The position numbers and the translations under genes are program-made. From an uncultured Acetobacteraceae bacterium (GTDB taxonomy: Bacteria; Pseudomonadota; Alphaproteobacteria; Acetobacterales; Acetobacteraceae): a DNA stretch of 64,000 nt. Position 1 is the first letter of the stretch; each line of letters opens with the position of its first letter. The notes below the pieces were generated by a model. It worked only from the letters and a program-made list of their open reading frames with translations, was not told where the DNA came from and did not search any database. Positions 1 through 64,000 of the stretch are shown piece by piece. The stretch covers positions 1 through 64,000 of the forward strand of contig CALMVI010000073.1 in the NCBI GenBank assembly GCA_937873095.1. The letters run 5' to 3'.

Positions 1-344
1 CCCCGCCACAGCAGCAGCGCCAGCACCGCCGCCGCGGCGGTCTTCACGATCCCGGCGACCGCGAAATTGGCCTGCAGCACGTTGCCGACCGGCAGGTCAA
101 CCGTCGTCGCCAGCACCGCAATCTGCAGCGCCACGTTGACGGCCTCCACGGCCACCAGCGCCACCGCACTCCAGGCCGCGATGGCCGCCGTGCGGCGCAG
201 CACCACAGGCCCTACCGCATCGGCAAACGGCCGCGCCAGGCAGACCAGGAACAGCATGCCCCCAAGCGCCATCGACTGGCTGACGATCACCAGCCCGTGC
301 AGCAGGATGCCGAGATAGCCGATCAGGTCGACAAGGCGGTCCAC
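1..344 (-). CDS. CopD-like copper resistance membrane protein (partial, runs off window start)
   Basis: Minus-strand reading from GTG at 344 overlapping the copC TAG: VDRLVDLIGYLGILLHGLVIVSQSMALGGMLFLVCLARPFADAVGPVVLRR...; hydrophobic and directly follows copC. Confidence 0.7.
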   Translation of the reverse strand, partial: MDRLVDLIGYLGILLHGLVIVSQSMALGGMLFLVCLARPFADAVGPVVLRRTAAIAAWSAVALVAVEAVNVALQIAVLATTVDLPVGNVLQANFAVAGIVKTAAAAVLALLLWR

Positions 345-703
345 TACTGCTTCGACGCCTCACCGCCCACGGTGAACGGCACCCGCCCGCGCGTCACGTG
401 CCCGTCGGTGGCGAGCACCTGCCAGCGAAGCTCATACGCGCCTGCGGAGACCTGCACGCTCGCCGCCAGCACGTCGGGCGTGGACGCCTCACCGACCGGC
501 ACGCGGTCGGCAACGTCGCCATGGACCAGCAGCAGCTTGGACCGTCCGGCATCGATCCTGCTGTTGTAGCGCAGCGTCACCGCCAGCGCTCCCGACGGCA
601 CGTGGCCGTAAGGCTCGGGCGTGCTGTCGATGATGATGGCGTGCGCCTCCGCCCGCCCGGCCAGCAGCACGCAACACAGCACCGCGCCGTGCATCTTCCA
701 CAT
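344..703 (-). CDS. copC: Copper resistance protein CopC-like
   Basis: MWKMHGAVLCCVLLAGRAEAHAIIIDSTPEPYGHVPSG...LRWQVLATDGHVTRGRVPFTVGG; signal peptide then mature N-terminal His (AHA) and the CopC C-terminal D-G/T-H-x-x-x-G-x-x-x-F motif. Confidence 0.85.
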   Translation of the reverse strand: MWKMHGAVLCCVLLAGRAEAHAIIIDSTPEPYGHVPSGALAVTLRYNSRIDAGRSKLLLVHGDVADRVPVGEASTPDVLAASVQVSAGAYELRWQVLATDGHVTRGRVPFTVGGEASKQ

Positions 704-1139
704 CGGCAAGCCTTTCAAACGGCGTCGCGCCTGACCGGACATGCCTTCGCTTCGCCCGCTCATCCGGCTCAAGCCGTTGATCCGGCAAGCGCCAACGCAA
801 TCGGGCGTCCGCCCGCAAGCAGGCTGCTCTAACCCGCCATCCACCACGGTTCAACCGGCGTCCACCGGCGCCGTTGCATTCCGACACCCGGGCGGACCCA
901 ATTCGAACACACCATCCCGCCAACTGATCCGCGCACTCTCCGGAGCTTCCCCACATGCGTCGAGCATTCACCGCAATTATCCTTCTCGCCTTCGCCTCCT
1001 CCCTGGGCGCATGCGCCTGCCGCCCGGGCGGCATCGGTCCGTATGGCGGCGTCCACGCCCCTCGCTGCTACGTCTGGTAGCCGTCCGATACGTCCGGCGC
1101 CGCTTCATATGCGGCCCGAGGCGTGCTAGTCGGTCAGGC

Positions 1140-1499
1140 GTGACGACCGGCCGCCATCCGCTCACCCTGCTGACCGCCCTGCTGGCCATCCTGTGCCAGC
1201 TCGCCCTGGGTCAGGCGGTTCCGGCATCCGCGCCGGCGCCGGGCGTGCCGGCCATCCACATCTGCGGCGCCCAGGCGCCCCAGCCCTCCGGCTCCAAGCC
1301 GCCGCATCCGGCGATGGACTGCGTGCAGTGCCCGCTCTGCGCCGGCCTGGCCTCGGCGCTCGTGGTCCCCCCCGGTCCGAAACTGCCGCCCCCCGCCGCG
1401 ATCGCCTCCGCCCCGGAACTCCGTGCGGACATCGCCGGCGACCCGCCGCCCAGCTACTTCGCCGCCGCCCACCCGCGAGGTCCTCCGACCCTGACCTGA
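1140..1499 (+). CDS. DUF2946-like small secreted/membrane protein
   Basis: GTG start; VTTGRHPLTLLTALLAILCQLALGQ... followed by HICG...MDCVQCPLCAGL cysteine motif; lies in a copper locus. Confidence 0.55.
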   Translation: MTTGRHPLTLLTALLAILCQLALGQAVPASAPAPGVPAIHICGAQAPQPSGSKPPHPAMDCVQCPLCAGLASALVVPPGPKLPPPAAIASAPELRADIAGDPPPSYFAAAHPRGPPTLT

Positions 1500-1533
1500 G
1501 CCGGCCTGCCGCCCTCTCAGCCCAGGAACGACC

Positions 1534-2502
1534 ATGCAATTGCGACTTCAAGCCGCCACCGCCCTGGCGGTGCTCGCCGGCACGGCAGACGCCGCGGCCC
1601 ACGCCATCGCCGGCGCCCGCGTCTTTCCCGTCACCCTGACCATCGACGACCCAGGCGTCGCCGACGAAGCCACCCTCCCCGAAGCCACCTGGCAGCGCTC
1701 CGGCGCCGATGGCGGTCCCGGCCCGGTCCAGGAAGTCGACCTGGGGCTGGAATACGACAAGCGCGTCACCCAGGATCTCGGCTTCGCCATCAACGACGGC
1801 TTCGTCATCCAGCACACCGAGCACGACAAGACCCGCACCGGCTGGAACGACGTCGTGGTCACCGGCAAGTACCAGGCGTTCATCAGCCCGCCGCACGAGC
1901 TCATCGTCTCGCTCGGCGTGATCCGCGAGTTCGGCCGCACCGGCACCGCCCACACCGGCGCCGACGAGTACGGTTCGACCGCGCCGACCGTGTATGTCGG
2001 CAAGGGCCTGGGCGACCTGCCCATCGAAGCCCTCCGCCCGTTCGCCGTCACCGGCGAATTCAGCCTCGTCGTCGCCGACCGCGAGCTCAAGCAGCTCTAC
2101 CCCCCGGCGCCGCAGCCCGCCCCGCTCGGCGCCGGGCTGGCCGTGTCCCAGTTCAACAACGGCTACAGCAACCGCTGGTCGGGCGGCTTCTCGGTCCAGT
2201 ACAGCCTTCCCTACCGCAACGCGCAAATCGGCGAGCTGCACCTGCCGGATTTCTTCAGGCACCTGGTCCCGCTGGTCGAGGTCGCCTGGTCGTCGCCGGC
2301 CACCGCGCCCAGCAACCAGGGCACCCAGCTGGTGGTGGCACCGGGTGTCATCTGGATCAACCGCGCCTACCAGTTCGGCCTCGAAGCCCTGGTTCCAGCC
2401 AACAAGGCGTCCGGCACCAATGTCGGCGTGGTCGCCCAGTTCCATCTTTTCCTCGACGACCTGCTGCCGCACAGCCTGGGCGAACCCATCGCCGACTGGT
2501 GA
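1534..2502 (+). CDS. Putative outer-membrane/secreted protein in copper locus
   Basis: 322-aa ORF with N-terminal signal peptide and beta-rich composition; co-directional with copC-copD. Confidence 0.7.
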   Translation: MQLRLQAATALAVLAGTADAAAHAIAGARVFPVTLTIDDPGVADEATLPEATWQRSGADGGPGPVQEVDLGLEYDKRVTQDLGFAINDGFVIQHTEHDKTRTGWNDVVVTGKYQAFISPPHELIVSLGVIREFGRTGTAHTGADEYGSTAPTVYVGKGLGDLPIEALRPFAVTGEFSLVVADRELKQLYPPAPQPAPLGAGLAVSQFNNGYSNRWSGGFSVQYSLPYRNAQIGELHLPDFFRHLVPLVEVAWSSPATAPSNQGTQLVVAPGVIWINRAYQFGLEALVPANKASGTNVGVVAQFHLFLDDLLPHSLGEPIADW

Positions 2503-2532
2503 CCCACCACCCACCAAGATGAAAGACCAGCC

Positions 2533-2907
2533 ATGAACATCCCGTCGCTTCCGATTCTTCTCGCCAACGTCCTTCTGGCCAGCCTCGTCCTGCCGACCCT
2601 GGCCGCCGCCCACGCCATGCTGGAAAAGGCGATCCCCCCGGTCGGCGGCACCGTGCACGCAGCACCCGCCGAACTGCAGCTCGGCTTCAGCGAGGCCATC
2701 GAGCCCCGGTTCAGCAAGGTCGCCGTCACCGGACCAGGCGACGTCGTCGTCAACGCAGGCGCGCTACACACCGACCCTGCCGACCCCAAGCACCTGCTGG
2801 TGCCGGTGGCCAGGCTCACGCCCGGCGCCTACACGGTCACCTGGCACGCCGTGTCGGTGGACACCCACCGCACCGAGGGCCGCTACCGCTTCACCGTCGC
2901 GCCGTGA
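2533..2907 (+). CDS. copC: Copper resistance protein CopC
   Basis: AAAHAMLEKAIPPVGGTVHAAPAELQLGFSEAIEPRFSKVAV...YTVTWHAVSVDTHRTEGRYRFTV; typical CopC. Confidence 0.9.
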   Translation: MNIPSLPILLANVLLASLVLPTLAAAHAMLEKAIPPVGGTVHAAPAELQLGFSEAIEPRFSKVAVTGPGDVVVNAGALHTDPADPKHLLVPVARLTPGAYTVTWHAVSVDTHRTEGRYRFTVAP

Positions 2908-4673
2908 TCCCGCCCTTCGACATCCAGGGCGGCCCGCCGCTGGCGCTGGCGCGCGCCGCCTCCGTCGCCGGCCTGGTCGGCGCTGCGGGCAGCCTCGCCT
3001 ACGCCCGCCTGCTGCGCCCGCCCGCCCTGCCGGCCGCCCTCGAACATCGGCTGCGGCAGCTCGGTCTTGCGGCCCTCGCCGCTGCCTTGGCCGGCGCCCT
3101 GCTGTGGCTCGCGATGCAGACGCAAGACATGGCGGGCTCGCTCGAGCCGGGCGCGCTCTGGTCCGTCCTGACCGCCACGCTGTTCGGTCGCCTGGTCGCA
3201 GCCCGCCTCGTCCTCCTCGCCTGCGCCTTCTTGCTGCTGGCCAGGCGTCTGCTCGGCGCCGCCTGCCTGGCCGCCTGTGCAGCACTCCTCCTGCAGGCCG
3301 GCCACAGCCACGCGCTGGCCATGGGCGGCTCACCCCTGCTGCTCGGCTCCGCCATCATCCACCTGCTGGCGGCCGGACTCTGGCTCGGCAGCCTGCCCGC
3401 CCTCCTGATCGTGCTCGCAGCAGCACCCGCGAACATTGCCCACCAGGCCGCCACCCGCTTCTCCAGGGTCGGCATCGCCTGCGTCCTGCTGCTCCTGGGC
3501 ACCGCCGCCATCCAGTTTTCCCAGCTGGTCGTCAGCCTGCCGGGCCTGGTCGGCACCGCCTATGGCTGGATGGCCGGCGTCAAGATCCTCCTGTTTGCCG
3601 CCATGCTGGCGCTCGCGGCCCGCAACCGCTTCGCCCTGACCCCCGGACTGGCCAGCGGCGCCACCAACCGCCAATTGCGGTCCGCGATCGCGCTGGAACT
3701 GATGCTTGGCTTGGCCGTGCTCTCGGCGGCGGGCGTGCTCACCGAACTCGAGCCGGCGATGCACATCCAGAAGCTCTGGCCGTTCCCCTGGGTCCCCAGC
3801 CTGGACGCCGCCCGGGAAGACCCCGACATCGCGCGCGAGGTCATCCAGGCGGGCATCGTCCTTGCCCTCAGCCTGGCCGTGCTCGCCGGCGCCGTCCTGT
3901 TCGGCAGGCGGCGCCGCTGGCCCGCCCTCATCGCGGCACTCGCCGCCTGCTCGGCTGGCGCTGCCGCGGCACCGCATCTCTCCCCGCTGCTCGTCCCCGC
4001 GCTGCCCACCCAGTTCTTCGTCTCGCCCACCGGCTTCGGCACCGGCTTTATCGTGCAGGGCGCGGCCCTCTACCCCACACGCTGCGCCGCGTGCCACGGG
4101 CCCAACGGCCACGGAGACGGCCCTCTCGCCCACACGCTGGCCGTGCCGCCCGCCGACCTCACCGCACCCCACCTCTGGATGCACAGCGACGGCGAATTGT
4201 TCTGGTGGCTGACCCACGGCATTGAAGGTCCTCGCGGCGGCCTGGTCATGCCCGGCTTCCCCACCCTGTCCGACGACGACCGCTGGGCGCTGATCGACTT
4301 CGTCCGCGCCCGCAACGCCGGCCTCACCCTCGGCCCGGAAGGACGCTGGGCGACCCAGCTCTCCGCCCCCGACTTCCCGCTATCCTGTCCGTCGGGACAG
4401 ACCCGGCTCTCCGCCCTGCGCGGCAGCATCCTGCGCGTCCAGATCGCCGACGCCACGGTCCTGCACGGCGCCGTGCGCTGCCACGCCGAGGATGCGAGCC
4501 TCGCCCAGGCCTACGCCGTCGCCGCCCCAGGCGCCGGTTCCGTCCTGATCGACGGCAACGGCTGGCTGCGCGCCGCCTCGCCGGGCGAGCAGGCGCCCGA
4601 CCCTGCGCTCGCCGAAACGCCGCTGCCCCTGGCCAGGCCCGCCGACGCGATGCCCGCCGACATGAAGATGTAG
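2904..4673 (+). CDS. copD: CopD-family membrane protein fused to cytochrome c domain (CAACH) and a C-terminal extension
   Basis: Multi-TM N-terminal CopD-like part, then YPTRCAACHGPNGHGDGPLAHTL...PGFPTLSDDDRWALIDFVRA, then APDFPLSCPSGQTRLSALRG; start overlaps copC stop by 4 nt. Confidence 0.8.
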   Translation: MIPPFDIQGGPPLALARAASVAGLVGAAGSLAYARLLRPPALPAALEHRLRQLGLAALAAALAGALLWLAMQTQDMAGSLEPGALWSVLTATLFGRLVAARLVLLACAFLLLARRLLGAACLAACAALLLQAGHSHALAMGGSPLLLGSAIIHLLAAGLWLGSLPALLIVLAAAPANIAHQAATRFSRVGIACVLLLLGTAAIQFSQLVVSLPGLVGTAYGWMAGVKILLFAAMLALAARNRFALTPGLASGATNRQLRSAIALELMLGLAVLSAAGVLTELEPAMHIQKLWPFPWVPSLDAAREDPDIAREVIQAGIVLALSLAVLAGAVLFGRRRRWPALIAALAACSAGAAAAPHLSPLLVPALPTQFFVSPTGFGTGFIVQGAALYPTRCAACHGPNGHGDGPLAHTLAVPPADLTAPHLWMHSDGELFWWLTHGIEGPRGGLVMPGFPTLSDDDRWALIDFVRARNAGLTLGPEGRWATQLSAPDFPLSCPSGQTRLSALRGSILRVQIADATVLHGAVRCHAEDASLAQAYAVAAPGAGSVLIDGNGWLRAASPGEQAPDPALAETPLPLARPADAMPADMKM

Positions 4674-4846
4674 CTGGCATAGTCTTGCGGCCCGACGCCC
4701 GCGCCAGACCGAAGATTGCGCATCGCCCGGCCGGGCTGTTCTGCCGCGTCTAATTTCGCCGCCCGCGTTGTGCGAAGCCGCCGCGGCCTATAGCTCTGAC
4801 CGGCCGGAGCTGCGGACGACCGCGCCTGCCGGGAAGGACGACGCCC

Positions 4847-7800
4847 ATGGACGCCGAACGAGACTCCCGCGAGATCCTGCAGGAGGCCACCTCCAGCCCC
4901 GCCCGGCACAGCGTGGCGCTCGACGACAAATACGCCCGCTTCGACGGCCGCGTCTTCCTCACCGGCATCCAGGCGCTGGTCCGGCTGCCCCTGCTGCAGC
5001 GCCGGCGCGACCGTGCCGTCGGCCTCGACACCGCGGGCTTCATCTCCGGCTACCGCGGCTCGCCGCTCGGCGGCTACGACATCGCCCTGTGGGCCGCCCG
5101 CAAGCACCTCGACGCCCACGACATCACCTTCCAGCCCGGCATCAACGAGGACCTCGCGGCTACCGCGGTCTGGGGATCGCAGCAGGTGGGCCTGCTGCCG
5201 CGCCCGAAGCACCAGGGCGTGTTCGGCCTCTGGTACGGCAAAGGCCCCGGCGTCGACCGCTCGGCCGACGTGCTGAAGCATGCGAGCTATTTCGGGGTGC
5301 CGGCGCTCGGCGGCGCCATCGCGCTCTGCGGCGACGATCACGGCGCGCGCTCCTCCACGCTCGCGCATCAGAGCGACCTCGCCCTGATCCATTTCGGCAT
5401 GCCGGTGCTCAACCCCAGCACGGTGGAGGAACTGGTCAGCTACGGTCTCGCCGCCTGGGCGATGTCCCGCTACAGCGGCTGCTGGGTCGGCATGAAGGCG
5501 CTGACCGACACGGTGGAAGGCGGCGCCTCCATACCCGCCGACCAGGACCTCGCGGTCCACGCCATCCCCACCGATTTCGCGCTGCCGCCGGGCGGGCTCA
5601 ACCTGACCGCTCAGAAGCTCTCCGCCCTGGAAGTCGAGGCGCGCCATTTCGAGCAGCGCCACCCTGCCGCCCAGGCCTGGGTGCGCGCCAACCGGCTCGA
5701 CCGCGCAGCCTGGGGCCGCGCGCGCCGCAACCGCCTCGGCATCGTCAGCACCGGCAAGGCCTATCTCGACGTCATCGAGGCCCTGCGCGGCCTGGGCCTG
5801 GACGAGGACCGCTGCACCGCCCTCGGCATCGCCGTCTACAAGGTCGCCCTGGTCTGGCCGCTGGAGCCCGAACGATTGCGCGCGTTCGCCGAAACCTGCG
5901 ACGAGATCTTCGTCGTCGAGGAGAAGCACCCGATCATCGAGGATCAGATCTCGACGATCCTCTACAACCAGCCAGCCGACCGCCGCCCCGTGCTGACCGG
6001 CAAGCTCGACGAGCACGCGCGCCCCCTGCTGCGCGAGGTGGGCGAGCTCGACCCCGACCTGCTGCTGCACGTCATCGCCAACCGGTTGCGCGGCCGCATC
6101 GAGGACGACGCGCTCCGCCGCCGCTTCGACACGATAAAGCCGCTGCAGACCGGCATCCCCACCATCAGCTACGGCGTCAAGGACCTGCTGCGCCCGCCGA
6201 GCTTCTGCGCCGGCTGCCCGCACAACACCTCCACCGTCGTGCCGGACGGTTCGATCGCCGGCGCAGGCATAGGCTGCCACATCATGGCGGCCGCGATGCC
6301 CGACCGCCACACCGTTTCGGCCACCCACATGGGCGGGGAGGGCGCGCAATGGATCGGCCAGGCGCCGTTCACCGACACGCCGCACATGTTCCAGAACCTG
6401 GGCGACGGCACCTATTTCCACTCCGGCCTGCTCGCCGTCCGCGCCGCCATCGCCGCGCAGGTGAACATCACCTACAAGATCCTGCTGAACGGCGCGATCG
6501 CGATGACCGGCGGCCAGACCGTCGAGGGCGAGGATTTTGCCGGCCAGATCACCGGCCCGCACGTCGCCCACCAGCTCGTGGCCGAAGGCTGCCGTCGCGT
6601 TGCCCTGGTGACCGACGACGTGTCGCGCCACGACCGTGCCGACTACCCCTCCATCGTCTCGTTCCACGACCGCGCCGAGTTGGACGCCGTGCAGCGCGAG
6701 CTGCGCGAGTACGCAGGCGTCAGCGCCATCATCTACGAGCAGGCCTGCGCCACCGAACGCCGCCGCATGCGCAAGCGCGGCAAGCTTCCCGACCCGCAGG
6801 AGCGCCTGTTCATCCATCCGGACGTCTGCGAGGGCTGCGGCGATTGCGGCGTGCAGTCCAACTGCATCGCCATCGAGCCGCTTGAAACCCCTCTCGGCCG
6901 CAAGCGCCGCATCAACCAGACCGTCTGCAACAAGGATTTCTCCTGCGCCAAGGGCCTGTGCCCAAGCTTCATCACCGTGCTCGGCGGCCACGTCCGCACC
7001 CGCGCCGAAGCCGGCCCCGACGCCGCCGACCCGCTGGCCGGCGAGCAGCAGCTGATTGCGTCCCTGCCCACCCCGGCGCTGCCCCGCATCGGCGAGGTCT
7101 ACAACATCCTGCTCGCCGGCATCGGCGGCCAGGGCGTGGTCACGATCGCCGCCCTGCTCGGCATGGCCGCCCATATCGAGGGCCTGAAGCTCACCGTGCT
7201 GGACAATTCCGGCCTGGCGCAGCGCAACGGCTCGGTCACCAGCCACCTCCGCCTCGGCGACGGCGCCGAACGCCACTCCCCCCGCATCCCGAACGGCGAC
7301 GTGGACCTGGTCATCGGCGCCGACCCGATGGTGGTCGCGATCCCCGAGACGCTCGCCAAGCTCGGCCATGGGCGCAGCGCGGTCCTGCTCAACCGCTTCG
7401 TCTCGCCCAACGCGATGTTCGCCAACCACGCCGACCTGGACCTCAGCTTCGACCCCCTGCTGGCCCGCGTCATGCCCCGCGCCGACCAGGAGCGGGTGGT
7501 GGACATCGACGCCACCCGCATCGCCCAGGTGATGCTGGGCAACGCGGTGGGCGCCAACCTCTTCCTCGTGGGCTACGCCTGGCAGAAGGGCCTCGTCCCG
7601 CTGCGCGCGGACAGCATCGACCGCGCCATCGAGCTGAACGGCACAGAGGTCGCGATGAACCGCCGCGCCTTCGGCCTCGGCCGCATAGCGGCGGCCCGCC
7701 CCGACCTCGCCCGACTCTGGCTGCGCGGCCACGAGGAAGCCCACATCCCCGACACGCTCGGCGACCTGCTGGCAGACCGGATGCCGCGCCTGCGCGCCTG

Positions 7801-8395
7801 GGGCGGGGACGCCCACGCCGCCCGCTATCGCGCCTTGGTCGCCCGCGTCGAACAGGCCGAAGCCAGGCTGCCGGACGATGACGGCCGTCTGGCCCGCGCC
7901 GTCGCCCACGTCGCCGCCAAGCTGATGACCTACAAGGACGAGTACGAGGTTGCCCGGCTGATGACCGACCCCGGCTTCGCCCAGCGCCTGCGCGAGAATT
8001 TCGAGGGCGATTTCACGATAGGCTACAATCTCGCCCCGCCGCTGTGGTCCAGGCGCGACGCGCGCACGCATCGTCCCGCCAAGCGCCGCTTCGGCGCCGC
8101 CATGACGCATGGCTTCAAGCTGCTGCGCCGCCTGCGGCCGCTGCGCGGCACGCCGCTCGACCCGTTCGGCTACGGCGCGCACCGACGCATGGAGCGCCGC
8201 CTCGTCGCCGATTACCTGGCCCTGGTCGACAGGGTGCTCGCCGCGCTGCGGCCGGACAACCTCGCCGCCGCCGAGAAACTGCTGCGCGCGCATGACGCCG
8301 TCCGCGGCTACGACGTCGTCAAGGAGGCCTCGGTGGAGAAGCTGAACAGGGAGCTGCCGGCCTTGCTGAACCTCTTCGAATCGGCAGGCGCCTGA
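4847..8395 (+). CDS. Indolepyruvate ferredoxin oxidoreductase family protein (fused single-chain, 1182 aa)
   Basis: [52 protein letters not shown]-like TPP region, [13 protein letters not shown] ferredoxin-like cluster, [15 protein letters not shown] gamma domain. Confidence 0.92.
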
Positions 8396-8419
8396 ACCAG
8401 TCCCACCCCGATCAACCTT

Positions 8420-8440
8420 GCAAACGACCCTCTCGTTTGC
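8420..8440. promoter_or_regulatory. Perfect 8-bp-stem hairpin between the IPFOR gene and ahcY
   Basis: GCAAACGA-CCCTC-TCGTTTGC. Confidence 0.5.
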
Positions 8441-8471
8441 TCTTAGGGCGTACGCGCAGGAGCAGCCCCGA

Positions 8472-9782
8472 ATGCCAGACACCAACGTGACGGCCGACTA
8501 CAAGGTACGCGATGTCTCGCTCGCCGATTGGGGCCGCAAGGAAATCTCCATGGCCGAGGACGAGATGCCCGGCCTGATGGCGCTGCGCGCGGAATACGGC
8601 GCGTCCAGGCCGCTCGCCGGCGCGCGCATCGCCGGCTGCCTGCACATGACGATCCAGACCGCCGTGCTGATCGAGACGCTGACCGCACTCGGCGCCACCG
8701 TGCGCTGGTCCTCCTGCAACATCTTTTCCACCCAGGACCACGCGGCCGCCGCTGTCGCCGCCGCCGGCGTTCCCGTCTTCGCCTGGAAAGGCATGAACGA
8801 GGAGGAGTTCAACTGGTGCATCGAGCAGACCGTGCATGGGCCGGGTGGGTGGACGCCCAACATGATCCTCGATGACGGCGGCGACCTCACGCTGCTGATG
8901 CACAACAGCTACCCCGATCTGCTGGCCGACGTGCGCGGCATCTCCGAGGAAACCACCACCGGCGTGCATCGCCTGTGGGAAATGGCCAAGGCCGGCCGCC
9001 TGCTGACGCCGGCGATCAACGTCAACGACAGCGTGACGAAATCCAAGTTCGACAACCTCTACGGCTGCCGCGAAAGCCTGGTCGACGGCATACGCCGCGG
9101 CACCGACGTGATGATGGCCGGCAAGATCGCCGTCGTCGCGGGCTTCGGCGACGTGGGCAAGGGATCCGCCGCCTCGCTGCGCAACGCAGGCTGCCGGGTG
9201 ATCGTGACCGAGATCGACCCGATCTGCGCGCTGCAGGCGGCGATGGAGGGCTACGAGGTCGACACGATGGACGACGCCGCCCCCCGTGGCGACATCTTCG
9301 TCACCGCCACCGGCAACATCGACGTCATCACCGCCGACCACATGCGCGCGATGAAGCACCGCGCCATCGTCTGCAACATCGGCCATTTCGACAGCGAAAT
9401 CCAGATCGAGAGCCTGCGCAATTACCGGTGGGAAAACGTCAAGCCGCAGGTGGACGAGGTGGTCTATCCCGACGGCAAGCGCCTGATCGTGCTCTCCGAA
9501 GGCCGCCTGGTGAACCTCGGCAACGGCACCGGCCACCCGAGCTTCGTCATGTCGGCCAGCTTCACCAACCAGGTCCTGGCCCAGCTCGAACTCTGGCAGG
9601 CCAAGCCCGGCCAGTACGAGCGCCGCGTCTACACCCTGCCCAAGCACCTCGACGAAAAGGTGGCCGCCCTGCATCTGGCCAAGGTCGGCGCCAAGCTGAC
9701 GAAGCTGTCCACCAAGCAGGCCGAATACCTCGACCTGCCAAGCGTCAGCGGCCCGTTCAAGCACGAGCTGTACCGCTACTGA
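8472..9782 (+). CDS. ahcY: Adenosylhomocysteinase
   Basis: [36 protein letters not shown]...[43 protein letters not shown]...[13 protein letters not shown]...YRY. Confidence 0.97.
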
Positions 9783-9926
9783 CCGATGCGCGCCTGCGCC
9801 GCCGGCTTCATTGCCCTGACGACGCTGCCGTTCATCGCGCCGGGGGCCATTGCCAGGGCTGCCGACCGGCTGACCGGGCCCGCCATCGATGGATACGGAC
9901 CGGCCGGCCGTGCAAGCCGCGCCGGC

Positions 9927-11249
9927 ATGGCGTGCGCCATCGCGGCGGCATTGCTGCACGGCGCAGCACGCGCCCAAACGCCCCGCCAGCCCGACCCGGC
10001 CATCGCGCAGGCCGTCTCCCAGGTCTCGCCCGACCGCCTGCGCGCGACCGACGAACGCCTGGTAGCCTTCGGCACCCGCAACACCTTCTCCGAAACCTCG
10101 CCCGCCGGCCGTGGCGTGTTCGCCGCGCGCGACTGGATTGCCGGCCAGTTCCGCGCCATCGCGGCCGGCACAGGCGGCCGGATGACCGTGGCGCTGGACG
10201 AATACGTCCAGCACGCCGACGGCAAGCGCGTGCCGCGTGACGTAAAAATCTCCAGCGTGGTCGCGACCCTGCGCGGCGACGAGCCGGGCGGGCGGACGTA
10301 CGTCATGTCCAGCCACTATGATTCCCGCAACACCGACGATGCGGACGGCACGCGCGACGCCCCCGGTGCCGACGACAACGGGTCGGGCACCGCAGCCGTG
10401 CTGGAGGCGGCCCGCGTGCTGGCAGGCACCCATCCGCATGCCACCATCGTCTTCGCAACCTACGACGCCGAGGAGCAGGGGCTGTTCGGCTCGGCCCACC
10501 ACGCGGCGGCGCTGCGGGCGGCGGGCGCGGACGTGCAGGGCGACCTGAACAACGACATCATCGGCGCATCCGCGGGCGACCGCGGTCCGACCGACGCCGG
10601 CTTCGTCCGCATCTTCTCCGAAGCGCTGCCCGCCGGCGCCGACCCGCACCGGATCAACCGCCTCGGCAGCGAGAACGACTCGCCGTCCCGCGAGCTGGCC
10701 CGCTTCGCGCACGATGTGGGCAGGCTCTACGTGCCTGGCCTGGACGGCAGGCTGGTCTATCGCGCCGACCGATTCCTGCGCGGCGGCGACCAGGAATCCT
10801 TCACCGCAGCGGGCTTCCCCGCCATCCGCTTCGTGGAGCCGGTGGAGACCTTCGCCCACCAGCACCAGGACGTGCGGGTTGAGGGCGGGGTCCAGTATGG
10901 CGACCTCGAACGCTTCATGGATTTCGCCTACCTGGCCCAGGTCACCCGATACAACGTCGCGGTGCTCGCAGCCCTGGCCCAGGGCCCTGGCCGGCCCGCC
11001 CGCGCCTGGGTGTCGACGAAGGAGCTGACCAACGACACCACGCTCGGCTGGACGCCGGTCGCCGGCGCCGCACGCTACGAGGTCGCCAGGCGCCGCACCA
11101 CGGATGCGCTGTGGACCGACACCACCGATGCCGGCCAGGCGACCGGGGTGACCCTGCCCTATTCGAAGGACGACTGGATCTTCGGCGTGCGCGCTGTCGA
11201 CTCGCAAGGGCGGGCCGGCGTCGCCGCGTATCCGGCGCCGCAGCGCTGA
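9927..11249 (+). CDS. M28 family zinc peptidase
   Basis: YVMSSHYDSRNTDDADGTRDAPGADDNGSGTAAVLEAARVL, FATYDAEEQGLFGS, DLNNDIIGA; signal peptide at the chosen start. Confidence 0.88.
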   Translation: MACAIAAALLHGAARAQTPRQPDPAIAQAVSQVSPDRLRATDERLVAFGTRNTFSETSPAGRGVFAARDWIAGQFRAIAAGTGGRMTVALDEYVQHADGKRVPRDVKISSVVATLRGDEPGGRTYVMSSHYDSRNTDDADGTRDAPGADDNGSGTAAVLEAARVLAGTHPHATIVFATYDAEEQGLFGSAHHAAALRAAGADVQGDLNNDIIGASAGDRGPTDAGFVRIFSEALPAGADPHRINRLGSENDSPSRELARFAHDVGRLYVPGLDGRLVYRADRFLRGGDQESFTAAGFPAIRFVEPVETFAHQHQDVRVEGGVQYGDLERFMDFAYLAQVTRYNVAVLAALAQGPGRPARAWVSTKELTNDTTLGWTPVAGAARYEVARRRTTDALWTDTTDAGQATGVTLPYSKDDWIFGVRAVDSQGRAGVAAYPAPQR

Positions 11250-11251
11250 GC

Positions 11252-11728
11252 CTACCAGTATTCGGTGCCGGGCGCGCCCTTGAACGGCCCCTCGAAGGCC
11301 GAGGTCACCCAGCCGCCGTAGAAGCCGCCCGGCTGCGGCAACACCTGCTCGTCGCCCACGAAACACGCATCCATGCGGCCCGCATAGACGGCGACATGGT
11401 CTTTCAGCATGGCGTAGGCGGCCACGGGATCGGGATAGGTCCAGGCGGCATCCGCCTCCCGACGGGAGCCGGCCTCGAGCGTGAGGTAGCGGGCAACCCC
11501 TTTCCACTCGCAGAAGCTGGTGCGCGGGCTGGGCGTCAGCACGCCGGGGCGGAACGCCGACGCGGGCAGGTAGTAGGTGGGCGGATGCGTCGTCTCCAGC
11601 ACGCGCCAGACCGTGCCGCCGACGGCCTCCGCCACGGGCTGGCCGCCGAGCACGATCCGAACCGCGTCCGCCACCCTCTCGGTTGCGGGCGGCCTCGGAA
11701 AATCTCCAACACGTCTTACGGTCGTCAC
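11252..11728 (-). CDS. DUF427 domain protein
   Basis: VRIVLGGQPVAEAVGGTVWRVLETTHPPTYYLP...CEWKGVARYLTLE...AAWTYPDP...VAVYAGRMDACFVGDEQV. Confidence 0.85.
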   Translation of the reverse strand: MTTVRRVGDFPRPPATERVADAVRIVLGGQPVAEAVGGTVWRVLETTHPPTYYLPASAFRPGVLTPSPRTSFCEWKGVARYLTLEAGSRREADAAWTYPDPVAAYAMLKDHVAVYAGRMDACFVGDEQVLPQPGGFYGGWVTSAFEGPFKGAPGTEYW

Positions 11729-11867
11729 GGGAACTCAGATGCGCACGTTGTACGTCTGGGCAAGGGATCGTGGCCTTTCGATGCGGGGCTGCAACGCCGA
11801 ACAGCGAAAACTCACGAAATCGCCACGTTTTTAATGAAACGAAAGCATTTTTGCATAGACTCGCCGC

Positions 11868-12053
11868 ATGAGCACATTCCGCGCCTGCACCCTTCTCGAT
11901 CGCGTCGTCCTCATCCACGACATGGACGAACAGACGGTCATCTCCGAACTGGACCTCGAACAGGCCGACCTGCTGCTGGAACAGCTGCAAAGCGCCGTCG
12001 GCGCCCAGCTCGCTGCCTTGCGCCGTCGCGCCGGGATCGTGGCCCTGGCTTAG
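11868..12053 (+). CDS. Small hypothetical protein (61 aa)
   Basis: Short ORF with AT-rich upstream segment; low GC compared with neighbours. Confidence 0.4.
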   Translation: MSTFRACTLLDRVVLIHDMDEQTVISELDLEQADLLLEQLQSAVGAQLAALRRRAGIVALA

Positions 12054-12061
12054 CGGCCTGC

Positions 12062-12171
12062 TGAGAAAGGCCAAGGGCTTTGCCCCTGGACCCCATCAAA
12101 GGCAAGCCTTTGAAATCCAACCTCTTGAACGGTGGGGGTCTGGGGTTTCAAACCCCAGCGGGGTCCAGGGG
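12062..12171. repeat. Composite inverted repeat (family A): CCCCTGGACCCC ... CTGGGGTTTCAAACCCCAG ... GGGGTCCAGGGG
   Basis: 12083-12094 is the reverse complement of 12160-12171; internal hairpin 12140-12158; partial copy at 21052-21094. Confidence 0.75.
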
Positions 12172-12175
12172 TGAC

Positions 12176-13099
12176 GTGCGAAGCACGCTAGCGCATGACG
12201 CCCCTGGCCTCCTTAAGCCACCGATCAGCCAGACCGCGCGGTCCCGTCCCGTCAGCGTCGTCACGGGAGCCAGCGGCGGCATCGGGCGCTGGATTGCCGA
12301 GGGGCTGGCCGGCGCCGGCCACCACGTCGTCCTGGCCGGCCGCAACGAACGGCGCCTGTCGGCTGCAGCCGAGTGGATCGGCCACCGCGTGCCCGGCTGC
12401 AGCCTGCAGGTCGAACTTGCCGACCTCACGCTGCTCGCCGAGGCCCGTGGCCTGGCCGAACGCATCACCGGCCGCCACCCCGCCGTTGACGTGCTGGTCA
12501 ACAACGCCGGCATGTTCAGCGCCAGGCGACGCCAGACCGCCGAGGGTCACGAGCAGGTCATCGCGCTCAACCACCTGGCGCCGTTCGTGCTCGTGCACGG
12601 GCTGCTGCCGGCGATGCGGGCCGGCGCGCGCATCGTCAGCATCGGCAGCGACACGTCCGACCGCGCTCGTCTCCACGTGGACGACCTCGAAAGCAGGCGG
12701 CGCTGGCGCTTCGTGCACGCCTACGCGCAGTCCAAGCTTGCCCTGCTGATCGCCACCAAAGGCTGGGCGCAGCGTCTGCAGGGCAAGGGCATCGTCGCCA
12801 ACACCGTCCACCCAGGCGCCGTCGCGACCGGGCTGGTGCGCGCCCGCGGACCGATCGGGCTCGCCTGGCGCCTGATGGCGCCTTTCCTGCTGACCGAGGA
12901 GCAGGGCGCCCGCACCCCTCTGCACGTGGCGCTGTCGGACGATTTCGCCGCCGTCACCGGCGCCTACGTCAAGCGCCAAGGGCCCGTGGCCCCGAACCCG
13001 CTCGCACTGGACCCGGCACTGGCGGCAAGGCTCTGGTCGGCTACCGAGGCGCTGACGGGCGTGCGGGCCACAGCCTTGCCAGCCAGAGCTGAACGCTGA
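12176..13099 (+). CDS. Short-chain dehydrogenase/reductase (start uncertain)
   Basis: VSVVTGASGGIGRWIAEGLAGAGHHVVLAGRN...LVNNAGMFSA...YAQSKLALL...VHPGAVATGLVR; candidate GTG at 12176. Confidence 0.85.
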   Translation: MRSTLAHDAPGLLKPPISQTARSRPVSVVTGASGGIGRWIAEGLAGAGHHVVLAGRNERRLSAAAEWIGHRVPGCSLQVELADLTLLAEARGLAERITGRHPAVDVLVNNAGMFSARRRQTAEGHEQVIALNHLAPFVLVHGLLPAMRAGARIVSIGSDTSDRARLHVDDLESRRRWRFVHAYAQSKLALLIATKGWAQRLQGKGIVANTVHPGAVATGLVRARGPIGLAWRLMAPFLLTEEQGARTPLHVALSDDFAAVTGAYVKRQGPVAPNPLALDPALAARLWSATEALTGVRATALPARAER

Positions 13100-14048
13100 C
13101 CCCGCGCGCCCTGCGTCCGAACGGCCCATGCACCGGCGAGGAGACGGCGGACGGAGAGAACAGGGTCGGCGCTTCCAGCTCGGCCGCGATGCTGTCCCGC
13201 GTAAGCTGCCCGTCGAACCCCAGCCTGGTCATCGTGTAGGCGATCAGCCCCGGCGCCACCCGGTTGACCAGCGAGAACGCCACCACCGTGAAGCTAACCA
13301 GCATCTCCGGCGTGCCGCGCACCGCGGCCAGGTAGATCGCCGCCGCAATCACCTCCGGCTGGTAGACCGGTGGCGCCGGGCGGGCCGGCCAGCCCATATG
13401 CGACACCGCGTGGGAGAAGAACGGCGTGTTCACGGCGGGCGGATAAACCGTGCTGATCCTGATGGGGCTGCGCGCGATGCGCAGCTCGGCACGCAGCGCC
13501 TGGCCGAAGCACCTTACCGCCGCCTTGGCCCCGGCATAGGACGTCATCAGCGGCAGCCCGTGAAAGGCGGAGGCCGAGCACACGTTGACGATCGTGCCCC
13601 GACGCCTCGGCTCCATCAGCGCCATCGCCGCCCGGCAGCCATTGACCGTGCCGCCATAGGTGACGGCGGTCACGCGGTCGAACTCCCGGCACGGCACCTC
13701 GGCGAACCTGCCATACACCCCGTTGCCGGCGCAGTTCACCCACACGTCCGGCGCCCCGAGCTCGGCCGCAAGCAGTTGGGCCGCGCCGCCCAGCTCGTGG
13801 GAACACGCGACGTCTGCGCTGGCCGTGCAGACCGATGCGCCCCGGGCCCTGAGCTCTCCGGCGGCATCGGACAGACCTGCATGGCCGCGGGCGATCAGCC
13901 CGACCCGCCATCCCTTGCTGGCAAACATAGCCGCCGTGCACCGTCCTATGCCCGAGCTGCCGCCGGTGATGAACACCACCGGCGCGTCGGTGACAGGGCG
14001 CCCTGTTGTGGTCCCTGCCTGCCGGATCAGATCGGCGCCATGGCAAGC
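13041..14048 (-). CDS. SDR family oxidoreductase (start uncertain)
   Basis: VVFITGGSSGIGRCTAAMFASKGWRVGLIARG...VNCAGNGVYG...SYAGAKAAVRCFGQALRAEL; tail overlaps the convergent SDR gene by about 59 bp. Confidence 0.82.
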   Translation of the reverse strand, partial: ACHGADLIRQAGTTTGRPVTDAPVVFITGGSSGIGRCTAAMFASKGWRVGLIARGHAGLSDAAGELRARGASVCTASADVACSHELGGAAQLLAAELGAPDVWVNCAGNGVYGRFAEVPCREFDRVTAVTYGGTVNGCRAAMALMEPRRRGTIVNVCSASAFHGLPLMTSYAGAKAAVRCFGQALRAELRIARSPIRISTVYPPAVNTPFFSHAVSHMGWPARPAPPVYQPEVIAAAIYLAAVRGTPEMLVSFTVVAFSLVNRVAPGLIAYTMTRLGFDGQLTRDSIAAELEAPTLFSPSAVSSPVHGPFGRRARGVSVQLWLARLWPARPSAPR

Positions 14049-14171
14049 AGGCTGAGCGCCGCGGTGGCGCAAACGATCCAGAACTTCATCGGCGGCGCTC
14101 CAAGCTGCATTTTGCAGCGCGCACATAAGCGGGGCCGGGTGACCCCGGTTTTGCTGGCCTGTGACACAATG

Positions 14172-15500
14172 TCATCCTGCGCCGGCCTGGAGCCCTGACG
14201 CGTCGGCCTTCAACACCTCGCCGGCCAGGTACAGGCTGCCGCAGATCAGCACTCGGGAGGGCGGCCCGCCGCTCGCCGAAACCTGCGCCAGCGCACCGGC
14301 GACGTCCGGCCCGGGCCGTGCCACGCCGCCGGACGCCTGGACGATCGCCTCGACCGGCAGGGCCAGATGCTGGCCGGGCTCCTGCACCGCCCAGACCGAT
14401 GCTGCCTGCGGAAGCATCGGCCGCAGGAACTCGGCGGCATCCTTGGACTGCTTCATGCCGACCACCAGGTGGACCGGCCGGTCGGCCCAGCGCCGCAGAT
14501 GCGCCGACAGCGCCACGCCCGCGCCGGGGTTGTGCCCGCCATCGAGGTAAAGCTCGGTCCCCTCCGGCAGCAACCCGGCCAGCCGCCCGTGCAGGCGCTG
14601 CAGCCTGGCCGGCCATTCTGCCGCGGCAACGCCCGCCCACGCGCCGTCCGGCACGGCCAGGCCGGACGCGCGCAGGGCCGCGATCGCCACCCCTGCGTTG
14701 TCCACCTGGTGCGCCCCGGCCAGTCCGGGCAGCGGCAGGTCGAGCGCTCCGTGCCGGTCCCGAAAACCGAGCCGGCCGTCTTGCGCCGACACGTCCCAGT
14801 CGCGGCCGCGCTCCCACAGCGGCGCCCCCGTCTCGGCGGCGCTGGCCCGCAGCACGGCGGCGACCTCGGGCACCTGCGCGCCCGTCGCCACGGGGCGGCC
14901 CGGCTTGATGATCCCTGCCTTCTCCCATGCGATCCGGTCCAGCCGGTCGCCCAGGAACTCCTGGTGGTCCAGCGAGATCGCGGTGATCGCGCAGGCAGCC
15001 GGCCGGGGCACCACGTTGGTGGCGTCGTAGCGCCCGCCCAGCCCCACCTCGACCACGCAGAGATCGGCCGGTGTGCGGGCGAACAGCAGGTAGCCCGCCG
15101 CCGCAAGTGCCTCGAACACCGTGATCGGCTGGCCGGCGTTCACCTGCTCGATCTCGGCCAGCACGTCGGTCAGCGCCTCGTCGGAGACCAGGTCGCCGGC
15201 GATGCGGAACCGCTCGCGCAGATGCACCAGGTGAGGGGAGATGGTGACGTGCACGCGCCACCCCGCCGCCTCGCCGATGGCGCGCAGGAACGCGCAGGTG
15301 CTGCCCTTGCCGTTGGTGCCCGCCACGTGGATCACCGGCGGCAGACGCAACTGCGGGTCGCCGAGCTGGTGCAGCAGCCGCAGCACGCGGTCCAGGCTGA
15401 GGTCGATCAGCTTGGGATACAGCGTGTGCAGCCGCGCAATGATCGCATCGGCCCGGCCGGGCGAAGCGTCCGGCGCCGGGCGGGGCATGTCGCTGCTCAA
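14172..15500 (-). CDS. folC: Bifunctional folylpolyglutamate synthase/dihydrofolate synthase
   Basis: VIHVAGTNGKGSTCAFLRAI, SPHLVHLRERFRI, CVVEVGLGGRYDATNVV, ISLDHQEFLGD, YLDGGHNPGA. Confidence 0.95.
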   Translation of the reverse strand: MSSDMPRPAPDASPGRADAIIARLHTLYPKLIDLSLDRVLRLLHQLGDPQLRLPPVIHVAGTNGKGSTCAFLRAIGEAAGWRVHVTISPHLVHLRERFRIAGDLVSDEALTDVLAEIEQVNAGQPITVFEALAAAGYLLFARTPADLCVVEVGLGGRYDATNVVPRPAACAITAISLDHQEFLGDRLDRIAWEKAGIIKPGRPVATGAQVPEVAAVLRASAAETGAPLWERGRDWDVSAQDGRLGFRDRHGALDLPLPGLAGAHQVDNAGVAIAALRASGLAVPDGAWAGVAAAEWPARLQRLHGRLAGLLPEGTELYLDGGHNPGAGVALSAHLRRWADRPVHLVVGMKQSKDAAEFLRPMLPQAASVWAVQEPGQHLALPVEAIVQASGGVARPGPDVAGALAQVSASGGPPSRVLICGSLYLAGEVLKADASGLQAGAG

Positions 15501-15817
15501 CGAGGAGAGTGACCCCAGCTCAGAACAGTGTCGGAAAGCGCCAACAAGCCTCCCGAAAGACAGAGAACCCCGAAAATACGCAAGCTTCGCATCGAATAGG
15601 CGTGCTTGTTGGAAGTCCCGACCAGTCGCTCCACCATGCTATCCGACCCTATCAGGAGCAGCGCGCCGGCATAAGCAAACCCGATCGCCGAACAAAGATG
15701 ATGATCGAGGGATTTACGTGTTGCGAAGCTTATGATGGCGAACACACCACCCGCGATCAGCAGAATTTCAGCGAGAAGCGATATCGGGTCGAAACGCCTT
15801 CTGCCTGTGACGGGCAT
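15497..15817 (-). CDS. Hypothetical small membrane protein
   Basis: 106 aa with several hydrophobic segments; stop overlaps folC start (ATGA-type overlap). Confidence 0.6.
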   Translation of the reverse strand: MPVTGRRRFDPISLLAEILLIAGGVFAIISFATRKSLDHHLCSAIGFAYAGALLLIGSDSMVERLVGTSNKHAYSMRSLRIFGVLCLSGGLLALSDTVLSWGHSPR

Positions 15818-15837
15818 CGTAATCTCCGGCGATGCAG

Positions 15838-15940
15838 CCTAGAGCATGGTCGGTTCAGGCGGAGTCACCTGAACCGACCAACATGCTCGCTCAATGCAAA
15901 GGTACAGCATGTTCGGTTCAAGTTGAACCCAACACGCTCT
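15838..15940. repeat. Tandem palindromic elements (family C, TAGAGCATG...CATGCTC)
   Basis: GAGCATGGTCGGTTCAGGCGGAGTCACCTGAACCGACCAACATGCTC (15842-15888) and AGCATGTTCGGTTCAAGTTGAACCCAACACGCTCTA (15905-15941). Confidence 0.8.
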
Positions 15941-16868
15941 ACGCTGGCGAAGATGCGGGTTCCGGCGGCGCCTTGGCTGGCTGGCCCGGGTTTTCAGCCG
16001 CCGCCTCTCCGTCGTATGGCTGTAGCAGGCCCAGTAGCCGGGCCAGCGTCTCCCGCATCTCGCTCCGCCGCACCACCATGTCGACGATGCCATGCGCGTG
16101 CAGGTACTCCGCGCGCTGGAAACCCTCCGGCAGCGTCTCGTGCACGGTCTGCTCGATGACGCGCGCGCCGGCAAACCCGATCAGCGCCCCCGGCTCGGCG
16201 ATCTGGATGTCGCCCAGCATGGCAAAGCTCGCGGTGACGCCGCCGGTCGTGGGATCGGTCAGCACCACGACGAAGGGCAGTCGCGCCTCCCGCAGCAGCA
16301 TCGCCGCGATGGTGGTCCGCGGCATCTGCATCAGGCTGACCGCGCCCTCCTGCATGCGCGCCCCGCCCGACGCGGTGAACACCACCAGCGGCGCGCGCTG
16401 CAGCACGGCCAGGCGGGCGGACGCGACCAGGCCTTCGCCCACCGCCGCACCCATCGACCCGCCCATGAACCCGAACTCCATCGCGGCCACGACCGCGCGC
16501 TGCCCGCCGATCGTGCCGTGCGCCACCACCAGCGCGTCCTCCAGCCCGGTCTTCGCGCGCGCCTCCCGCAGCCGCTCGGCGTAGCGCTTCTGGTCGCGGA
16601 ACCCCAGCGGGTCGGCCGGCGCGCGCGGCAGCTCGATGCGGGTGAAACTATCCTCGTCGAACGTCCAGTCCAGCCGCTCCAGCGCCGTCCCGCGCATGTG
16701 GTGCCCGCAATGCTCGCAAACCCTCTGGCTGCGCTCCAGCTCCTTGGTGAAGATCATCTGCTGGCACGCAGGGCATTGCGACCACAGATTGTCCGGCACG
16801 TCAGGCCGATGGCCCAGAAGCGTGCGTATCCTGGGGCGAACGTACTCGGTCAGCCAACTCATGGACAA
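15939..16868 (-). CDS. accD: Acetyl-CoA carboxylase carboxyltransferase subunit beta
   Basis: LWSQCPACQQMIFTKELERSQRVCEHCGHHMR zinc ribbon; DALVVAHGTIGGQRAVVAAMEFGFMGGSMGAAVGEG; FTASGGARMQEGAVSLMQM. Confidence 0.97.
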   Translation of the reverse strand: MSMSWLTEYVRPRIRTLLGHRPDVPDNLWSQCPACQQMIFTKELERSQRVCEHCGHHMRGTALERLDWTFDEDSFTRIELPRAPADPLGFRDQKRYAERLREARAKTGLEDALVVAHGTIGGQRAVVAAMEFGFMGGSMGAAVGEGLVASARLAVLQRAPLVVFTASGGARMQEGAVSLMQMPRTTIAAMLLREARLPFVVVLTDPTTGGVTASFAMLGDIQIAEPGALIGFAGARVIEQTVHETLPEGFQRAEYLHAHGIVDMVVRRSEMRETLARLLGLLQPYDGEAAAENPGQPAKAPPEPASSPA

Positions 16869-16907
16869 ACTCCAACCGTTATCTGGCGGTCGCCAGTCGC
16901 AGCCTGC

Positions 16908-17390
16908 TCAATCTGCGTCGCCGCTCATATACTCGCGCTTATAATCGACAACGCTGAAACCCAACGACGATGCAGTATCCGCAAGTACACTGTCAACAGT
17001 CACAAGTGTCGGCCGCGTCCCAGCTAAATCCAAACTGCAAACATGCAGCAAGACCGAGTCTGCCAGCCCAAGTTGGCGAAACTCCAGTCTTTGGCAGGCG
17101 ATCAGGCTTGCTATCGGCAGTTCCACGACGGTTTCCACGAAAACTTGGAATCGCGCCAGTATGAGACGATGTGCCTGCCCGACCACCTGTCTTATAAGGT
17201 TCGATGTTTCGGACAGTACATGTGGGACAGTGATGATGTCGTCGAACTGGCTCAGCAGCTCTCCAAGCACATCGAAATCGTCCTCTGTGTATTTCTGAAG
17301 CCTTCTATGCATGCGAATGTAATCGCGAGATGCCGAGCCGACAATCAACAAGATAGTCAGGTTCGTATCAACGATGACAGCGCCCATCAT
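16908..17390 (-). CDS. PIN-domain-like protein (putative RNase)
   Basis: Conserved acidic PIN pattern: VIVDTN, LSETSN, GLADSV, LVTVDSVLA. Confidence 0.7.
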   Translation of the reverse strand: MMGAVIVDTNLTILLIVGSASRDYIRMHRRLQKYTEDDFDVLGELLSQFDDIITVPHVLSETSNLIRQVVGQAHRLILARFQVFVETVVELPIASLIACQRLEFRQLGLADSVLLHVCSLDLAGTRPTLVTVDSVLADTASSLGFSVVDYKREYMSGDAD

Positions 17391-17683
17391 TCCACGACAT
17401 CTGCGCTCGCCCGGCGCTTCATCGAGAGAACGCTGCCGTCATCTGCGACGGTCACTACCTTATACGATCGCTTCAGCGACGAAACACCGCCAAGACTCTC
17501 GAGAACCTCTTGTGCTCGCGTTCTAGGTGTGTTCCATGGGCGAGAGAAGGCCAGAGTGATTGCCCAGCCGCCGGTAGAGGGCTCGCGTTCGACCTCTTCC
17601 AGCCCAAGATTCGTTACGCCTTCGTCAGCATAGACGTCAAGCACGTATGTCTTGGCCTTAGCAATCGCCTCTTTCATGTCCAT
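17387..17683 (-). CDS. Small conserved-looking protein, co-translated partner of the PIN protein
   Basis: MDMKEAIAKAKTYVLDVYADEGVTNLGLEEVEREPSTGGWAITLAFSRPW...RSYKVVTVADDGSVLSMKRR; 4-nt overlap with the PIN gene. Confidence 0.7.
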   Translation of the reverse strand: MDMKEAIAKAKTYVLDVYADEGVTNLGLEEVEREPSTGGWAITLAFSRPWNTPRTRAQEVLESLGGVSSLKRSYKVVTVADDGSVLSMKRRASADVVE

Positions 17684-18580
17684 TCAACTCTCCAGTACAG
17701 GACCGTCCAAACAGAAACGTTCATCGCCAATGCCGTCAGATACCTTGGTCGGCGCTGGCCTTCGAACGGCCCGTACCGCCTCGGCCAGCCCGCGCACCTG
17801 GTCCAGCACGCGGCGCACCGTGTCCGGACCCGCGCGACCCTGCGCGTCCAGCGACGCGGCCAGCGTGTCGATCAGCGCGGACGCAACCACGGCCGCGTCG
17901 CCCGCGCGCACGGCGGCCGCGGCCTGCGCGGGGGAGCGCACCCCAAAGCCGATGGCGACCGGCAGGTCGGTCACCGCCCTGATGCGCGGGATCGCCAGGG
18001 CCAGCTCGTCCACCGACGCCGTCCGCGTCCCGGTCACCCCGGTGATGCTGACGTAATAGACGAAGCCGCTGCAGCCCCGCAGCACGGTCGGCAGCCTTGC
18101 GTCGTCGGTGGTCGGCGCCACCAGGCGGACGAAATCGATCCCGTGCTCGGCGGCGTGGCCCGACAGCAGGCCCGCCTCCTCGGTCGGCAGGTCCACCACG
18201 ATCAGGCCGTCCACCCCGGCGCTCGCCGCATCCAGGCAGAACCGCGCCGGATCGTAGGCCAGGATCGGGTTCAGGTAGCCCATCAGCACGATCGGCGTCT
18301 CGGCGTCCTCGGCGCGGAACTCCTGCACCATCCCCAGAACGCGGCTCAGCGACGCGCCGGCCAGCAAGCCCCTGCGGCCTGCCGCCTGGATGGTCGGGCC
18401 GTCGGCCATCGGGTCGGTGAACGGCATGCCGATCTCGATCAGGTCGGCCCCCGCGCCCGGCATGCCGTGCAGAATCGCCATGCTGGTGGCGGGATCGGGG
18501 TCGTAGGCTTCGAGGAAGGGGATCAGCGCCCCACGCCCCTCGGCCCGCAGACGGTCAAACCTTTGCGCAATACGGCTCAT
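17684..18580 (-). CDS. trpA: Tryptophan synthase alpha subunit
   Basis: ALIPFLEAYDPDP, DLIEIGMPFTDPMADGPTIQAAGRRGL, ETPIVLMGYLNPIL, GFVYYVSITGVTGTR, PVAIGFGVRSPAQ. Confidence 0.96.
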   Translation of the reverse strand: MSRIAQRFDRLRAEGRGALIPFLEAYDPDPATSMAILHGMPGAGADLIEIGMPFTDPMADGPTIQAAGRRGLLAGASLSRVLGMVQEFRAEDAETPIVLMGYLNPILAYDPARFCLDAASAGVDGLIVVDLPTEEAGLLSGHAAEHGIDFVRLVAPTTDDARLPTVLRGCSGFVYYVSITGVTGTRTASVDELALAIPRIRAVTDLPVAIGFGVRSPAQAAAAVRAGDAAVVASALIDTLAASLDAQGRAGPDTVRRVLDQVRGLAEAVRAVRRPAPTKVSDGIGDERFCLDGPVLES

Positions 18581-18650
18581 GCGCGTTGCATAGGCCGGAT
18601 CGGCCCGAGCGTCACCGGGCAGACCGCTCGACTCCGGGCGCGCGGAACGG

Positions 18651-20222
18651 TCAGGGCGCGGTGGTGAACGCGTACAGCGTCTTGCCCGGCGTGCCGTAGG
18701 GGTCGCCGGAGCCCCAGTAGACCACCCCGTCGACGATGGCGGGGCCGCAGGTCACGCCGGCGCCGCTCTGGAAACTCCACACCACGCTGCCGCTGGCCGC
18801 GTCCATCGCCACCATGTACCCGCCCGTGGACCCGCCGAACACCACCCCGTTGGCGACGCTCATCGTGCCCTCGGCGCCCGCCGGACTGTTCGAGCCAGGC
18901 GCCGTGCCGAGCGCCGCCGTCTGCCAGCGGACCGCCCCCGTCGCCACGTCCAGCGCCGCCCAGGACCCGCCGGTGGCGGTGACGCCCGACGGCACCAGCG
19001 TGTAGGGCGTGCCGTTCGCGTCGTTCTCGGCGACGTAGACCTGCGTCGCGTCGACCGCCGACCCCCACATGATGCCGCCGCGCGTGCCGCCAGGCGCAGG
19101 CTTTGCGTGCCAGGCGATCGCGCCGGTGTCCGGGTTCAACGCCCAGTAGATGCCGCTCTTCTGCCCAGCCCCGACCAGTTCCATGGCGCCGCCCTGCGCC
19201 GAGACGGTCAGCAGGTTCGGCGCGGACGCGAAATCGTAGTCGGGCCCGGTGGGCTTGGGACAGGGCTGGGCGGGCGAACTGCTTCTGCAGTTGAGGTTGA
19301 ACGTGTCCAGGCCCTGCAGCCGGCGGCCCCACCTGACCGCCCCCGTCTTCATGTTCAGCGCCACCACCGAGTCGACGTAATCCTTGCGGTCCAGACAGGC
19401 ATCCCGCGCCGCGGGCGTCGCGGCGGCGTCGATGCAGGTGGTGACCGATTGCGGCAACGTGTAGTTGTTCCCGGTCGCCGCATACAGCGTGTCCCGGCTG
19501 GCGGAGACGGCGAACCCGCTGCCCCACACCGCGCCGCCCGTGTAGCCGGCCGGCACCATGTACGTCTGCCAGTTGACCTTGCCGGTCGCCGTGTCCAGCG
19601 ACACCACGCTGCCGCGGAAACTCGGGACGTAGCCCGCCTGCACCGAGACGATGTACTCCTCGTTGGACGAGGTGCCGACATAGACGGAACCGCCGTGGAC
19701 GACCGGGCTGGCGGTCAGGGTGACGTAAGGGTTCGTCTCGACCAGCGTCTGCCAGGCCAGGGCGCCGGTTGCCCGGTCGATGCCGAGCACGTGGCCGGTG
19801 CGGCGGTCGGTCACGATGATCAGCGCGCCCGCAATCGCCGGGCTGCTGCGCGACGCCGAGCCGTTATAGCCGGTGTAGTCGGACATCCAGTGCATCCAGA
19901 CCTGCTTGCCGGTCGCCGCATCCAGGCAATACAGGCCACCCCAATCGTCGGTCACGTACAGGCGCCCGCCCTCGATCGTGGGCGTGGCGGTGATGTTGCC
20001 GTTCAACACCACGCTCCACTTGGTGTGCAGCCGTCCCGCGGTGGCGGGGCTGATCGCCGTCTCGGACACCGCCTGACGCTGGTTGCCGCCCAGGGGGCCA
20101 CCCCAGCCCGGCCAGGCTGCCCCGGACGCACAAGCGCCGGCTGCAAGGGAACCCGACAGCGCGATGGCGCAAGCCGCCAGAACGGCCCGCTGCTTCTGAA
20201 CGACCAAGACCACGCCCTCCAC
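18651..20222 (-). CDS. PQQ-binding-like beta-propeller repeat protein (secreted)
   Basis: Repeated D.ATG...W blades: GLYCLDAATGKQVWMHW, GIDRATGALAWQTL, SLDTATGKVNWQTY, ALNMKTGAVRWGRR, AMDAASGSVVWSFQ; N-terminal signal. Confidence 0.88.
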   Translation of the reverse strand: MEGVVLVVQKQRAVLAACAIALSGSLAAGACASGAAWPGWGGPLGGNQRQAVSETAISPATAGRLHTKWSVVLNGNITATPTIEGGRLYVTDDWGGLYCLDAATGKQVWMHWMSDYTGYNGSASRSSPAIAGALIIVTDRRTGHVLGIDRATGALAWQTLVETNPYVTLTASPVVHGGSVYVGTSSNEEYIVSVQAGYVPSFRGSVVSLDTATGKVNWQTYMVPAGYTGGAVWGSGFAVSASRDTLYAATGNNYTLPQSVTTCIDAAATPAARDACLDRKDYVDSVVALNMKTGAVRWGRRLQGLDTFNLNCRSSSPAQPCPKPTGPDYDFASAPNLLTVSAQGGAMELVGAGQKSGIYWALNPDTGAIAWHAKPAPGGTRGGIMWGSAVDATQVYVAENDANGTPYTLVPSGVTATGGSWAALDVATGAVRWQTAALGTAPGSNSPAGAEGTMSVANGVVFGGSTGGYMVAMDAASGSVVWSFQSGAGVTCGPAIVDGVVYWGSGDPYGTPGKTLYAFTTAP

Positions 20223-20364
20223 ACTCAGCCCGGCGCTCAGCGCCGCCGGCGAAATCCGCCCGACCCCGAGCCTCCTACGGCACAGCTAACAATACGGTTG
20301 CGTAACAGCCGAAAATGCCTCATCACTGAACCGTGAGGATGCAGGTCGGGCAGTGCCGGCCCGT

Positions 20365-20471
20365 CTAGAGCAGATCCTGGTCGGACGGAACCGTCTTACC
20401 GGGTGAAGATGCTCGTAAAACAGAGGACTAGAGCCTGTGGAGTGAACGCGAGTGAGCGGAACATGCTCTAG
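20365..20471. repeat. CTAGAGC...GCTCTAG palindromic element remnants (family C)
   Basis: CTAGAGCAGATC at 20365; CTAGAGCCTG...GAACATGCTCTAG at 20428-20471. Confidence 0.6.
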
Positions 20472-20526
20472 CACGGGCCGCCTGTCCGGCCCGTTCACGT
20501 TTTCTCATGCTGCCGGGGAGTGTCGA

Positions 20527-21045
20527 ATGCGGTTTTCTGGCTGCCTGACTGGCATTGCGATGGCGGCATTGCTGCCGGCCAAGGGCCACGCGGCCCCGGT
20601 CACCTATAGCTGGACCGGCACCGTGACGAGTTCGACCGGCGACCCGCCGCAAGGTGCCACGGTGCCGGTTTCGGTCACCCTAGACCGCGATTACCCCGCC
20701 GATACAGCCATCCCCGACCCCAAGCGCCAGGCCACGTATAGCGGCGGGCGCGGCACGCCGTCGGGCGCCTCGCCCGTACTGGCGATCACCATCAACGGTG
20801 CGAACGTCCAAGGCCTGTTCGACAGCGTGCACATCGAGAAGAACCTGGCCGGCGTGTCGGAAATCGCCATCCGGTCGGCGCTGCCGCAATGCTGCAGGTC
20901 GGTCGCCATCGTGTTTTCCACCACCATGAAGGGCGTGGTCAAATCGCTGGCCATCCCGAAGACCATGTTCCCGGCCAACTTCCAGTTTAGCGCCTTCACC
21001 GTCACCTACACCCAGGACGACGCCTACCAGGGCTCCCTGAAATAG
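20527..21045 (+). CDS. Secreted hypothetical protein
   Basis: MRFSGCLTGIAMAALLPAKGHAAPVTYSWTGTV...; signal peptide. Confidence 0.6.
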   Translation: MRFSGCLTGIAMAALLPAKGHAAPVTYSWTGTVTSSTGDPPQGATVPVSVTLDRDYPADTAIPDPKRQATYSGGRGTPSGASPVLAITINGANVQGLFDSVHIEKNLAGVSEIAIRSALPQCCRSVAIVFSTTMKGVVKSLAIPKTMFPANFQFSAFTVTYTQDDAYQGSLK

Positions 21046-21051
21046 AGGGGG

Positions 21052-21094
21052 GGGCCTGGGGTTCAAACCCAGCGGGGTCCAGGGGCAGAGCCCC
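21052..21094. repeat. Partial copy of family A repeat
   Basis: CTGGGGTTCAAACCCAGCGGGGTCCAGGGGCAGAGCCCC, matches 12140-12171. Confidence 0.7.
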
Positions 21095-21245
21095 ATAAGC
21101 GCGATTCTACTGCTCGTGTCGGCTGGTAGGACGGGCAGCGCCCTGGCTTCCATCAGCCTGCTAGGCGGCGCGGCTCGCACGCGCTAACGTTTCCTACACG
21201 GTCGCGCTGTATAGTCGCTCGTGTAGAACGGCGAAGGGGGCAAGC

Positions 21246-23465
21246 ATGCGTGGCCAGCGATGGCATGCCATCCTTTCCGTGGCATGGCGCAGGGATACCG
21301 TGATGGCTCTCGTCATGGTCGCAACGTTCACCCTGCTCGCCCTGATCACCAGGCTGGCCTGCATCGACCAGGACGGATACTCGTCGTTCTGGCCGGCGAA
21401 CGCCGCCCTGGTCGTGGCGTTTCTCGTCCTCCCGCCGCGCCACTGCGTTCTGGCTGCGCTGCTGTGCTTCATCGCCAACATCGCCCTCAACACGCTCACC
21501 TCCTACACCCTCACGAACAGCATCGGATTCTCCGCGCTCAACGTCGCCGTCAGCCTGGTATGCGCGCGGCTCACGCGTTCATACTGCGGCGCGCTGACCG
21601 ACCTTTCCCGCTTCAGACGGCTCGCAAGCTTCGCGTTGATGTCGTTTGCAGCCGCCGCACTCGAGGCTGCGGTTGGGGAATCGGTATATTACCTCTGCGG
21701 CAAGCCCGTCTCTCTGCCGGACTGGCTGCAATGGTCGTTTTGCGACGGGCTGGGATTCCTGCTGGCCACGCCGGCCATCCTCCTCGCCGTCAAAAGCGGC
21801 GGCACCGAGGATTTGTGCGACGCACGCCCTTTCGAACGATGGGGGCTGCTGCTGGGAACGGCGGGCCTGACCGCGGTGTCGTTCACCAACGCGCACTCTC
21901 CGATGTTCGTGCTCATCTACCCCGCCCTCGTCCTGACGGCGTTCCGGGCGGGCCCGCATTGGGTGCTCGCTTCGGTTCTTCTGACGGCCATCCTGTCCTC
22001 TGCCATGACGGCGCACGGCTTCGGGCCCCTGGCGCTGCTGTCCTTGAACGGGGCGTCGTTGAAGCAGGACATGGTGCAGCCCTATATCATTTCGTTGTTC
22101 CTGTCGGCCGTACCGGCAAACAACGCGCTCGGTGAAAAGCGCCGGGCTGCACGCCGCCTCAAACAGGCGAAGTCGGCGGTGGAACACCACGCCACCCACG
22201 ACCCGCTAACGACCCTGGCGAACCGGACGCTGTTCCAGCGCAGTCTCAAGGCGACGCGGCAGGCCGGCGCCTGGTGCGCCGTGCTGTTCATCGATCTCGA
22301 CCGTTTCAAGCAGATCAACGACAACATGGGCCATCACGCAGGGGACGAGCTGTTGCGCGGCTTCAGCAGTAGGGTCCTGGGTCTGGTTGGTCCGGAGGTG
22401 ACGGTTGCGCGGTTCGGCGGCGATGAGTTCGCGGTCCTGGTGACCTCCAAACAGGGCCGCGTCGACCTGGACGCCCTGTGCGAAAACATCGTGCGGGTCG
22501 CCAAGGCGCCATTCTTCCTCAGCCAGGGTGCGGCCTTTGTCAGCGCCAGCATCGGCGTCGCACAGGCTTGCGATCAGGCAGAGCCGGACGAACTGATGCG
22601 GCAGGCCGACCTTGCGCTGTACGCGGCCAAGGCAGCCGGCCGTAACGGATACCGCTTCTTCAGTGCCGACCTCGACCGGGCGGCGACCGAACGGGCAGAA
22701 CTGGAAGCCGATCTCAGGACGGCGCTCAGTTCCGGACAGGGATTGTCGCTGCACTATCAGCCGAAGCTGAACCGGCACGGCACCATAACGAGCGTCGAAG
22801 CGCTGCTCCGTTGGCGCCATCCTCGCCAGGGACCCATCGCGCCCAACGTGGTGGTCGCAATGGCCGAGGAAACCGGGCTGATCATTCCGCTCGGTACCTG
22901 GGTCCTTCGCGAAGCCATAGGCTTTGCCGAGCGCTGGCCGGAGCTGAACGTCGCCGTCAACATATCGCCGGTGCAGCTGCAAGACGCCGGCTTCGTGGAG
23001 AGTACGCTGGCGATTCTGGCCTCGTCATCGGTTGCGGCGTCGCGTGTGGAGCTCGAGGTCACTGAGACGACGCTGATGAACGATCTCGCCGTCGCCACCG
23101 GCCGGCTGATCGCCCTCAGACGGGCCGGGCTGAAGATCGCGCTGGACGATTTCGGCACCGGCTTCTCGTCGCTGCAATACCTTCAGGACCTGGCTGTCGA
23201 CCGTATCAAGATAGACCAGTCCTTCGTCAGGCGTCTGGGCGAGAGCGCGGAGGCTGTCGCGATCGTCAAGGCCGTCGTCCAGCTCGGGCACGCCATGGGG
23301 CTGCAGGTCACTGCCGAGGGCGTCGAGACGGAGGCGCACCATCAGTTTCTGCTGGCGGCCGACGTCGATGAGATGCAGGGCTACCTGTTCTCGAAACCGG
23401 TTTGCGAAAGCTCTGTCGGTGCCGTGCTGGCGAAGCGCCTCGAGGGCGAAAGCGTCGCTGCGTAG
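21246..23465 (+). CDS. MASE1-type membrane sensor with GGDEF and EAL domains (diguanylate cyclase/phosphodiesterase)
   Basis: N-terminal multi-TM; DPLTTLANRTLF, ARFGGDEFAVL (intact GGDEF), SVEALLRWRHP (intact EAL), LDDFGTGFSSLQYL, DRIKIDQSFV. Confidence 0.93.
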   Translation: MRGQRWHAILSVAWRRDTVMALVMVATFTLLALITRLACIDQDGYSSFWPANAALVVAFLVLPPRHCVLAALLCFIANIALNTLTSYTLTNSIGFSALNVAVSLVCARLTRSYCGALTDLSRFRRLASFALMSFAAAALEAAVGESVYYLCGKPVSLPDWLQWSFCDGLGFLLATPAILLAVKSGGTEDLCDARPFERWGLLLGTAGLTAVSFTNAHSPMFVLIYPALVLTAFRAGPHWVLASVLLTAILSSAMTAHGFGPLALLSLNGASLKQDMVQPYIISLFLSAVPANNALGEKRRAARRLKQAKSAVEHHATHDPLTTLANRTLFQRSLKATRQAGAWCAVLFIDLDRFKQINDNMGHHAGDELLRGFSSRVLGLVGPEVTVARFGGDEFAVLVTSKQGRVDLDALCENIVRVAKAPFFLSQGAAFVSASIGVAQACDQAEPDELMRQADLALYAAKAAGRNGYRFFSADLDRAATERAELEADLRTALSSGQGLSLHYQPKLNRHGTITSVEALLRWRHPRQGPIAPNVVVAMAEETGLIIPLGTWVLREAIGFAERWPELNVAVNISPVQLQDAGFVESTLAILASSSVAASRVELEVTETTLMNDLAVATGRLIALRRAGLKIALDDFGTGFSSLQYLQDLAVDRIKIDQSFVRRLGESAEAVAIVKAVVQLGHAMGLQVTAEGVETEAHHQFLLAADVDEMQGYLFSKPVCESSVGAVLAKRLEGESVAA

Positions 23466-23591
23466 CCGGCGCAGCCCGGCACGCCCGGCGTTCCGAACGA
23501 GCCGTTACGCATCAGCGGCGCCTCAACCTGCACGATGCGACGCTCTCTTGGGCCTCGCAGCCGGGTTGCGCATCCGCCCACGCAGCACGAG

Positions 23592-23867
23592 ATGCCCGCC
23601 ATGGAAGATAACGCGAACGCACCCGGCAAAACCAACCTCAGCCGGGTTGGCGCATCACCGGCCAAGGCAGCTCCAGCTGCCGCATCATCGCCAATGCCAG
23701 CCCCAGCTGCCGCCTCATCGCCAATGCCAGTTCCGGCTGCCGCCTCATCGGCCGAGGCACCCTCGGCTGCCACCCGCCCGATGCCCAGGGAGATCGGCGG
23801 CCCGAAGGGACCGGAGCCCACCCGCTATGGCGATTGGGAAGTGAAAGGTCGTTGTAGCGATTTCTGA
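23592..23867 (+). CDS. DUF1674/SdhAF4-like protein (succinate dehydrogenase assembly factor 4 family)
   Basis: C-terminus REIGGPKGPEPTRYGDWEVKGRCSDF matches the conserved DUF1674 tail; N-terminal Ala/Pro/Ser tandem repeat. Confidence 0.85.
   Translation: MPAMEDNANAPGKTNLSRVGASPAKAAPAAASSPMPAPAAASSPMPVPAAASSAEAPSAATRPMPREIGGPKGPEPTRYGDWEVKGRCSDF
23654..23760 (+). repeat. In-frame imperfect tandem repeat, about 30 bp unit
   Basis: GCTGCCGCATCATCGCCAATGCCAGCCCCA / GCTGCCGCCTCATCGCCAATGCCAGTTCCG / GCTGCCGCCTCATCG. Confidence 0.85.
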
Positions 23868-23907
23868 CCCGCAATCGGCGGCGGGAGGAGGCCTGCGGAC
23901 ACTGGTT

Positions 23908-24552
23908 GTGGGCGGCACCGGCGGCATCGGTCGGGCTCTGCTCGGCGCGCTGCCGTCGGGACAGGGCGTCAGCCTGGCGCGTTCGACGAACCCGCGCGTG
24001 GACCTTGCCGACGAGGCAAGCATTGCCGCCGCCGCAGCGGCACTCCGCCACCTCGCCCCGTTTGGCCGCATCATCGACGCCACCGGGGCGCTCGTCATCG
24101 ACGGCCGGCATCCCGAGAAGCGGCTGGCCGAGCTTGATCCCGGCATCATGGCGCGCGCCTTCGCGGTCAACGTCATCGGTCCGGCGCTGCTGATGAAGCA
24201 CTTCGTCGAGCTTCTGCCACGGCAGGGTCGTTCGGTCTTTGCGACCCTGACCGCCCGCGTCGGCAGCATCGGCGACAATCGGCTCGGCGGCTGGTACTCC
24301 TACCGTGCGTCGAAAGCGGCACTCAACCAGGTGTGGCGGACCGCAGCGGTCGAGGTCGCCCGGCGCCGTCCGGACGCCCTGCTTCTGGCGCTGCATCCCG
24401 GCACGGTGCGCACCGGCCTGTCCGCCCCGTTCACCGGCCCGGACCAGGGCATCCGGCCCGAAGAGGCCGCGCACCGGCTGCTCACCACGATGGACACGGC
24501 AACCCAGAGCGGCGTGTTCCTGGACAACGCCGGACAACCAATTCCCTGGTAG
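23908..24552 (+). CDS. Short-chain dehydrogenase (start uncertain; reading frame extends upstream, LRTLVVGGTGGIG)
   Basis: VVGGTGGIGRALL...YRASKAALNQVWRTAAVE...LHPGTVRTGLS. Confidence 0.8.
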   Translation: MGGTGGIGRALLGALPSGQGVSLARSTNPRVDLADEASIAAAAAALRHLAPFGRIIDATGALVIDGRHPEKRLAELDPGIMARAFAVNVIGPALLMKHFVELLPRQGRSVFATLTARVGSIGDNRLGGWYSYRASKAALNQVWRTAAVEVARRRPDALLLALHPGTVRTGLSAPFTGPDQGIRPEEAAHRLLTTMDTATQSGVFLDNAGQPIPW

Positions 24553-24664
24553 CCGTATGGCTGCGGGCCGTGGGTCGCCAGCGTAGGCTACGCCACTCCG
24601 CCTGGACCATGACCGGTTCGCATCGGCTCACCGTCATGGCCCACCTCGTCGTCTCGGCGAGCAG

Positions 24665-24708
24665 GTTCACGCGTCCAGGTGATTCCAGCTGAACGCGATC
24701 TGCTCTAG
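24665..24708. repeat. Family C element fragment (…GATCTGCTCTAG) abutting an IS end
   Basis: GATCTGCTCTAG at 24697-24708 is the reverse complement of CTAGAGCAGATC at 20365-20376; immediately followed by GAGCCTGTCCGACAATG. Confidence 0.55.
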
Positions 24709-24779
24709 GAGCCTGTCCGACAATGCCCTGTAGCGGGCCTGATGTTGGCTATCTTGCGACGAGGGGCGGGTGAGCCTGT

Positions 24780-25835
24780 CGTCCTCACGCTGTTGCCCTA
24801 TGCAGCTTGAGGAGGTTGTGGACGGTGCAGACCATCGCCCACTGGCCTCTGACCTTGTTGAGCCCGCGGAGGAGGAACTGTCGGAAGCCTCTGGCCTGCT
24901 TGATGTGCCCGAACACGGGCTCCACGACCTGCTTGCGGAGCCGGTATCGACTTCGCCGCCCGGCCCTGCGGATCGTCTTGGCCATCGCCTGCATCCGCAA
25001 GTCGGCGCTTGAGCAGGCGCCCGGCGGTCGGGTCGGTTTCCCCGTGCCGGATGCGGCCTGGCGACAGGTAGGCCCTGACCCGGCGCTCGGCCATGGCCTC
25101 CAGGTTGGCTTCGGTGGCGAACCCGGTGTCGCCCGAAACCTCGCGCAGCGTGCGGCCAAGGTTCTTACGGGCCTGATCGACCAGCGGGATCAGGGCGGCG
25201 AAGTCCGCGGGGTTGGTCCCCAGTTGCTGGGCGACGATGATCTGGTGCGCGGCATCGACCGCGATCTGGCCGTTGTAGCCGGCGATGAACCCGCCCTGGC
25301 TCGGCATGATGCGGCTGTCGGGGTCGGTGAAGTTGCGCTGGGCCTTGTCCGGCGGTGTGTCGGCCGGCCGGTCGCGGCGGGCGCCGCGCTCCTGCATGCC
25401 CGAGGAGGGGCCGGGTCCGTCTGGATCGGCGCTGCCCAAAGTGTCAGAGCGGCCGGCCTTGGCTTCGGCTTCGAGCTGGGCCTTGGCCGCGCGGATACGC
25501 TCGAGCCGGCGCTGCTTGTCGGCCATCCAGGCCGGCGTCTCGTCGCCGCGGCGGTCCGCACCGTGCTGGGCGTCCTCGGCGGCGTCGGCCGCCTCGGCCT
25601 GGTCCAGCCAGGACGCGACCTCGGCGGCAAGCCTCGGCTCCTGGCTCGTCATATGCTTGTAGCTCATTCGCCTTGTGCTTGCTGGCGTTCGCTTTGAGCT
25701 TGGTGCCGTCCACGGCCAAGTGGCCCAGCTTGACCAGGCCGGCCGCCTGGCACAGGCGCAGCACCTGCACGAAAAGCTGCTGCAGCGCCGGCAGGTGGCG
25801 GCGGCGAGGGCCGCCATCTGCTTGCCCGCGTCGTG
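24780..25835 (-). pseudogene. IS1182-family-like transposase, frameshifted
   Basis: Fragments in different frames: LVKLGHLAVDGTKLKANASKHKANEL; QRNFTDPDSRIMPSQGGFIAGYNGQIAVDAAHQIIVAQQL; RYRLRKQVVEPVFGHIKQARGFRQFLLRGLNKVRGQWAMVCTVHNLLKLHR. Confidence 0.85.
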
Positions 25836-26138
25836 TTCCATGGCAAGCGGGGCGAACTGCGGCAGCGATACCGCGAAGGTCAGGAAGACCAACTTGGCTC
25901 ACTGGGCTTGGTGGTGAACGTAATCGTGCTGTGGAACACAATCTGTATGGATGCCGCGCTGAACCAGTTCCGTGCCGAGGGCTTCGACGTGCGCGCGGAG
26001 GATGTGGCCCGATTGTCGCCACTCGGGTTCGACCACATCAACATGCTCGGCCGATACGCCTTCATCCTGCCCGACCAAATCGCTCGCGGGGAGCTTCGAC
26101 CGCTCCGCAATCCCGCAATCGCAGACGACGAGATCTGA
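25833..26138 (+). pseudogene. Tn3-family transposase C-terminal fragment
   Basis: FHGKRGELRQRYREGQEDQLGSLGLVVNVIVLWNTICMDAALNQFRAEGFDVRAEDVARLSPLGFDHINMLGRYAFILP. Confidence 0.85.
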
Positions 26139-26787
26139 CATGCAGTTTCGGTTCCGTTGCTACCGGACCCCCTCGCGGAGATTGCCCCGTGCGCGCCGCG
26201 ACGACCCGCCGCGGCGGTCGGTTCGGTTCCCGGGGCGCGGACGGGGCCGGGCCCGTTCTGAAGACCTGCTTGAGGAGTCGGTTGCGCCGGTCGCGCCGCT
26301 GGATCCTATGTCCCGCTTCCAGCATCCACCGATAGACTACGGCGTCCGGGACGAGGCGATGGCTCATTGCGACGCGGTGATACGGACCGCTCGCATCCGC
26401 CTCCAGGCACTCGGAAGCACAGGCCCCTTGTCGAATGGCATCGGGTTGGGTGCTAGCGGAGGATTTGTAAGCTGCTGAATACTGGCGCTAACCGGTCCAG
26501 CGAGGGACATTTCCCACTATGAGCTTAGCTTTTTGCTTAAGGCTATGCCCCAAACTGAAAGCTCAGACTGCCAAGCGCGGGTGTCACTCCGGCGATCAAG
26601 CACGCTTGCTACCGAGCATCGACCTGACTTCTTCCGACGGACACTGTGAAAGAAGGGAGCGCGTCGAGCAAACCATCGGCAGACTCAGATGCTTTTAAGT
26701 CATCATCTCATGAAGGCCAACGAAAGAACTACAAGAGTTTTCTTGACCGTCCATAGTAATTTCCTCGAGTAGCTCTGTCCATGGGGC

Positions 26788-27183
26788 TTACGCGAGCTTG
26801 CGGTAGGCATCTTTGACGATCAATCTTGCCTGGTTGTCGAACGTGATCACGTCTACCCCGTCCACGACGGACTGCGTGTCGCCATTCGCCAGTTTCAATG
26901 TCCAGTAGGTCAGACATGACCGGTCGAAAAAGTGCATTCTGGTCGGGGCGGCAGGTGAGGGGGTGTCGCCCTGGGGAGAAAGGCACATTTTCGAAAGACC
27001 TTCGCGCAGCGCAACACTGCCTTCAAAGGCTGCTCCGGACGACGTTCGATATATCGGGTTGTCACCGAACAGCCCCATCAGCCCGTCGATGTCGCCGCGC
27101 GCCCACGCGGCGGTGAACGACTCCATCGTTCTGCGCATCATCTCGTGAAACGCTTCTGACGCATTCTCCAACTCATGTGTCAT
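26788..27183 (-). CDS. SnoaL/NTF2-like protein
   Basis: MTHELENASEAFHEMMRRTMESFTAAWARGDIDGLMGLFGDNPIYRTSSG...; typical NTF2-like N-terminus. Confidence 0.7.
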   Translation of the reverse strand: MTHELENASEAFHEMMRRTMESFTAAWARGDIDGLMGLFGDNPIYRTSSGAAFEGSVALREGLSKMCLSPQGDTPSPAAPTRMHFFDRSCLTYWTLKLANGDTQSVVDGVDVITFDNQARLIVKDAYRKLA

Positions 27184-27256
27184 GGTGAAGCACCTTTAAC
27201 GTGTCCATGATTGAAATCTCTCAGATGTGGGTGAGTTCACATCGGCGACAGAACAG

Positions 27257-27880
27257 TTACGCGGCCAAGGCACGGCCAAGCATGTAGGCGTCCCAGAGGT
27301 TACGCCCGGTATAATGTGCCGCGGTCAGCTCCATGATTTGCTTCGATGCATTGATCGCGACAGAGTTGCGGAGGGTCCTGAACAGTGGAATATCAGAGGC
27401 CGAGTCGCCGTAACATATGCAATCCGACATCTGCAAGCCGTAGTTCGCAGCCAGCGCATGCGTGATTTCGACTTTCGACTTCGGCGTCAGCACCGACGCC
27501 GGATCAGGTTGCACGCCACCCGTAACGACAGCCCCGTGCGCCGTGGTCACACCCCATCGCCGCAGGCGTTCTGCAAAGAACATCGGCGACAGCGTGATCA
27601 CTGCGCTGTACTCGCCCCTGTCTGCAATGTCTGCAAAGACTTGAGGAATGTTGTCGATCCAGGGAGCGTTCTCGAAAACGGCTTCGACGTCCACTTCGGC
27701 GATCCCGCTCCATAGAGGCAGGCAGAGTTCGTAGAATTCGACGTGCCCGACCTCACCCCTACCCCAAGCCTCCTCGATGATGTTCACACGGTCCAGGACG
27801 CCCATATGTTGCGAGATGTGGACGCAGGCCGATCCATCTAGCAAGGTTCCATCCATGTCGAAGACGTGCAACTTGCCCAC
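27257..27880 (-). CDS. HAD-superfamily phosphatase (SerB-like IB subfamily)
   Basis: LHVFDMDGTLLDGSACVHISQHMG; SAVITLSPMFFAERLRRWG; CICYGDSASDIPLFR; GTG start at 27880. Confidence 0.85.
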   Translation of the reverse strand: MGKLHVFDMDGTLLDGSACVHISQHMGVLDRVNIIEEAWGRGEVGHVEFYELCLPLWSGIAEVDVEAVFENAPWIDNIPQVFADIADRGEYSAVITLSPMFFAERLRRWGVTTAHGAVVTGGVQPDPASVLTPKSKVEITHALAANYGLQMSDCICYGDSASDIPLFRTLRNSVAINASKQIMELTAAHYTGRNLWDAYMLGRALAA

Positions 27881-27914
27881 AGCAATAATCCTTTGAAATC
27901 CGGCGCCCACGCGA

Positions 27915-28949
27915 CTACCGCGGGCGAGGTGCCGCGACGGATTTGCGTATCTTGATCTCGGTCGGAAAGCGTGTCGTCTCCGGCTCATTGGCCAGGCCGA
28001 GCTTATGGAGCAGCAACTGCGACGCTGCCCTACCCATCTCGTAGCCAGGCTGGGCGACCGTGGTCAGCGATGGCGACATAAATGTCGAGACCAATATGTC
28101 ATCGAAACCGACGATGGAGATATCTTCGGGAACACGGCGCCCGGCTTCCTCGAGCAGTCGGCTGCCCCCCACCGCCATCAGGTCGTTGCCATAGATGATC
28201 GCCGTCACCGTGGTGCGTGCGTCCTCCAGGATCGACCGTGTCTCGCGATACCCCGACTCCTCGGTGTAGTCGCCGCTGAACACGGGCACGGTGTCGGGGT
28301 CTCGGCCTATGCTGGCAAGCGCCTCCCGGTAGCCGGCCAGTCGTTGCTGGCTCGTCCACAGCCATAATGGGCCGGCCACGATGGCGATGTCGCGATGGCC
28401 TGCCTTTAGCAGTTCCTGCGCGACCTGCCTCGCCCCTTTGCGGTTTGCGGCGCTGATGAACGGAGCGTCCAGCCCAGGCACGCATTCATCGACGAAAACG
28501 ACAGAGCCGGAATCGACCAGCTTGATCAACCCCGCCGTGGGCTTGCCCGATCCCGACAACAGGACCATGCCGTCCAGCCGCCGGGTGCGCAGGCTTTGTG
28601 CATAATACTCTTCCCAACGCATGTCCGAGCCGGTCGTGCCGAGCACCATCAGCACGTCGTGCAGTTGGGCATAGGCCTGGACACCGCCTGCTACGGACGC
28701 GAAGAACGGATTCTGCAAGTCCGGCACGATTAGGCCGATGGAGGAGCTGAGCTGCCGCTTGAGGCTGCGCGCCGCCGTGTTCGGCTCGTATTCCAGGGCC
28801 GCAATGCACTGCAGCACGCGTTGCCGGTTTTTCTCGGTGACGTTGGCGGAATTGTTGATCACGGCGCTGACGGTGCCGACCGACACGCCCGCTTCGCGCG
28901 CCACGTCACGGATCGTCGCGCGCTTTACTGCGGTCTTTTGGAGGATCAT
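27915..28949 (-). CDS. LacI-family transcriptional regulator
   Basis: MILQKTAVKRATIRDVAREAGVSVGTVSAVINNSANVTEKNRQRVLQCIAALEYEPNTAARSLKRQLSSSIGLIVPD. Confidence 0.95.
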   Translation of the reverse strand: MILQKTAVKRATIRDVAREAGVSVGTVSAVINNSANVTEKNRQRVLQCIAALEYEPNTAARSLKRQLSSSIGLIVPDLQNPFFASVAGGVQAYAQLHDVLMVLGTTGSDMRWEEYYAQSLRTRRLDGMVLLSGSGKPTAGLIKLVDSGSVVFVDECVPGLDAPFISAANRKGARQVAQELLKAGHRDIAIVAGPLWLWTSQQRLAGYREALASIGRDPDTVPVFSGDYTEESGYRETRSILEDARTTVTAIIYGNDLMAVGGSRLLEEAGRRVPEDISIVGFDDILVSTFMSPSLTTVAQPGYEMGRAASQLLLHKLGLANEPETTRFPTEIKIRKSVAAPRPR

Positions 28950-28975
28950 TGAGGGCCTGGGGAGAGAAAGGAAGT

Positions 28976-29086
28976 CTGCTTTTTTGAAAAAAAGCAGCAA
29001 AAAACTTTTATCGATGAGGCCTACGCCGGCCCCACCACGCACCTGAACAAACAAAAGCTTTTTGGTTCTTTTTCTCGAAAAAGAAC
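28976..29086. repeat. AT-rich double-hairpin element (family B)
   Basis: CTGCTTTTTTGAAAAAAAGCAG (28976-28997) and GTTCTTTTTCTCGAAAAAGAAC (29065-29086) with inner AAAACTTTT/AAAAGCTTTTT arms. Confidence 0.8.
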
Positions 29087-29095
29087 TACTTTCTT

Positions 29096-30520
29096 TCACG
29101 CATACCCAGCAATCCCCTTGACCTCCAGGAAATCATCGAGACCGAATTCCGCCCATTCCCGCCCGTTGCCGGATTTCTTGTAGCCGCCGAACGGCGCACC
29201 GATGTCGAAATCGGGATAGTTGATATAGACTGTCCCAGCGCGCATCTGCATCGCCACTTCCCTGGCCCGCTCAAGATTTTCCGACTGGACATACGCCGCC
29301 AGGCCGAACTCGCTGTCGTTCGCCGTCTCGATCGCTTCCGCCTCGCTTCCGTAAGGCATCACGGCCAGAACGGGGCCGAACACCTCCTCGCGCCCGATGC
29401 GCATCTGCGGCGTCACACCGCCGAACACTGTCGGCTTGACGTAGTAGCCCTTGGACAAGCCGTCGGGCAGGCCCGGGCCGCCGGTGACCAGTTCCGCGCC
29501 CTCGTCCAGGGCAGACTGGATCAGCGACTGGATGCGGTCGAACTGGGTCTTGCTGACGACCGGCCCAAGATTGCTGTTGGCGCTGCGCGGGTCGCCCACG
29601 ACGAAGCCCGCAGCCGCCGTCCGGGCCAGCTCCAGCACTTCGGCATGACGTGCGGCTGGCACCAGCATGCGCGTCGGCGCGTTGCAGGTCTGGCCGCTAT
29701 TGCCGAAGCACTGCGCCACGCCCTTGGACACCGCTGTCGAGAAATCGGCATCCTCCAGCAGAATGTTCGCCGACTTGCCGCCCAGCTCCTGGTGCACGCG
29801 CTTGACCGTTTTGGCTGCCGCCTCGGCCACCAGAATGCCGGCCCGGGTGGAGCCGGTGAACGACATCATGTCGATATCGGGGTGCGACGACATCGCCGCG
29901 CCCACGATATGGCCCTCTCCGTTGACCAGGTTGAAGACGCCGGCCGGCACGCCGGCCGCGTGCATCACTTCGGCGAAGATGATCGCGTTGACCGGCGACA
30001 TCTCGCTGGGCTTCAGCACCATCGTGCAGCCAGCCGCAATAGCCGGGGCCACCTTGCAGGCGATCTGGTTCAGCGGCCAGTTCCACGGCGTGATCATGCC
30101 GACGACGCCGACCGCTTCCTTGACGATGCGCGTGGTGCCGCGCATCCACTCGAAGCGGTATTCGCCGAGCAGCCTGACCATCTCGTCGATATGGGCGCCG
30201 CCGATCCAGGTTTGCGCCGCATGCGCGAAGGCGAGCGGCGCACCCATTTCCAGCGAGACGGCGTCGGCGATGTCGGCGTAGCGCTTGGCGTATTCGCGGC
30301 TGATATTGGCGAGGAGCTCGCGCCGGTCGGCAACCTTGATGACCGAAAAGCGGGCGAACGCACGCTTGGCGGCGGCGACTGCGCGGTCCACGTCGGCCGC
30401 GGTGCCGGCGGCGATCTGGGTGAACACCTCCTCGGTCGAGGGATCGACGACTTCGATCAGATGGGGCTCGGCCGGATCAACCCAGGCGCCATCGATGTAG
30501 AATTTCCTGTTATTGCTCAT
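29096..30520 (-). CDS. Aldehyde dehydrogenase family protein
   Basis: MSNNRKFYIDGAWVDP...ITPWNWPLNQIACKVAPAIAAGCTMVLKPSE...FTGSTRAGILVAEAAAKTVKRVHQELGGKSANI...FGNSGQTCNAPTR. Confidence 0.94.
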   Translation of the reverse strand: MSNNRKFYIDGAWVDPAEPHLIEVVDPSTEEVFTQIAAGTAADVDRAVAAAKRAFARFSVIKVADRRELLANISREYAKRYADIADAVSLEMGAPLAFAHAAQTWIGGAHIDEMVRLLGEYRFEWMRGTTRIVKEAVGVVGMITPWNWPLNQIACKVAPAIAAGCTMVLKPSEMSPVNAIIFAEVMHAAGVPAGVFNLVNGEGHIVGAAMSSHPDIDMMSFTGSTRAGILVAEAAAKTVKRVHQELGGKSANILLEDADFSTAVSKGVAQCFGNSGQTCNAPTRMLVPAARHAEVLELARTAAAGFVVGDPRSANSNLGPVVSKTQFDRIQSLIQSALDEGAELVTGGPGLPDGLSKGYYVKPTVFGGVTPQMRIGREEVFGPVLAVMPYGSEAEAIETANDSEFGLAAYVQSENLERAREVAMQMRAGTVYINYPDFDIGAPFGGYKKSGNGREWAEFGLDDFLEVKGIAGYA

Positions 30521-30566
30521 CTTGTCTTCCTTTCCATGCTCAAAGATCGCCCGATCCGGGCGACGC

Positions 30567-32993
30567 TCACGCGAGCGCCCAGTCAAGGCGCTTCGGCTCG
30601 CCTTTGCGTTGCAGCCTTGTGTTGACCTTCTCGGCCAACCTGCCGGCTGAAAACGATCTTTCGATGCGCTCGGCATCGGGCGAACCGTACAGTGTCGTGC
30701 GTTGCCGCGGCGTGCGGCCTGCCTGCCGGATGATCGCCTCCATGCGCACAGGCGGCATCTCCTGTCCATGTACCGCGCCGGCGGCACGGGTGATGCTCTC
30801 ATCCATCAGCGTGCCGCCCAGATCGTTGGCGCCGGCCTGCAGTGCCGCGGCAGCGCCGAGCGGCCCCATCTTCACCCAAGAGGTCTGGATGTTCGGGACG
30901 GCGTTGTGCAGCACTAGGCGGGCCACCGCGTGCATCAGCATCGCCTCGCGCCAGGTCGGCCCCATGCGCGCCTGGCCGGCACGGTAGATCGGTGCCTCCT
31001 GCGCCACGAAGGGCAGTGGCACGAATTCGGTGAAGCCCCCGAACCGAAGCTGGTGGGAGCGCACGCGCATCAAATGGCGCGCCCAGTTCACGGGCGCTTC
31101 GATGTGGCCGAACATGATAGTCGCTGTGCTACGCAGGCCGACGGCGTGTGCGGCCTGCATTACGTCGAACCACTCTGCCGTCGAGAGCTTGTCCTTGCAA
31201 AGCGTCTCGCGAATGTTGTCGTCCAGTATCTCCGCCGCGGTCCCGGGTAAGGTGGACAGGCCTGCCTGCCTCAGGCGGCCGAGATAATTCTCCAGAGACA
31301 GCCCCAGCGTTCGCGCGCCATGGATGATTTCGAGCGGCGAGAAAGCGTGGATGTGGATATCCGGCGCAGCCTCGCGCGCGGCACGCACGATCTGCAGATA
31401 GGTGTTGCCGTCGTAGCCGGGATGGATGCCGCCCTGCAGGCAGATCTCGGTGGCGCCCCTGTCCCATGCTTCCGCGACACGGCGGGTGAACTCGGCGCGG
31501 TCGAGATCGTAGGGCAGCCCGCGCAGATCCTGGTGTGTGTCGCCCTTCGAGAACGCGCAGAAGCGGCAGGTATAGGTGCAGACGTTGGTGTAGTTGATGT
31601 TGCGGGTCACGACGTAGCTGACCATGTCGCCGCAAACCTCCGCACGCAGCGCATCGGCAGCCTGGCAGATTTCCGTGAACGCGTGGCCGCGCGCGGAAAA
31701 CAGGCGGACGATGTCGGCCTCGTCCAGATCGGCGCCCTGCTGCGCGCGATCGACGATGCTGCCGAGCTCCTGCCCGGAGGGCCGGCCCGCCGCAAGGACA
31801 GCCGGCGGCAGCACGTCCGCACCGGGTCGCCAGTCGTCCTCGCGCGCCAGCCCCGCCGCATCGCTGGCGCGCAGGATCAGCCGGCGCATTGCCGGCGCCG
31901 CCCAACGCTGCGCGTCGCTGGCGTAGGCGGGATAGATCGTCAGCCGCGCGACCAGGGTCTTGCCGGCGCGGGCCGTCGCGGCGCGCAGTTCGGCGATGTG
32001 CGGCCAGGGCGCCTCGGGGTTCACGTGGTCCGGCGTCACCGGCGATACGCCGCCCCAGTCGTTGAGCCCGGCCGCCACGTAGCGTTCCAGCGCGCCCGAT
32101 GCGAGGTTCGGCGGCGCCTGTATGGACATTGCCGGGCCGAACAGGATGCGTGCGACGGCGATGGTCCACAAATGGTCGTCGCAAGACGGTGCCGCGTGCG
32201 CGGCCATCCGGGTGCCGGGCTTGGGCATAAAGTTCTGGACGATGATTTCCTGCAGGTGGCCATGGCGCTCGTGCAGCGCGCGCAGCTCGAGCAACGCGGC
32301 GATCCGCTCCGCGCGGGTCTCCCCCAGGCCGATCAGGATGCCGCTGGTGAACGATACGCGCGCCTGGCCTGCATCCGCAATGCAGGCCAGGCGCATCGCG
32401 GGCGCCTTGTCGGGGCTGCCGAAATGCGGTCCGCCGCGCTCGGCCAGACGGGGGGCGGTCGCCTCGAGCATGATCCCCATGGAGGCCGCGTGCGGGCGCA
32501 GGGCGACGATGTCGGCCTGGGTCATGACTCCCGGGTTGAGGTGCGGCAGCAGCCCGGTTTCCCGGGCCACCAGCTCGGCCATAGCGGCCAGGTAGGCGAT
32601 CGTGGTGACATGGCCGAGGGCGGCCAGCTCGGTCCGCGCCTGCTCCCACCGCAGTTCCGGCTTGTCGCCCAGGGTGAACAGCGCCTCGAGGCAGCCGGCT
32701 GCCTTGCCGGCCCGTGCGATGCCAAGCACCTCGTCAGGGGTCAGGTAGGCCGCCTGGCCTGGCCGCGGCGGGGTGGCAAAGGTGCAATAGTGGCAGACGT
32801 CGCGACACAGTTTGGTCAGGGGGATGAAGATTTTCGGCGAGTAGGTGACGTGCGGGCCGAAGCCCCGGTCGCGCAGTGCCGCGGCCACCTGCATCATGGC
32901 GGGCAGATCGTGACAGTCGGCCAGCGCCGTCGCCTCGTTCGGAGCGACCGCGATGCCGCGCCTCGCGCGGTTAAGAAGCGTATCCGGCGTCAT
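30567..32993 (-). CDS. fbiC: FO synthase, CofG-CofH fusion (7,8-didemethyl-8-hydroxy-5-deazariboflavin synthase)
   Basis: Two radical-SAM motifs: LCRDVCHYCTFA and VCTYTCRFCAFSKG; FTLGDKPE; LQGGIHPGYDGNTYLQIVRA; overlaps cofC by 4 nt. Confidence 0.96.
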   Translation of the reverse strand: MTPDTLLNRARRGIAVAPNEATALADCHDLPAMMQVAAALRDRGFGPHVTYSPKIFIPLTKLCRDVCHYCTFATPPRPGQAAYLTPDEVLGIARAGKAAGCLEALFTLGDKPELRWEQARTELAALGHVTTIAYLAAMAELVARETGLLPHLNPGVMTQADIVALRPHAASMGIMLEATAPRLAERGGPHFGSPDKAPAMRLACIADAGQARVSFTSGILIGLGETRAERIAALLELRALHERHGHLQEIIVQNFMPKPGTRMAAHAAPSCDDHLWTIAVARILFGPAMSIQAPPNLASGALERYVAAGLNDWGGVSPVTPDHVNPEAPWPHIAELRAATARAGKTLVARLTIYPAYASDAQRWAAPAMRRLILRASDAAGLAREDDWRPGADVLPPAVLAAGRPSGQELGSIVDRAQQGADLDEADIVRLFSARGHAFTEICQAADALRAEVCGDMVSYVVTRNINYTNVCTYTCRFCAFSKGDTHQDLRGLPYDLDRAEFTRRVAEAWDRGATEICLQGGIHPGYDGNTYLQIVRAAREAAPDIHIHAFSPLEIIHGARTLGLSLENYLGRLRQAGLSTLPGTAAEILDDNIRETLCKDKLSTAEWFDVMQAAHAVGLRSTATIMFGHIEAPVNWARHLMRVRSHQLRFGGFTEFVPLPFVAQEAPIYRAGQARMGPTWREAMLMHAVARLVLHNAVPNIQTSWVKMGPLGAAAALQAGANDLGGTLMDESITRAAGAVHGQEMPPVRMEAIIRQAGRTPRQRTTLYGSPDAERIERSFSAGRLAEKVNTRLQRKGEPKRLDWALA

Positions 32994-33676
32994 GACAGGG
33001 TGCGCGCCAGGGGCATGGGCGCAGGCATCGGTGCTGCCAGCCAAGACAGCAGGTGGCGCACGTGCGCGCCGCAGGGTTCGCCGGCAAGGCGGGCGAGGTC
33101 GGCCGGGGTGTCGATATCGCGCGACAGGAGCGGGCGGTGAACCACCCTCGTCACCATGCCGGCGCGGGATGCGGCCTCGATGTGCCTGCGGAAGCTGTCG
33201 GGGCCGAACAGGAAGCCCATCGCAGCCGGCGGCGACAGCACCACGCAGTTGCTGCCAGCGCCGTCCCAGGACGGCACGATGGTGCAGCCCGGTCCGGCAT
33301 GGGCTGCGAGAATGGCGGTAAAATCCTCCGCCGTAGCAGCCGGCACGTCGGCCGGCACCACCATGATGCCGTCGGCGCGATAGAGCCGGGACGCCAGGCG
33401 CGCCGCCTCGTCGGCCGAGGCCGCAAAGCCGATGTCGCCGGTCTGGGGGACGCAGACCGTCCCGGCATCCGTCGCGGCGGATAGCACCTCGGGGTCCGGA
33501 CTGACGACCATGACGCCGCGCAGCATCGGCGTCTCGGCCAGCGCGTCCAATACGTCGTTCAGCATGGCCAGCACAAGCAGGCGTCGCTGGCCGGCCGACA
33601 GCGCGGGCGACAGCCGCTGCTTGGCACGGTCCAGGCTCTTGACGGGAACGGCAGCCCAGATGCCTGGCGCGGTCAT
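32990..33676 (-). CDS. cofC: CofC-like phospholactate/phosphoglycerate guanylyltransferase
   Basis: WAAVPVKSLDRAKQRLSPALSAGQRRLLVLAMLNDVLDAL; MVVPADVPAATAEDF; DIDTPADLARL. Confidence 0.92.
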   Translation of the reverse strand: MTAPGIWAAVPVKSLDRAKQRLSPALSAGQRRLLVLAMLNDVLDALAETPMLRGVMVVSPDPEVLSAATDAGTVCVPQTGDIGFAASADEAARLASRLYRADGIMVVPADVPAATAEDFTAILAAHAGPGCTIVPSWDGAGSNCVVLSPPAAMGFLFGPDSFRRHIEAASRAGMVTRVVHRPLLSRDIDTPADLARLAGEPCGAHVRHLLSWLAAPMPAPMPLARTLS

Positions 33677-34659
33677 GCTTCCACCCGTCCCACGGCCATG
33701 CGGTCGGCCAGCGCCAGGGCGGCGCCGGCGACGTGTATCCGGTCCTGCAGCGTGGTCATCAGCGTGGGCAGAGCCACCGTCGCTAGATGGGGCAGCGCTG
33801 CTGCCGCATGCGCGTCCGCCTCGTCCAGCACGTAGCCGCCGATCAGGCCGGCATAGCCCTGCGCCACGCCGGCGGCGGTGGCAGGCAAGCCCAGCTCGCC
33901 CATCAGCTTCACCGTTGGCCCACGTACGGCCTGGCCGGCGATGATCGGCGAGACGGCGACGACAGGCGCCCGGCAGGCGGCGAGTGCTTCACGCAGGGCC
34001 GGCATGGCCAGGATGGGGCCGATGCTCAGCAGCGGGTTGGACGGGCAGATGATCACCGCGCGCAGCCCGGGATCGGCCAAGGCTTCCATGGCGTGCGGGT
34101 TAGGGCGGGCTGCCTGGGCGCCCGCGAAGTCGAGCGAGCGCACAACGGGCTCGCATCGGGCGCCGACGAACCACTCCTGGAAGCCCATCCAGCCCTGCGC
34201 GCATTCCACGCGGGTGCGCACCGGATCGTCCGTCATCGCCAGCACGCGCGCGTCGATGCCGAATTTTGCCGAGACCGCGCCGGTCACCTCCGACAGGGTT
34301 TCGCCGGCGCGCAGGCGTCGGGTGCGTTCCACATGCAGCGCCAGGTCGCGGTCGCCGAGCTGGAACCAGTCCTGCCCGCCCAGCTCGCGCAACGCCGCCA
34401 TGAAATGCCAGGTCTCGTCCGCCCTGCCCCAGCCGCGCTGCGCATCGTCGCGGCCCGAGAGCGCGTAGAGCAGCGTGTCGATATCGGGCGAGATGTGCAG
34501 GCCGAGATGCTCGAAATCGTCGCCGGTATTGGCCAGCACCAGCAGGTCGGCGGCCGGCGCACCCTCGGCCGCCAAGGCGTGCACCAGGCCCAGCGCCAGC
34601 TTGGCGCCGCCCACACCGCCCGACAGCGCCAGAACGGTGCCGCGCCGCCCGCCGGTCAT
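33673..34659 (-). CDS. cofD: 2-phospho-L-lactate transferase-like CofD
   Basis: LALSGGVGGAKLALGLVHAL; LLVLANTGDDFEHLGLHISPDIDTLLYALSGRDD; WFQLGDRDLALHVERTRRL; ICPSNPLLSIGPIL. Confidence 0.95.
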   Translation of the reverse strand: MTGGRRGTVLALSGGVGGAKLALGLVHALAAEGAPAADLLVLANTGDDFEHLGLHISPDIDTLLYALSGRDDAQRGWGRADETWHFMAALRELGGQDWFQLGDRDLALHVERTRRLRAGETLSEVTGAVSAKFGIDARVLAMTDDPVRTRVECAQGWMGFQEWFVGARCEPVVRSLDFAGAQAARPNPHAMEALADPGLRAVIICPSNPLLSIGPILAMPALREALAACRAPVVAVSPIIAGQAVRGPTVKLMGELGLPATAAGVAQGYAGLIGGYVLDEADAHAAAALPHLATVALPTLMTTLQDRIHVAGAALALADRMAVGRVEA

Positions 34660-35426
34660 CGGAACAAATCCTCCTGCACCGGGCGCAGCAGGTCGGCGCC
34701 CGTGCCCGCCGGCGCGGACCAGGACAGGCCCTGCACCAGCACCGCCGGAATGCCCTCTGCCCCCTCACCCATCAGTAGGCAGGCCAGGCTGGCGATCTGG
34801 TCGGCAAAGCCCGCGATCGTGATCTGCAGGGCGCGGCCGAACAGGTCTGCGGCGCCGCGCAGATCGAGCACGGCGGGCAGGCCGCTGACGCCCAGCGCCA
34901 CGCCCACGCTGCCGCGTCGCCAGGGCCGGCCGAAGCTGTCGCTGACGATGACCGGCAGGCGCATCCCCAGCAGCGTGCCGAGACGCTCCTGCAGGCGTGC
35001 TGCCGATGCGTCCGGGTCCTCAGGCAGCAGAAGCACCGCCGGCCCGTCCTCGGCCATCGGGTCCAGGTTGGACTGGTCGATGCCGGCATTGGCCATGACG
35101 TAGCCCAGCCGATGCTGCACGATCAGCGCCTGCGGCTCGGCCCGCACCACATGGGCCGATTCCTGCAACACCAGGGTGACCATCGCCGGGTCGCGGTCCA
35201 GCCGCGCGGCCAAGGCGCGCGCCTCTTCCGTGCACTGCACATCGGACAGGCGGACGTAGCGGCCCTCCGCCTTGGAGACGATCTTCTGCGCGACGACGAC
35301 CACGTCCTGCGCCGCCAGCTCGATGCCGCCGAGCGCGGACGCGACCAGCGCGCCCAGATCGTCGCCAGGGCGTACCAGGGGCAGCGGCAGCGGTATTACA
35401 AACAGTGGCTGGGCGACCAGGGGCAT
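34656..35426 (-). CDS. cofE: Coenzyme F420-0:L-glutamate ligase (CofE; no fused nitroreductase domain)
   Basis: VVVVAQKIVSKAEGRYVRL; NAGIDQSN; LPVIVSDSFGRPWRRGSVGVALGVSG; ends at about 256 aa. Confidence 0.94.
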   Translation of the reverse strand: MPLVAQPLFVIPLPLPLVRPGDDLGALVASALGGIELAAQDVVVVAQKIVSKAEGRYVRLSDVQCTEEARALAARLDRDPAMVTLVLQESAHVVRAEPQALIVQHRLGYVMANAGIDQSNLDPMAEDGPAVLLLPEDPDASAARLQERLGTLLGMRLPVIVSDSFGRPWRRGSVGVALGVSGLPAVLDLRGAADLFGRALQITIAGFADQIASLACLLMGEGAEGIPAVLVQGLSWSAPAGTGADLLRPVQEDLFR

Positions 35427-35431
35427 GCGGG

Positions 35432-36442
35432 TCAGAAAGCGGCCTGAAGACGCGGCGCCACCGCTTCGGCGAACAGTCGCAGGAAGCGCCCCTGGTCCGG
35501 CCCCGGCGCGTGAAACACCAGATGCCGAAAGCCCAGATCGACATACGGCCTGACCCGCTCGACCACCTCGTCGGCGTCGGTAGAGACGATCCAGCGGCTG
35601 GCGCAGCGTTCCAGCGGCAGCGCGTCGGCCAGCCGCTCCATCTCCATCGGGTCCTCGACGCCCGTTTTCTCCTCGGGCGACAGCGACAACGCGGCCCAGG
35701 GGCGGGTGTTTTCCAGCGCCGCCTGCCGGTCGGTATCGAAGGAAAGCTTGATCTCCATCATCATGTCATATCCCCCCTCGCGGCCCGACTGCTTGCGGCC
35801 GGCCTGTACGTTGGGGACGAGCGTGTCGGCATAAAGAGCCGGCGCCTTGCCGCTGGTGCAGATGAAGCCGTCGCCCAGCTCGCCGGCCATGAAGGCGGCC
35901 TTGGGCCCGGCCGCGCCCAGATAGATCGGCACGGGCGATGGCGGGCGATCGTACAGCGTGGCATTCTCGGTCTTGTAGTACGGTCCGTGATGCGTCACCC
36001 GCTCCTCGGTCCACAAGCGGCGCATTAACTGCACGGCTTCGCGCAGGCGGCCCTCGCGTTCCTTGAAGCCCGGCCATGTGATGCCGGTGGACGGCACCTC
36101 GTTGAGCGACTCGCCGGTGCCCACGCCCAGCAGCAGGCGGTCCGGATACAGCACGGCCAAGGTTGCTATCGCATGGGCCACGACGGAGGGGTGATAGCGG
36201 AATGTCGGCGTGACCACGCTCGTGCCGAGCTGCATGGCGCGCGTGCGTTCGCCCAACGCCGCCATCCACGAGAACGCGAACGGGGCGTGGCCGTCCGTGT
36301 GGCGCCAGGGCTGGAAATGGTCGCTGACGAAGCAGGACCGAAACCCCAGATTCTCGGCCAGCACGCCGAACTCCAGCAGCGTTCTGGGGTCGAACTGTTC
36401 GGCGGACGCCTTGTAGCCGATCTTGATCATGGTATCCTTCAA
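35432..36442 (-). CDS. LLM-class F420-dependent oxidoreductase (FGD/TIGR03557-like)
   Basis: IGYKASAEQFDPRTLLEFGVLAENLGFRSCFVSDHFQPWRHTDGHAPFAFSWMAALGERT...GVGTGESLNEVP; last gene of the F420 set. Confidence 0.9.
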   Translation of the reverse strand: MKDTMIKIGYKASAEQFDPRTLLEFGVLAENLGFRSCFVSDHFQPWRHTDGHAPFAFSWMAALGERTRAMQLGTSVVTPTFRYHPSVVAHAIATLAVLYPDRLLLGVGTGESLNEVPSTGITWPGFKEREGRLREAVQLMRRLWTEERVTHHGPYYKTENATLYDRPPSPVPIYLGAAGPKAAFMAGELGDGFICTSGKAPALYADTLVPNVQAGRKQSGREGGYDMMMEIKLSFDTDRQAALENTRPWAALSLSPEEKTGVEDPMEMERLADALPLERCASRWIVSTDADEVVERVRPYVDLGFRHLVFHAPGPDQGRFLRLFAEAVAPRLQAAF

Positions 36443-36462
36443 CGTTCGCCGTGCGCCGTTCC

Positions 36463-37395
36463 TCAGTGGAACAGTGACGATACCGAGCTTTCGTCCGACA
36501 CGGCACGCATGGCGCGCGACAGCAAATTCGCCGTGGTGATCTGTCGTATGTTCATCGCCGCCTCTACGCGGTCGGTCGCGGCGATGCTGTCGGTCAGTGT
36601 CAGCGTGCTGAGCGGAGAGGTCGCCACGCGGTCCACCGCACCGCCCGTCAGCACGCCGTGCGTCACATACGCCTCGACCCCGTCGGCACCCCTCTCCATC
36701 ACCGCTTTCGCGGCGTTGCAGAGCGAGCCGCCGCTATCGGCGATGTCGTCGACAAGGATGCAGTAGCGGCCTGCCACGTCGCCGACGACGTTCATGACTT
36801 CCGACACCCCCGCACGCTCGCGCCGCTTGTCGATCACCGCGATGTCCGTGTTCAGGCGTTCGGCCAGCTGGCGGGCGCGCACCACGCCGCCCACATCGGG
36901 CGAGACCACCATAACCTGCTGGCCGGGATGGCGCGCGCGGATGTCGCGCATGAACAGCGGTGCCGCATAAAGGTTATCGACCGGAATGTCGAAGAAGCCT
37001 TGTATCTGCATGGCGTGCAGATCGATGGTGAGGATACGGTTGGCGCCAGCTTGCACGAGGAGGTTGGCGACGAGCTTGGCGCTGATCGGCGTGCGCGGCC
37101 CCGATTTGCGGTCCTGACGCGCGTAGCCGAAATACGGCATCACCGCGGTGACGCGCCGCGCGGAGCCGCGGCGCAGTGCGTCGAGCATGATCAGCAGCTC
37201 CATGATGTTGTCGTTGGTCGGCGCGCACGTGCTCTGGATAACGAAGACATCCTCGCCGCGAACGTTCTCCAAGATTTCGACGAACACCTCCATGTCGCTG
37301 AACCGCCGCACGACAACGTTGCAGAGCGGCAATCCCAACTCGCCGGCTACTGCTTGTGCCAGCTTGAAGTTGCTGTTGCAGGCAACAATTTTCAC
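36463..37395 (-). CDS. prs: Ribose-phosphate pyrophosphokinase-like (Prs)
   Basis: [100 protein letters not shown]. Confidence 0.92.
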
Positions 37396-37401
37396 GGTCA
37401 G

Positions 37402-38163
37402 CTACGCCGCTTCCTGCCGGCACGCCCAGCCCAGCAGCGCCGTCCATAGAACTGGGTAGCCGTCCCATTTCAGGAACACCGGCGGTGCCCAATGCGGTGC
37501 CAGATCCGAGGTGAAGACGGCGACACGGCCCTGCCCATGAGCGCCCACCGCCAGCAGCGGATCGCCGCCGACCGTTGCGATGACGGTACTGCCCGGCTTG
37601 GCGGTCGTTCTGTTGTAACCGAGCAGGACTGGCCAGTCGGGCGGCGTGTCGCCGATGGCGGGGTGCTGCCTGGCCACCAGCTCGGGTGAGAGGCCCTGCG
37701 GCGCCTCGATTCGGTCGTCATAGGGCAGGAGCTCGACCGGGAGCACGGCGGCCAGCGGGCTCATGCCATAGCGCGCACGCGCGTCGATGCCGGTGAACGA
37801 CATGTAGCCGCCGACCATCACGAGGCCGCCGCCTGCCGCCACGAAATCGGCCACCAGCTGCAATCGGTTCACGCCGATTTCGGACCGCAGAAAAGTCTCG
37901 TCGGTCAGCAGGAACGAGTTCGACCCTATGTCGCTCAGCACCACGGCGTCGTAGGCAGCGAGATCGGCGGCTATGGCTGGAAAACGCTGCGAGATTTCGT
38001 GCGCCCGCACATACTCTGTCTGAAACCCGTCGCGTTCGAGACAACCCAGGAACACCCCGGCGCCCTCCTCATACTCGACGGAGGTGAACTGGTCGAAACC
38101 CTTGATATGGGTCGTGTGCTTGACCCAGGACTCGCCCACGAAGAGTATTTTCGCGCCGCTCAT
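37402..38163 (-). CDS. Glutamine amidotransferase-like protein (PF07090-like)
   Basis: MSGAKILFVGESWVKHTTHIKGFDQFTSVEYEEGAGVFLGCLERDGF...LSDIGSNSF...GGGLVMVGGYMSFTG...GRVAVFTSDLAPHWAPPVFLKWDGY. Confidence 0.75.
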   Translation of the reverse strand: MSGAKILFVGESWVKHTTHIKGFDQFTSVEYEEGAGVFLGCLERDGFQTEYVRAHEISQRFPAIAADLAAYDAVVLSDIGSNSFLLTDETFLRSEIGVNRLQLVADFVAAGGGLVMVGGYMSFTGIDARARYGMSPLAAVLPVELLPYDDRIEAPQGLSPELVARQHPAIGDTPPDWPVLLGYNRTTAKPGSTVIATVGGDPLLAVGAHGQGRVAVFTSDLAPHWAPPVFLKWDGYPVLWTALLGWACRQEAA

Positions 38164-38211
38164 GTTATCCCCGCACGAGATCGCATTTCGGGTATCTGGA
38201 AGCAGCGCATC

Positions 38212-38745
38212 TCAGCCACCGATCAGCCTGTCCGTCACGAAAGCCGGCAGCACGCGTGCTTCCGGCACTGTCGGCAGGGATGTCTCGCGCATGTCCCAGC
38301 CCACCGCTTTCTGGGTGACGAGCTCGACGATGCTGCGCTTGGCCGCCTGCCCGAACTGAAAATAGGCTTCCGCATACGGGTGGCCCTCGTAGAAATACTT
38401 CTGGAAGATCATCTCCAGTGCCGTGTCGAAGAAGGCCGCGTCTTCCATGGGCTTCAGCGAACCGGTGAAGCGTATGCCATGGACGGTGGCGTATTCGTCA
38501 CCGCTGTCGATGACGGCTGCCAGCGGCCGGCCGGCCTGGCTGTTGCTGGCATGCCTGCTGCCGGCATCGAGCGGCAGGAAGATGCGCTTGTCGTGCACCA
38601 CGAACCAGAGCGGCGAGAGATAAAGGCTGCCATCATCGTTCACCGTCGCCACGCGTATCGTTTTCTGCCGCGTGATGTAGGCCCAGCGTTTCGCGCCCTT
38701 CATGCCGTGGATCGGGTCCATCCGGTTGTCGATCGCGTCAACCAC
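38212..38745 (-). CDS. Pyridoxamine 5'-phosphate oxidase-like / FDOR split-barrel protein
   Basis: ITRQKTIRVATVNDDGSLYLSPLWFVVHDKRIFLPLDAGSRHASNSQAGRPLAAVIDSGDEYATVHGIRFTGSL. Confidence 0.75.
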   Translation of the reverse strand: MVDAIDNRMDPIHGMKGAKRWAYITRQKTIRVATVNDDGSLYLSPLWFVVHDKRIFLPLDAGSRHASNSQAGRPLAAVIDSGDEYATVHGIRFTGSLKPMEDAAFFDTALEMIFQKYFYEGHPYAEAYFQFGQAAKRSIVELVTQKAVGWDMRETSLPTVPEARVLPAFVTDRLIGG

Positions 38746-39211
38746 GGTTGACTCCCCTCAGCTTGGACAACGCGGCACTGAACTCCGGCAACTCGGCCAG
38801 GCCGAAGCGCGGCGACGGGCCGCTGGTCCAGAAAAACTCGGTGGCAATTCCTGTCGCCTCCAGCGTGTACTCGTAGCCGCCGGGCAGATAGATATGCTCG
38901 CCCACGCCGGCCTCGAGGATCACTTCGCGGCCGCTCGCATCCTTGACCCGCAGCCTGATCTTGCCCTTCAGGCAGTAATGGGTTTCGTCGAAATCCGCCT
39001 GCTTCCAGTTGTACGGAAGGTGATCGGGCTCCTGCCAGCATACTCCCTGGCGGAAATGCCGCGCATCGTCGCGCTCCTGCGACAGGAAGATCGACGTGCC
39101 GATCCCCGTGTTGAACGGCAGCCGCGGCAGGGCCGAGATCTCGTCCATGGTGATCACGCGCGGGAAACGCCGCGCATTGGTAGCCTGCGGATCGTAATCG
39201 GACATTCGCAT
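38738..39211 (-). CDS. Cupin domain protein
   Basis: ADFDETHYCLKGKIRLRVKDASGREVILEAGVGEHIYLPGGYEYTLEATG; overlaps the PNPOx-like gene. Confidence 0.75.
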   Translation of the reverse strand: MRMSDYDPQATNARRFPRVITMDEISALPRLPFNTGIGTSIFLSQERDDARHFRQGVCWQEPDHLPYNWKQADFDETHYCLKGKIRLRVKDASGREVILEAGVGEHIYLPGGYEYTLEATGIATEFFWTSGPSPRFGLAELPEFSAALSKLRGVNRG

Positions 39212-39256
39212 CCTCGGTTATGTCGGTGCCTGTGGCCTAGTGGCCCTGGCAGCAAG

Positions 39257-40723
39257 CTATTCTGCGGCTGCGGCGTGTGCCGCCGCCATCGGTGCCAGGA
39301 ACGAGGCGGTGTAGCTTTCGGGTACCGGCCGCTCGCTGCGTTCGATCAATTCGGAAAAGTTCCAGAGCTTCAGCAGCTTGCCGTCGCGGAACACCGGCTG
39401 CAGCAGGTTTTCGGCCGGTGGGATCGCGTCGCGCGCGACGGTGCGGAAGTCGCCATCGACGAACTGCAACCCCAACCGTCCCCGCTTGGACGCCTTGAAC
39501 GCAGCGCCGGAGGGCTTCTTGAACACATCGACCCAGCGCCCGTTGATCCGGACGGCGCTGGTCTTCTGCGCAAAGTTCATCGTGTCGCGGTTGCAATGCT
39601 GCAGCAGGCCGCCGCCCATGCCGAAAACTGCGTTGTCTGCCGCCAGCCCCCGCCGCGCAAGCTCGATATAGATGTCGCGCAGGCTCTCCAGCGTGATGCC
39701 GTCCCCCTGCACCACGCGGATGTAGTCGGGCAATATCTTATAGCCCTTCTTGTTGACGGCGTAGCCAAAACTTTCCATCAGCCACTCGGTCGTATCGGCG
39801 GTCACCGCGACGGGATCGCCTGAATCCGGTCGTACGCCGATCAGCCCCGGCCCAGACTGTATAAGCTCCTTCAGCTCGCCACCGATGATGTTGCGGACTG
39901 CGTTTTCATGGTCGTACGAATCAGTGAGCAGGATGACAAGGCCGTAGCCACGGTAGCGTTCGATCATGTTCCGCATCGCCGCCGCCTCGCCCTCGATACC
40001 CCAGGCGGTGAAAGAGGCGTGTTCCGAGTTTGGCCCCGACAAGGCCGGCGCCACATGGTTGTAATAGCGCTTGGAAGCGGTCACGCCGGGCACCGTGTCG
40101 CTCTGGTTGAAATTGACGAGATGGGCCAGCCCGCCCAATGCGGCGGATTCGCGCGAGCTGACGCCACGCGCGCCGTAATCGTGCAACATGTGGCGCACGA
40201 TGCCGGGATTGTCGGACGTCTGCTCCAGCGCGTGCTTGATCACCGCCTTGGCCATCCAGCTGATCGTGCCGATCGTGGTGGGATACCAGACCGCGCGCAA
40301 CAGCGCCGTTTCGAAAAAGCTGGTCACCCAGTAGTATCTTGGATCGGTGTTGATCACCTGCACAAGAACATTGCGCGCGGGGATCACGGTGCCTTCCGCC
40401 ACCGCTTCGATTTCGACGGGAAGAAAGCCGCCGTGATCGTTCAGCACGCCCAGCCAGTTCTCCTTGCGGAACGGCATGCCGATCTCGCGGCAGTGGAACT
40501 CCGCCTCGTCGATCTGTTCGAGCGTGATCGGGTTCATCAAGTATTCACGCAAGAATGCCTGAAGACCCACAAACATCGTGACAGGATAAAGCCCGCCGCG
40601 GGACTCTACGTAGCTGGACACGAACTCGGTGCCCTCTGGATAAAGCGCGTAGTGGCAGTGTTTGTAGTTGTCCGTGTTGAGAATGAGGTTTTCGGAGCTT
40701 GCCAACACACATTCCTTCGCCAT
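39257..40723 (-). CDS. nadV: Nicotinamide phosphoribosyltransferase-like (NAMPT/NadV)
   Basis: LILNTDNYKHCHYALYPEGTEFVSSYVESRGG; RAVWYPTTIGTISW; HDYGARGVSSRESAALGGLAHLVNFNQSDT; VRPDSGDP; KTSAVRINGRWVDVFKKP. Confidence 0.92.
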   Translation of the reverse strand: MAKECVLASSENLILNTDNYKHCHYALYPEGTEFVSSYVESRGGLYPVTMFVGLQAFLREYLMNPITLEQIDEAEFHCREIGMPFRKENWLGVLNDHGGFLPVEIEAVAEGTVIPARNVLVQVINTDPRYYWVTSFFETALLRAVWYPTTIGTISWMAKAVIKHALEQTSDNPGIVRHMLHDYGARGVSSRESAALGGLAHLVNFNQSDTVPGVTASKRYYNHVAPALSGPNSEHASFTAWGIEGEAAAMRNMIERYRGYGLVILLTDSYDHENAVRNIIGGELKELIQSGPGLIGVRPDSGDPVAVTADTTEWLMESFGYAVNKKGYKILPDYIRVVQGDGITLESLRDIYIELARRGLAADNAVFGMGGGLLQHCNRDTMNFAQKTSAVRINGRWVDVFKKPSGAAFKASKRGRLGLQFVDGDFRTVARDAIPPAENLLQPVFRDGKLLKLWNFSELIERSERPVPESYTASFLAPMAAAHAAAAE

Positions 40724-41336
40724 TGCAGCGACACGACCAACCTCGCTCGATCCGGCCGCGGCGTCCGCCAAGACAACCTGCGCTTGTGCCGGGCAGTGCG
40801 ACGAGTTGCAGCGCGCGGCACTGCATCAGAGCATGCAAGCAAGCGCGCCTGCAAGAGAAATCTGAAACGGTTCGTTAAGTCGAATACGGCGCTGTTTCTG
40901 GCCCCACCGACCCAATGCTGCTTAACTCGGCATCTGTTTTTCGCCGATCTGCCAAATTTTACAGCATTTTCACGCGGAGGCGCGAGGCGCTCCACCAATC
41001 CCAAAGAAAAATGCGACTTCTGCGTCTGAATGAACCAGTTCATTCTTGACATCGCCGAACCGGGTCCATCACGATGCGGCACATGAATGCCGTGATGAAT
41101 AGAAGACGTCATCCGCTCGATCAGTCGACAGAGTTCGCGATGCAGCCGCCGCGTTGCACAAGCGCGTGTCTTGCGTTCGGCACTTCGGATCCGAACGTTC
41201 ACGCGCTGACCGGGCACGCTGCCGCAGTGCTCGGGGGCAGCAGATTTCCATGCCTGCATCGGACTTCACGGGCCTTTACGATGCGCCGCCAAATCATGCG
41301 TCACGCCGCCTGCGCCGATCGAACGGAGAAGCCGAC

Positions 41337-43739
41337 ATGATCACAGCGAACGTTTCGAAACGACGAGTTGTCAGTGCGGCACTGCTCGGTGCGACGTCGC
41401 TTGTCGGACTGTCACACGCGCAGCCCGCCGCCGACGCATCGTCTGCTGCAGCACCGGCCACCGTGGCGCCCCGCAGCCAGGCTAGCCTTGCGAAGGCGCC
41501 GGCCACGACCGCCATAGAGGAAGTCGTGGTTACTGCAGAGAAGCGCGCCTCCACGGTGCAGAACACGCCGCTCAGCATCACGGCTCTGTCCGGCCGCCAG
41601 ATGCAGCAAGCCGGCATTACCACCGTGACGCAGGTTGCCGAGACTGTACCGGGCATATCCCTGCGAAGCTCCGGCCCAGGACAGACCGAGCTCGAAATGC
41701 GCGGGATGTCGTCGTCCGGTGGATCGTCGCCCACCGTCGGCTTCTACCTCGACGAGACGCCACTGACCCCGCCCGCGGCGTCGTTGAACGGCAAGGTGGT
41801 CATCGATCCGGACCTGTTCGACCTCAACCGGGTTGAGGTTCTGCGCGGGCCACAGGGCACGCTGTATGGCTCGGGTTCGATGGGCGGCACGATCAAGCTG
41901 CTGACCAACCCGCCGGACCTGATACGGTATTCCGGGCAGATCGACACAACCCTGTCGGGCACGGCAGGTGGCGGGGTGAACCCGACTGGCAAGGCGATGG
42001 TCAACATCCCGCTCGTCAATGACAAGCTGGCTTTGCGTATCGTCGGCGAAGAGAAATACGTGAGCGGCTGGATCGACCGGATCATCGATACGCCGTTCCC
42101 GTTTCCCACGAACCCAAGCCCGTCCTGCGCCCCGTTCCTCGCCTGCAACCGGGGAAACGTGACGGCCGAACCCTCGCGCACGATCCCCAACGTGAACTGG
42201 GAGTTGCAGCAATCCGCGCGTGCCAGCCTGCTCGCCAAGCCGACTGAGGACCTTTCGGTGACGCTGAACTTCATGTACCAGCGCATCGGCATGGGCGGCT
42301 ACAACGAGTTCGACATGCCGCCGGGCGCAAGCTCCCTTGCCCACTACCAGCCTTTCGACACCTCCGAGCCGTTTTCCGATAGTTTTAAGCTGTTCAGCGG
42401 CACGGCGAACTACGATCTGGGCTTCGGAACGCTCACCTCGTCCACATCCTATTGGCAACGCGACGAGCGGCAGTCACAGGACATTTCCGAATCGATCTTC
42501 AACCTGCTGAACTCGTTTGGCTTGCAGCCCGCCGGATACACGCCGTCCGTGTTCACGGAAGAAGACATTTCCGACCAGTTCAGTCAGGAAATCCGTATCG
42601 CCTCGCCGAGCAACCAGAGGCTAACCTGGCTGGTTGGCGGTTTCTACAGTCGGCTGGAATCCATCTACCGCGACACCAACAACGCGCCGGGCTATGCCGA
42701 CCTTTCGGTCGGCGGAGCGGCCGCCAACCCGCAAGGCACCATCTACGACGCAAACAACCCGTATCACGTCGATCAATACGCCTTGTTCGGCGAAGCGTCC
42801 TACAAGCTGCTGGACACGGTGAAATTCACCGCAGGGCTCCGTTACTTCGACTACAACACCCATGTGTATGAATCTGAAAGCGGCATCGGCACAACTTCGG
42901 GCAATGCCATACCCACTACGGCAAGCTATCGGACATCGGCCAGCGGCATCACGCCGAAGTTCAACATCGCTTATCAGCCTAATCCGAACCTGACGGTGTA
43001 CACGGAAATCGCGAAAGGCTTCCGGCCGGGCGGCGTCAACCTGCCCATTCCCACGTCGATCGGTTGCACCGTGACCAACGAGGTTTATGGGCCGGATACG
43101 AGCTGGAACTACGAAGTCGGCGAAAAGGCGCGCCTGTTCGGCAGCAGGCTGACATTGAACGCAGACGTCTATTACATAGAATGGAACAATGTTCAGCAGC
43201 TCATCAACCAGAGCTGCGGCTATCCTCTGACGCAGAACGCCGGCACTGCGCAATCCTACGGGCCGGAACTGGAGATTTCAGTACAGCTTACGCCCGAGTT
43301 GGCGCTCACCGCCAGCGGCGCCTACACCCATGCCGTCCTCACCAGCGTGAACGACACGCTGACCGCGGCCGACCCCGCCCTGGTCAAGGGCACGCCCATC
43401 CTGAACATCCCGAAATACACCGAAAGCACGTCGCTCACCTATCGGCGCGCCATGACAGACGATTACGAATTCATCGGCCGCGTCTCCAATTCCTATGTCG
43501 GACCTTCAACCGACATCTCTTATGCCTATCAGCATCTCCAACCCTACGACATCGTCGGCATGCGCGCGGGGGTCGTGGGGCCGCACTGGTCCGGCTTCCT
43601 CTTCGTCGATAACCTGACGAACAAGCATGCCGAACTCAGCATCAACACCACGTCGTTCAGTTGGGTGACGCCATCGGTGACCCGTGTCGCCACGAACCTG
43701 CCGCTGACGGCCGGCTTGGAGATCGCCTATAAGTTCTAA
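41337..43739 (+). CDS. TonB-dependent outer-membrane receptor
   Basis: EEVVVTAEKRASTVQNTPLSITALSGRQMQQAGITTVTQVAETVPGISLRSSGPGQTELEMRGMSSSGGSSPTVGFYLDETPLTPP; LRGPQGTLYGSGSMGGTIKLLTNPP; C-terminal beta-barrel ending AYKF. Confidence 0.95.
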   Translation: MITANVSKRRVVSAALLGATSLVGLSHAQPAADASSAAAPATVAPRSQASLAKAPATTAIEEVVVTAEKRASTVQNTPLSITALSGRQMQQAGITTVTQVAETVPGISLRSSGPGQTELEMRGMSSSGGSSPTVGFYLDETPLTPPAASLNGKVVIDPDLFDLNRVEVLRGPQGTLYGSGSMGGTIKLLTNPPDLIRYSGQIDTTLSGTAGGGVNPTGKAMVNIPLVNDKLALRIVGEEKYVSGWIDRIIDTPFPFPTNPSPSCAPFLACNRGNVTAEPSRTIPNVNWELQQSARASLLAKPTEDLSVTLNFMYQRIGMGGYNEFDMPPGASSLAHYQPFDTSEPFSDSFKLFSGTANYDLGFGTLTSSTSYWQRDERQSQDISESIFNLLNSFGLQPAGYTPSVFTEEDISDQFSQEIRIASPSNQRLTWLVGGFYSRLESIYRDTNNAPGYADLSVGGAAANPQGTIYDANNPYHVDQYALFGEASYKLLDTVKFTAGLRYFDYNTHVYESESGIGTTSGNAIPTTASYRTSASGITPKFNIAYQPNPNLTVYTEIAKGFRPGGVNLPIPTSIGCTVTNEVYGPDTSWNYEVGEKARLFGSRLTLNADVYYIEWNNVQQLINQSCGYPLTQNAGTAQSYGPELEISVQLTPELALTASGAYTHAVLTSVNDTLTAADPALVKGTPILNIPKYTESTSLTYRRAMTDDYEFIGRVSNSYVGPSTDISYAYQHLQPYDIVGMRAGVVGPHWSGFLFVDNLTNKHAELSINTTSFSWVTPSVTRVATNLPLTAGLEIAYKF

Positions 43740-43743
43740 AGCC

Positions 43744-43830
43744 CTTTTGAGAAAAGAAGCAAAAACCTTTATAGGGCTGTCACGGACACATGGAACAAAA
43801 GTTTTTTGGTCCTTTTTTTCAAAAAAGGAC
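43744..43830. repeat. AT-rich double-hairpin element (family B), second copy
   Basis: CTTTTGAGAAAAG (degenerate arm) ... AAAAGTTTTTTGGTCCTTTTTTTCAAAAAAGGAC; same architecture as 28976-29086. Confidence 0.8.
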
Positions 43831-44749
43831 TGCTTGCGTCGTAGGCAGCCTGAACATGGACCTGGTCATGCGGTCGGAGCGCATGCCACACGCTGGCGAG
43901 ACGATGTTCGGCCGCAGCTTCAGCCAGGCCGAAGGCGGCAAGGGCGCCAACCAGGCGGTGGCCAGCGCCAGACTAGGCGCGAACGTGGCCATGGTAGGCA
44001 AGGTGGGCAACGACAGCTTCGGCGCGCAGCTCGGCGCAGCGCTCCGCCAGGACGGCGTGGATGTGACGCATGTCGGCATCTCTCCCGAACACGCAACCGG
44101 GGTCGCCGTGATTATGGTTGACGACGAAGGCGAAAACCGGATCGTCCTGGCTCCAGGCGCCAATCTTTCGCTCTGCGCGGCAGACGTCGATGCTGCGGCG
44201 GACCTCATCGGCCACGCTGCATACGTAGTGCTTCAGCTGGAGGTGCCGATGGATGCAGTGGTCCGAGCGGCACACCTGGCCGGCCGATCCGGCGCGCGTG
44301 TCGTGCTCAACCCTGCACCGGCCGCCGCCCTGCCCGCCGAATTGTGGCAGTCGATAGACTATCTGGTCCCCAACGAGACGGAAGCCGAAGCGCTGACAGG
44401 CATACGCGTGCACGACGCTGTTTCCGCAAGCCAGGCAAGCCGCGCGCTGCGCAGCCGAGGAGTAAGGCACGTGTTGATCACATTAGGCGCCAAAGGCGTG
44501 TTCCTGTCGGACGATGCTGGCGAGCGCCTGCTACCCGCGCGTGATGTTGCGGCCAAGGACACCACGGCGGCCGGTGATTGCTTCATCGGCGGCATGGTCG
44601 CCGGCCTGTGCGAAGACATGCCGCTCGACGCGGCCGCGCAGCTCGGCATCGCAGCGGCTAGTTTATGCGTGATGCGCCATGGCGCCCAGCTATCCCTGCC
44701 GTATCGGGCCGAACTGGCGGCATTGCCGAACGGCCTGGCCGCCGGCTAA
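43790..44749 (+). CDS. rbsK: Ribokinase/PfkB family sugar kinase
   Basis: ACVVGSLNMDLVMRSERMPHAGETMFGRSFSQAEGGKGANQAVASARLGANVAMVGKVGND; LVPNETEAEALTG; KDTTAAGDCFIGGMVAGL; only ATG upstream of the conserved core is inside the repeat. Confidence 0.92.
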   Translation: MEQKFFGPFFQKRTACVVGSLNMDLVMRSERMPHAGETMFGRSFSQAEGGKGANQAVASARLGANVAMVGKVGNDSFGAQLGAALRQDGVDVTHVGISPEHATGVAVIMVDDEGENRIVLAPGANLSLCAADVDAAADLIGHAAYVVLQLEVPMDAVVRAAHLAGRSGARVVLNPAPAAALPAELWQSIDYLVPNETEAEALTGIRVHDAVSASQASRALRSRGVRHVLITLGAKGVFLSDDAGERLLPARDVAAKDTTAAGDCFIGGMVAGLCEDMPLDAAAQLGIAAASLCVMRHGAQLSLPYRAELAALPNGLAAG

Positions 44750-44768
44750 GCGGACGGAAGATACCAGA

Positions 44769-45689
44769 TTGCATTACCATATCGATACTGACATGGGTGT
44801 GGATGACGGTCTGGCGCTTCTGCTAGCCAGCCGGCTGTTCGGAACCGCGGTTACCCTTTCCACCGTGTTCGGCAACGTGCCCGTAGAAGTTGCCACCCGA
44901 AACGCACTCATCTTCCGCGAGCTGCTCGGCCGCACAGCGTGCTGGACGATCCTGGCTGGTGCCGCGTGCGCGCAGGACGGGTTCACGCGCGACGCACGGC
45001 ATGTGCATGGTGAGGATGGCCTGGGCGGCGCCACCGGCAGGTTGGATCCCGGCCTGCTCGGCGCGCTGGCGGCACAGCCTTGGGCCACCCTGGCCGATGC
45101 GCCACCGCCGGCGGTAAGCTCGGTTGTCGTGATTGGTTTAGGGCCGGCGACAAACATTCCCAGGTTGGTGTCTTGGTACGGGCGTGCCGCGGTTCAGCGG
45201 ATCGTGCTCATGTCGGGCGCGTTCTTCGATGTAGGAAACATCACGCCATCGGCAGAGTTCAACGCGCATTGCGATCCCGACGCATTGCGCGAGACCCTGG
45301 CGCTAAACATCCCAACGACCATCGTACCACTTGATATCTGCCGCAAGGTGCAGCTGACGCGTGCGGCACTCCAGGAATACGGAAGCACCCGCATTACACC
45401 GCTCAGCCGGCTGGTCGCCGAGTCGCATATGAAATACATTGACTACTACCGGACTGCCGAAGGCATCGATGGTTGCAATCCGCACGATGCCCTCGCCGTC
45501 CTCGCTGCCGCCTCAGATGAACGGTTCTATGCCGTTAGGGGACAGATCGCGGCCGACAGCACCCCGGATCATCGCGGGCAGACCAGAATGACCATCGGTG
45601 CGTCCCAGATCGATGTGCTGATGGGCGGAAAACTGAAATGGGTGCGCGATATGATTGCCGACGTGTTATTGAGCGGGAGCGGCTCATGA
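44769..45689 (+). CDS. Nucleoside hydrolase (IUNH family)
   Basis: LHYHIDTDMGVDDGLALLLASRLFGTAVTLSTVFGNVPVEVATRNA; HGEDGLGGA; GPATNIPRLVS; MSGAFFDVGNITPSAEFNAHCDPDALR; NPHDALAVLAA. Confidence 0.92.
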   Translation: MHYHIDTDMGVDDGLALLLASRLFGTAVTLSTVFGNVPVEVATRNALIFRELLGRTACWTILAGAACAQDGFTRDARHVHGEDGLGGATGRLDPGLLGALAAQPWATLADAPPPAVSSVVVIGLGPATNIPRLVSWYGRAAVQRIVLMSGAFFDVGNITPSAEFNAHCDPDALRETLALNIPTTIVPLDICRKVQLTRAALQEYGSTRITPLSRLVAESHMKYIDYYRTAEGIDGCNPHDALAVLAAASDERFYAVRGQIAADSTPDHRGQTRMTIGASQIDVLMGGKLKWVRDMIADVLLSGSGS

Positions 45690-46280
45690 ATGATGCTGCC
45701 TGTGCTCAAAGTTGTGCAGCCGCGGATGGCAACTCCGACTACCATTCCGCGCGACGGTCTGCGCGAAGCCGCCTTCGACACGTTCGGCGCGATGCACGCT
45801 GCCCATGCCGCCAACGCCGATCTGCCCAACTAGCTTATAGGCACCCACAAGCTCGGGCAATGTTGCGCGCGACGGCAGTGCTCCGGGCTCGGGCAGGCGA
45901 GTTGGCCGTTAGCGGAAGTTCCGCTTCGGAGAAGCTGGCTCGGCGCAGCGGACACACAACCGATGCGGGTCTGGCGAAGGGCTCGACCCTGGACGGACCT
46001 GCTCGAGTAGCGTCGGCCTAGGACAGGGTCTGTTGTTGTCGCGAGGATAAGCTGTCGAATGGGATGCCCAGCTTACACAAACCCAGCCGCCTTTTGAAGT
46101 TGGGCTTCTCGGAATCGATCACTGGCACCGGATTGCCGTCGCCGCAGAGGGTGGCACTCCGGCCTCGGACCACCTGGCGATAGCATCCCGATGGTGCAGG
46201 TTGGTCGAACATACCCCCCTCGCTCAGCACCGGGGGGTGTCGGGTGCACCACTCATTTCGTGGCGAGCAGACTGGCAACC

Positions 46281-47486
46281 TCAACCCCCTAAAACAGCAG
46301 ACAACTCGCCGGCAAGGTCGACTGGGAAGAAAGCCTTGCCCTCCATCAACCTGCGCGCGGTGCGACTGAAACCCAATTCCTCAAAATGCACGTAGGGCGG
46401 CTCGGAGACGGCGCGCGCGCGGACCTGCGCCGGCGTGACGCCGGACGGGTGCCCGATCCTGATCACATCCTTCCCCGTCTGCCTGGTCAGACCGGAGACG
46501 GTGGATCCCTGGACACGAGAAGCGGCCGCCAAACAGATGGAACCGGTTCCGGCGATGGATTCGTGCAAGGACCCCAGGAAGATCAGGTGCACGCGAACGT
46601 CCATGTCGGCCGCCCGAACGTCCGCGCCGTTGATCGTCCGGTAGTCCGTGGGTTGCGATACCAGCCCAAGCATCGGCAGCCCCGGCGAGCGTGCGTCGGC
46701 AACGGTGCGGTCGTCCGCAAAGCCGAACAGCACGGCAGCGGCCGCGCGTGCGTCACGCACCGCTTCGAGCAGCGTCTTGTCAGCATTGACCTGGCGGGCA
46801 GACTCCGTGCCGTTCAGGCCGAAATCAGCGCCGCGCACCCACACGCACGGGTTGGCGGCATCGATCAGGCTCGCCGGCATCCGCCTGCCATCGGCCAGCG
46901 CGATCATGTCCGTGGGATTGCCGGTCGGCAGCAGGCGGCCGGTCTTCGCCCCCACGGTGGCCGCCCAGTTCATGCCGATCTCGGCGCCCGTTCCCGGCAC
47001 GCCAGGCACTTCGTAGTCGCCCTCCACCATCGCGCGGCCGTCCTGCACGGGCACGCTGGCCACCAGCACCTTGGCGGTGTTGGTGTTGTAGATGCGCACG
47101 CGGGTGACGCCCTCCTGCGCCGGCACCAGGCCCTCGTCGATGGCGAATGGACCCACACCGGCCGAGATGTTGCCGCAATTGCCGTCGTAGCCGACCCCAC
47201 TGCCGGCGATGTCCACCTGGGCGAAGGTGTAGTCCACATCGGCATCGTCACGCTGCGATGGCGCGACGATGGCCACCTTCGAGGTGATCGGCCGGGCGCC
47301 GCCCAGCCCGTCGATCTGCAGCGCGTCGGGGGAACCCATCAGGCGGGCGAGCACGCGGTCCCGCGCTCCGCCCGCAGGCGGCAAGTCGCGCGCGTGCAGG
47401 AACAGGCCTCGGCTGGTGCCCGCGCGCGCGATGACAAGCGGTATGCTTGCTTGGGCCGCCCGGCGGCCGCCGGTTTTAGAACTCAT
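46281..47486 (-). CDS. PrpF-family isomerase (methylitaconate delta-isomerase / oxalomesaconate tautomerase-like)
   Basis: IPLVIARAGTSRGLFLHARDLP; SKVAIVAPSQRDDADVDYTFAQV; GNCGNISAGVGPFAIDEGLV; VRIYNTNTAKVL; GAEIGMNW. Confidence 0.92.
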   Translation of the reverse strand: MSSKTGGRRAAQASIPLVIARAGTSRGLFLHARDLPPAGGARDRVLARLMGSPDALQIDGLGGARPITSKVAIVAPSQRDDADVDYTFAQVDIAGSGVGYDGNCGNISAGVGPFAIDEGLVPAQEGVTRVRIYNTNTAKVLVASVPVQDGRAMVEGDYEVPGVPGTGAEIGMNWAATVGAKTGRLLPTGNPTDMIALADGRRMPASLIDAANPCVWVRGADFGLNGTESARQVNADKTLLEAVRDARAAAAVLFGFADDRTVADARSPGLPMLGLVSQPTDYRTINGADVRAADMDVRVHLIFLGSLHESIAGTGSICLAAASRVQGSTVSGLTRQTGKDVIRIGHPSGVTPAQVRARAVSEPPYVHFEELGFSRTARRLMEGKAFFPVDLAGELSAVLGG

Positions 47487-47489
47487 GGC

Positions 47490-49417
47490 TCAGAACTCAT
47501 AGCTCAGCACCGCAGAGACGAGATCCCGGTCGATGAGGCCGTAGTACTTGCCCGCGTCGAAGACGGGGAAGTGGTTGGTGTATTGCACGCCGAAACTCCA
47601 TGCCTGCAGGTAGTTGAAGGTGACGCCGACGCTGGCCGCCGCGGTGTTCTCCTGGAACACGTTGACGCCGACAGGGGACGTGCCGACGAAGTCGTGCTGC
47701 AACGAGAGCGTCGGCTTCATGTCGATCGCGTAAGGCAGAAGATTTGGCATGTCGACGATGACCGCCACGGTGTAGGCGCCGGAAAACTGTGTCGCCTCGT
47801 AGCGTCTGGTGAGTGGCTGGCCGTCCACCGTGCCTATCGGTGCAAAAGCCGAGTCGACATCGGTCGTGTAGGGCGCTTCGAGCTCGCCACGTTCGCGGGG
47901 AAAGCCGGCCACGTAGTCGAACCCGATCTCACCCACCAGCGCCACGCTGCTGATACTGACGCTGGGTATGGCGGCGAGCAGCTTGGTGGCCGTAGTCTGC
48001 GCCTGGATAACGGGATAGCGCTTCCAGCCGTCGAGGATCTGGTCGAAACCAGGCAGGCCGAGCGCCTGGGCCACAGGGTCCGCCTTGATCTGCGCCGCTG
48101 CCGCCGCCACTGTGGCTGAGAGCGCCTTCGTCCGGTTGATGGCGGGGTAGTTGACCAGCAGCGCCGTGTCGGATGCGGCGAACTGGATCGGCTGGTTGAT
48201 CCTGCTGGACAGTTCGCCCTGAATGGCCACCCCGGCCGGTGCGATGAAGTTCCAGCTCACCCCGATCAGGTGGATGTCTTTCGGGTAGTCGGCGAAAAAC
48301 GACGCGGTGGAGGTATAGGTCGTCTTGGCATAGCCGGGCGGCGAGCCCGGCAGCGCCAGCGTGATCGGGTGGGCAGGTCGCCCAGCAGCCCGACCCCGTA
48401 GCCGGAGGCGTTCGGCGAGCCGGTCCGGAACGAGCCGAAGGGCGTGCGGCTATGATAGTTCTCGAAGTAGAGCCCGAGTTCCGTGTCGCCGAGGCTGGCA
48501 AACGTCTTGCGCAACGCGAAACCGAACTCGTCCAGGGTAGTCGGATGACGGTCCAGGCTGCGTGGCAGGCTGCCGCCGAACACGCTGCCGATCGCCTGGT
48601 CCACGCCATAGACGCTGCGGGCGTTGTCCGGGAACACGTAGGAGAGATTGCCGTAGGTGCCGCTATCCGAGATGGTGTCGTTGGTGGAAAAGAACGAGCC
48701 GTCCGGCTCCAGCTTCGAGCGTGTCCAGGCGAACTGCCAAAAGCCCTCCAGCGACACGCCGCCGCCGATATCCGTCCGCACATCCACCACGGGTATCGGC
48801 AGGAATCCCTGCCGCAGTTCCGAACCGGGCGTGCGCAGGGCGGTCGCGTCCAGCGGGTTGATCGAGTTGATGCCGAACTGGATGAACGTGCTCTCGCCCC
48901 AGTTCAGCGCCTGCGCGCCCACGCGCACGTCGAACGCGTGGCCGAGAACCGAAGGACGCGCGAAGGCGTAAGCGTCCAGCAGGCGCAGGTCGGCGCCGAT
49001 GTCGCGCTCTGCGGCACGGCTGAACGGCTGGAAGTCGGTGCGTTCGCTGTCGGCGATAGGATCGTAGAAGCCGGTGGCGCGCGCGAAGAAACCGTAATCG
49101 TCGCGCTTGACCTGGACTTCGGTGGTGATGCGCTGTGTGGCGGCCACCGGCGTGCCCGGCGCGAAGTTGAGATCGCCGTTGTCTGCGTTGGACGTGCCGA
49201 CCTTGCCGCCATTGGCGATGCCGATGAGGTTGTAATCACGATCCGACGTGCGGACATCCACGCTCGAGGACAGCGTGGTGTCGATGTTGACCTGCCAGCC
49301 GCCCAGATTTGTGTCGTAGGCGCAGGCGGTGCCGCAGGGCGCGGCACAGCTCAATGCGATGCAACCGCCGAACAGTAGGCCGCGCGGCCGTCCCTGAGTG
49401 CTTTCAACCGGTATCAA
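47490..49417 (-). pseudogene. DUF1302-family outer-membrane-type protein split by a frameshift near 48370
   Basis: N-terminal ORF 48266-49417 (YDTNLGGWQVNIDTTLSSSVDVRTSDRDYNLIG...GLYFENYHSRTPFGSFR) and C-terminal ORF 47490-48260 (MSWNFIAPAGVAIQGELSSRINQPIQFAASDTA...) continue one another in different frames. Confidence 0.8.
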
Positions 49418-49541
49418 CCCGCCCCTCCCTTGCCGCCGGTTTTCCGGTCTGGCCGTCGTTGCCTCCGGCGACGACGCCGGGAGGTAGACTTTAATAAAAT
49501 ATCATATTAGCATCCGCGCAAGCAAAATCAGCGGAGGATAT

Positions 49542-50457
49542 ATGGGGAACGGTAAGGCGACGGCTCTGCGCGCGCTTTTGCAGCTTCCAGACATCTGCAT
49601 GGCGCCGGGCGCGTATGACGGCATCACCGCACGCCTGATCGAGCAGGCCGGCTTTTCCAGCGGTGTACATGACAGGTGCGGGCACCGCGGCCGCGCGCGG
49701 CTACCCCGATTACGGCCTGCTGACGCTGACCGAGATGGTGGACAATGCCGCCACCCTGGCGCGCGCCGTGTCTGTCCCGCTGATCTCGGACGCCGATACC
49801 GGCTACGGCAACGAGCTGAACGTGACGCGCACGGTGCGTGAGTTCGAGGCCCGCGGCGTGGCTGCCATACACATCGAGGACCAGGTCGCCCCCAAGCGCT
49901 GCGGCCACCTGGACGGCAAGGAGGTGGTCAGTCGCGAGGCGTTCGTATCCAAGATCAGGGCCGCCGTTGCGGCCCGCCACGACCCAGACTTCGTGCTGAT
50001 CGCGCGCACGGATGCCTGCGCCACGGCGGGGCTGGACGAGGCGGTCGCGCGCGCCAACGCGGCGCTGGAAGCCGGCGCGGATGTGGCCTTCGTGGAGGCC
50101 ACGCGCTCGCTGGAGGAGATGGCGGCGGTGCCACGGCGCGTGCAGGGGCCATGCCTGCTCAACGTGGTCCCCGGCGGCAAGACGCCCCCTGTGGACATGG
50201 AAGCGGCCCAGGCGATGGGCTACCGCATCGCGATCTTTCCCGGCGTCTGCCTGCGCGAGGTGATCCCCGTGCTCGACGAAGCGCTGCGCACCCTGATGGC
50301 CACGCGCCGCGCCGCCGACGCGCCACCTGGTGTAAGCGTGCTGCAAACGTTCCGCCGCTTCGGCGCAGACGAGTGGGACGCGTTGCGGCGCAGCTACGAC
50401 CAGCAGACGCCGCACGCGCAAGCCCCCGTTTCGCAAGATCAGGCAGCCGCGCAATGA
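49542..50457 (+). pseudogene. Isocitrate lyase/PEP mutase superfamily lyase split by +1 frameshift near 49659
   Basis: MGNGKATALRALLQLPDICMAPGAYDGITARLIEQAGFS | VYMTGAGTAAARGYPDYGLLTLTEMV...DADTGYGNELNVTRTVREFEARGVAAIHIEDQVAPKRCGHLDGKEVVS. Confidence 0.85.
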
Positions 50458-51857
50458 GTGCGCCCGCCACCCTGTTCGACAAGCTATGGGACCGCCACGT
50501 CATCCGCGACCTGGGTGAAGGCTGGGCCCTGCTGCACATCGACAGACATTTGCTGCACGACCTGTCCGGCCCGCCGGCCCTGCTGGAACTCCGCAGGAAG
50601 GGGTTGCGCGTGCGCAACCCGGAACTGGTTTTCGCCACGCCCGACCACGCGATGTCCAGCGCGCCGGGGCGCACGGGCCAGACGTTCCCGCCAGGCGCGC
50701 GCCTGTGGGCAGGGCTGAAGATGCTGGCCGGGGAGGCCGGCATACGCCTGTTCGACCTTGGTCAGGACGGCCAGGGCATCGTCCACGTCATGGGCCCGGA
50801 GCTGGGCCTGACGCTGCCGGGCATGACGCTGATCTGCGGCGACAGCCACACCTGCACCAACGGCGCGCTGGGTGCGCTGGCCTTCGGCGTCGGCCAGTCC
50901 GAAAGCGCCCACGCGCTGGCCACGCAGACCCTGCGCCAGCGCAAGCCCCGCCGCATGCGCATCCGGCTGGAGGGCACGCCGGGCCAGGGCGTGGCGCCGA
51001 AGGACCTGATCCTGCACGTCATCGGCCAGCTCGGCGCGGCGGCCGGCGTGGAGCACGCCATCGAGTACGCCGGTGCCGCGGTGCGCGCGATGGGCATCGA
51101 GGGACGCCTGACCATCTGCAACCTGTCCGTCGAGCTGGGCGCCAAGTCCGGCATGGTGGCGCCGGACGACACCACCTTCGCCTACGTCCAGGGCCGCCCG
51201 TTCGCGCCGACATCCGCCCAGTTCGACGCCGCGGTGGCCGACTGGCGCAGCCTGGCCGGCGACGACGAGGCCGTCTTCGACCGCGACGTGGCGATCGACG
51301 TCTCGGACGTGGCACCCACGATCACCTGGGGCACCAGCCCCGAACACACCATGCCGGTCGATGGCCTGGTGCCTGATCCCGACGCGTCTGCCGATCCGGC
51401 GGTGCGCCAGACGCGGCGGGCGGCGCTCGACTACATGGGGCTGGAGCCCGGCCGCAAGCTCGCCGGCGCCCGGGTCGACGTGGTGTTCATCGGCTCCTGT
51501 GCGAACTCCCGGATCACCGACCTGCGGGACGCGGCCGCCTTGGCCCGCAACCGCCATGTGGCCGAAGGTGTCACCGCCTGGGTGGTTCCGGGCTCCGTCG
51601 GCGTGCAGCGCCAGGCCGAGCAAGAGGGGCTGGATCGCGTGTTCCGCGACGCCGGGTTCCAGTGGCGCGAACCCGGTTGCAGCATGTGCGTGGCCGCCAA
51701 CGGCGAGCAGGTGCCCCCGGGTGCCCGCGCCGTCTCCACCTCCAACCGCAACTTCGTGGGCCGGCAGGGGCCGGGCGCGCGCACCCACCTCGCCAGCCCC
51801 GCCATGGCAGTGGCCGCCGCCGTCACCGGCACCATCGCCGACGTTCGCAAGATCTAG
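50454..51857 (+). CDS. LeuC-like aconitase-superfamily hydro-lyase large subunit
   Basis: GMTLICGDSHTCTNGALGALAFGVGQSE; GSCANSRITDLRDAAALA; EPGCSMCVAANGEQVPPGARAVSTSNRNFVGRQGPGARTHLASPAMA. Confidence 0.92.
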   Translation: MSAPATLFDKLWDRHVIRDLGEGWALLHIDRHLLHDLSGPPALLELRRKGLRVRNPELVFATPDHAMSSAPGRTGQTFPPGARLWAGLKMLAGEAGIRLFDLGQDGQGIVHVMGPELGLTLPGMTLICGDSHTCTNGALGALAFGVGQSESAHALATQTLRQRKPRRMRIRLEGTPGQGVAPKDLILHVIGQLGAAAGVEHAIEYAGAAVRAMGIEGRLTICNLSVELGAKSGMVAPDDTTFAYVQGRPFAPTSAQFDAAVADWRSLAGDDEAVFDRDVAIDVSDVAPTITWGTSPEHTMPVDGLVPDPDASADPAVRQTRRAALDYMGLEPGRKLAGARVDVVFIGSCANSRITDLRDAAALARNRHVAEGVTAWVVPGSVGVQRQAEQEGLDRVFRDAGFQWREPGCSMCVAANGEQVPPGARAVSTSNRNFVGRQGPGARTHLASPAMAVAAAVTGTIADVRKI

Positions 51858-51870
51858 CAGGATCCAGCCC

Positions 51871-52539
51871 ATGCAACCCTTCACCCTGCTGACCGGCCCG
51901 GCCGCGCCGCTGATGCAGGCCAACATCGACACCGACGTGATCATCCGCATCGAGCGCCTGACCCAGGGCGATCCCGCCAAGCTCGGTGACTACGCGCTCG
52001 AGGCGCTGCGCTACCGGCCGGATGGCACCGAAGACCCGGACTTCGTGCTCAACCAGGCGAAGTTCAGGGGCGCGCCGATCCTGCTGGCCGGTCCAAATTT
52101 CGGCTGCGGCTCGTCGCGCGAGGGGGCGGTCACGGCGCTGGCGGCCCTCGGCCTGCGCTGCATCATCGCCGAGAGCTTCGGCGACATCTTCTTCAGCAAC
52201 TGCTTCCAGAACGGCTTGCTGCCGGTCCGCCTGCCGGAAGCCGCCGTGCTGCAGATGGCTGCCGAGGCGCAGGACCGGCCCGAGCCCTTCACCGTCGACC
52301 TGCACAGGCGGTGCGTCGTCAGCCCGGGCGGAACGGAGCACGGCTTTGCTATTCACGAACTGCGCCGGACCGCGCTCCTGGAAGGCCTCGACGACATCGG
52401 ACTGACCTTGAAGCACGCTGGCGACATCACGGCCTGGCAGGCCGCCGACCGGCAGGCGCGGCCCTGGGTGTGGGACACCGCTTGCCGGCTGCAGACGGCC
52501 CTGGAAGTGGCCCCGGAAGCGGCCACGCAAGCCGCGTGA
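51871..52539 (+). CDS. LeuD-like aconitase-superfamily hydro-lyase small subunit
   Basis: ANIDTDVIIRIERLTQGDPAKLGDYALEALRYR; ILLAGPNFGCGSSREGAVTALAALGLRCIIAESFGDIFFSNCFQNGLLPVRL. Confidence 0.93.
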   Translation: MQPFTLLTGPAAPLMQANIDTDVIIRIERLTQGDPAKLGDYALEALRYRPDGTEDPDFVLNQAKFRGAPILLAGPNFGCGSSREGAVTALAALGLRCIIAESFGDIFFSNCFQNGLLPVRLPEAAVLQMAAEAQDRPEPFTVDLHRRCVVSPGGTEHGFAIHELRRTALLEGLDDIGLTLKHAGDITAWQAADRQARPWVWDTACRLQTALEVAPEAATQAA

Positions 52540-53279
52540 CATCGCGGCCGCAGCCACGTGCTGTGCCGGAGGCCGAACCGGCGGAGACGGTGGTCGGCTA
52601 CACCATCGACGCCTTGCGGGACGCGATACGCGAGGGCCGGCTCGCCCCCGGCCAGCGCCTCGTGGTGGCCGACCTCACCAGCATGCTGGGGGTCAGCAAC
52701 GGACCGGTGCGCGAGGCGATCCGCCGGCTGACCGGGGAAGGCCTCGTCGAGATCGTGCCGCATCGCGGGGCGGCGGTGCGCGTGTTCGACAGCGCCGATT
52801 TGCGCGAAATCTTCGACATACGCGAGGTGCTCGAAGGCCTGGCGGCCCGGCTGGCCGCCGAGCGCACCGGGGCCGCCGGCCGGGATCCGGAGCTGGCGGC
52901 CATGGTCGTCGGCATGCGGGCTATCCTGGAGGACGGCCCGGCCTACATCGCGCATAACCGCGCGTTCCATAAACTCATCTACGCACTGGCCGGCAACGCG
53001 CGGCTGAGCGAACAGGCAGGCCAGTTGACGCTGCCGCTGTATCGCTGGCAGTTCCACACCTTGATGGACCCCGCCTACGCGCGCGTCTCCGCGTCCGAGC
53101 ATGAGGAGATCGCGGCTGCCATCCTGGCGGGCGACGGCGCACGCGCTGAGCGGGCGATGCGCAACCATGTCGACAGCTCCGGGCGCGCGATGATCGACGC
53201 GGCACGCGAAGCAGAAGCACGGCGCGCGGAGGTGACTCACCGTGTCCATAGCCCAAGAGTCGGGCGGTCAGGGTCCTGA
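52536..53279 (+). CDS. GntR-family (FCD) transcriptional regulator
   Basis: GTG start overlapping leuD-like stop; YTIDALRDAIREGRLAPGQRLVVADLTSMLGVSNGPVREAIRRLTGEGLVEIVPHRGAAVRVF. Confidence 0.9.
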   Translation: MTSRPQPRAVPEAEPAETVVGYTIDALRDAIREGRLAPGQRLVVADLTSMLGVSNGPVREAIRRLTGEGLVEIVPHRGAAVRVFDSADLREIFDIREVLEGLAARLAAERTGAAGRDPELAAMVVGMRAILEDGPAYIAHNRAFHKLIYALAGNARLSEQAGQLTLPLYRWQFHTLMDPAYARVSASEHEEIAAAILAGDGARAERAMRNHVDSSGRAMIDAAREAEARRAEVTHRVHSPRVGRSGS

Positions 53280-53541
53280 GCGTCTCAAGGCGGCGCTAGG
53301 ACGCTGCCATCGGACAGGTCGGCTTTTATAAGGCGCGCTCCTGTGGGGGGGGGACAAGACGGGAGATGTGGCCGAAAGCCGCCGGTCCGGTCCGGAGAAG
53401 AATGCGGGCTAGCTACCATCCGTGCTTGGACCGTCAGCCAAGATCGACCAAAGAATGCCATTGCTCCGATAGGCCGCGCCGTCCTGACATGGGAGGCGAA
53501 TGGAGATGCCTTCGCGCCGATCAAAGGGGCCGTCCAATGTT

Positions 53542-53780
53542 TTAGCGCTGCGGCGGGTCTGCGAACGGCGTTCCATGAACGGGTATCTGGCCGTAGTCGG
53601 CGCCGAGTTTCTCGACCAGCCAACGTGGCGGAAGACCGAAGTCGGCCCTGGTCGGTGGCTCGTTCCGGAGCGCTGGAACACCAAGCCCCGCGACCATCAG
53701 CTCGAAGCCGGCGGGCAGATAGAAGTTCAGGAATCGACATCCCGGAGCCGCCATGAAGGCATGCTCATCCCGCCGCTCCT
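53542..53780 (-). pseudogene. Remnant of a cupin-domain protein C-terminus
   Basis: DEHAFMAAPGCRFLNFYLPAGFELMVAGLGVPALRNEPPTRADFGLPPRWLVEKLGADYGQIP; no N-terminal part present. Confidence 0.5.
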
Positions 53781-54650
53781 TTACTGGTAGGCCGAGCCGT
53801 CGGCCGCCCGCGCCGGATGCAGCACGTAGGCTCCGTCCGACGGCACGGCGACCGAGGCGAACTCGCGCGCCAGCCGCTCCAGCGCCGTGCGCATCGGCGC
53901 CCCATGCATCGCATGGCCATGTCCGGTGACGGCATACTCGGGCTGCAGCCTTGCCAGCGCCTCGACCGACGCGCGGGACGCCTCCCAATCCGCGGTGAAA
54001 TACATCGGCGGTCCGTGCAGCTCGGGTGCCTGGGTCGCGGCGGCATAGGCCGATTCCTGCGCCGTGGTGATGAAGGCGTCGCCCGCGATCAGCCCGCGAT
54101 CGGCCTGCCGCCAGAACGACACGTGGCCTGCCGAATGGCCAGGCGTGTGGATCCAGCGCCATCCGGGCATGAACGGCACGCTCCCGTCTTCCGGCAAGGC
54201 GTGCAGCCAACGCTTGACGTTCACCGGGCTGCGCGGAAACAGCGGCGACAGGCGCGACATCAGCCCGCCGCCCACATGCGGATCGGGCGGCGGATAGGAC
54301 GACGTGCCGTTCAGGTAGGGCAGTTCGTGGGCATGCGCGTAGACCGGCACCTCCCACTGCCCCGCCAGCGTCTCCAGCATGCCCACATGGTCGAAATGCC
54401 CATGCGTCAGAACGATGGCGCTGGGCCTGGCGCCGGGGCCGAACCTGCTTTCCACGGCGTGCTCGATGAGGCGCTGCGTGCCGGGCAAGCCCGCGTCGAT
54501 CAGCACCCACTCTGCACCTGGGCTGCCCGCGAGCACCACGTTGACGATGCCGAGCCGGCGATAGGCGAGATCCGGGGCGAGCGTGATCACACCCTGCGCA
54601 TCATCCTCTCCGAACAGGGCCGACCGATCGACCGCAACCTGCTGTGCCAT
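53781..54650 (-). CDS. MBL-fold metallo-hydrolase
   Basis: VLIDAGLPGTQRLIEHAV; IVLTHGHFDHVGMLETLA; HTPGHSAGHVSFWRQADRGLIAGDAFI; AVTGHGHAMHG. Confidence 0.93.
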   Translation of the reverse strand: MAQQVAVDRSALFGEDDAQGVITLAPDLAYRRLGIVNVVLAGSPGAEWVLIDAGLPGTQRLIEHAVESRFGPGARPSAIVLTHGHFDHVGMLETLAGQWEVPVYAHAHELPYLNGTSSYPPPDPHVGGGLMSRLSPLFPRSPVNVKRWLHALPEDGSVPFMPGWRWIHTPGHSAGHVSFWRQADRGLIAGDAFITTAQESAYAAATQAPELHGPPMYFTADWEASRASVEALARLQPEYAVTGHGHAMHGAPMRTALERLAREFASVAVPSDGAYVLHPARAADGSAYQ

Positions 54651-54720
54651 GCGCCACCTCCGGCGAGAGAACCGGCAGGGCCGGGCGTGGTTTCGTCACG
54701 CCGGATCGTCGCCGGACGCG

Positions 54721-55251
54721 TCAGCGCTCCCGCAGCCTGGGCATCAGCTCGACGAAGTTGCAGGGCTGGTGGCGCACGTCGAGCTGCCAGACCAGGATGT
54801 CGTCCCAGGCGTCGCGCACCGCGCCCGTGCTGCCGGGCAGGGCGAACAGGTAGGTCCCGCCGGCCAGCCCCGCCAGGGCGCGCGACTGGATCGTGGAGGT
54901 GCCGATCTTCTGGTAGCTCAGCATGCGGAACAGCTCGCCGAACCCGTCGATCCGCTTCTCGATCACCCGGTCGAACGCCTCGGGCGTCACGTCCCGTCCG
55001 GTCAGCCCGGTGCCGCCCGTCGTGATCACGACGTCGATGGCGGGGGCGGCGATCCAGCGCCGCAGATGCGCCTCGATCGCGCCGGCATCGTCACGCTCGA
55101 TCGTCCGGTCGGCCACCCGATGTCCTGCGGCCTCGATGCGGGCGGCCAGCGTGTCGCCGGACGTGTCGCTGCTCGCCTGGCGGGTGTCCGACACGGTCAG
55201 CACGGCGATCTGGACCGGCTTGAACGGGATGCTCTCGTCGATGCGGCTCAT
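54721..55251 (-). CDS. moaB: Molybdenum cofactor biosynthesis protein B
   Basis: [86 protein letters not shown]. Confidence 0.95.
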
Positions 55252-55255
55252 CGCT

Positions 55256-56932
55256 TCAGTGTAGCCTGACCACCGCCTGCTGGAAACGCGATTGCGGCAC
55301 CGCTCCCAGTTCCGGCGTGAAGGCCGGCCACACGCCGGCCGCGATCGCGTCCAGGCTGGGCGCCCGCAGGCCGAACCGCGCAGCATAGCCCCACAGATTG
55401 GTCAGCGTGCGCGAGACGAAGTGGCGGGTTTCCTCGACCGGCATGATCTCCAGGAACATCAGCGGATCGGTGTCGGCGGGCACGGCCCATCGCTGCAGCG
55501 CGTTCGGCCCGGCGTTGTAGCTTGCCAGCACACGCAGCAGGTCGTCGCCGACGCCTGCCTGCTGCGCCAGATAGGCGAGGTAGGCCTGGCCGAGCCGAAG
55601 GTTCTGGCCGGAATCCTGCAGCGTGCTGGCCGACACGGCGTGGCCGAGCGCGCTTGCGGTGTCGGGCATCAGCTGCATCAGCCCGTGCGCGCCGGCGCCA
55701 GACACCGCGGCCGGGTCGAAGTTGGACTCCACATGCGCCACCGCATAGACGAGCGCGCGGTCCAGCCTGAACCCGCCGCGCGGCCGCAGGGCCGGCACCG
55801 GCAGGTCCGCCTCGGTCGCGTCCACCACGCCGGCCAGGTCTGCGACCAGGCCGTCCAGGCCCGCCGCCCCGGCGACCAGGAACAGCGCGCGCGAGAGCGG
55901 CTGGTCGGCCTGTGCCACCGGCCACAGGCGCCGCAGCTCGGCCTCCGCACGGGATGTCTCGCCGACCTGCAGCAGCGCGAACGCGCGATGTCCCTGAGGT
56001 GTCGCGGCGACCGCATCGGCGTCCGCCTCCGCCAGGGTGGGGCTGGGCGGCGGCGCCACGACGCCCGCGCCGAGGACCGTGCGGGCGATCATGCCGTGCA
56101 GGGTGTGCGGTTCGCCCGCCGCACGCACCATCCAGTCGTGCCAGCCGCTGGCGTCGCCGGCGCGCAGATGGGCGCGTGCGGCCCAGAGTGCCGCGGCGCC
56201 GCGCAGGCCGGCCCCGGCGCCCCCGGCCGCCGAAGCGCCCTCGAACAGGGTGGCGCCGGCGGCGTAAGCGCCCCTGCGCCAGGCCGCCAGCCCGGCGACG
56301 TAAGCCGCCTCGCCATCCCGGCCGCGGCTTCTGGTGAAGGCCGCGCGCCCCAGGCGCAGGGCCGCGGCATCGCGCCCGTGCACCAGCGCATCGCGCGCCG
56401 ACGCGGCGCCCGAGGAGAGTGGGTCCGGCGCCCCGCCACGCGCCGCGGCCAGCAAGGCGGAGGAGGGTGCGGCCGGCGCGCGCATGCCTGGCGGCAAGCG
56501 CTTGAGGAGCAGCGCGTAGACGGCGCAGGAATCGGGAAGGTCGGCGTATCGCCCGAGCCAGTCGGACAGAGCGCGCGCGGTGGCCCGCGCCGGGTGGCCG
56601 AGCAGCCGGTCGGCCAGGACGTGGCCGAGCAGGCTCGTGTCGGTCAGCTGCGCCGTCTCGGCCACCGCCTCCGGGATCGCGCCGCGCCGCTGCAGGGCGA
56701 AGATGCGGCGGATGCGCGCGGCCTCGCTGGGCGGCAGCGGCTGGGGCAGACCGACGCCGCCCAGTCCCGCCGGCAGGTGGACCCGCGGCACGGCCATGGC
56801 CAGCTCGTCGGACGCGGCGGCTCCGCTCGCCCCCTGGGCAGGCCGCATGGCGGTGCCGGCCAGGAACGCGGCGCCCGCCAGCACGGCACGAGCGGCCGAA
56901 AGGCGGGAGGTGGAAAGACCGATCCCTCGCAT
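55256..56932 (-). CDS. Lytic transglycosylase (SLT domain)
   Basis: [90 protein letters not shown]. Confidence 0.92.
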
Positions 56933-57074
56933 GGCGCGGCCGTAGACAGTATTTTCGACCCGGGCGCAACCCTAGACGTGCCGGCCGGCCAATCAAGGCA
57001 GGATTGTGGCAATCTACCCGCGTATCAGACGCAGCGCAGAAAGACATGGGAATGCAACGTCTGAGTATACACGG

Positions 57075-57848
57075 TCAGACTGGCGCGCCATTTGCCTTCA
57101 TGCCTGCATCCAGGTGCCGTCGCAGTGCAACAAAGTCTGCCCAGGCCTCTTTCTTGGCTGCGGGCGTGCGGAGAATATAGGCTGGATTGAACGTGGCCAG
57201 TGCGGGTATCGGCGCGGGAAGGCCAGGAACCGACACCGCCTGCCACCGCCCGCGAAGCCGCCTGATCGTCTCGTTCCGGTTGGCCAAGGCGCGTGCGGGC
57301 AGCGCGCCCAGGGCCACGATGGTGTGCGGGCGCAGCAGCGTGAGATGGCGCCACAGGAAGGGCGTGCAGATCTGCACCTCCGCCTCGGACGGCGCGCGCC
57401 CTCCAGGAGGCCGCCAGGGCACCATGTTGACGAGCAGGAGGTCCTGGCGGGTCAGCCCGATCGAGGCGAGCATCCGGTCGAGAAGCACGCCCGCGGGCCC
57501 GGCGAACGGTCGGCCCTCGAGATCCTCCTCGGCGCCCGGCACCTCGCCCACGAGGACCAGGCCGGCGCGCGGGTTGCCGTCGGCCACGGCCAGCCTGGTC
57601 GCGGTGGCCGACAGGGCGCATTCGCGATAGCCGGCCAGCGTGCGATAGAGCGACTCCAGCGTGTTCGCGCCCTCGGCTGCCGCCTGCGCCCGCGCGACCG
57701 GTCCCGCCGGCCTCGCCGGCTCTGCCGGCGCGGCGGTGCGCGGTGCGGCGGCGCGCGAGGCCGGGGCGAGCCGGTCGACCGGCTGGTCGTCAAGCGCCTC
57801 GTCGGCGCCCCACTCCATCTGCAGCCGCAACGCGGCGAGCATGTCCAT
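57075..57848 (-). CDS. Uracil-DNA glycosylase family protein
   Basis: LVLVGEVPGAEEDLEGRPFAGPAGVLLDRMLASIGLTRQDLLLVNMVPWRPPGGRAPSEAEV; ALGALPARALANRN; ATFNPAYILRTPAAKKEAWADF. Confidence 0.9.
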   Translation of the reverse strand: MDMLAALRLQMEWGADEALDDQPVDRLAPASRAAAPRTAAPAEPARPAGPVARAQAAAEGANTLESLYRTLAGYRECALSATATRLAVADGNPRAGLVLVGEVPGAEEDLEGRPFAGPAGVLLDRMLASIGLTRQDLLLVNMVPWRPPGGRAPSEAEVQICTPFLWRHLTLLRPHTIVALGALPARALANRNETIRRLRGRWQAVSVPGLPAPIPALATFNPAYILRTPAAKKEAWADFVALRRHLDAGMKANGAPV

Positions 57849-57995
57849 GCCATGTTTTACCGGCGGCCCGGGTTTGCGCAAACCGTGGGCAATCCCAGCT
57901 AGGAAGGCTGCGAAGCGGCGATACCAGCCCTTCAATCGCGGAAGCTGGTTGCCTTATACGTCAACCAGAACACGAACCGACCGAGGACGAACGAG

Positions 57996-59624
57996 ATGAG
58001 CGACCGCGAGGCGATGGAGTTCGACGTAGTCGTCGTTGGGGCAGGCCCGGCCGGCCTGTCGGCAGCGATCCGGCTCAAGCAGCTGGCCCCTGACGCCGCC
58101 GTCTGCGTGGTCGAAAAGGCGGGCGAGGTGGGCGCCCACATCCTGTCCGGCGCGGTCATCGAGCCGAGAGCGCTGGAGGAGCTGCTGCCCAACTGGCGCG
58201 AGCTGGACGCCCCTATCCACACCGAGGCGAGCGAGGACCAGTTCGTGTTCCTCACCAAGCGCACCGCGTGGAAGTCGCCCGTGCTGCCGCCGCAGATGAA
58301 CAATCACGGCAACTACATCGTCAGCCTGGGCGACGTCACCCGCTGGCTCGGCCGCCAGGCCGAGGCGCTGGGGGTGGAGATCTACCCCGGCTTCTCGGCT
58401 GCGGAGCTGCTGATCGAGGGGGAGCGGGTGGTGGGGGTCGCCACCGGCGACATGGGCGTGACCCGCGAGGGCGAGCACGGTCCGAACTACGCGTCCGGCA
58501 TGGAGTTGCGGGCCGCCTACACGCTGTTCGGCGAGGGCTGCCGCGGCTCGCTGTCCAAGCAGCTGATGCAGCGCTTCGACCTGCGTCGCGGGGTGGACCC
58601 GCAGACCTACGGCCTGGGCATCAAGGAGCTGTGGGAGATCCCGCGCGCGAACCACAAGCCGGGCTTCATCATGCACACCGTCGGCTGGCCCGCCGACCGC
58701 AACACCTATGCCGGTTCCTGGCTGTATCATTTCGGCGACGGCCTGGTCTCGTTCGGCTACGTCGTGGGCCTGGATTATCCCAACCCCTGGCTGTCGCCGT
58801 TCGACGAGATGCAGCGCCTAAAGACGCACCCGCACATGCGCCGCCATTTCGAAGGCGGCCGACGCATCAGCTACGGCGCGCGCGCTCTGTCGGAAGGCGG
58901 GTTCCAGTCCATCCCGAAGCTGACGTTCCCGGGCGGGGCGCTGGTCGGCGATTCGGCGGGGTTCTTGAACCTGCCCAAGATCAAGGGCACGCATTGCGCG
59001 ATGAAATCCGGCATGCTGGCGGCCGAGGCCGCGGCCGAGGCGCTGTCGGCCGACCGCACGGCCGAGCTGACCGCCTACACCGCCAAGGTGAAGTCGAGCT
59101 GGCTGTATCCCGAGCTGAAGCACGGCCGCAACCTGCGCCCGGCCTTCGCCAAATTCGGACTGTACGGCTTCATGGCCTATTCGGGCCTGGACACGTTCGT
59201 GCTGCGCGGCCGCGCACCCTGGACGTTCCACCACAAGCATTCCGACCACGAGGGGCTGCAGAAGGCGTCGGTGGCGAAGAAGATCGAATATCCCAAGCCG
59301 GACGGCAAGCTGACCTTCGACCGCCTGTCCTCGGTCTTCATCAGCAACACCAACCACGAGGAGAACCAGCCGGTCCACCTCAGGCTGCGCGACCCCGGAC
59401 GCTGGCTGGGCGTGAACTGGGAGGAGTACCGCAGCCCGGAAAGCCGCTACTGCCCGGCCGGCGTGTACGAGGCGGTGGGCGTTGAGGAGGGTCATCCCCG
59501 CCTGCAGATCAACGCGCAGAACTGCGTGCACTGCAAGACGTGCGACATCAAGGACCCGACGCAGAACATCGACTGGTCGGCGCCGGAAGGCGGTGGCGGA
59601 CCCGCCTATCCGGGCGGGATGTAG
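57996..59624 (+). CDS. Electron transfer flavoprotein-ubiquinone oxidoreductase
   Basis: FDVVVVGAGPAGLSAAIRLKQLAPDAAVCVVEKAGEVGAHILSGAVIEPRALEELLPNW; C-terminal NAQNCVHCKTCDIKDPTQNIDWSAPEGGGGPAYPGGM. Confidence 0.97.
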   Translation: MSDREAMEFDVVVVGAGPAGLSAAIRLKQLAPDAAVCVVEKAGEVGAHILSGAVIEPRALEELLPNWRELDAPIHTEASEDQFVFLTKRTAWKSPVLPPQMNNHGNYIVSLGDVTRWLGRQAEALGVEIYPGFSAAELLIEGERVVGVATGDMGVTREGEHGPNYASGMELRAAYTLFGEGCRGSLSKQLMQRFDLRRGVDPQTYGLGIKELWEIPRANHKPGFIMHTVGWPADRNTYAGSWLYHFGDGLVSFGYVVGLDYPNPWLSPFDEMQRLKTHPHMRRHFEGGRRISYGARALSEGGFQSIPKLTFPGGALVGDSAGFLNLPKIKGTHCAMKSGMLAAEAAAEALSADRTAELTAYTAKVKSSWLYPELKHGRNLRPAFAKFGLYGFMAYSGLDTFVLRGRAPWTFHHKHSDHEGLQKASVAKKIEYPKPDGKLTFDRLSSVFISNTNHEENQPVHLRLRDPGRWLGVNWEEYRSPESRYCPAGVYEAVGVEEGHPRLQINAQNCVHCKTCDIKDPTQNIDWSAPEGGGGPAYPGGM

Positions 59625-59743
59625 GCCTGGCAGCCCGGCTATTGCCGCGGCGGATGTCGGGCCGGGAGTCCGGCGCCTGCCGCGCAAGGGATTCGGCTAC
59701 GCCGACGGTTTCAGTCTGCGTGGCATTGCTCTAGGCTTATTCG

Positions 59744-61351
59744 ATGAACAAACTCGCGATCGTCGCGGCGGCAGCATCGCTTGCCACCGCCGCCCACGCT
59801 GCCCGTCCGGCCGACTACCTCGTGTCGCAGTTCGCGGCGCATCAGGGCGACCTGCCGCTTGCCGCCGAGCGGATGCAGGCCGCGCTGGCCGGCGATCCGT
59901 CCAGCCAGGAACTGCGCGAGGACGCGTTCGTGCTGTCCCTGCTCGCCGGCTCGCCGGCAGCACCTGAGCTGGCGCGCGACCTTCCCGCCAACCCGCTCGC
60001 CCAGCTCCTGCTGGCCGCCAAGGCCGCGCATGACGGCGACTGGCCGCGGGCCGAGCTGGGCTTTGCCGAACTGCCGCACCAGCCCCTGTCGGACGCCCTG
60101 CGTCCCCTTCTGGTCGCCTGGGCGCAGCAGGCCCAGGGGCAGTCCGACCGCGCAATGGACACCCTGCAGCCGGCGCTGACCAACAACCGGCTCGGCACCA
60201 TCGCCCTGCTGCACGCCGCCCTGATCGCCGATGCCGCGCACCGCGACGGTCTGGCCCAGCGCCTGTACGCCGACCTGGCTCACGCCCAAACCCAGTCCAG
60301 CCTGCAATTCGCCCAGATCCTGGCGAGCTGGCAGGCGCGCAGCGGCGACCTGCAGGCAGCACGCGCAACGCTGGCCAGCGCCGTGCACGCCGCGCCGGAA
60401 CTCGCCATCGCGCAGCCTGCGCTGCTGGCCGAACTCGGCCACCCGCGCGCGCCGGTGCCCCTCTACGCGCTTGCCCAGGTGCTGGTCGAAGTTGCAGCCG
60501 CCACCACCGGCGACACCGAGCACGACGCGGGCGAGCTTCTGGTCAAGGTGGCGCTCACGCTGGTGCCGGACATGGCCGAGGCGCGCCTGCTGGCCTCCGA
60601 GATCGCCAGCAACCGGCACCAGTGGAACGTGGCCGCCGCCGAGCTGGAGCACGTTCCTGCCAGCGAGCCGTTGTCGCCCGTGATCCAGCTTCGCCTGGCC
60701 GCCCTGTATGCCCGCGACAACCGGGCGCAGAAGGCGGCCGACCTGCTGACCAGGCTGGCCGACGCCTTCCCGGACCGGCCGGAGCCGCTGGCGCAACTTG
60801 GCGACACGCTGTCCGGCGAGGGCCGCTTTGCGGACGCGGTCTCCGCCTACGACCGGGCGATCGCGCTGCTGCCCCGCCCGGCCGCTTCGGATTGGACGCT
60901 GTTCTACGCGCGCGGGGCGGCGCTGGAGCGGCTTCACCAGTGGCCGCGCGCGCAGGCCGACATGAACCGGGCGCTGGAATTGTCGCCGGACCAGCCTTCG
61001 GCGCTCAACTTCCTCGGCTACTCCATGGCCGACCGCAACCAGGACCTGGCGCAGGCCGAGGACATGATCCAGCGCGCCCTGCACGCCCGCCCGAACGACG
61101 GCGCCATCGTCGACAGCCTGGGCTGGGTCAAGCTGCGGCTGGGCGACACGCGCGAGGCGCTGCGGCTGCTGGAACACGCAGCCGAACTCGAGCCCGAGGA
61201 CGCGAGCATCACCGGCCATCTCGGCGACGCCTACTGGTCGGCCGGCCGGCACCTGGAGGCCGAGGAGCAGTGGCGGCGCGCCCTCGTCCTCAAGCCCGAC
61301 CCCGACGAACAGGCGCGCATCGAAGGCCGGTTGAAGAGCGCCACGCGATAG
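59744..61351 (+). CDS. Tetratricopeptide-repeat protein
   Basis: C-terminal TPRs: ADAVSAYDRAIALLPRPA, ALNFLGYSMADRNQDLAQAEDMIQRALHARPNDGAIVDSLGWVKLRLGDTREALRLLEHAAELEPEDASITGHLGDAYW. Confidence 0.9.
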   Translation: MNKLAIVAAAASLATAAHAARPADYLVSQFAAHQGDLPLAAERMQAALAGDPSSQELREDAFVLSLLAGSPAAPELARDLPANPLAQLLLAAKAAHDGDWPRAELGFAELPHQPLSDALRPLLVAWAQQAQGQSDRAMDTLQPALTNNRLGTIALLHAALIADAAHRDGLAQRLYADLAHAQTQSSLQFAQILASWQARSGDLQAARATLASAVHAAPELAIAQPALLAELGHPRAPVPLYALAQVLVEVAAATTGDTEHDAGELLVKVALTLVPDMAEARLLASEIASNRHQWNVAAAELEHVPASEPLSPVIQLRLAALYARDNRAQKAADLLTRLADAFPDRPEPLAQLGDTLSGEGRFADAVSAYDRAIALLPRPAASDWTLFYARGAALERLHQWPRAQADMNRALELSPDQPSALNFLGYSMADRNQDLAQAEDMIQRALHARPNDGAIVDSLGWVKLRLGDTREALRLLEHAAELEPEDASITGHLGDAYWSAGRHLEAEEQWRRALVLKPDPDEQARIEGRLKSATR

Positions 61352-61423
61352 GCATCGGCAACGCTTGTCGGCAACGCTCCGGGCAGCCGGCCGTTAGCTT
61401 GCGGCAGAGACTGGGAGAGGCCG

Positions 61424-61822
61424 ATGCCAGGAACGATCGTCGATTTCAAGCCGCAGCGTGCCACCGGGGTCTCGCCGGTCCAACTCGCCCAGGCGCTCGG
61501 CTGGTTTTCCATAGCCCTGGGGTCGGTCGAACTGCTGCTGCCGCGTGTGCTGACGCGCCTGCTCGGCCTGCGCGGCCACGAATCGCTGGTGCGCAGCTAC
61601 GGGCTGCGGGAGATCGGCACCGGCATCGGCATCCTTCGGTCCCGCGACCCGACCACCTGGGTGTACGGCCGGGTGGGAGGCGACGCGCTCGACATCGCCA
61701 CCGTGGCGCTCGGGCTGGGCGGCCCCCGGCGCGCCAGCGCGGCCCTCGCCCTGGTGTCGCTGGCAGGCGTGACCGTCATCGACGTGGTCTGCAGCGGCAT
61801 GCTGGCCCGGCAGAAGGCCTGA
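61424..61822 (+). CDS. Hypothetical membrane protein
   Basis: 132 aa, several hydrophobic segments; RSYGLREIGTGIGILRSRDPTTWVYGRVGGDALDIATVALGL. Confidence 0.65.
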   Translation: MPGTIVDFKPQRATGVSPVQLAQALGWFSIALGSVELLLPRVLTRLLGLRGHESLVRSYGLREIGTGIGILRSRDPTTWVYGRVGGDALDIATVALGLGGPRRASAALALVSLAGVTVIDVVCSGMLARQKA

Positions 61823-61844
61823 AGGCGCATCGCCTCAGCCCAGC

Positions 61845-62732
61845 GTGCAGACCGAGGTCGCGCCCGCCAAGATAAACCTGGCGCTTCACGTGACCGGCCG
61901 GCGGGCCGACGGCTATCACACGCTCGACAGCCTGGTGGTGTTCGCCGGCGTCCATGACCGGCTGACCGCGCGGCCAGATGCCGCCCTGTCGCTCACGGTC
62001 GAGGGTCCGTTCGCGGGCGGGCTGGCCAGGGAACCCGACAACTTGGTGCTGCGCGCGGGGCGGGCGCTGGCAGCGCGCCACGGGATCGAGCCGGCGGCGG
62101 CGTTGACCCTGCACAAGCACCTGCCGGTCGCGTCCGGCATCGGCGGCGGGTCGTCCGACGCCGCGGCGAGCTTGCGCCTGCTTGCGGCGCTGTGGCGCCT
62201 GCCAGCGTCGCCCGCCGACCTGCACGCCATCGCGGCCGGCCTCGGCGCCGACGTTCCCGTCTGCCTCGACCCGGTGCCGCGCCGCATGACCGGCGTCGGC
62301 GACATCCTCTCGCCCGCTCCGGACCTGCCTGAATGCGGCATCGTCCTGGTCAATCCAGGCGTCGCCCTGTCCACGCAATCGGTGTTCCGCGCCCGCTCCG
62401 GCGCGTTCTCCTCCGGCCTGAGCCTGCCCGCCGGCTGGGCCGACGCCGCCGGCATGGCGCGCGACCTTGCCTGCCAGGCCAACGACCTCGAACCGCCGGC
62501 GATCGCCCTGTGCCCGGTGCTCGACGACGTGCTCTCGGCGCTTGGCCGGGTGAGGGGCTGCCACCTCGCGCGCATGAGCGGGTCCGGCGCCACCTGTTTC
62601 GGCCTGTTCTCGACCGCGACAGAGGCGGCCTCGTCCGCCGCAGCGCTCGCCCGCCCCGGCTGGTGGTGCTGGGGCGGCCCCCTCTGGCCAAGCCCCTCAC
62701 GCCCACTTTACGGGACGCCGACGCACACCTAA
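61845..62732 (+). CDS. ispE: 4-diphosphocytidyl-2-C-methyl-D-erythritol kinase (GTG start)
   Basis: APAKINLALHVTGRRADGYHTLDSLVVFAGVHD; LPVASGIGGGSSDAAASLRLLAALW; GADVPVCLDP; MSGSGATCFGLF. Confidence 0.94.
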   Translation: MQTEVAPAKINLALHVTGRRADGYHTLDSLVVFAGVHDRLTARPDAALSLTVEGPFAGGLAREPDNLVLRAGRALAARHGIEPAAALTLHKHLPVASGIGGGSSDAAASLRLLAALWRLPASPADLHAIAAGLGADVPVCLDPVPRRMTGVGDILSPAPDLPECGIVLVNPGVALSTQSVFRARSGAFSSGLSLPAGWADAAGMARDLACQANDLEPPAIALCPVLDDVLSALGRVRGCHLARMSGSGATCFGLFSTATEAASSAAALARPGWWCWGGPLWPSPSRPLYGTPTHT

Positions 62733-62746
62733 TGACGGCGAACAGT

Positions 62747-62821
62747 TGGGGCGTCGCCAAGCGGTAAGGCAGCGGATTTTGATTCCGCCATGCGGAGGTT
62801 CGAATCCTCCCGCCCCAGCCA
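62747..62821 (+). tRNA. tRNA-Gln (anticodon TTG), CCA encoded
   Basis: TGGGGCG...CGCCCCA acceptor stem, CGGATTTTGATTCCG anticodon arm, GGAGGTTCGAATCCTCC T-arm, terminal GCCA. Confidence 0.96.
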
Positions 62822-62968
62822 GCGAATTTTCGCCAGGAGCTTATACGGGCGCGGTGGACGATACGCCTGGCGAGCGAGTCGCCGGCTGCCCTGTAATGCT
62901 TCCGGCGCCATCGTTCCGAACTCGAACAGAACATCGCGGCCGCAAACCGGACCGTGGCAGCCCTCAAG

Positions 62969-64000
62969 TCACGCGGCGTTGCAGGCCAGTTGCCGAGCCA
63001 GGCCGGCGCGGCTCAGCCGCAGGAAGCCGATGTCGTGCCGCGTCTTGCCGTCGTTAGTTGCGAGGTCGGCCAGTATCTCTCCGATCACGCTGCAGAACTT
63101 GTATCCGTGGCCGCTGCACGGCGAGGCGAGAACGACCTGGCTGTAGGCGGGATGGTGGTCGAGGATGAAGTGCTCGTCCGGCGTGTTGGTGAACATGCAG
63201 GCGCGCAGCGCCATGGTCGGGCCCGAGCCTGCCGGGAAGTAGCGCTCGCCGAACGCGCGAAGCAGCGCCTCGTCGGCCGCATCGGGTTCGCGCAGCAGCG
63301 TGTCCGCGTGCCCGGTTTCCCCTTGATGATGGTAGCGGCCGAACTTGAAGCCCGGCACCTCGTAGATCGGGAAGCCGTAATAGCGGCCTTCCTCGACCTG
63401 GAGGTTGAACACGGGGAACCGGTCGCGGCCGAACAGCTCCGGCCGGTGCGGCTGCAGCCAGGCCAGAACCTGCCGCTCCGGCACCGCGCGGCCGGCCAGC
63501 AGGGGAACCAGATCCTCCATCCAGGCGCCTGCGGTCAGCACCAGACGGCTCGCATGGTAGCGGCCGCCTCCAGTGGTGACCGTAACCCCTTCGCCGCTTC
63601 CGGCTGCCTGCCAGCCCAGCACCGGCTCGCGTGCGCGCACCACGGCGCCGCTCGCCTGGGCGAGTTCGATGTGGGCGACCACGGCGCGCTCGCTCGCGAC
63701 CAGGCCGCCCTCCGGCTGGAACACCGCGCGGTGGGAGGCAGGCAGGCGATAGCCGGGGAAGCGCGCGTTCACCGCCTCCCCCGTCAGCACCTCGTGCGGC
63801 AGGTCGTGCAGCCTTGCCGAGGCGAGCGCGCCCTGGAACAGCGCCTCCCGTTCCGCGCTCGCGTCGATCGATCCTGTGATGACGAGCAGTTCGCGGCCGC
63901 TCGCCGCCTCGGCGTCCCGCCACAGCTCGTACGCCCGGCGCAGCAGCGGCACATAGGCCGGGTCCTCGTAATAGGGCAGGCGGATGATCCGGCTGATGCC
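62969..64000 (-). CDS. FAD-dependent oxidoreductase, sarcosine / N-methyltryptophan oxidase-like (partial, runs off window end)
   Basis: LVLTAGAWMEDLVPLLAGRAVPERQVLAWLQPHRPELFGRDRFPVFNLQVEEGRYYGFPIYEVPGFKFGRYHHQGE; CMFTNTPDEHFILDHHPAYSQVVLASPCSGHGYKFCSVIGEILADLA. Confidence 0.9.
   Translation of the reverse strand, partial: GISRIIRLPYYEDPAYVPLLRRAYELWRDAEAASGRELLVITGSIDASAEREALFQGALASARLHDLPHEVLTGEAVNARFPGYRLPASHRAVFQPEGGLVASERAVVAHIELAQASGAVVRAREPVLGWQAAGSGEGVTVTTGGGRYHASRLVLTAGAWMEDLVPLLAGRAVPERQVLAWLQPHRPELFGRDRFPVFNLQVEEGRYYGFPIYEVPGFKFGRYHHQGETGHADTLLREPDAADEALLRAFGERYFPAGSGPTMALRACMFTNTPDEHFILDHHPAYSQVVLASPCSGHGYKFCSVIGEILADLATNDGKTRHDIGFLRLSRAGLARQLACNAA

What the first reader, a model, noticed from the sequence alone, without database searches (positions are those of the whole stretch)
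16908..17683. PIN-domain RNase + small partner module inserted between trpA and accD
The order on the minus strand is trpA, 98-aa protein, PIN protein, accD, small membrane protein, folC. In many Alphaproteobacteria trpA, accD and folC are adjacent. The two extra genes overlap by 4 nt and are less GC-rich. The 98-aa gene starts 1 nt past the trpA stop. Layout resembles a toxin-antitoxin or regulatory RNase pair driven by a housekeeping operon, but the small protein does not look like a known antitoxin family (it has a W.ITLAFSRPW...RSYKVV motif).
Basis: partly seen in the sequence, partly recalled or inferred. Interest (0 to 1): 0.65.

Follow-up and report, generated by a model that had tools for sequence, protein, structure and literature searches.

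The report
Unnamed PIN nuclease two-gene module
Between two housekeeping genes of an acetic-acid-bacteria relative sits a foreign pair of overlapping genes, a probable RNA-cutting PIN enzyme and a small partner protein; the same pair recurs, nearly always together, in at least eleven bacterial phyla and looks like an unrecognised toxin-antitoxin family whose antitoxin is of a new type, but no activity has been tested.

Summary
The 98-aa and 160-aa genes overlap by ATGA, abut trpA directly, and form the lowest-GC stretch of their length in the window. Congeners lack the roughly 0.9-kb segment between trpA and accD. The pair is a real, widespread module: the same genome has a second, diverged copy (thiE/bioF), and one genome scan gave 107 relatives of the small protein. 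Of 92 loci found through the small gene, 79 carry an intact PIN gene immediately downstream. All 20 loci found through the PIN gene and inspected have the small gene upstream. The PIN protein keeps all four catalytic acids in all 76 aligned members and folds like VapC-type PIN proteins, although Pfam, NCBIfam, PHROGs and PADLOC miss the window's copy. The small protein matches nothing in those libraries; its confident model has a cystatin-like topology with no DNA-binding domain, unlike known PIN antitoxins. In several loci the PIN gene is broken or deleted while the small gene is intact. Best reading: a type II toxin-antitoxin-like module with a new antitoxin family, moved horizontally into core operons and, in cyanobacterial plasmids, into a BREX-related defence locus. 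Toxicity, RNase activity and complex formation are untested.

The parts
17387..17683 (-). 98-aa partner protein (putative antitoxin), motif GLEE...W.(V/I)T.GFSRPW...R.YK
   Evidence: ORF; 75-76 homologues aligned, A10, E29, W40, T43 invariant; AlphaFold model pLDDT 87.1, a-b-b-(a)-b-b; no family hit
16908..17390 (-). 160-aa PIN-domain nuclease (putative toxin)
   Evidence: ORF; D8, E61, D111, D133 and E90 invariant in 76 homologues; homologue's fold matches PIN proteins PAE2754, PAE0151, VapC20; PF01850 hits 7 of 76 members weakly
17387..17390 (-). ATGA overlap of the two genes (translational coupling)
   Evidence: sequence; overlap or near-abutment conserved in nearly all homologous pairs
17684..17765 (-). 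3' end of trpA (about 27 codons) with no homology to trpA of relatives; runs in frame into TGA|ATG of the small gene; upstream part of the inserted segment
   Evidence: blastn to L100, L101, L102 stops here; L101 TrpA ends about 20 aa earlier
16864..17765 (.). segment without counterpart between trpA and accD in congeners (inserted segment)

Best explanation
A horizontally mobile, type II toxin-antitoxin-like operon. The first gene encodes a ~95-aa protein of cystatin-like topology that binds and restrains the second product, a single-domain PIN RNase which, when free, would cut an RNA needed for translation and arrest growth. Translational coupling (ATGA) makes the partner before or with the nuclease. 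In this genome the module landed between trpA and accD, so that it is probably read with that operon, and trpA's reading frame now ends at its start codon. Shown: existence, pairing, coupling, insertion, conserved PIN active site, partner fold by prediction. Inferred: inhibition, toxicity, RNA target, transcription from the host operon.
For: Second diverged pair in the same genome at an unrelated site. Small-first loci: 79 of 92 have an intact PIN gene at once downstream. PIN-first loci: all 14 in 13 family genomes, two further genomic ones and four plasmid ones have the small gene upstream. Gaps -20 to +7 nt almost throughout. All four PIN acids invariant; PIN fold. Broken or deleted PIN genes next to intact partner genes (L020, L036, L042, L045, L083, L089) and partner-only loci (L054, L060, L077, L094) whose proteins keep the invariant residues; no PIN of the family at all in the genomes of L054, L060, L080, L094. 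Distances of the two families correlate (r 0.58; best of 1000 permutations 0.22). Patchy distribution: 6/200, 5/385, 3/399 genomes. Foreign GC and empty sites.
Against: The partner has no recognisable DNA-binding domain, which most PIN antitoxins have, so autoregulation is not evident. Usually one copy per genome, unlike VapBC expansions. The excess of partner-only over PIN-only loci rests on 20 PIN-first loci and is only suggestive. No complex could be modelled reliably (fused model pTM 0.57, 7 sequences).
Confidence: 0.6

Rival explanations
1. The small protein is a positive partner: a substrate-recognition or dimerisation subunit of a two-subunit RNase that processes cellular RNA, i.e. a conditional RNA-processing enzyme and not a toxin-antitoxin pair.
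For: Nearly obligate pairing, one copy per genome, strongly conserved charged and aromatic residues E29, E30, W40, R48, W50, R72 in the partner, preference for housekeeping neighbourhoods.
Against: Partner kept intact where PIN is broken or lost, including genomes with no PIN of the family; very patchy distribution among close relatives; low GC and recent insertion.
Confidence: 0.2
2. The pair is primarily an anti-phage module: the partner senses infection and releases or activates the PIN RNase for abortive infection; the housekeeping sites are only landing places.
For: On Nostoc, Allocoleopsis and Leptolyngbya plasmids the pair lies beside DUF499 and (three of four) directly before a DUF1156 methylase; DUF1156 methylases and DUF499 ATPases are core parts of type-1 BREX-related systems (PMC12839542), a paper that also lists PIN RNases as less common backup effectors; the L062 pair follows an EruA-like NACHT antiphage gene (NF058535, E 3.8e-284, score 946 under the cut-off of 1000).
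Against: Most named upstream neighbours are core metabolic or translation genes, no defence enrichment there; no phage or viral-contig copies; PADLOC has no model for either protein.
Confidence: 0.15
3. A decaying chance insertion without function in this genome.
For: Low GC; function not tested.
Against: Both frames open, all catalytic PIN residues and the invariant partner residues kept in the window's copy (G45, nearly invariant, is A here), tight coupling conserved, homologues in 11 phyla.
Confidence: 0.05

Closest known systems
VapBC toxin-antitoxin systems (PIN toxin with RHH, AbrB or Phd-type antitoxin)
   Same: single-domain PIN protein with four invariant acids; small partner gene first, overlapping; patchy, mobile distribution; PIN fold near PAE2754/PAE0151/VapC20
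   Different: partner matches no known VapB family and is predicted cystatin-like without a DNA-binding domain; PIN sequence too divergent for Pfam PIN in 69 of 76 members
Predicted PIN partners of Makarova et al. 2009 (COG2442/DUF433, COG2880, COG1753, truncated MerR, UPF0175, COG2856; PMC2701414)
   Same: found by the same logic: small gene in conserved two-gene operon with a PIN gene
   Different: those with stated folds are DNA-binding (3-helical, AbrB, RHH, MerR); none described in the passages read has the GLEE/W.T.GFSRPW family or its fold. The comparison is by description, not by sequence
Type-1 BREX-related (BR) loci with DUF499 ATPase and DUF1156 methylase (PMC12839542)
   Same: cyanobacterial plasmid copies of the pair lie inside such loci
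   Different: the window copy and most others have no such genes beside them
Designed cystatin-fold proteins (4r80, 5kph) as nearest folds of the partner
   Same: helix packed on a four-stranded antiparallel sheet; Foldseek probability 0.92-0.94
   Different: E-values 0.4-0.7, no natural homologue, no functional inference

Membership tests
[quoted passage not shown]
   D8, E61, D111, D133 invariant in 76 members; PIN fold of the homologue L002
VapBC | antitoxin of the RHH, AbrB, Phd or other DNA-binding VapB families | tested here: not met
   no Pfam, NCBIfam, PHROG or usable PADLOC match for the window protein; Pfam on 76 homologues gives one stray SoxD hit; predicted a-b-b-(a)-b-b, cystatin-like
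VapBC | Pfam PIN (PF01850) membership of the toxin | tested here: inconclusive
   window protein no hit; 7 of 76 homologues at E<=0.01, best 1.5e-4
Type II toxin-antitoxin (general) | two small co-directional genes, overlapping or nearly so, recurring as a pair in many genomes | tested here: met
Type II toxin-antitoxin (general) | patchy distribution and horizontal movement | tested here: met
   insertion and empty sites; the window pair's nearest kin are in other genera, not the second copy in its own genome; the tree alone does not prove transfer
Type II toxin-antitoxin (general) | toxin arrests growth and the partner neutralises it by binding | not testable with these tools
   needs expression and binding experiments
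Type II toxin-antitoxin (general) | autoregulation of the operon by the antitoxin or complex | not tested
   no DNA-binding domain predicted; no operator search across loci was made
Type-1 BREX-related defence system | DUF499 ATPase and DUF1156 methylase beside the pair | tested here: not met
   window neighbours are trpA and accD; met only in cyanobacterial plasmid loci

The most novel reading that the evidence does not exclude
A widespread, so far unnamed toxin-antitoxin family in which a cystatin-like protein, not a DNA-binding one, inhibits a PIN RNase, possibly as an infection sensor, with expression borrowed from the housekeeping operon or defence locus into which the module inserts in place of its own autoregulated promoter.
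Probability: 0.35. Interest if true: 0.75.

Novelty: new variant of a known kind. Interest (0 to 1): 0.55.

Why it matters
It adds a partner family to the PIN network that the libraries searched do not contain, in at least eleven phyla, so many genomes carry an unannotated nuclease pair. If the partner is an antitoxin without a DNA-binding domain, it would show PIN control without the usual autoregulation, and the recurrent placement inside essential operons (rbfA/truB, trpA/accD, fba/rpe) would be a testable way of borrowing expression and escaping loss. The BREX-related and EruA-linked copies make an anti-phage role directly testable.

Tried and rejected
Pfam, NCBIfam, PHROGs and PADLOC scans of both proteins: no usable hit. 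PDB by sequence: only VapC26 at E 0.005 with the 7-row PIN profile, lost with the 76-row profile; nothing for the partner. First genome scan query too diverse, replaced by a 4-row alignment. Viral contigs and phages: no copy (one query each, so weak). Joint alignment of read-through pairs with single proteins misaligned the PIN rows and was dropped. The read-through model of in-frame pairs (stop read as G) has too few sequences for an interface; used only for the PIN fold. Upstream leader homology between the window and its nearest relative L019: none beyond the start codon, so no shared promoter or operator was found. Promoter and terminator scan of the interval: no promoter-like site, terminator at chance. 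Defence-island origin as a general rule: rejected, named upstream genes are mostly core genes. Papers: no description of this pair found; the PIN classification of Matelska et al. 2017 is not held, so prior notice there cannot be excluded.

Full report
Observation. The small gene's ATG follows the trpA TGA with no base between. trpA and accD are confirmed by Pfam; neither extra protein has a Pfam, NCBIfam, PHROG or usable PADLOC match. The pair is the GC minimum of the 64-kb window for its length (53.6% against 67.9%; GC3 about 60% against 88-90% for trpA and accD).

Insertion. accD-centred loci from relatives show the state without the pair: in several family members trpA and accD overlap by ATGA or lie close together; congener G940 has a short spacer, and congener G939 has a different insert of about 0.4 kb that could encode a membrane protein. 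DNA homology with three relatives ends at 17766 inside trpA and resumes at 16863 before accD. So about 0.9 kb came in, and the last ~27 codons of trpA are made of it; the trpA frame ends exactly at the start codon of the small gene.

A second copy and relatives. The same genome (Acetobacteraceae-like, inferred from its nearest named relatives) carries a second pair on another contig, between genes that read as thiE and bioF, 47% and 36% identical. In a tree of 76 concatenated pairs the window pair groups with an uncultured Rhodopila and a Roseiarcus pair (SH-aLRT 96), not with its in-genome copy, so the two were probably acquired separately. Searches with the small protein found it in 6 of 200 genomes of the order, 5 of 385 of the class and 3 of 399 of the phylum, and a scan of species genomes gave 107 relatives, in Pseudomonadota, Chloroflexota, Thermodesulfobacteriota, Latescibacterota, Nitrospirota, Gemmatimonadota, Cyanobacteriota, Chlorobiota and others.

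Pairing. Of 12 loci from whole-genome searches all have the PIN gene next. Of 80 scan loci, 67 have an intact PIN gene immediately downstream. Of the 13 others, six retain a PIN gene that is truncated, internally deleted or frameshifted (L020, L036, L042, L045, L083, L089), four have no PIN trace (L054, L060, L077, L094), and three near-identical Latescibacterota loci (L080, L085, L086) have no PIN; in L080 the next gene resembles, by eye, a minimal nucleotidyltransferase. The partner proteins at these loci keep the invariant residues. A PIN-first search of 250 family genomes gave 14 PIN genes, all with the small gene upstream; two more from other genomes and four on cyanobacterial plasmids also have it. 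A fifth plasmid PIN hit (Kovacikia) was not inspected. Partner-only loci thus exist and PIN-only loci were not seen, as expected if the PIN protein needs its partner; the PIN-first sample is small, so this is suggestive only. A few loci of the two sets are the same species and are counted once each per search. Gaps are -20 to +7 nt except in a few divergent pairs. Distances of the two families correlate (r 0.58, permutations at most 0.22), though shared ancestry contributes to that.

The proteins. In 76 PIN homologues D8, E61, D111 and D133, the PIN quartet, and E90 are invariant. Pfam PIN hits only 7 of 76 weakly. The PIN part of a modelled read-through pair (in-genome copy L002, stop read as glycine) matches PAE2754, PAE0151, VapC20 and other PIN structures with probability near 1.0. 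The partner is modelled with pLDDT 87, pTM 0.76: helix, two strands, a poorly determined loop and short helix, two strands. No solved structure is significant; the most probable matches are designed cystatin-fold proteins. So cystatin-like topology is likely and a DNA-binding antitoxin fold unlikely.

Genome contexts. Upstream genes with a Pfam name are mostly core genes: RbfA, GatB, succinyl-CoA ligase, Lgt, class II aldolase, TrpA, a PLP-dependent enzyme that reads as threonine synthase, leucyl aminopeptidase, SRP54, ribosomal L1 (NCBIfam for some). rbfA/truB is a recurrent site in the family (L011, L136, L138, L139, L140). A minority lies in defence contexts: on Nostoc and Allocoleopsis plasmids the pair sits directly before a DUF1156 methylase with DUF499 genes near, on a Leptolyngbya plasmid beside DUF499, which recalls the type-1 BREX-related arrangement (PMC12839542), and in L062 after an EruA-like NACHT gene.

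Interpretation. The anatomy fits a type II toxin-antitoxin module: partner first, coupled translation, a small toxin-type RNase, patchy spread, and loss of the nuclease with retention of the partner. Makarova et al. [quoted passage not shown] the partners with stated folds listed there are DNA-binding proteins, which this one does not resemble. It is therefore not filed as VapBC but as working like one. Main rivals are a two-subunit processing RNase and a dedicated anti-phage module. All functional steps (toxicity, target, inhibition, co-transcription) are inference.

Noticed in passing
window 15497-15817 (-): A 106-aa putative membrane protein between accD and folC is also low in GC (55%, GC3 60%), matches no family, occurs once in the genome, and is not seen in the accD-folC interval of the two congeners: a second possible insertion in the same operon.
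   Followed up: partly
window 15845-15929: Two related inverted repeats after accD (TGGTCGGTTCAGG...CCTGAACCGACCA and CATGTTCGGTTCAAGTTGAACC), not expected by chance; possible terminator or repeat element.
   Followed up: partly
L100 (congener G939), trpA-accD junction: The same junction holds a different ~0.4-kb insert that could encode a membrane protein, so this junction may be a repeated insertion site.
   Followed up: no
L010, L011, L136, L138, L139, L140: The pair lies after rbfA, mostly before truB, in several members of the family: a recurrent or old insertion site in an essential operon.
   Followed up: partly
L143, L144, L145, L146: Cyanobacterial plasmids carry a divergent form of the pair beside DUF499 and mostly before DUF1156 (BREX-related locus), with HTH/ImmA and ThiF/multiubiquitin genes near in Nostoc.
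   Followed up: partly
L062 837-4901 (+): EruA-like NACHT antiphage gene 99 nt upstream of the pair; a near-identical arrangement in L076 from another phylum label may be transfer or mis-binning.
   Followed up: partly
L080 5279-5626 (+): Partner gene without PIN overlaps a gene that looks like a minimal nucleotidyltransferase; possible partner switch or chance neighbour.
   Followed up: no
L064 and L137: Near-identical pairs in a contig labelled Solirubrobacterales and in a genome of the window's own family; probably a mis-binned contig.
   Followed up: no
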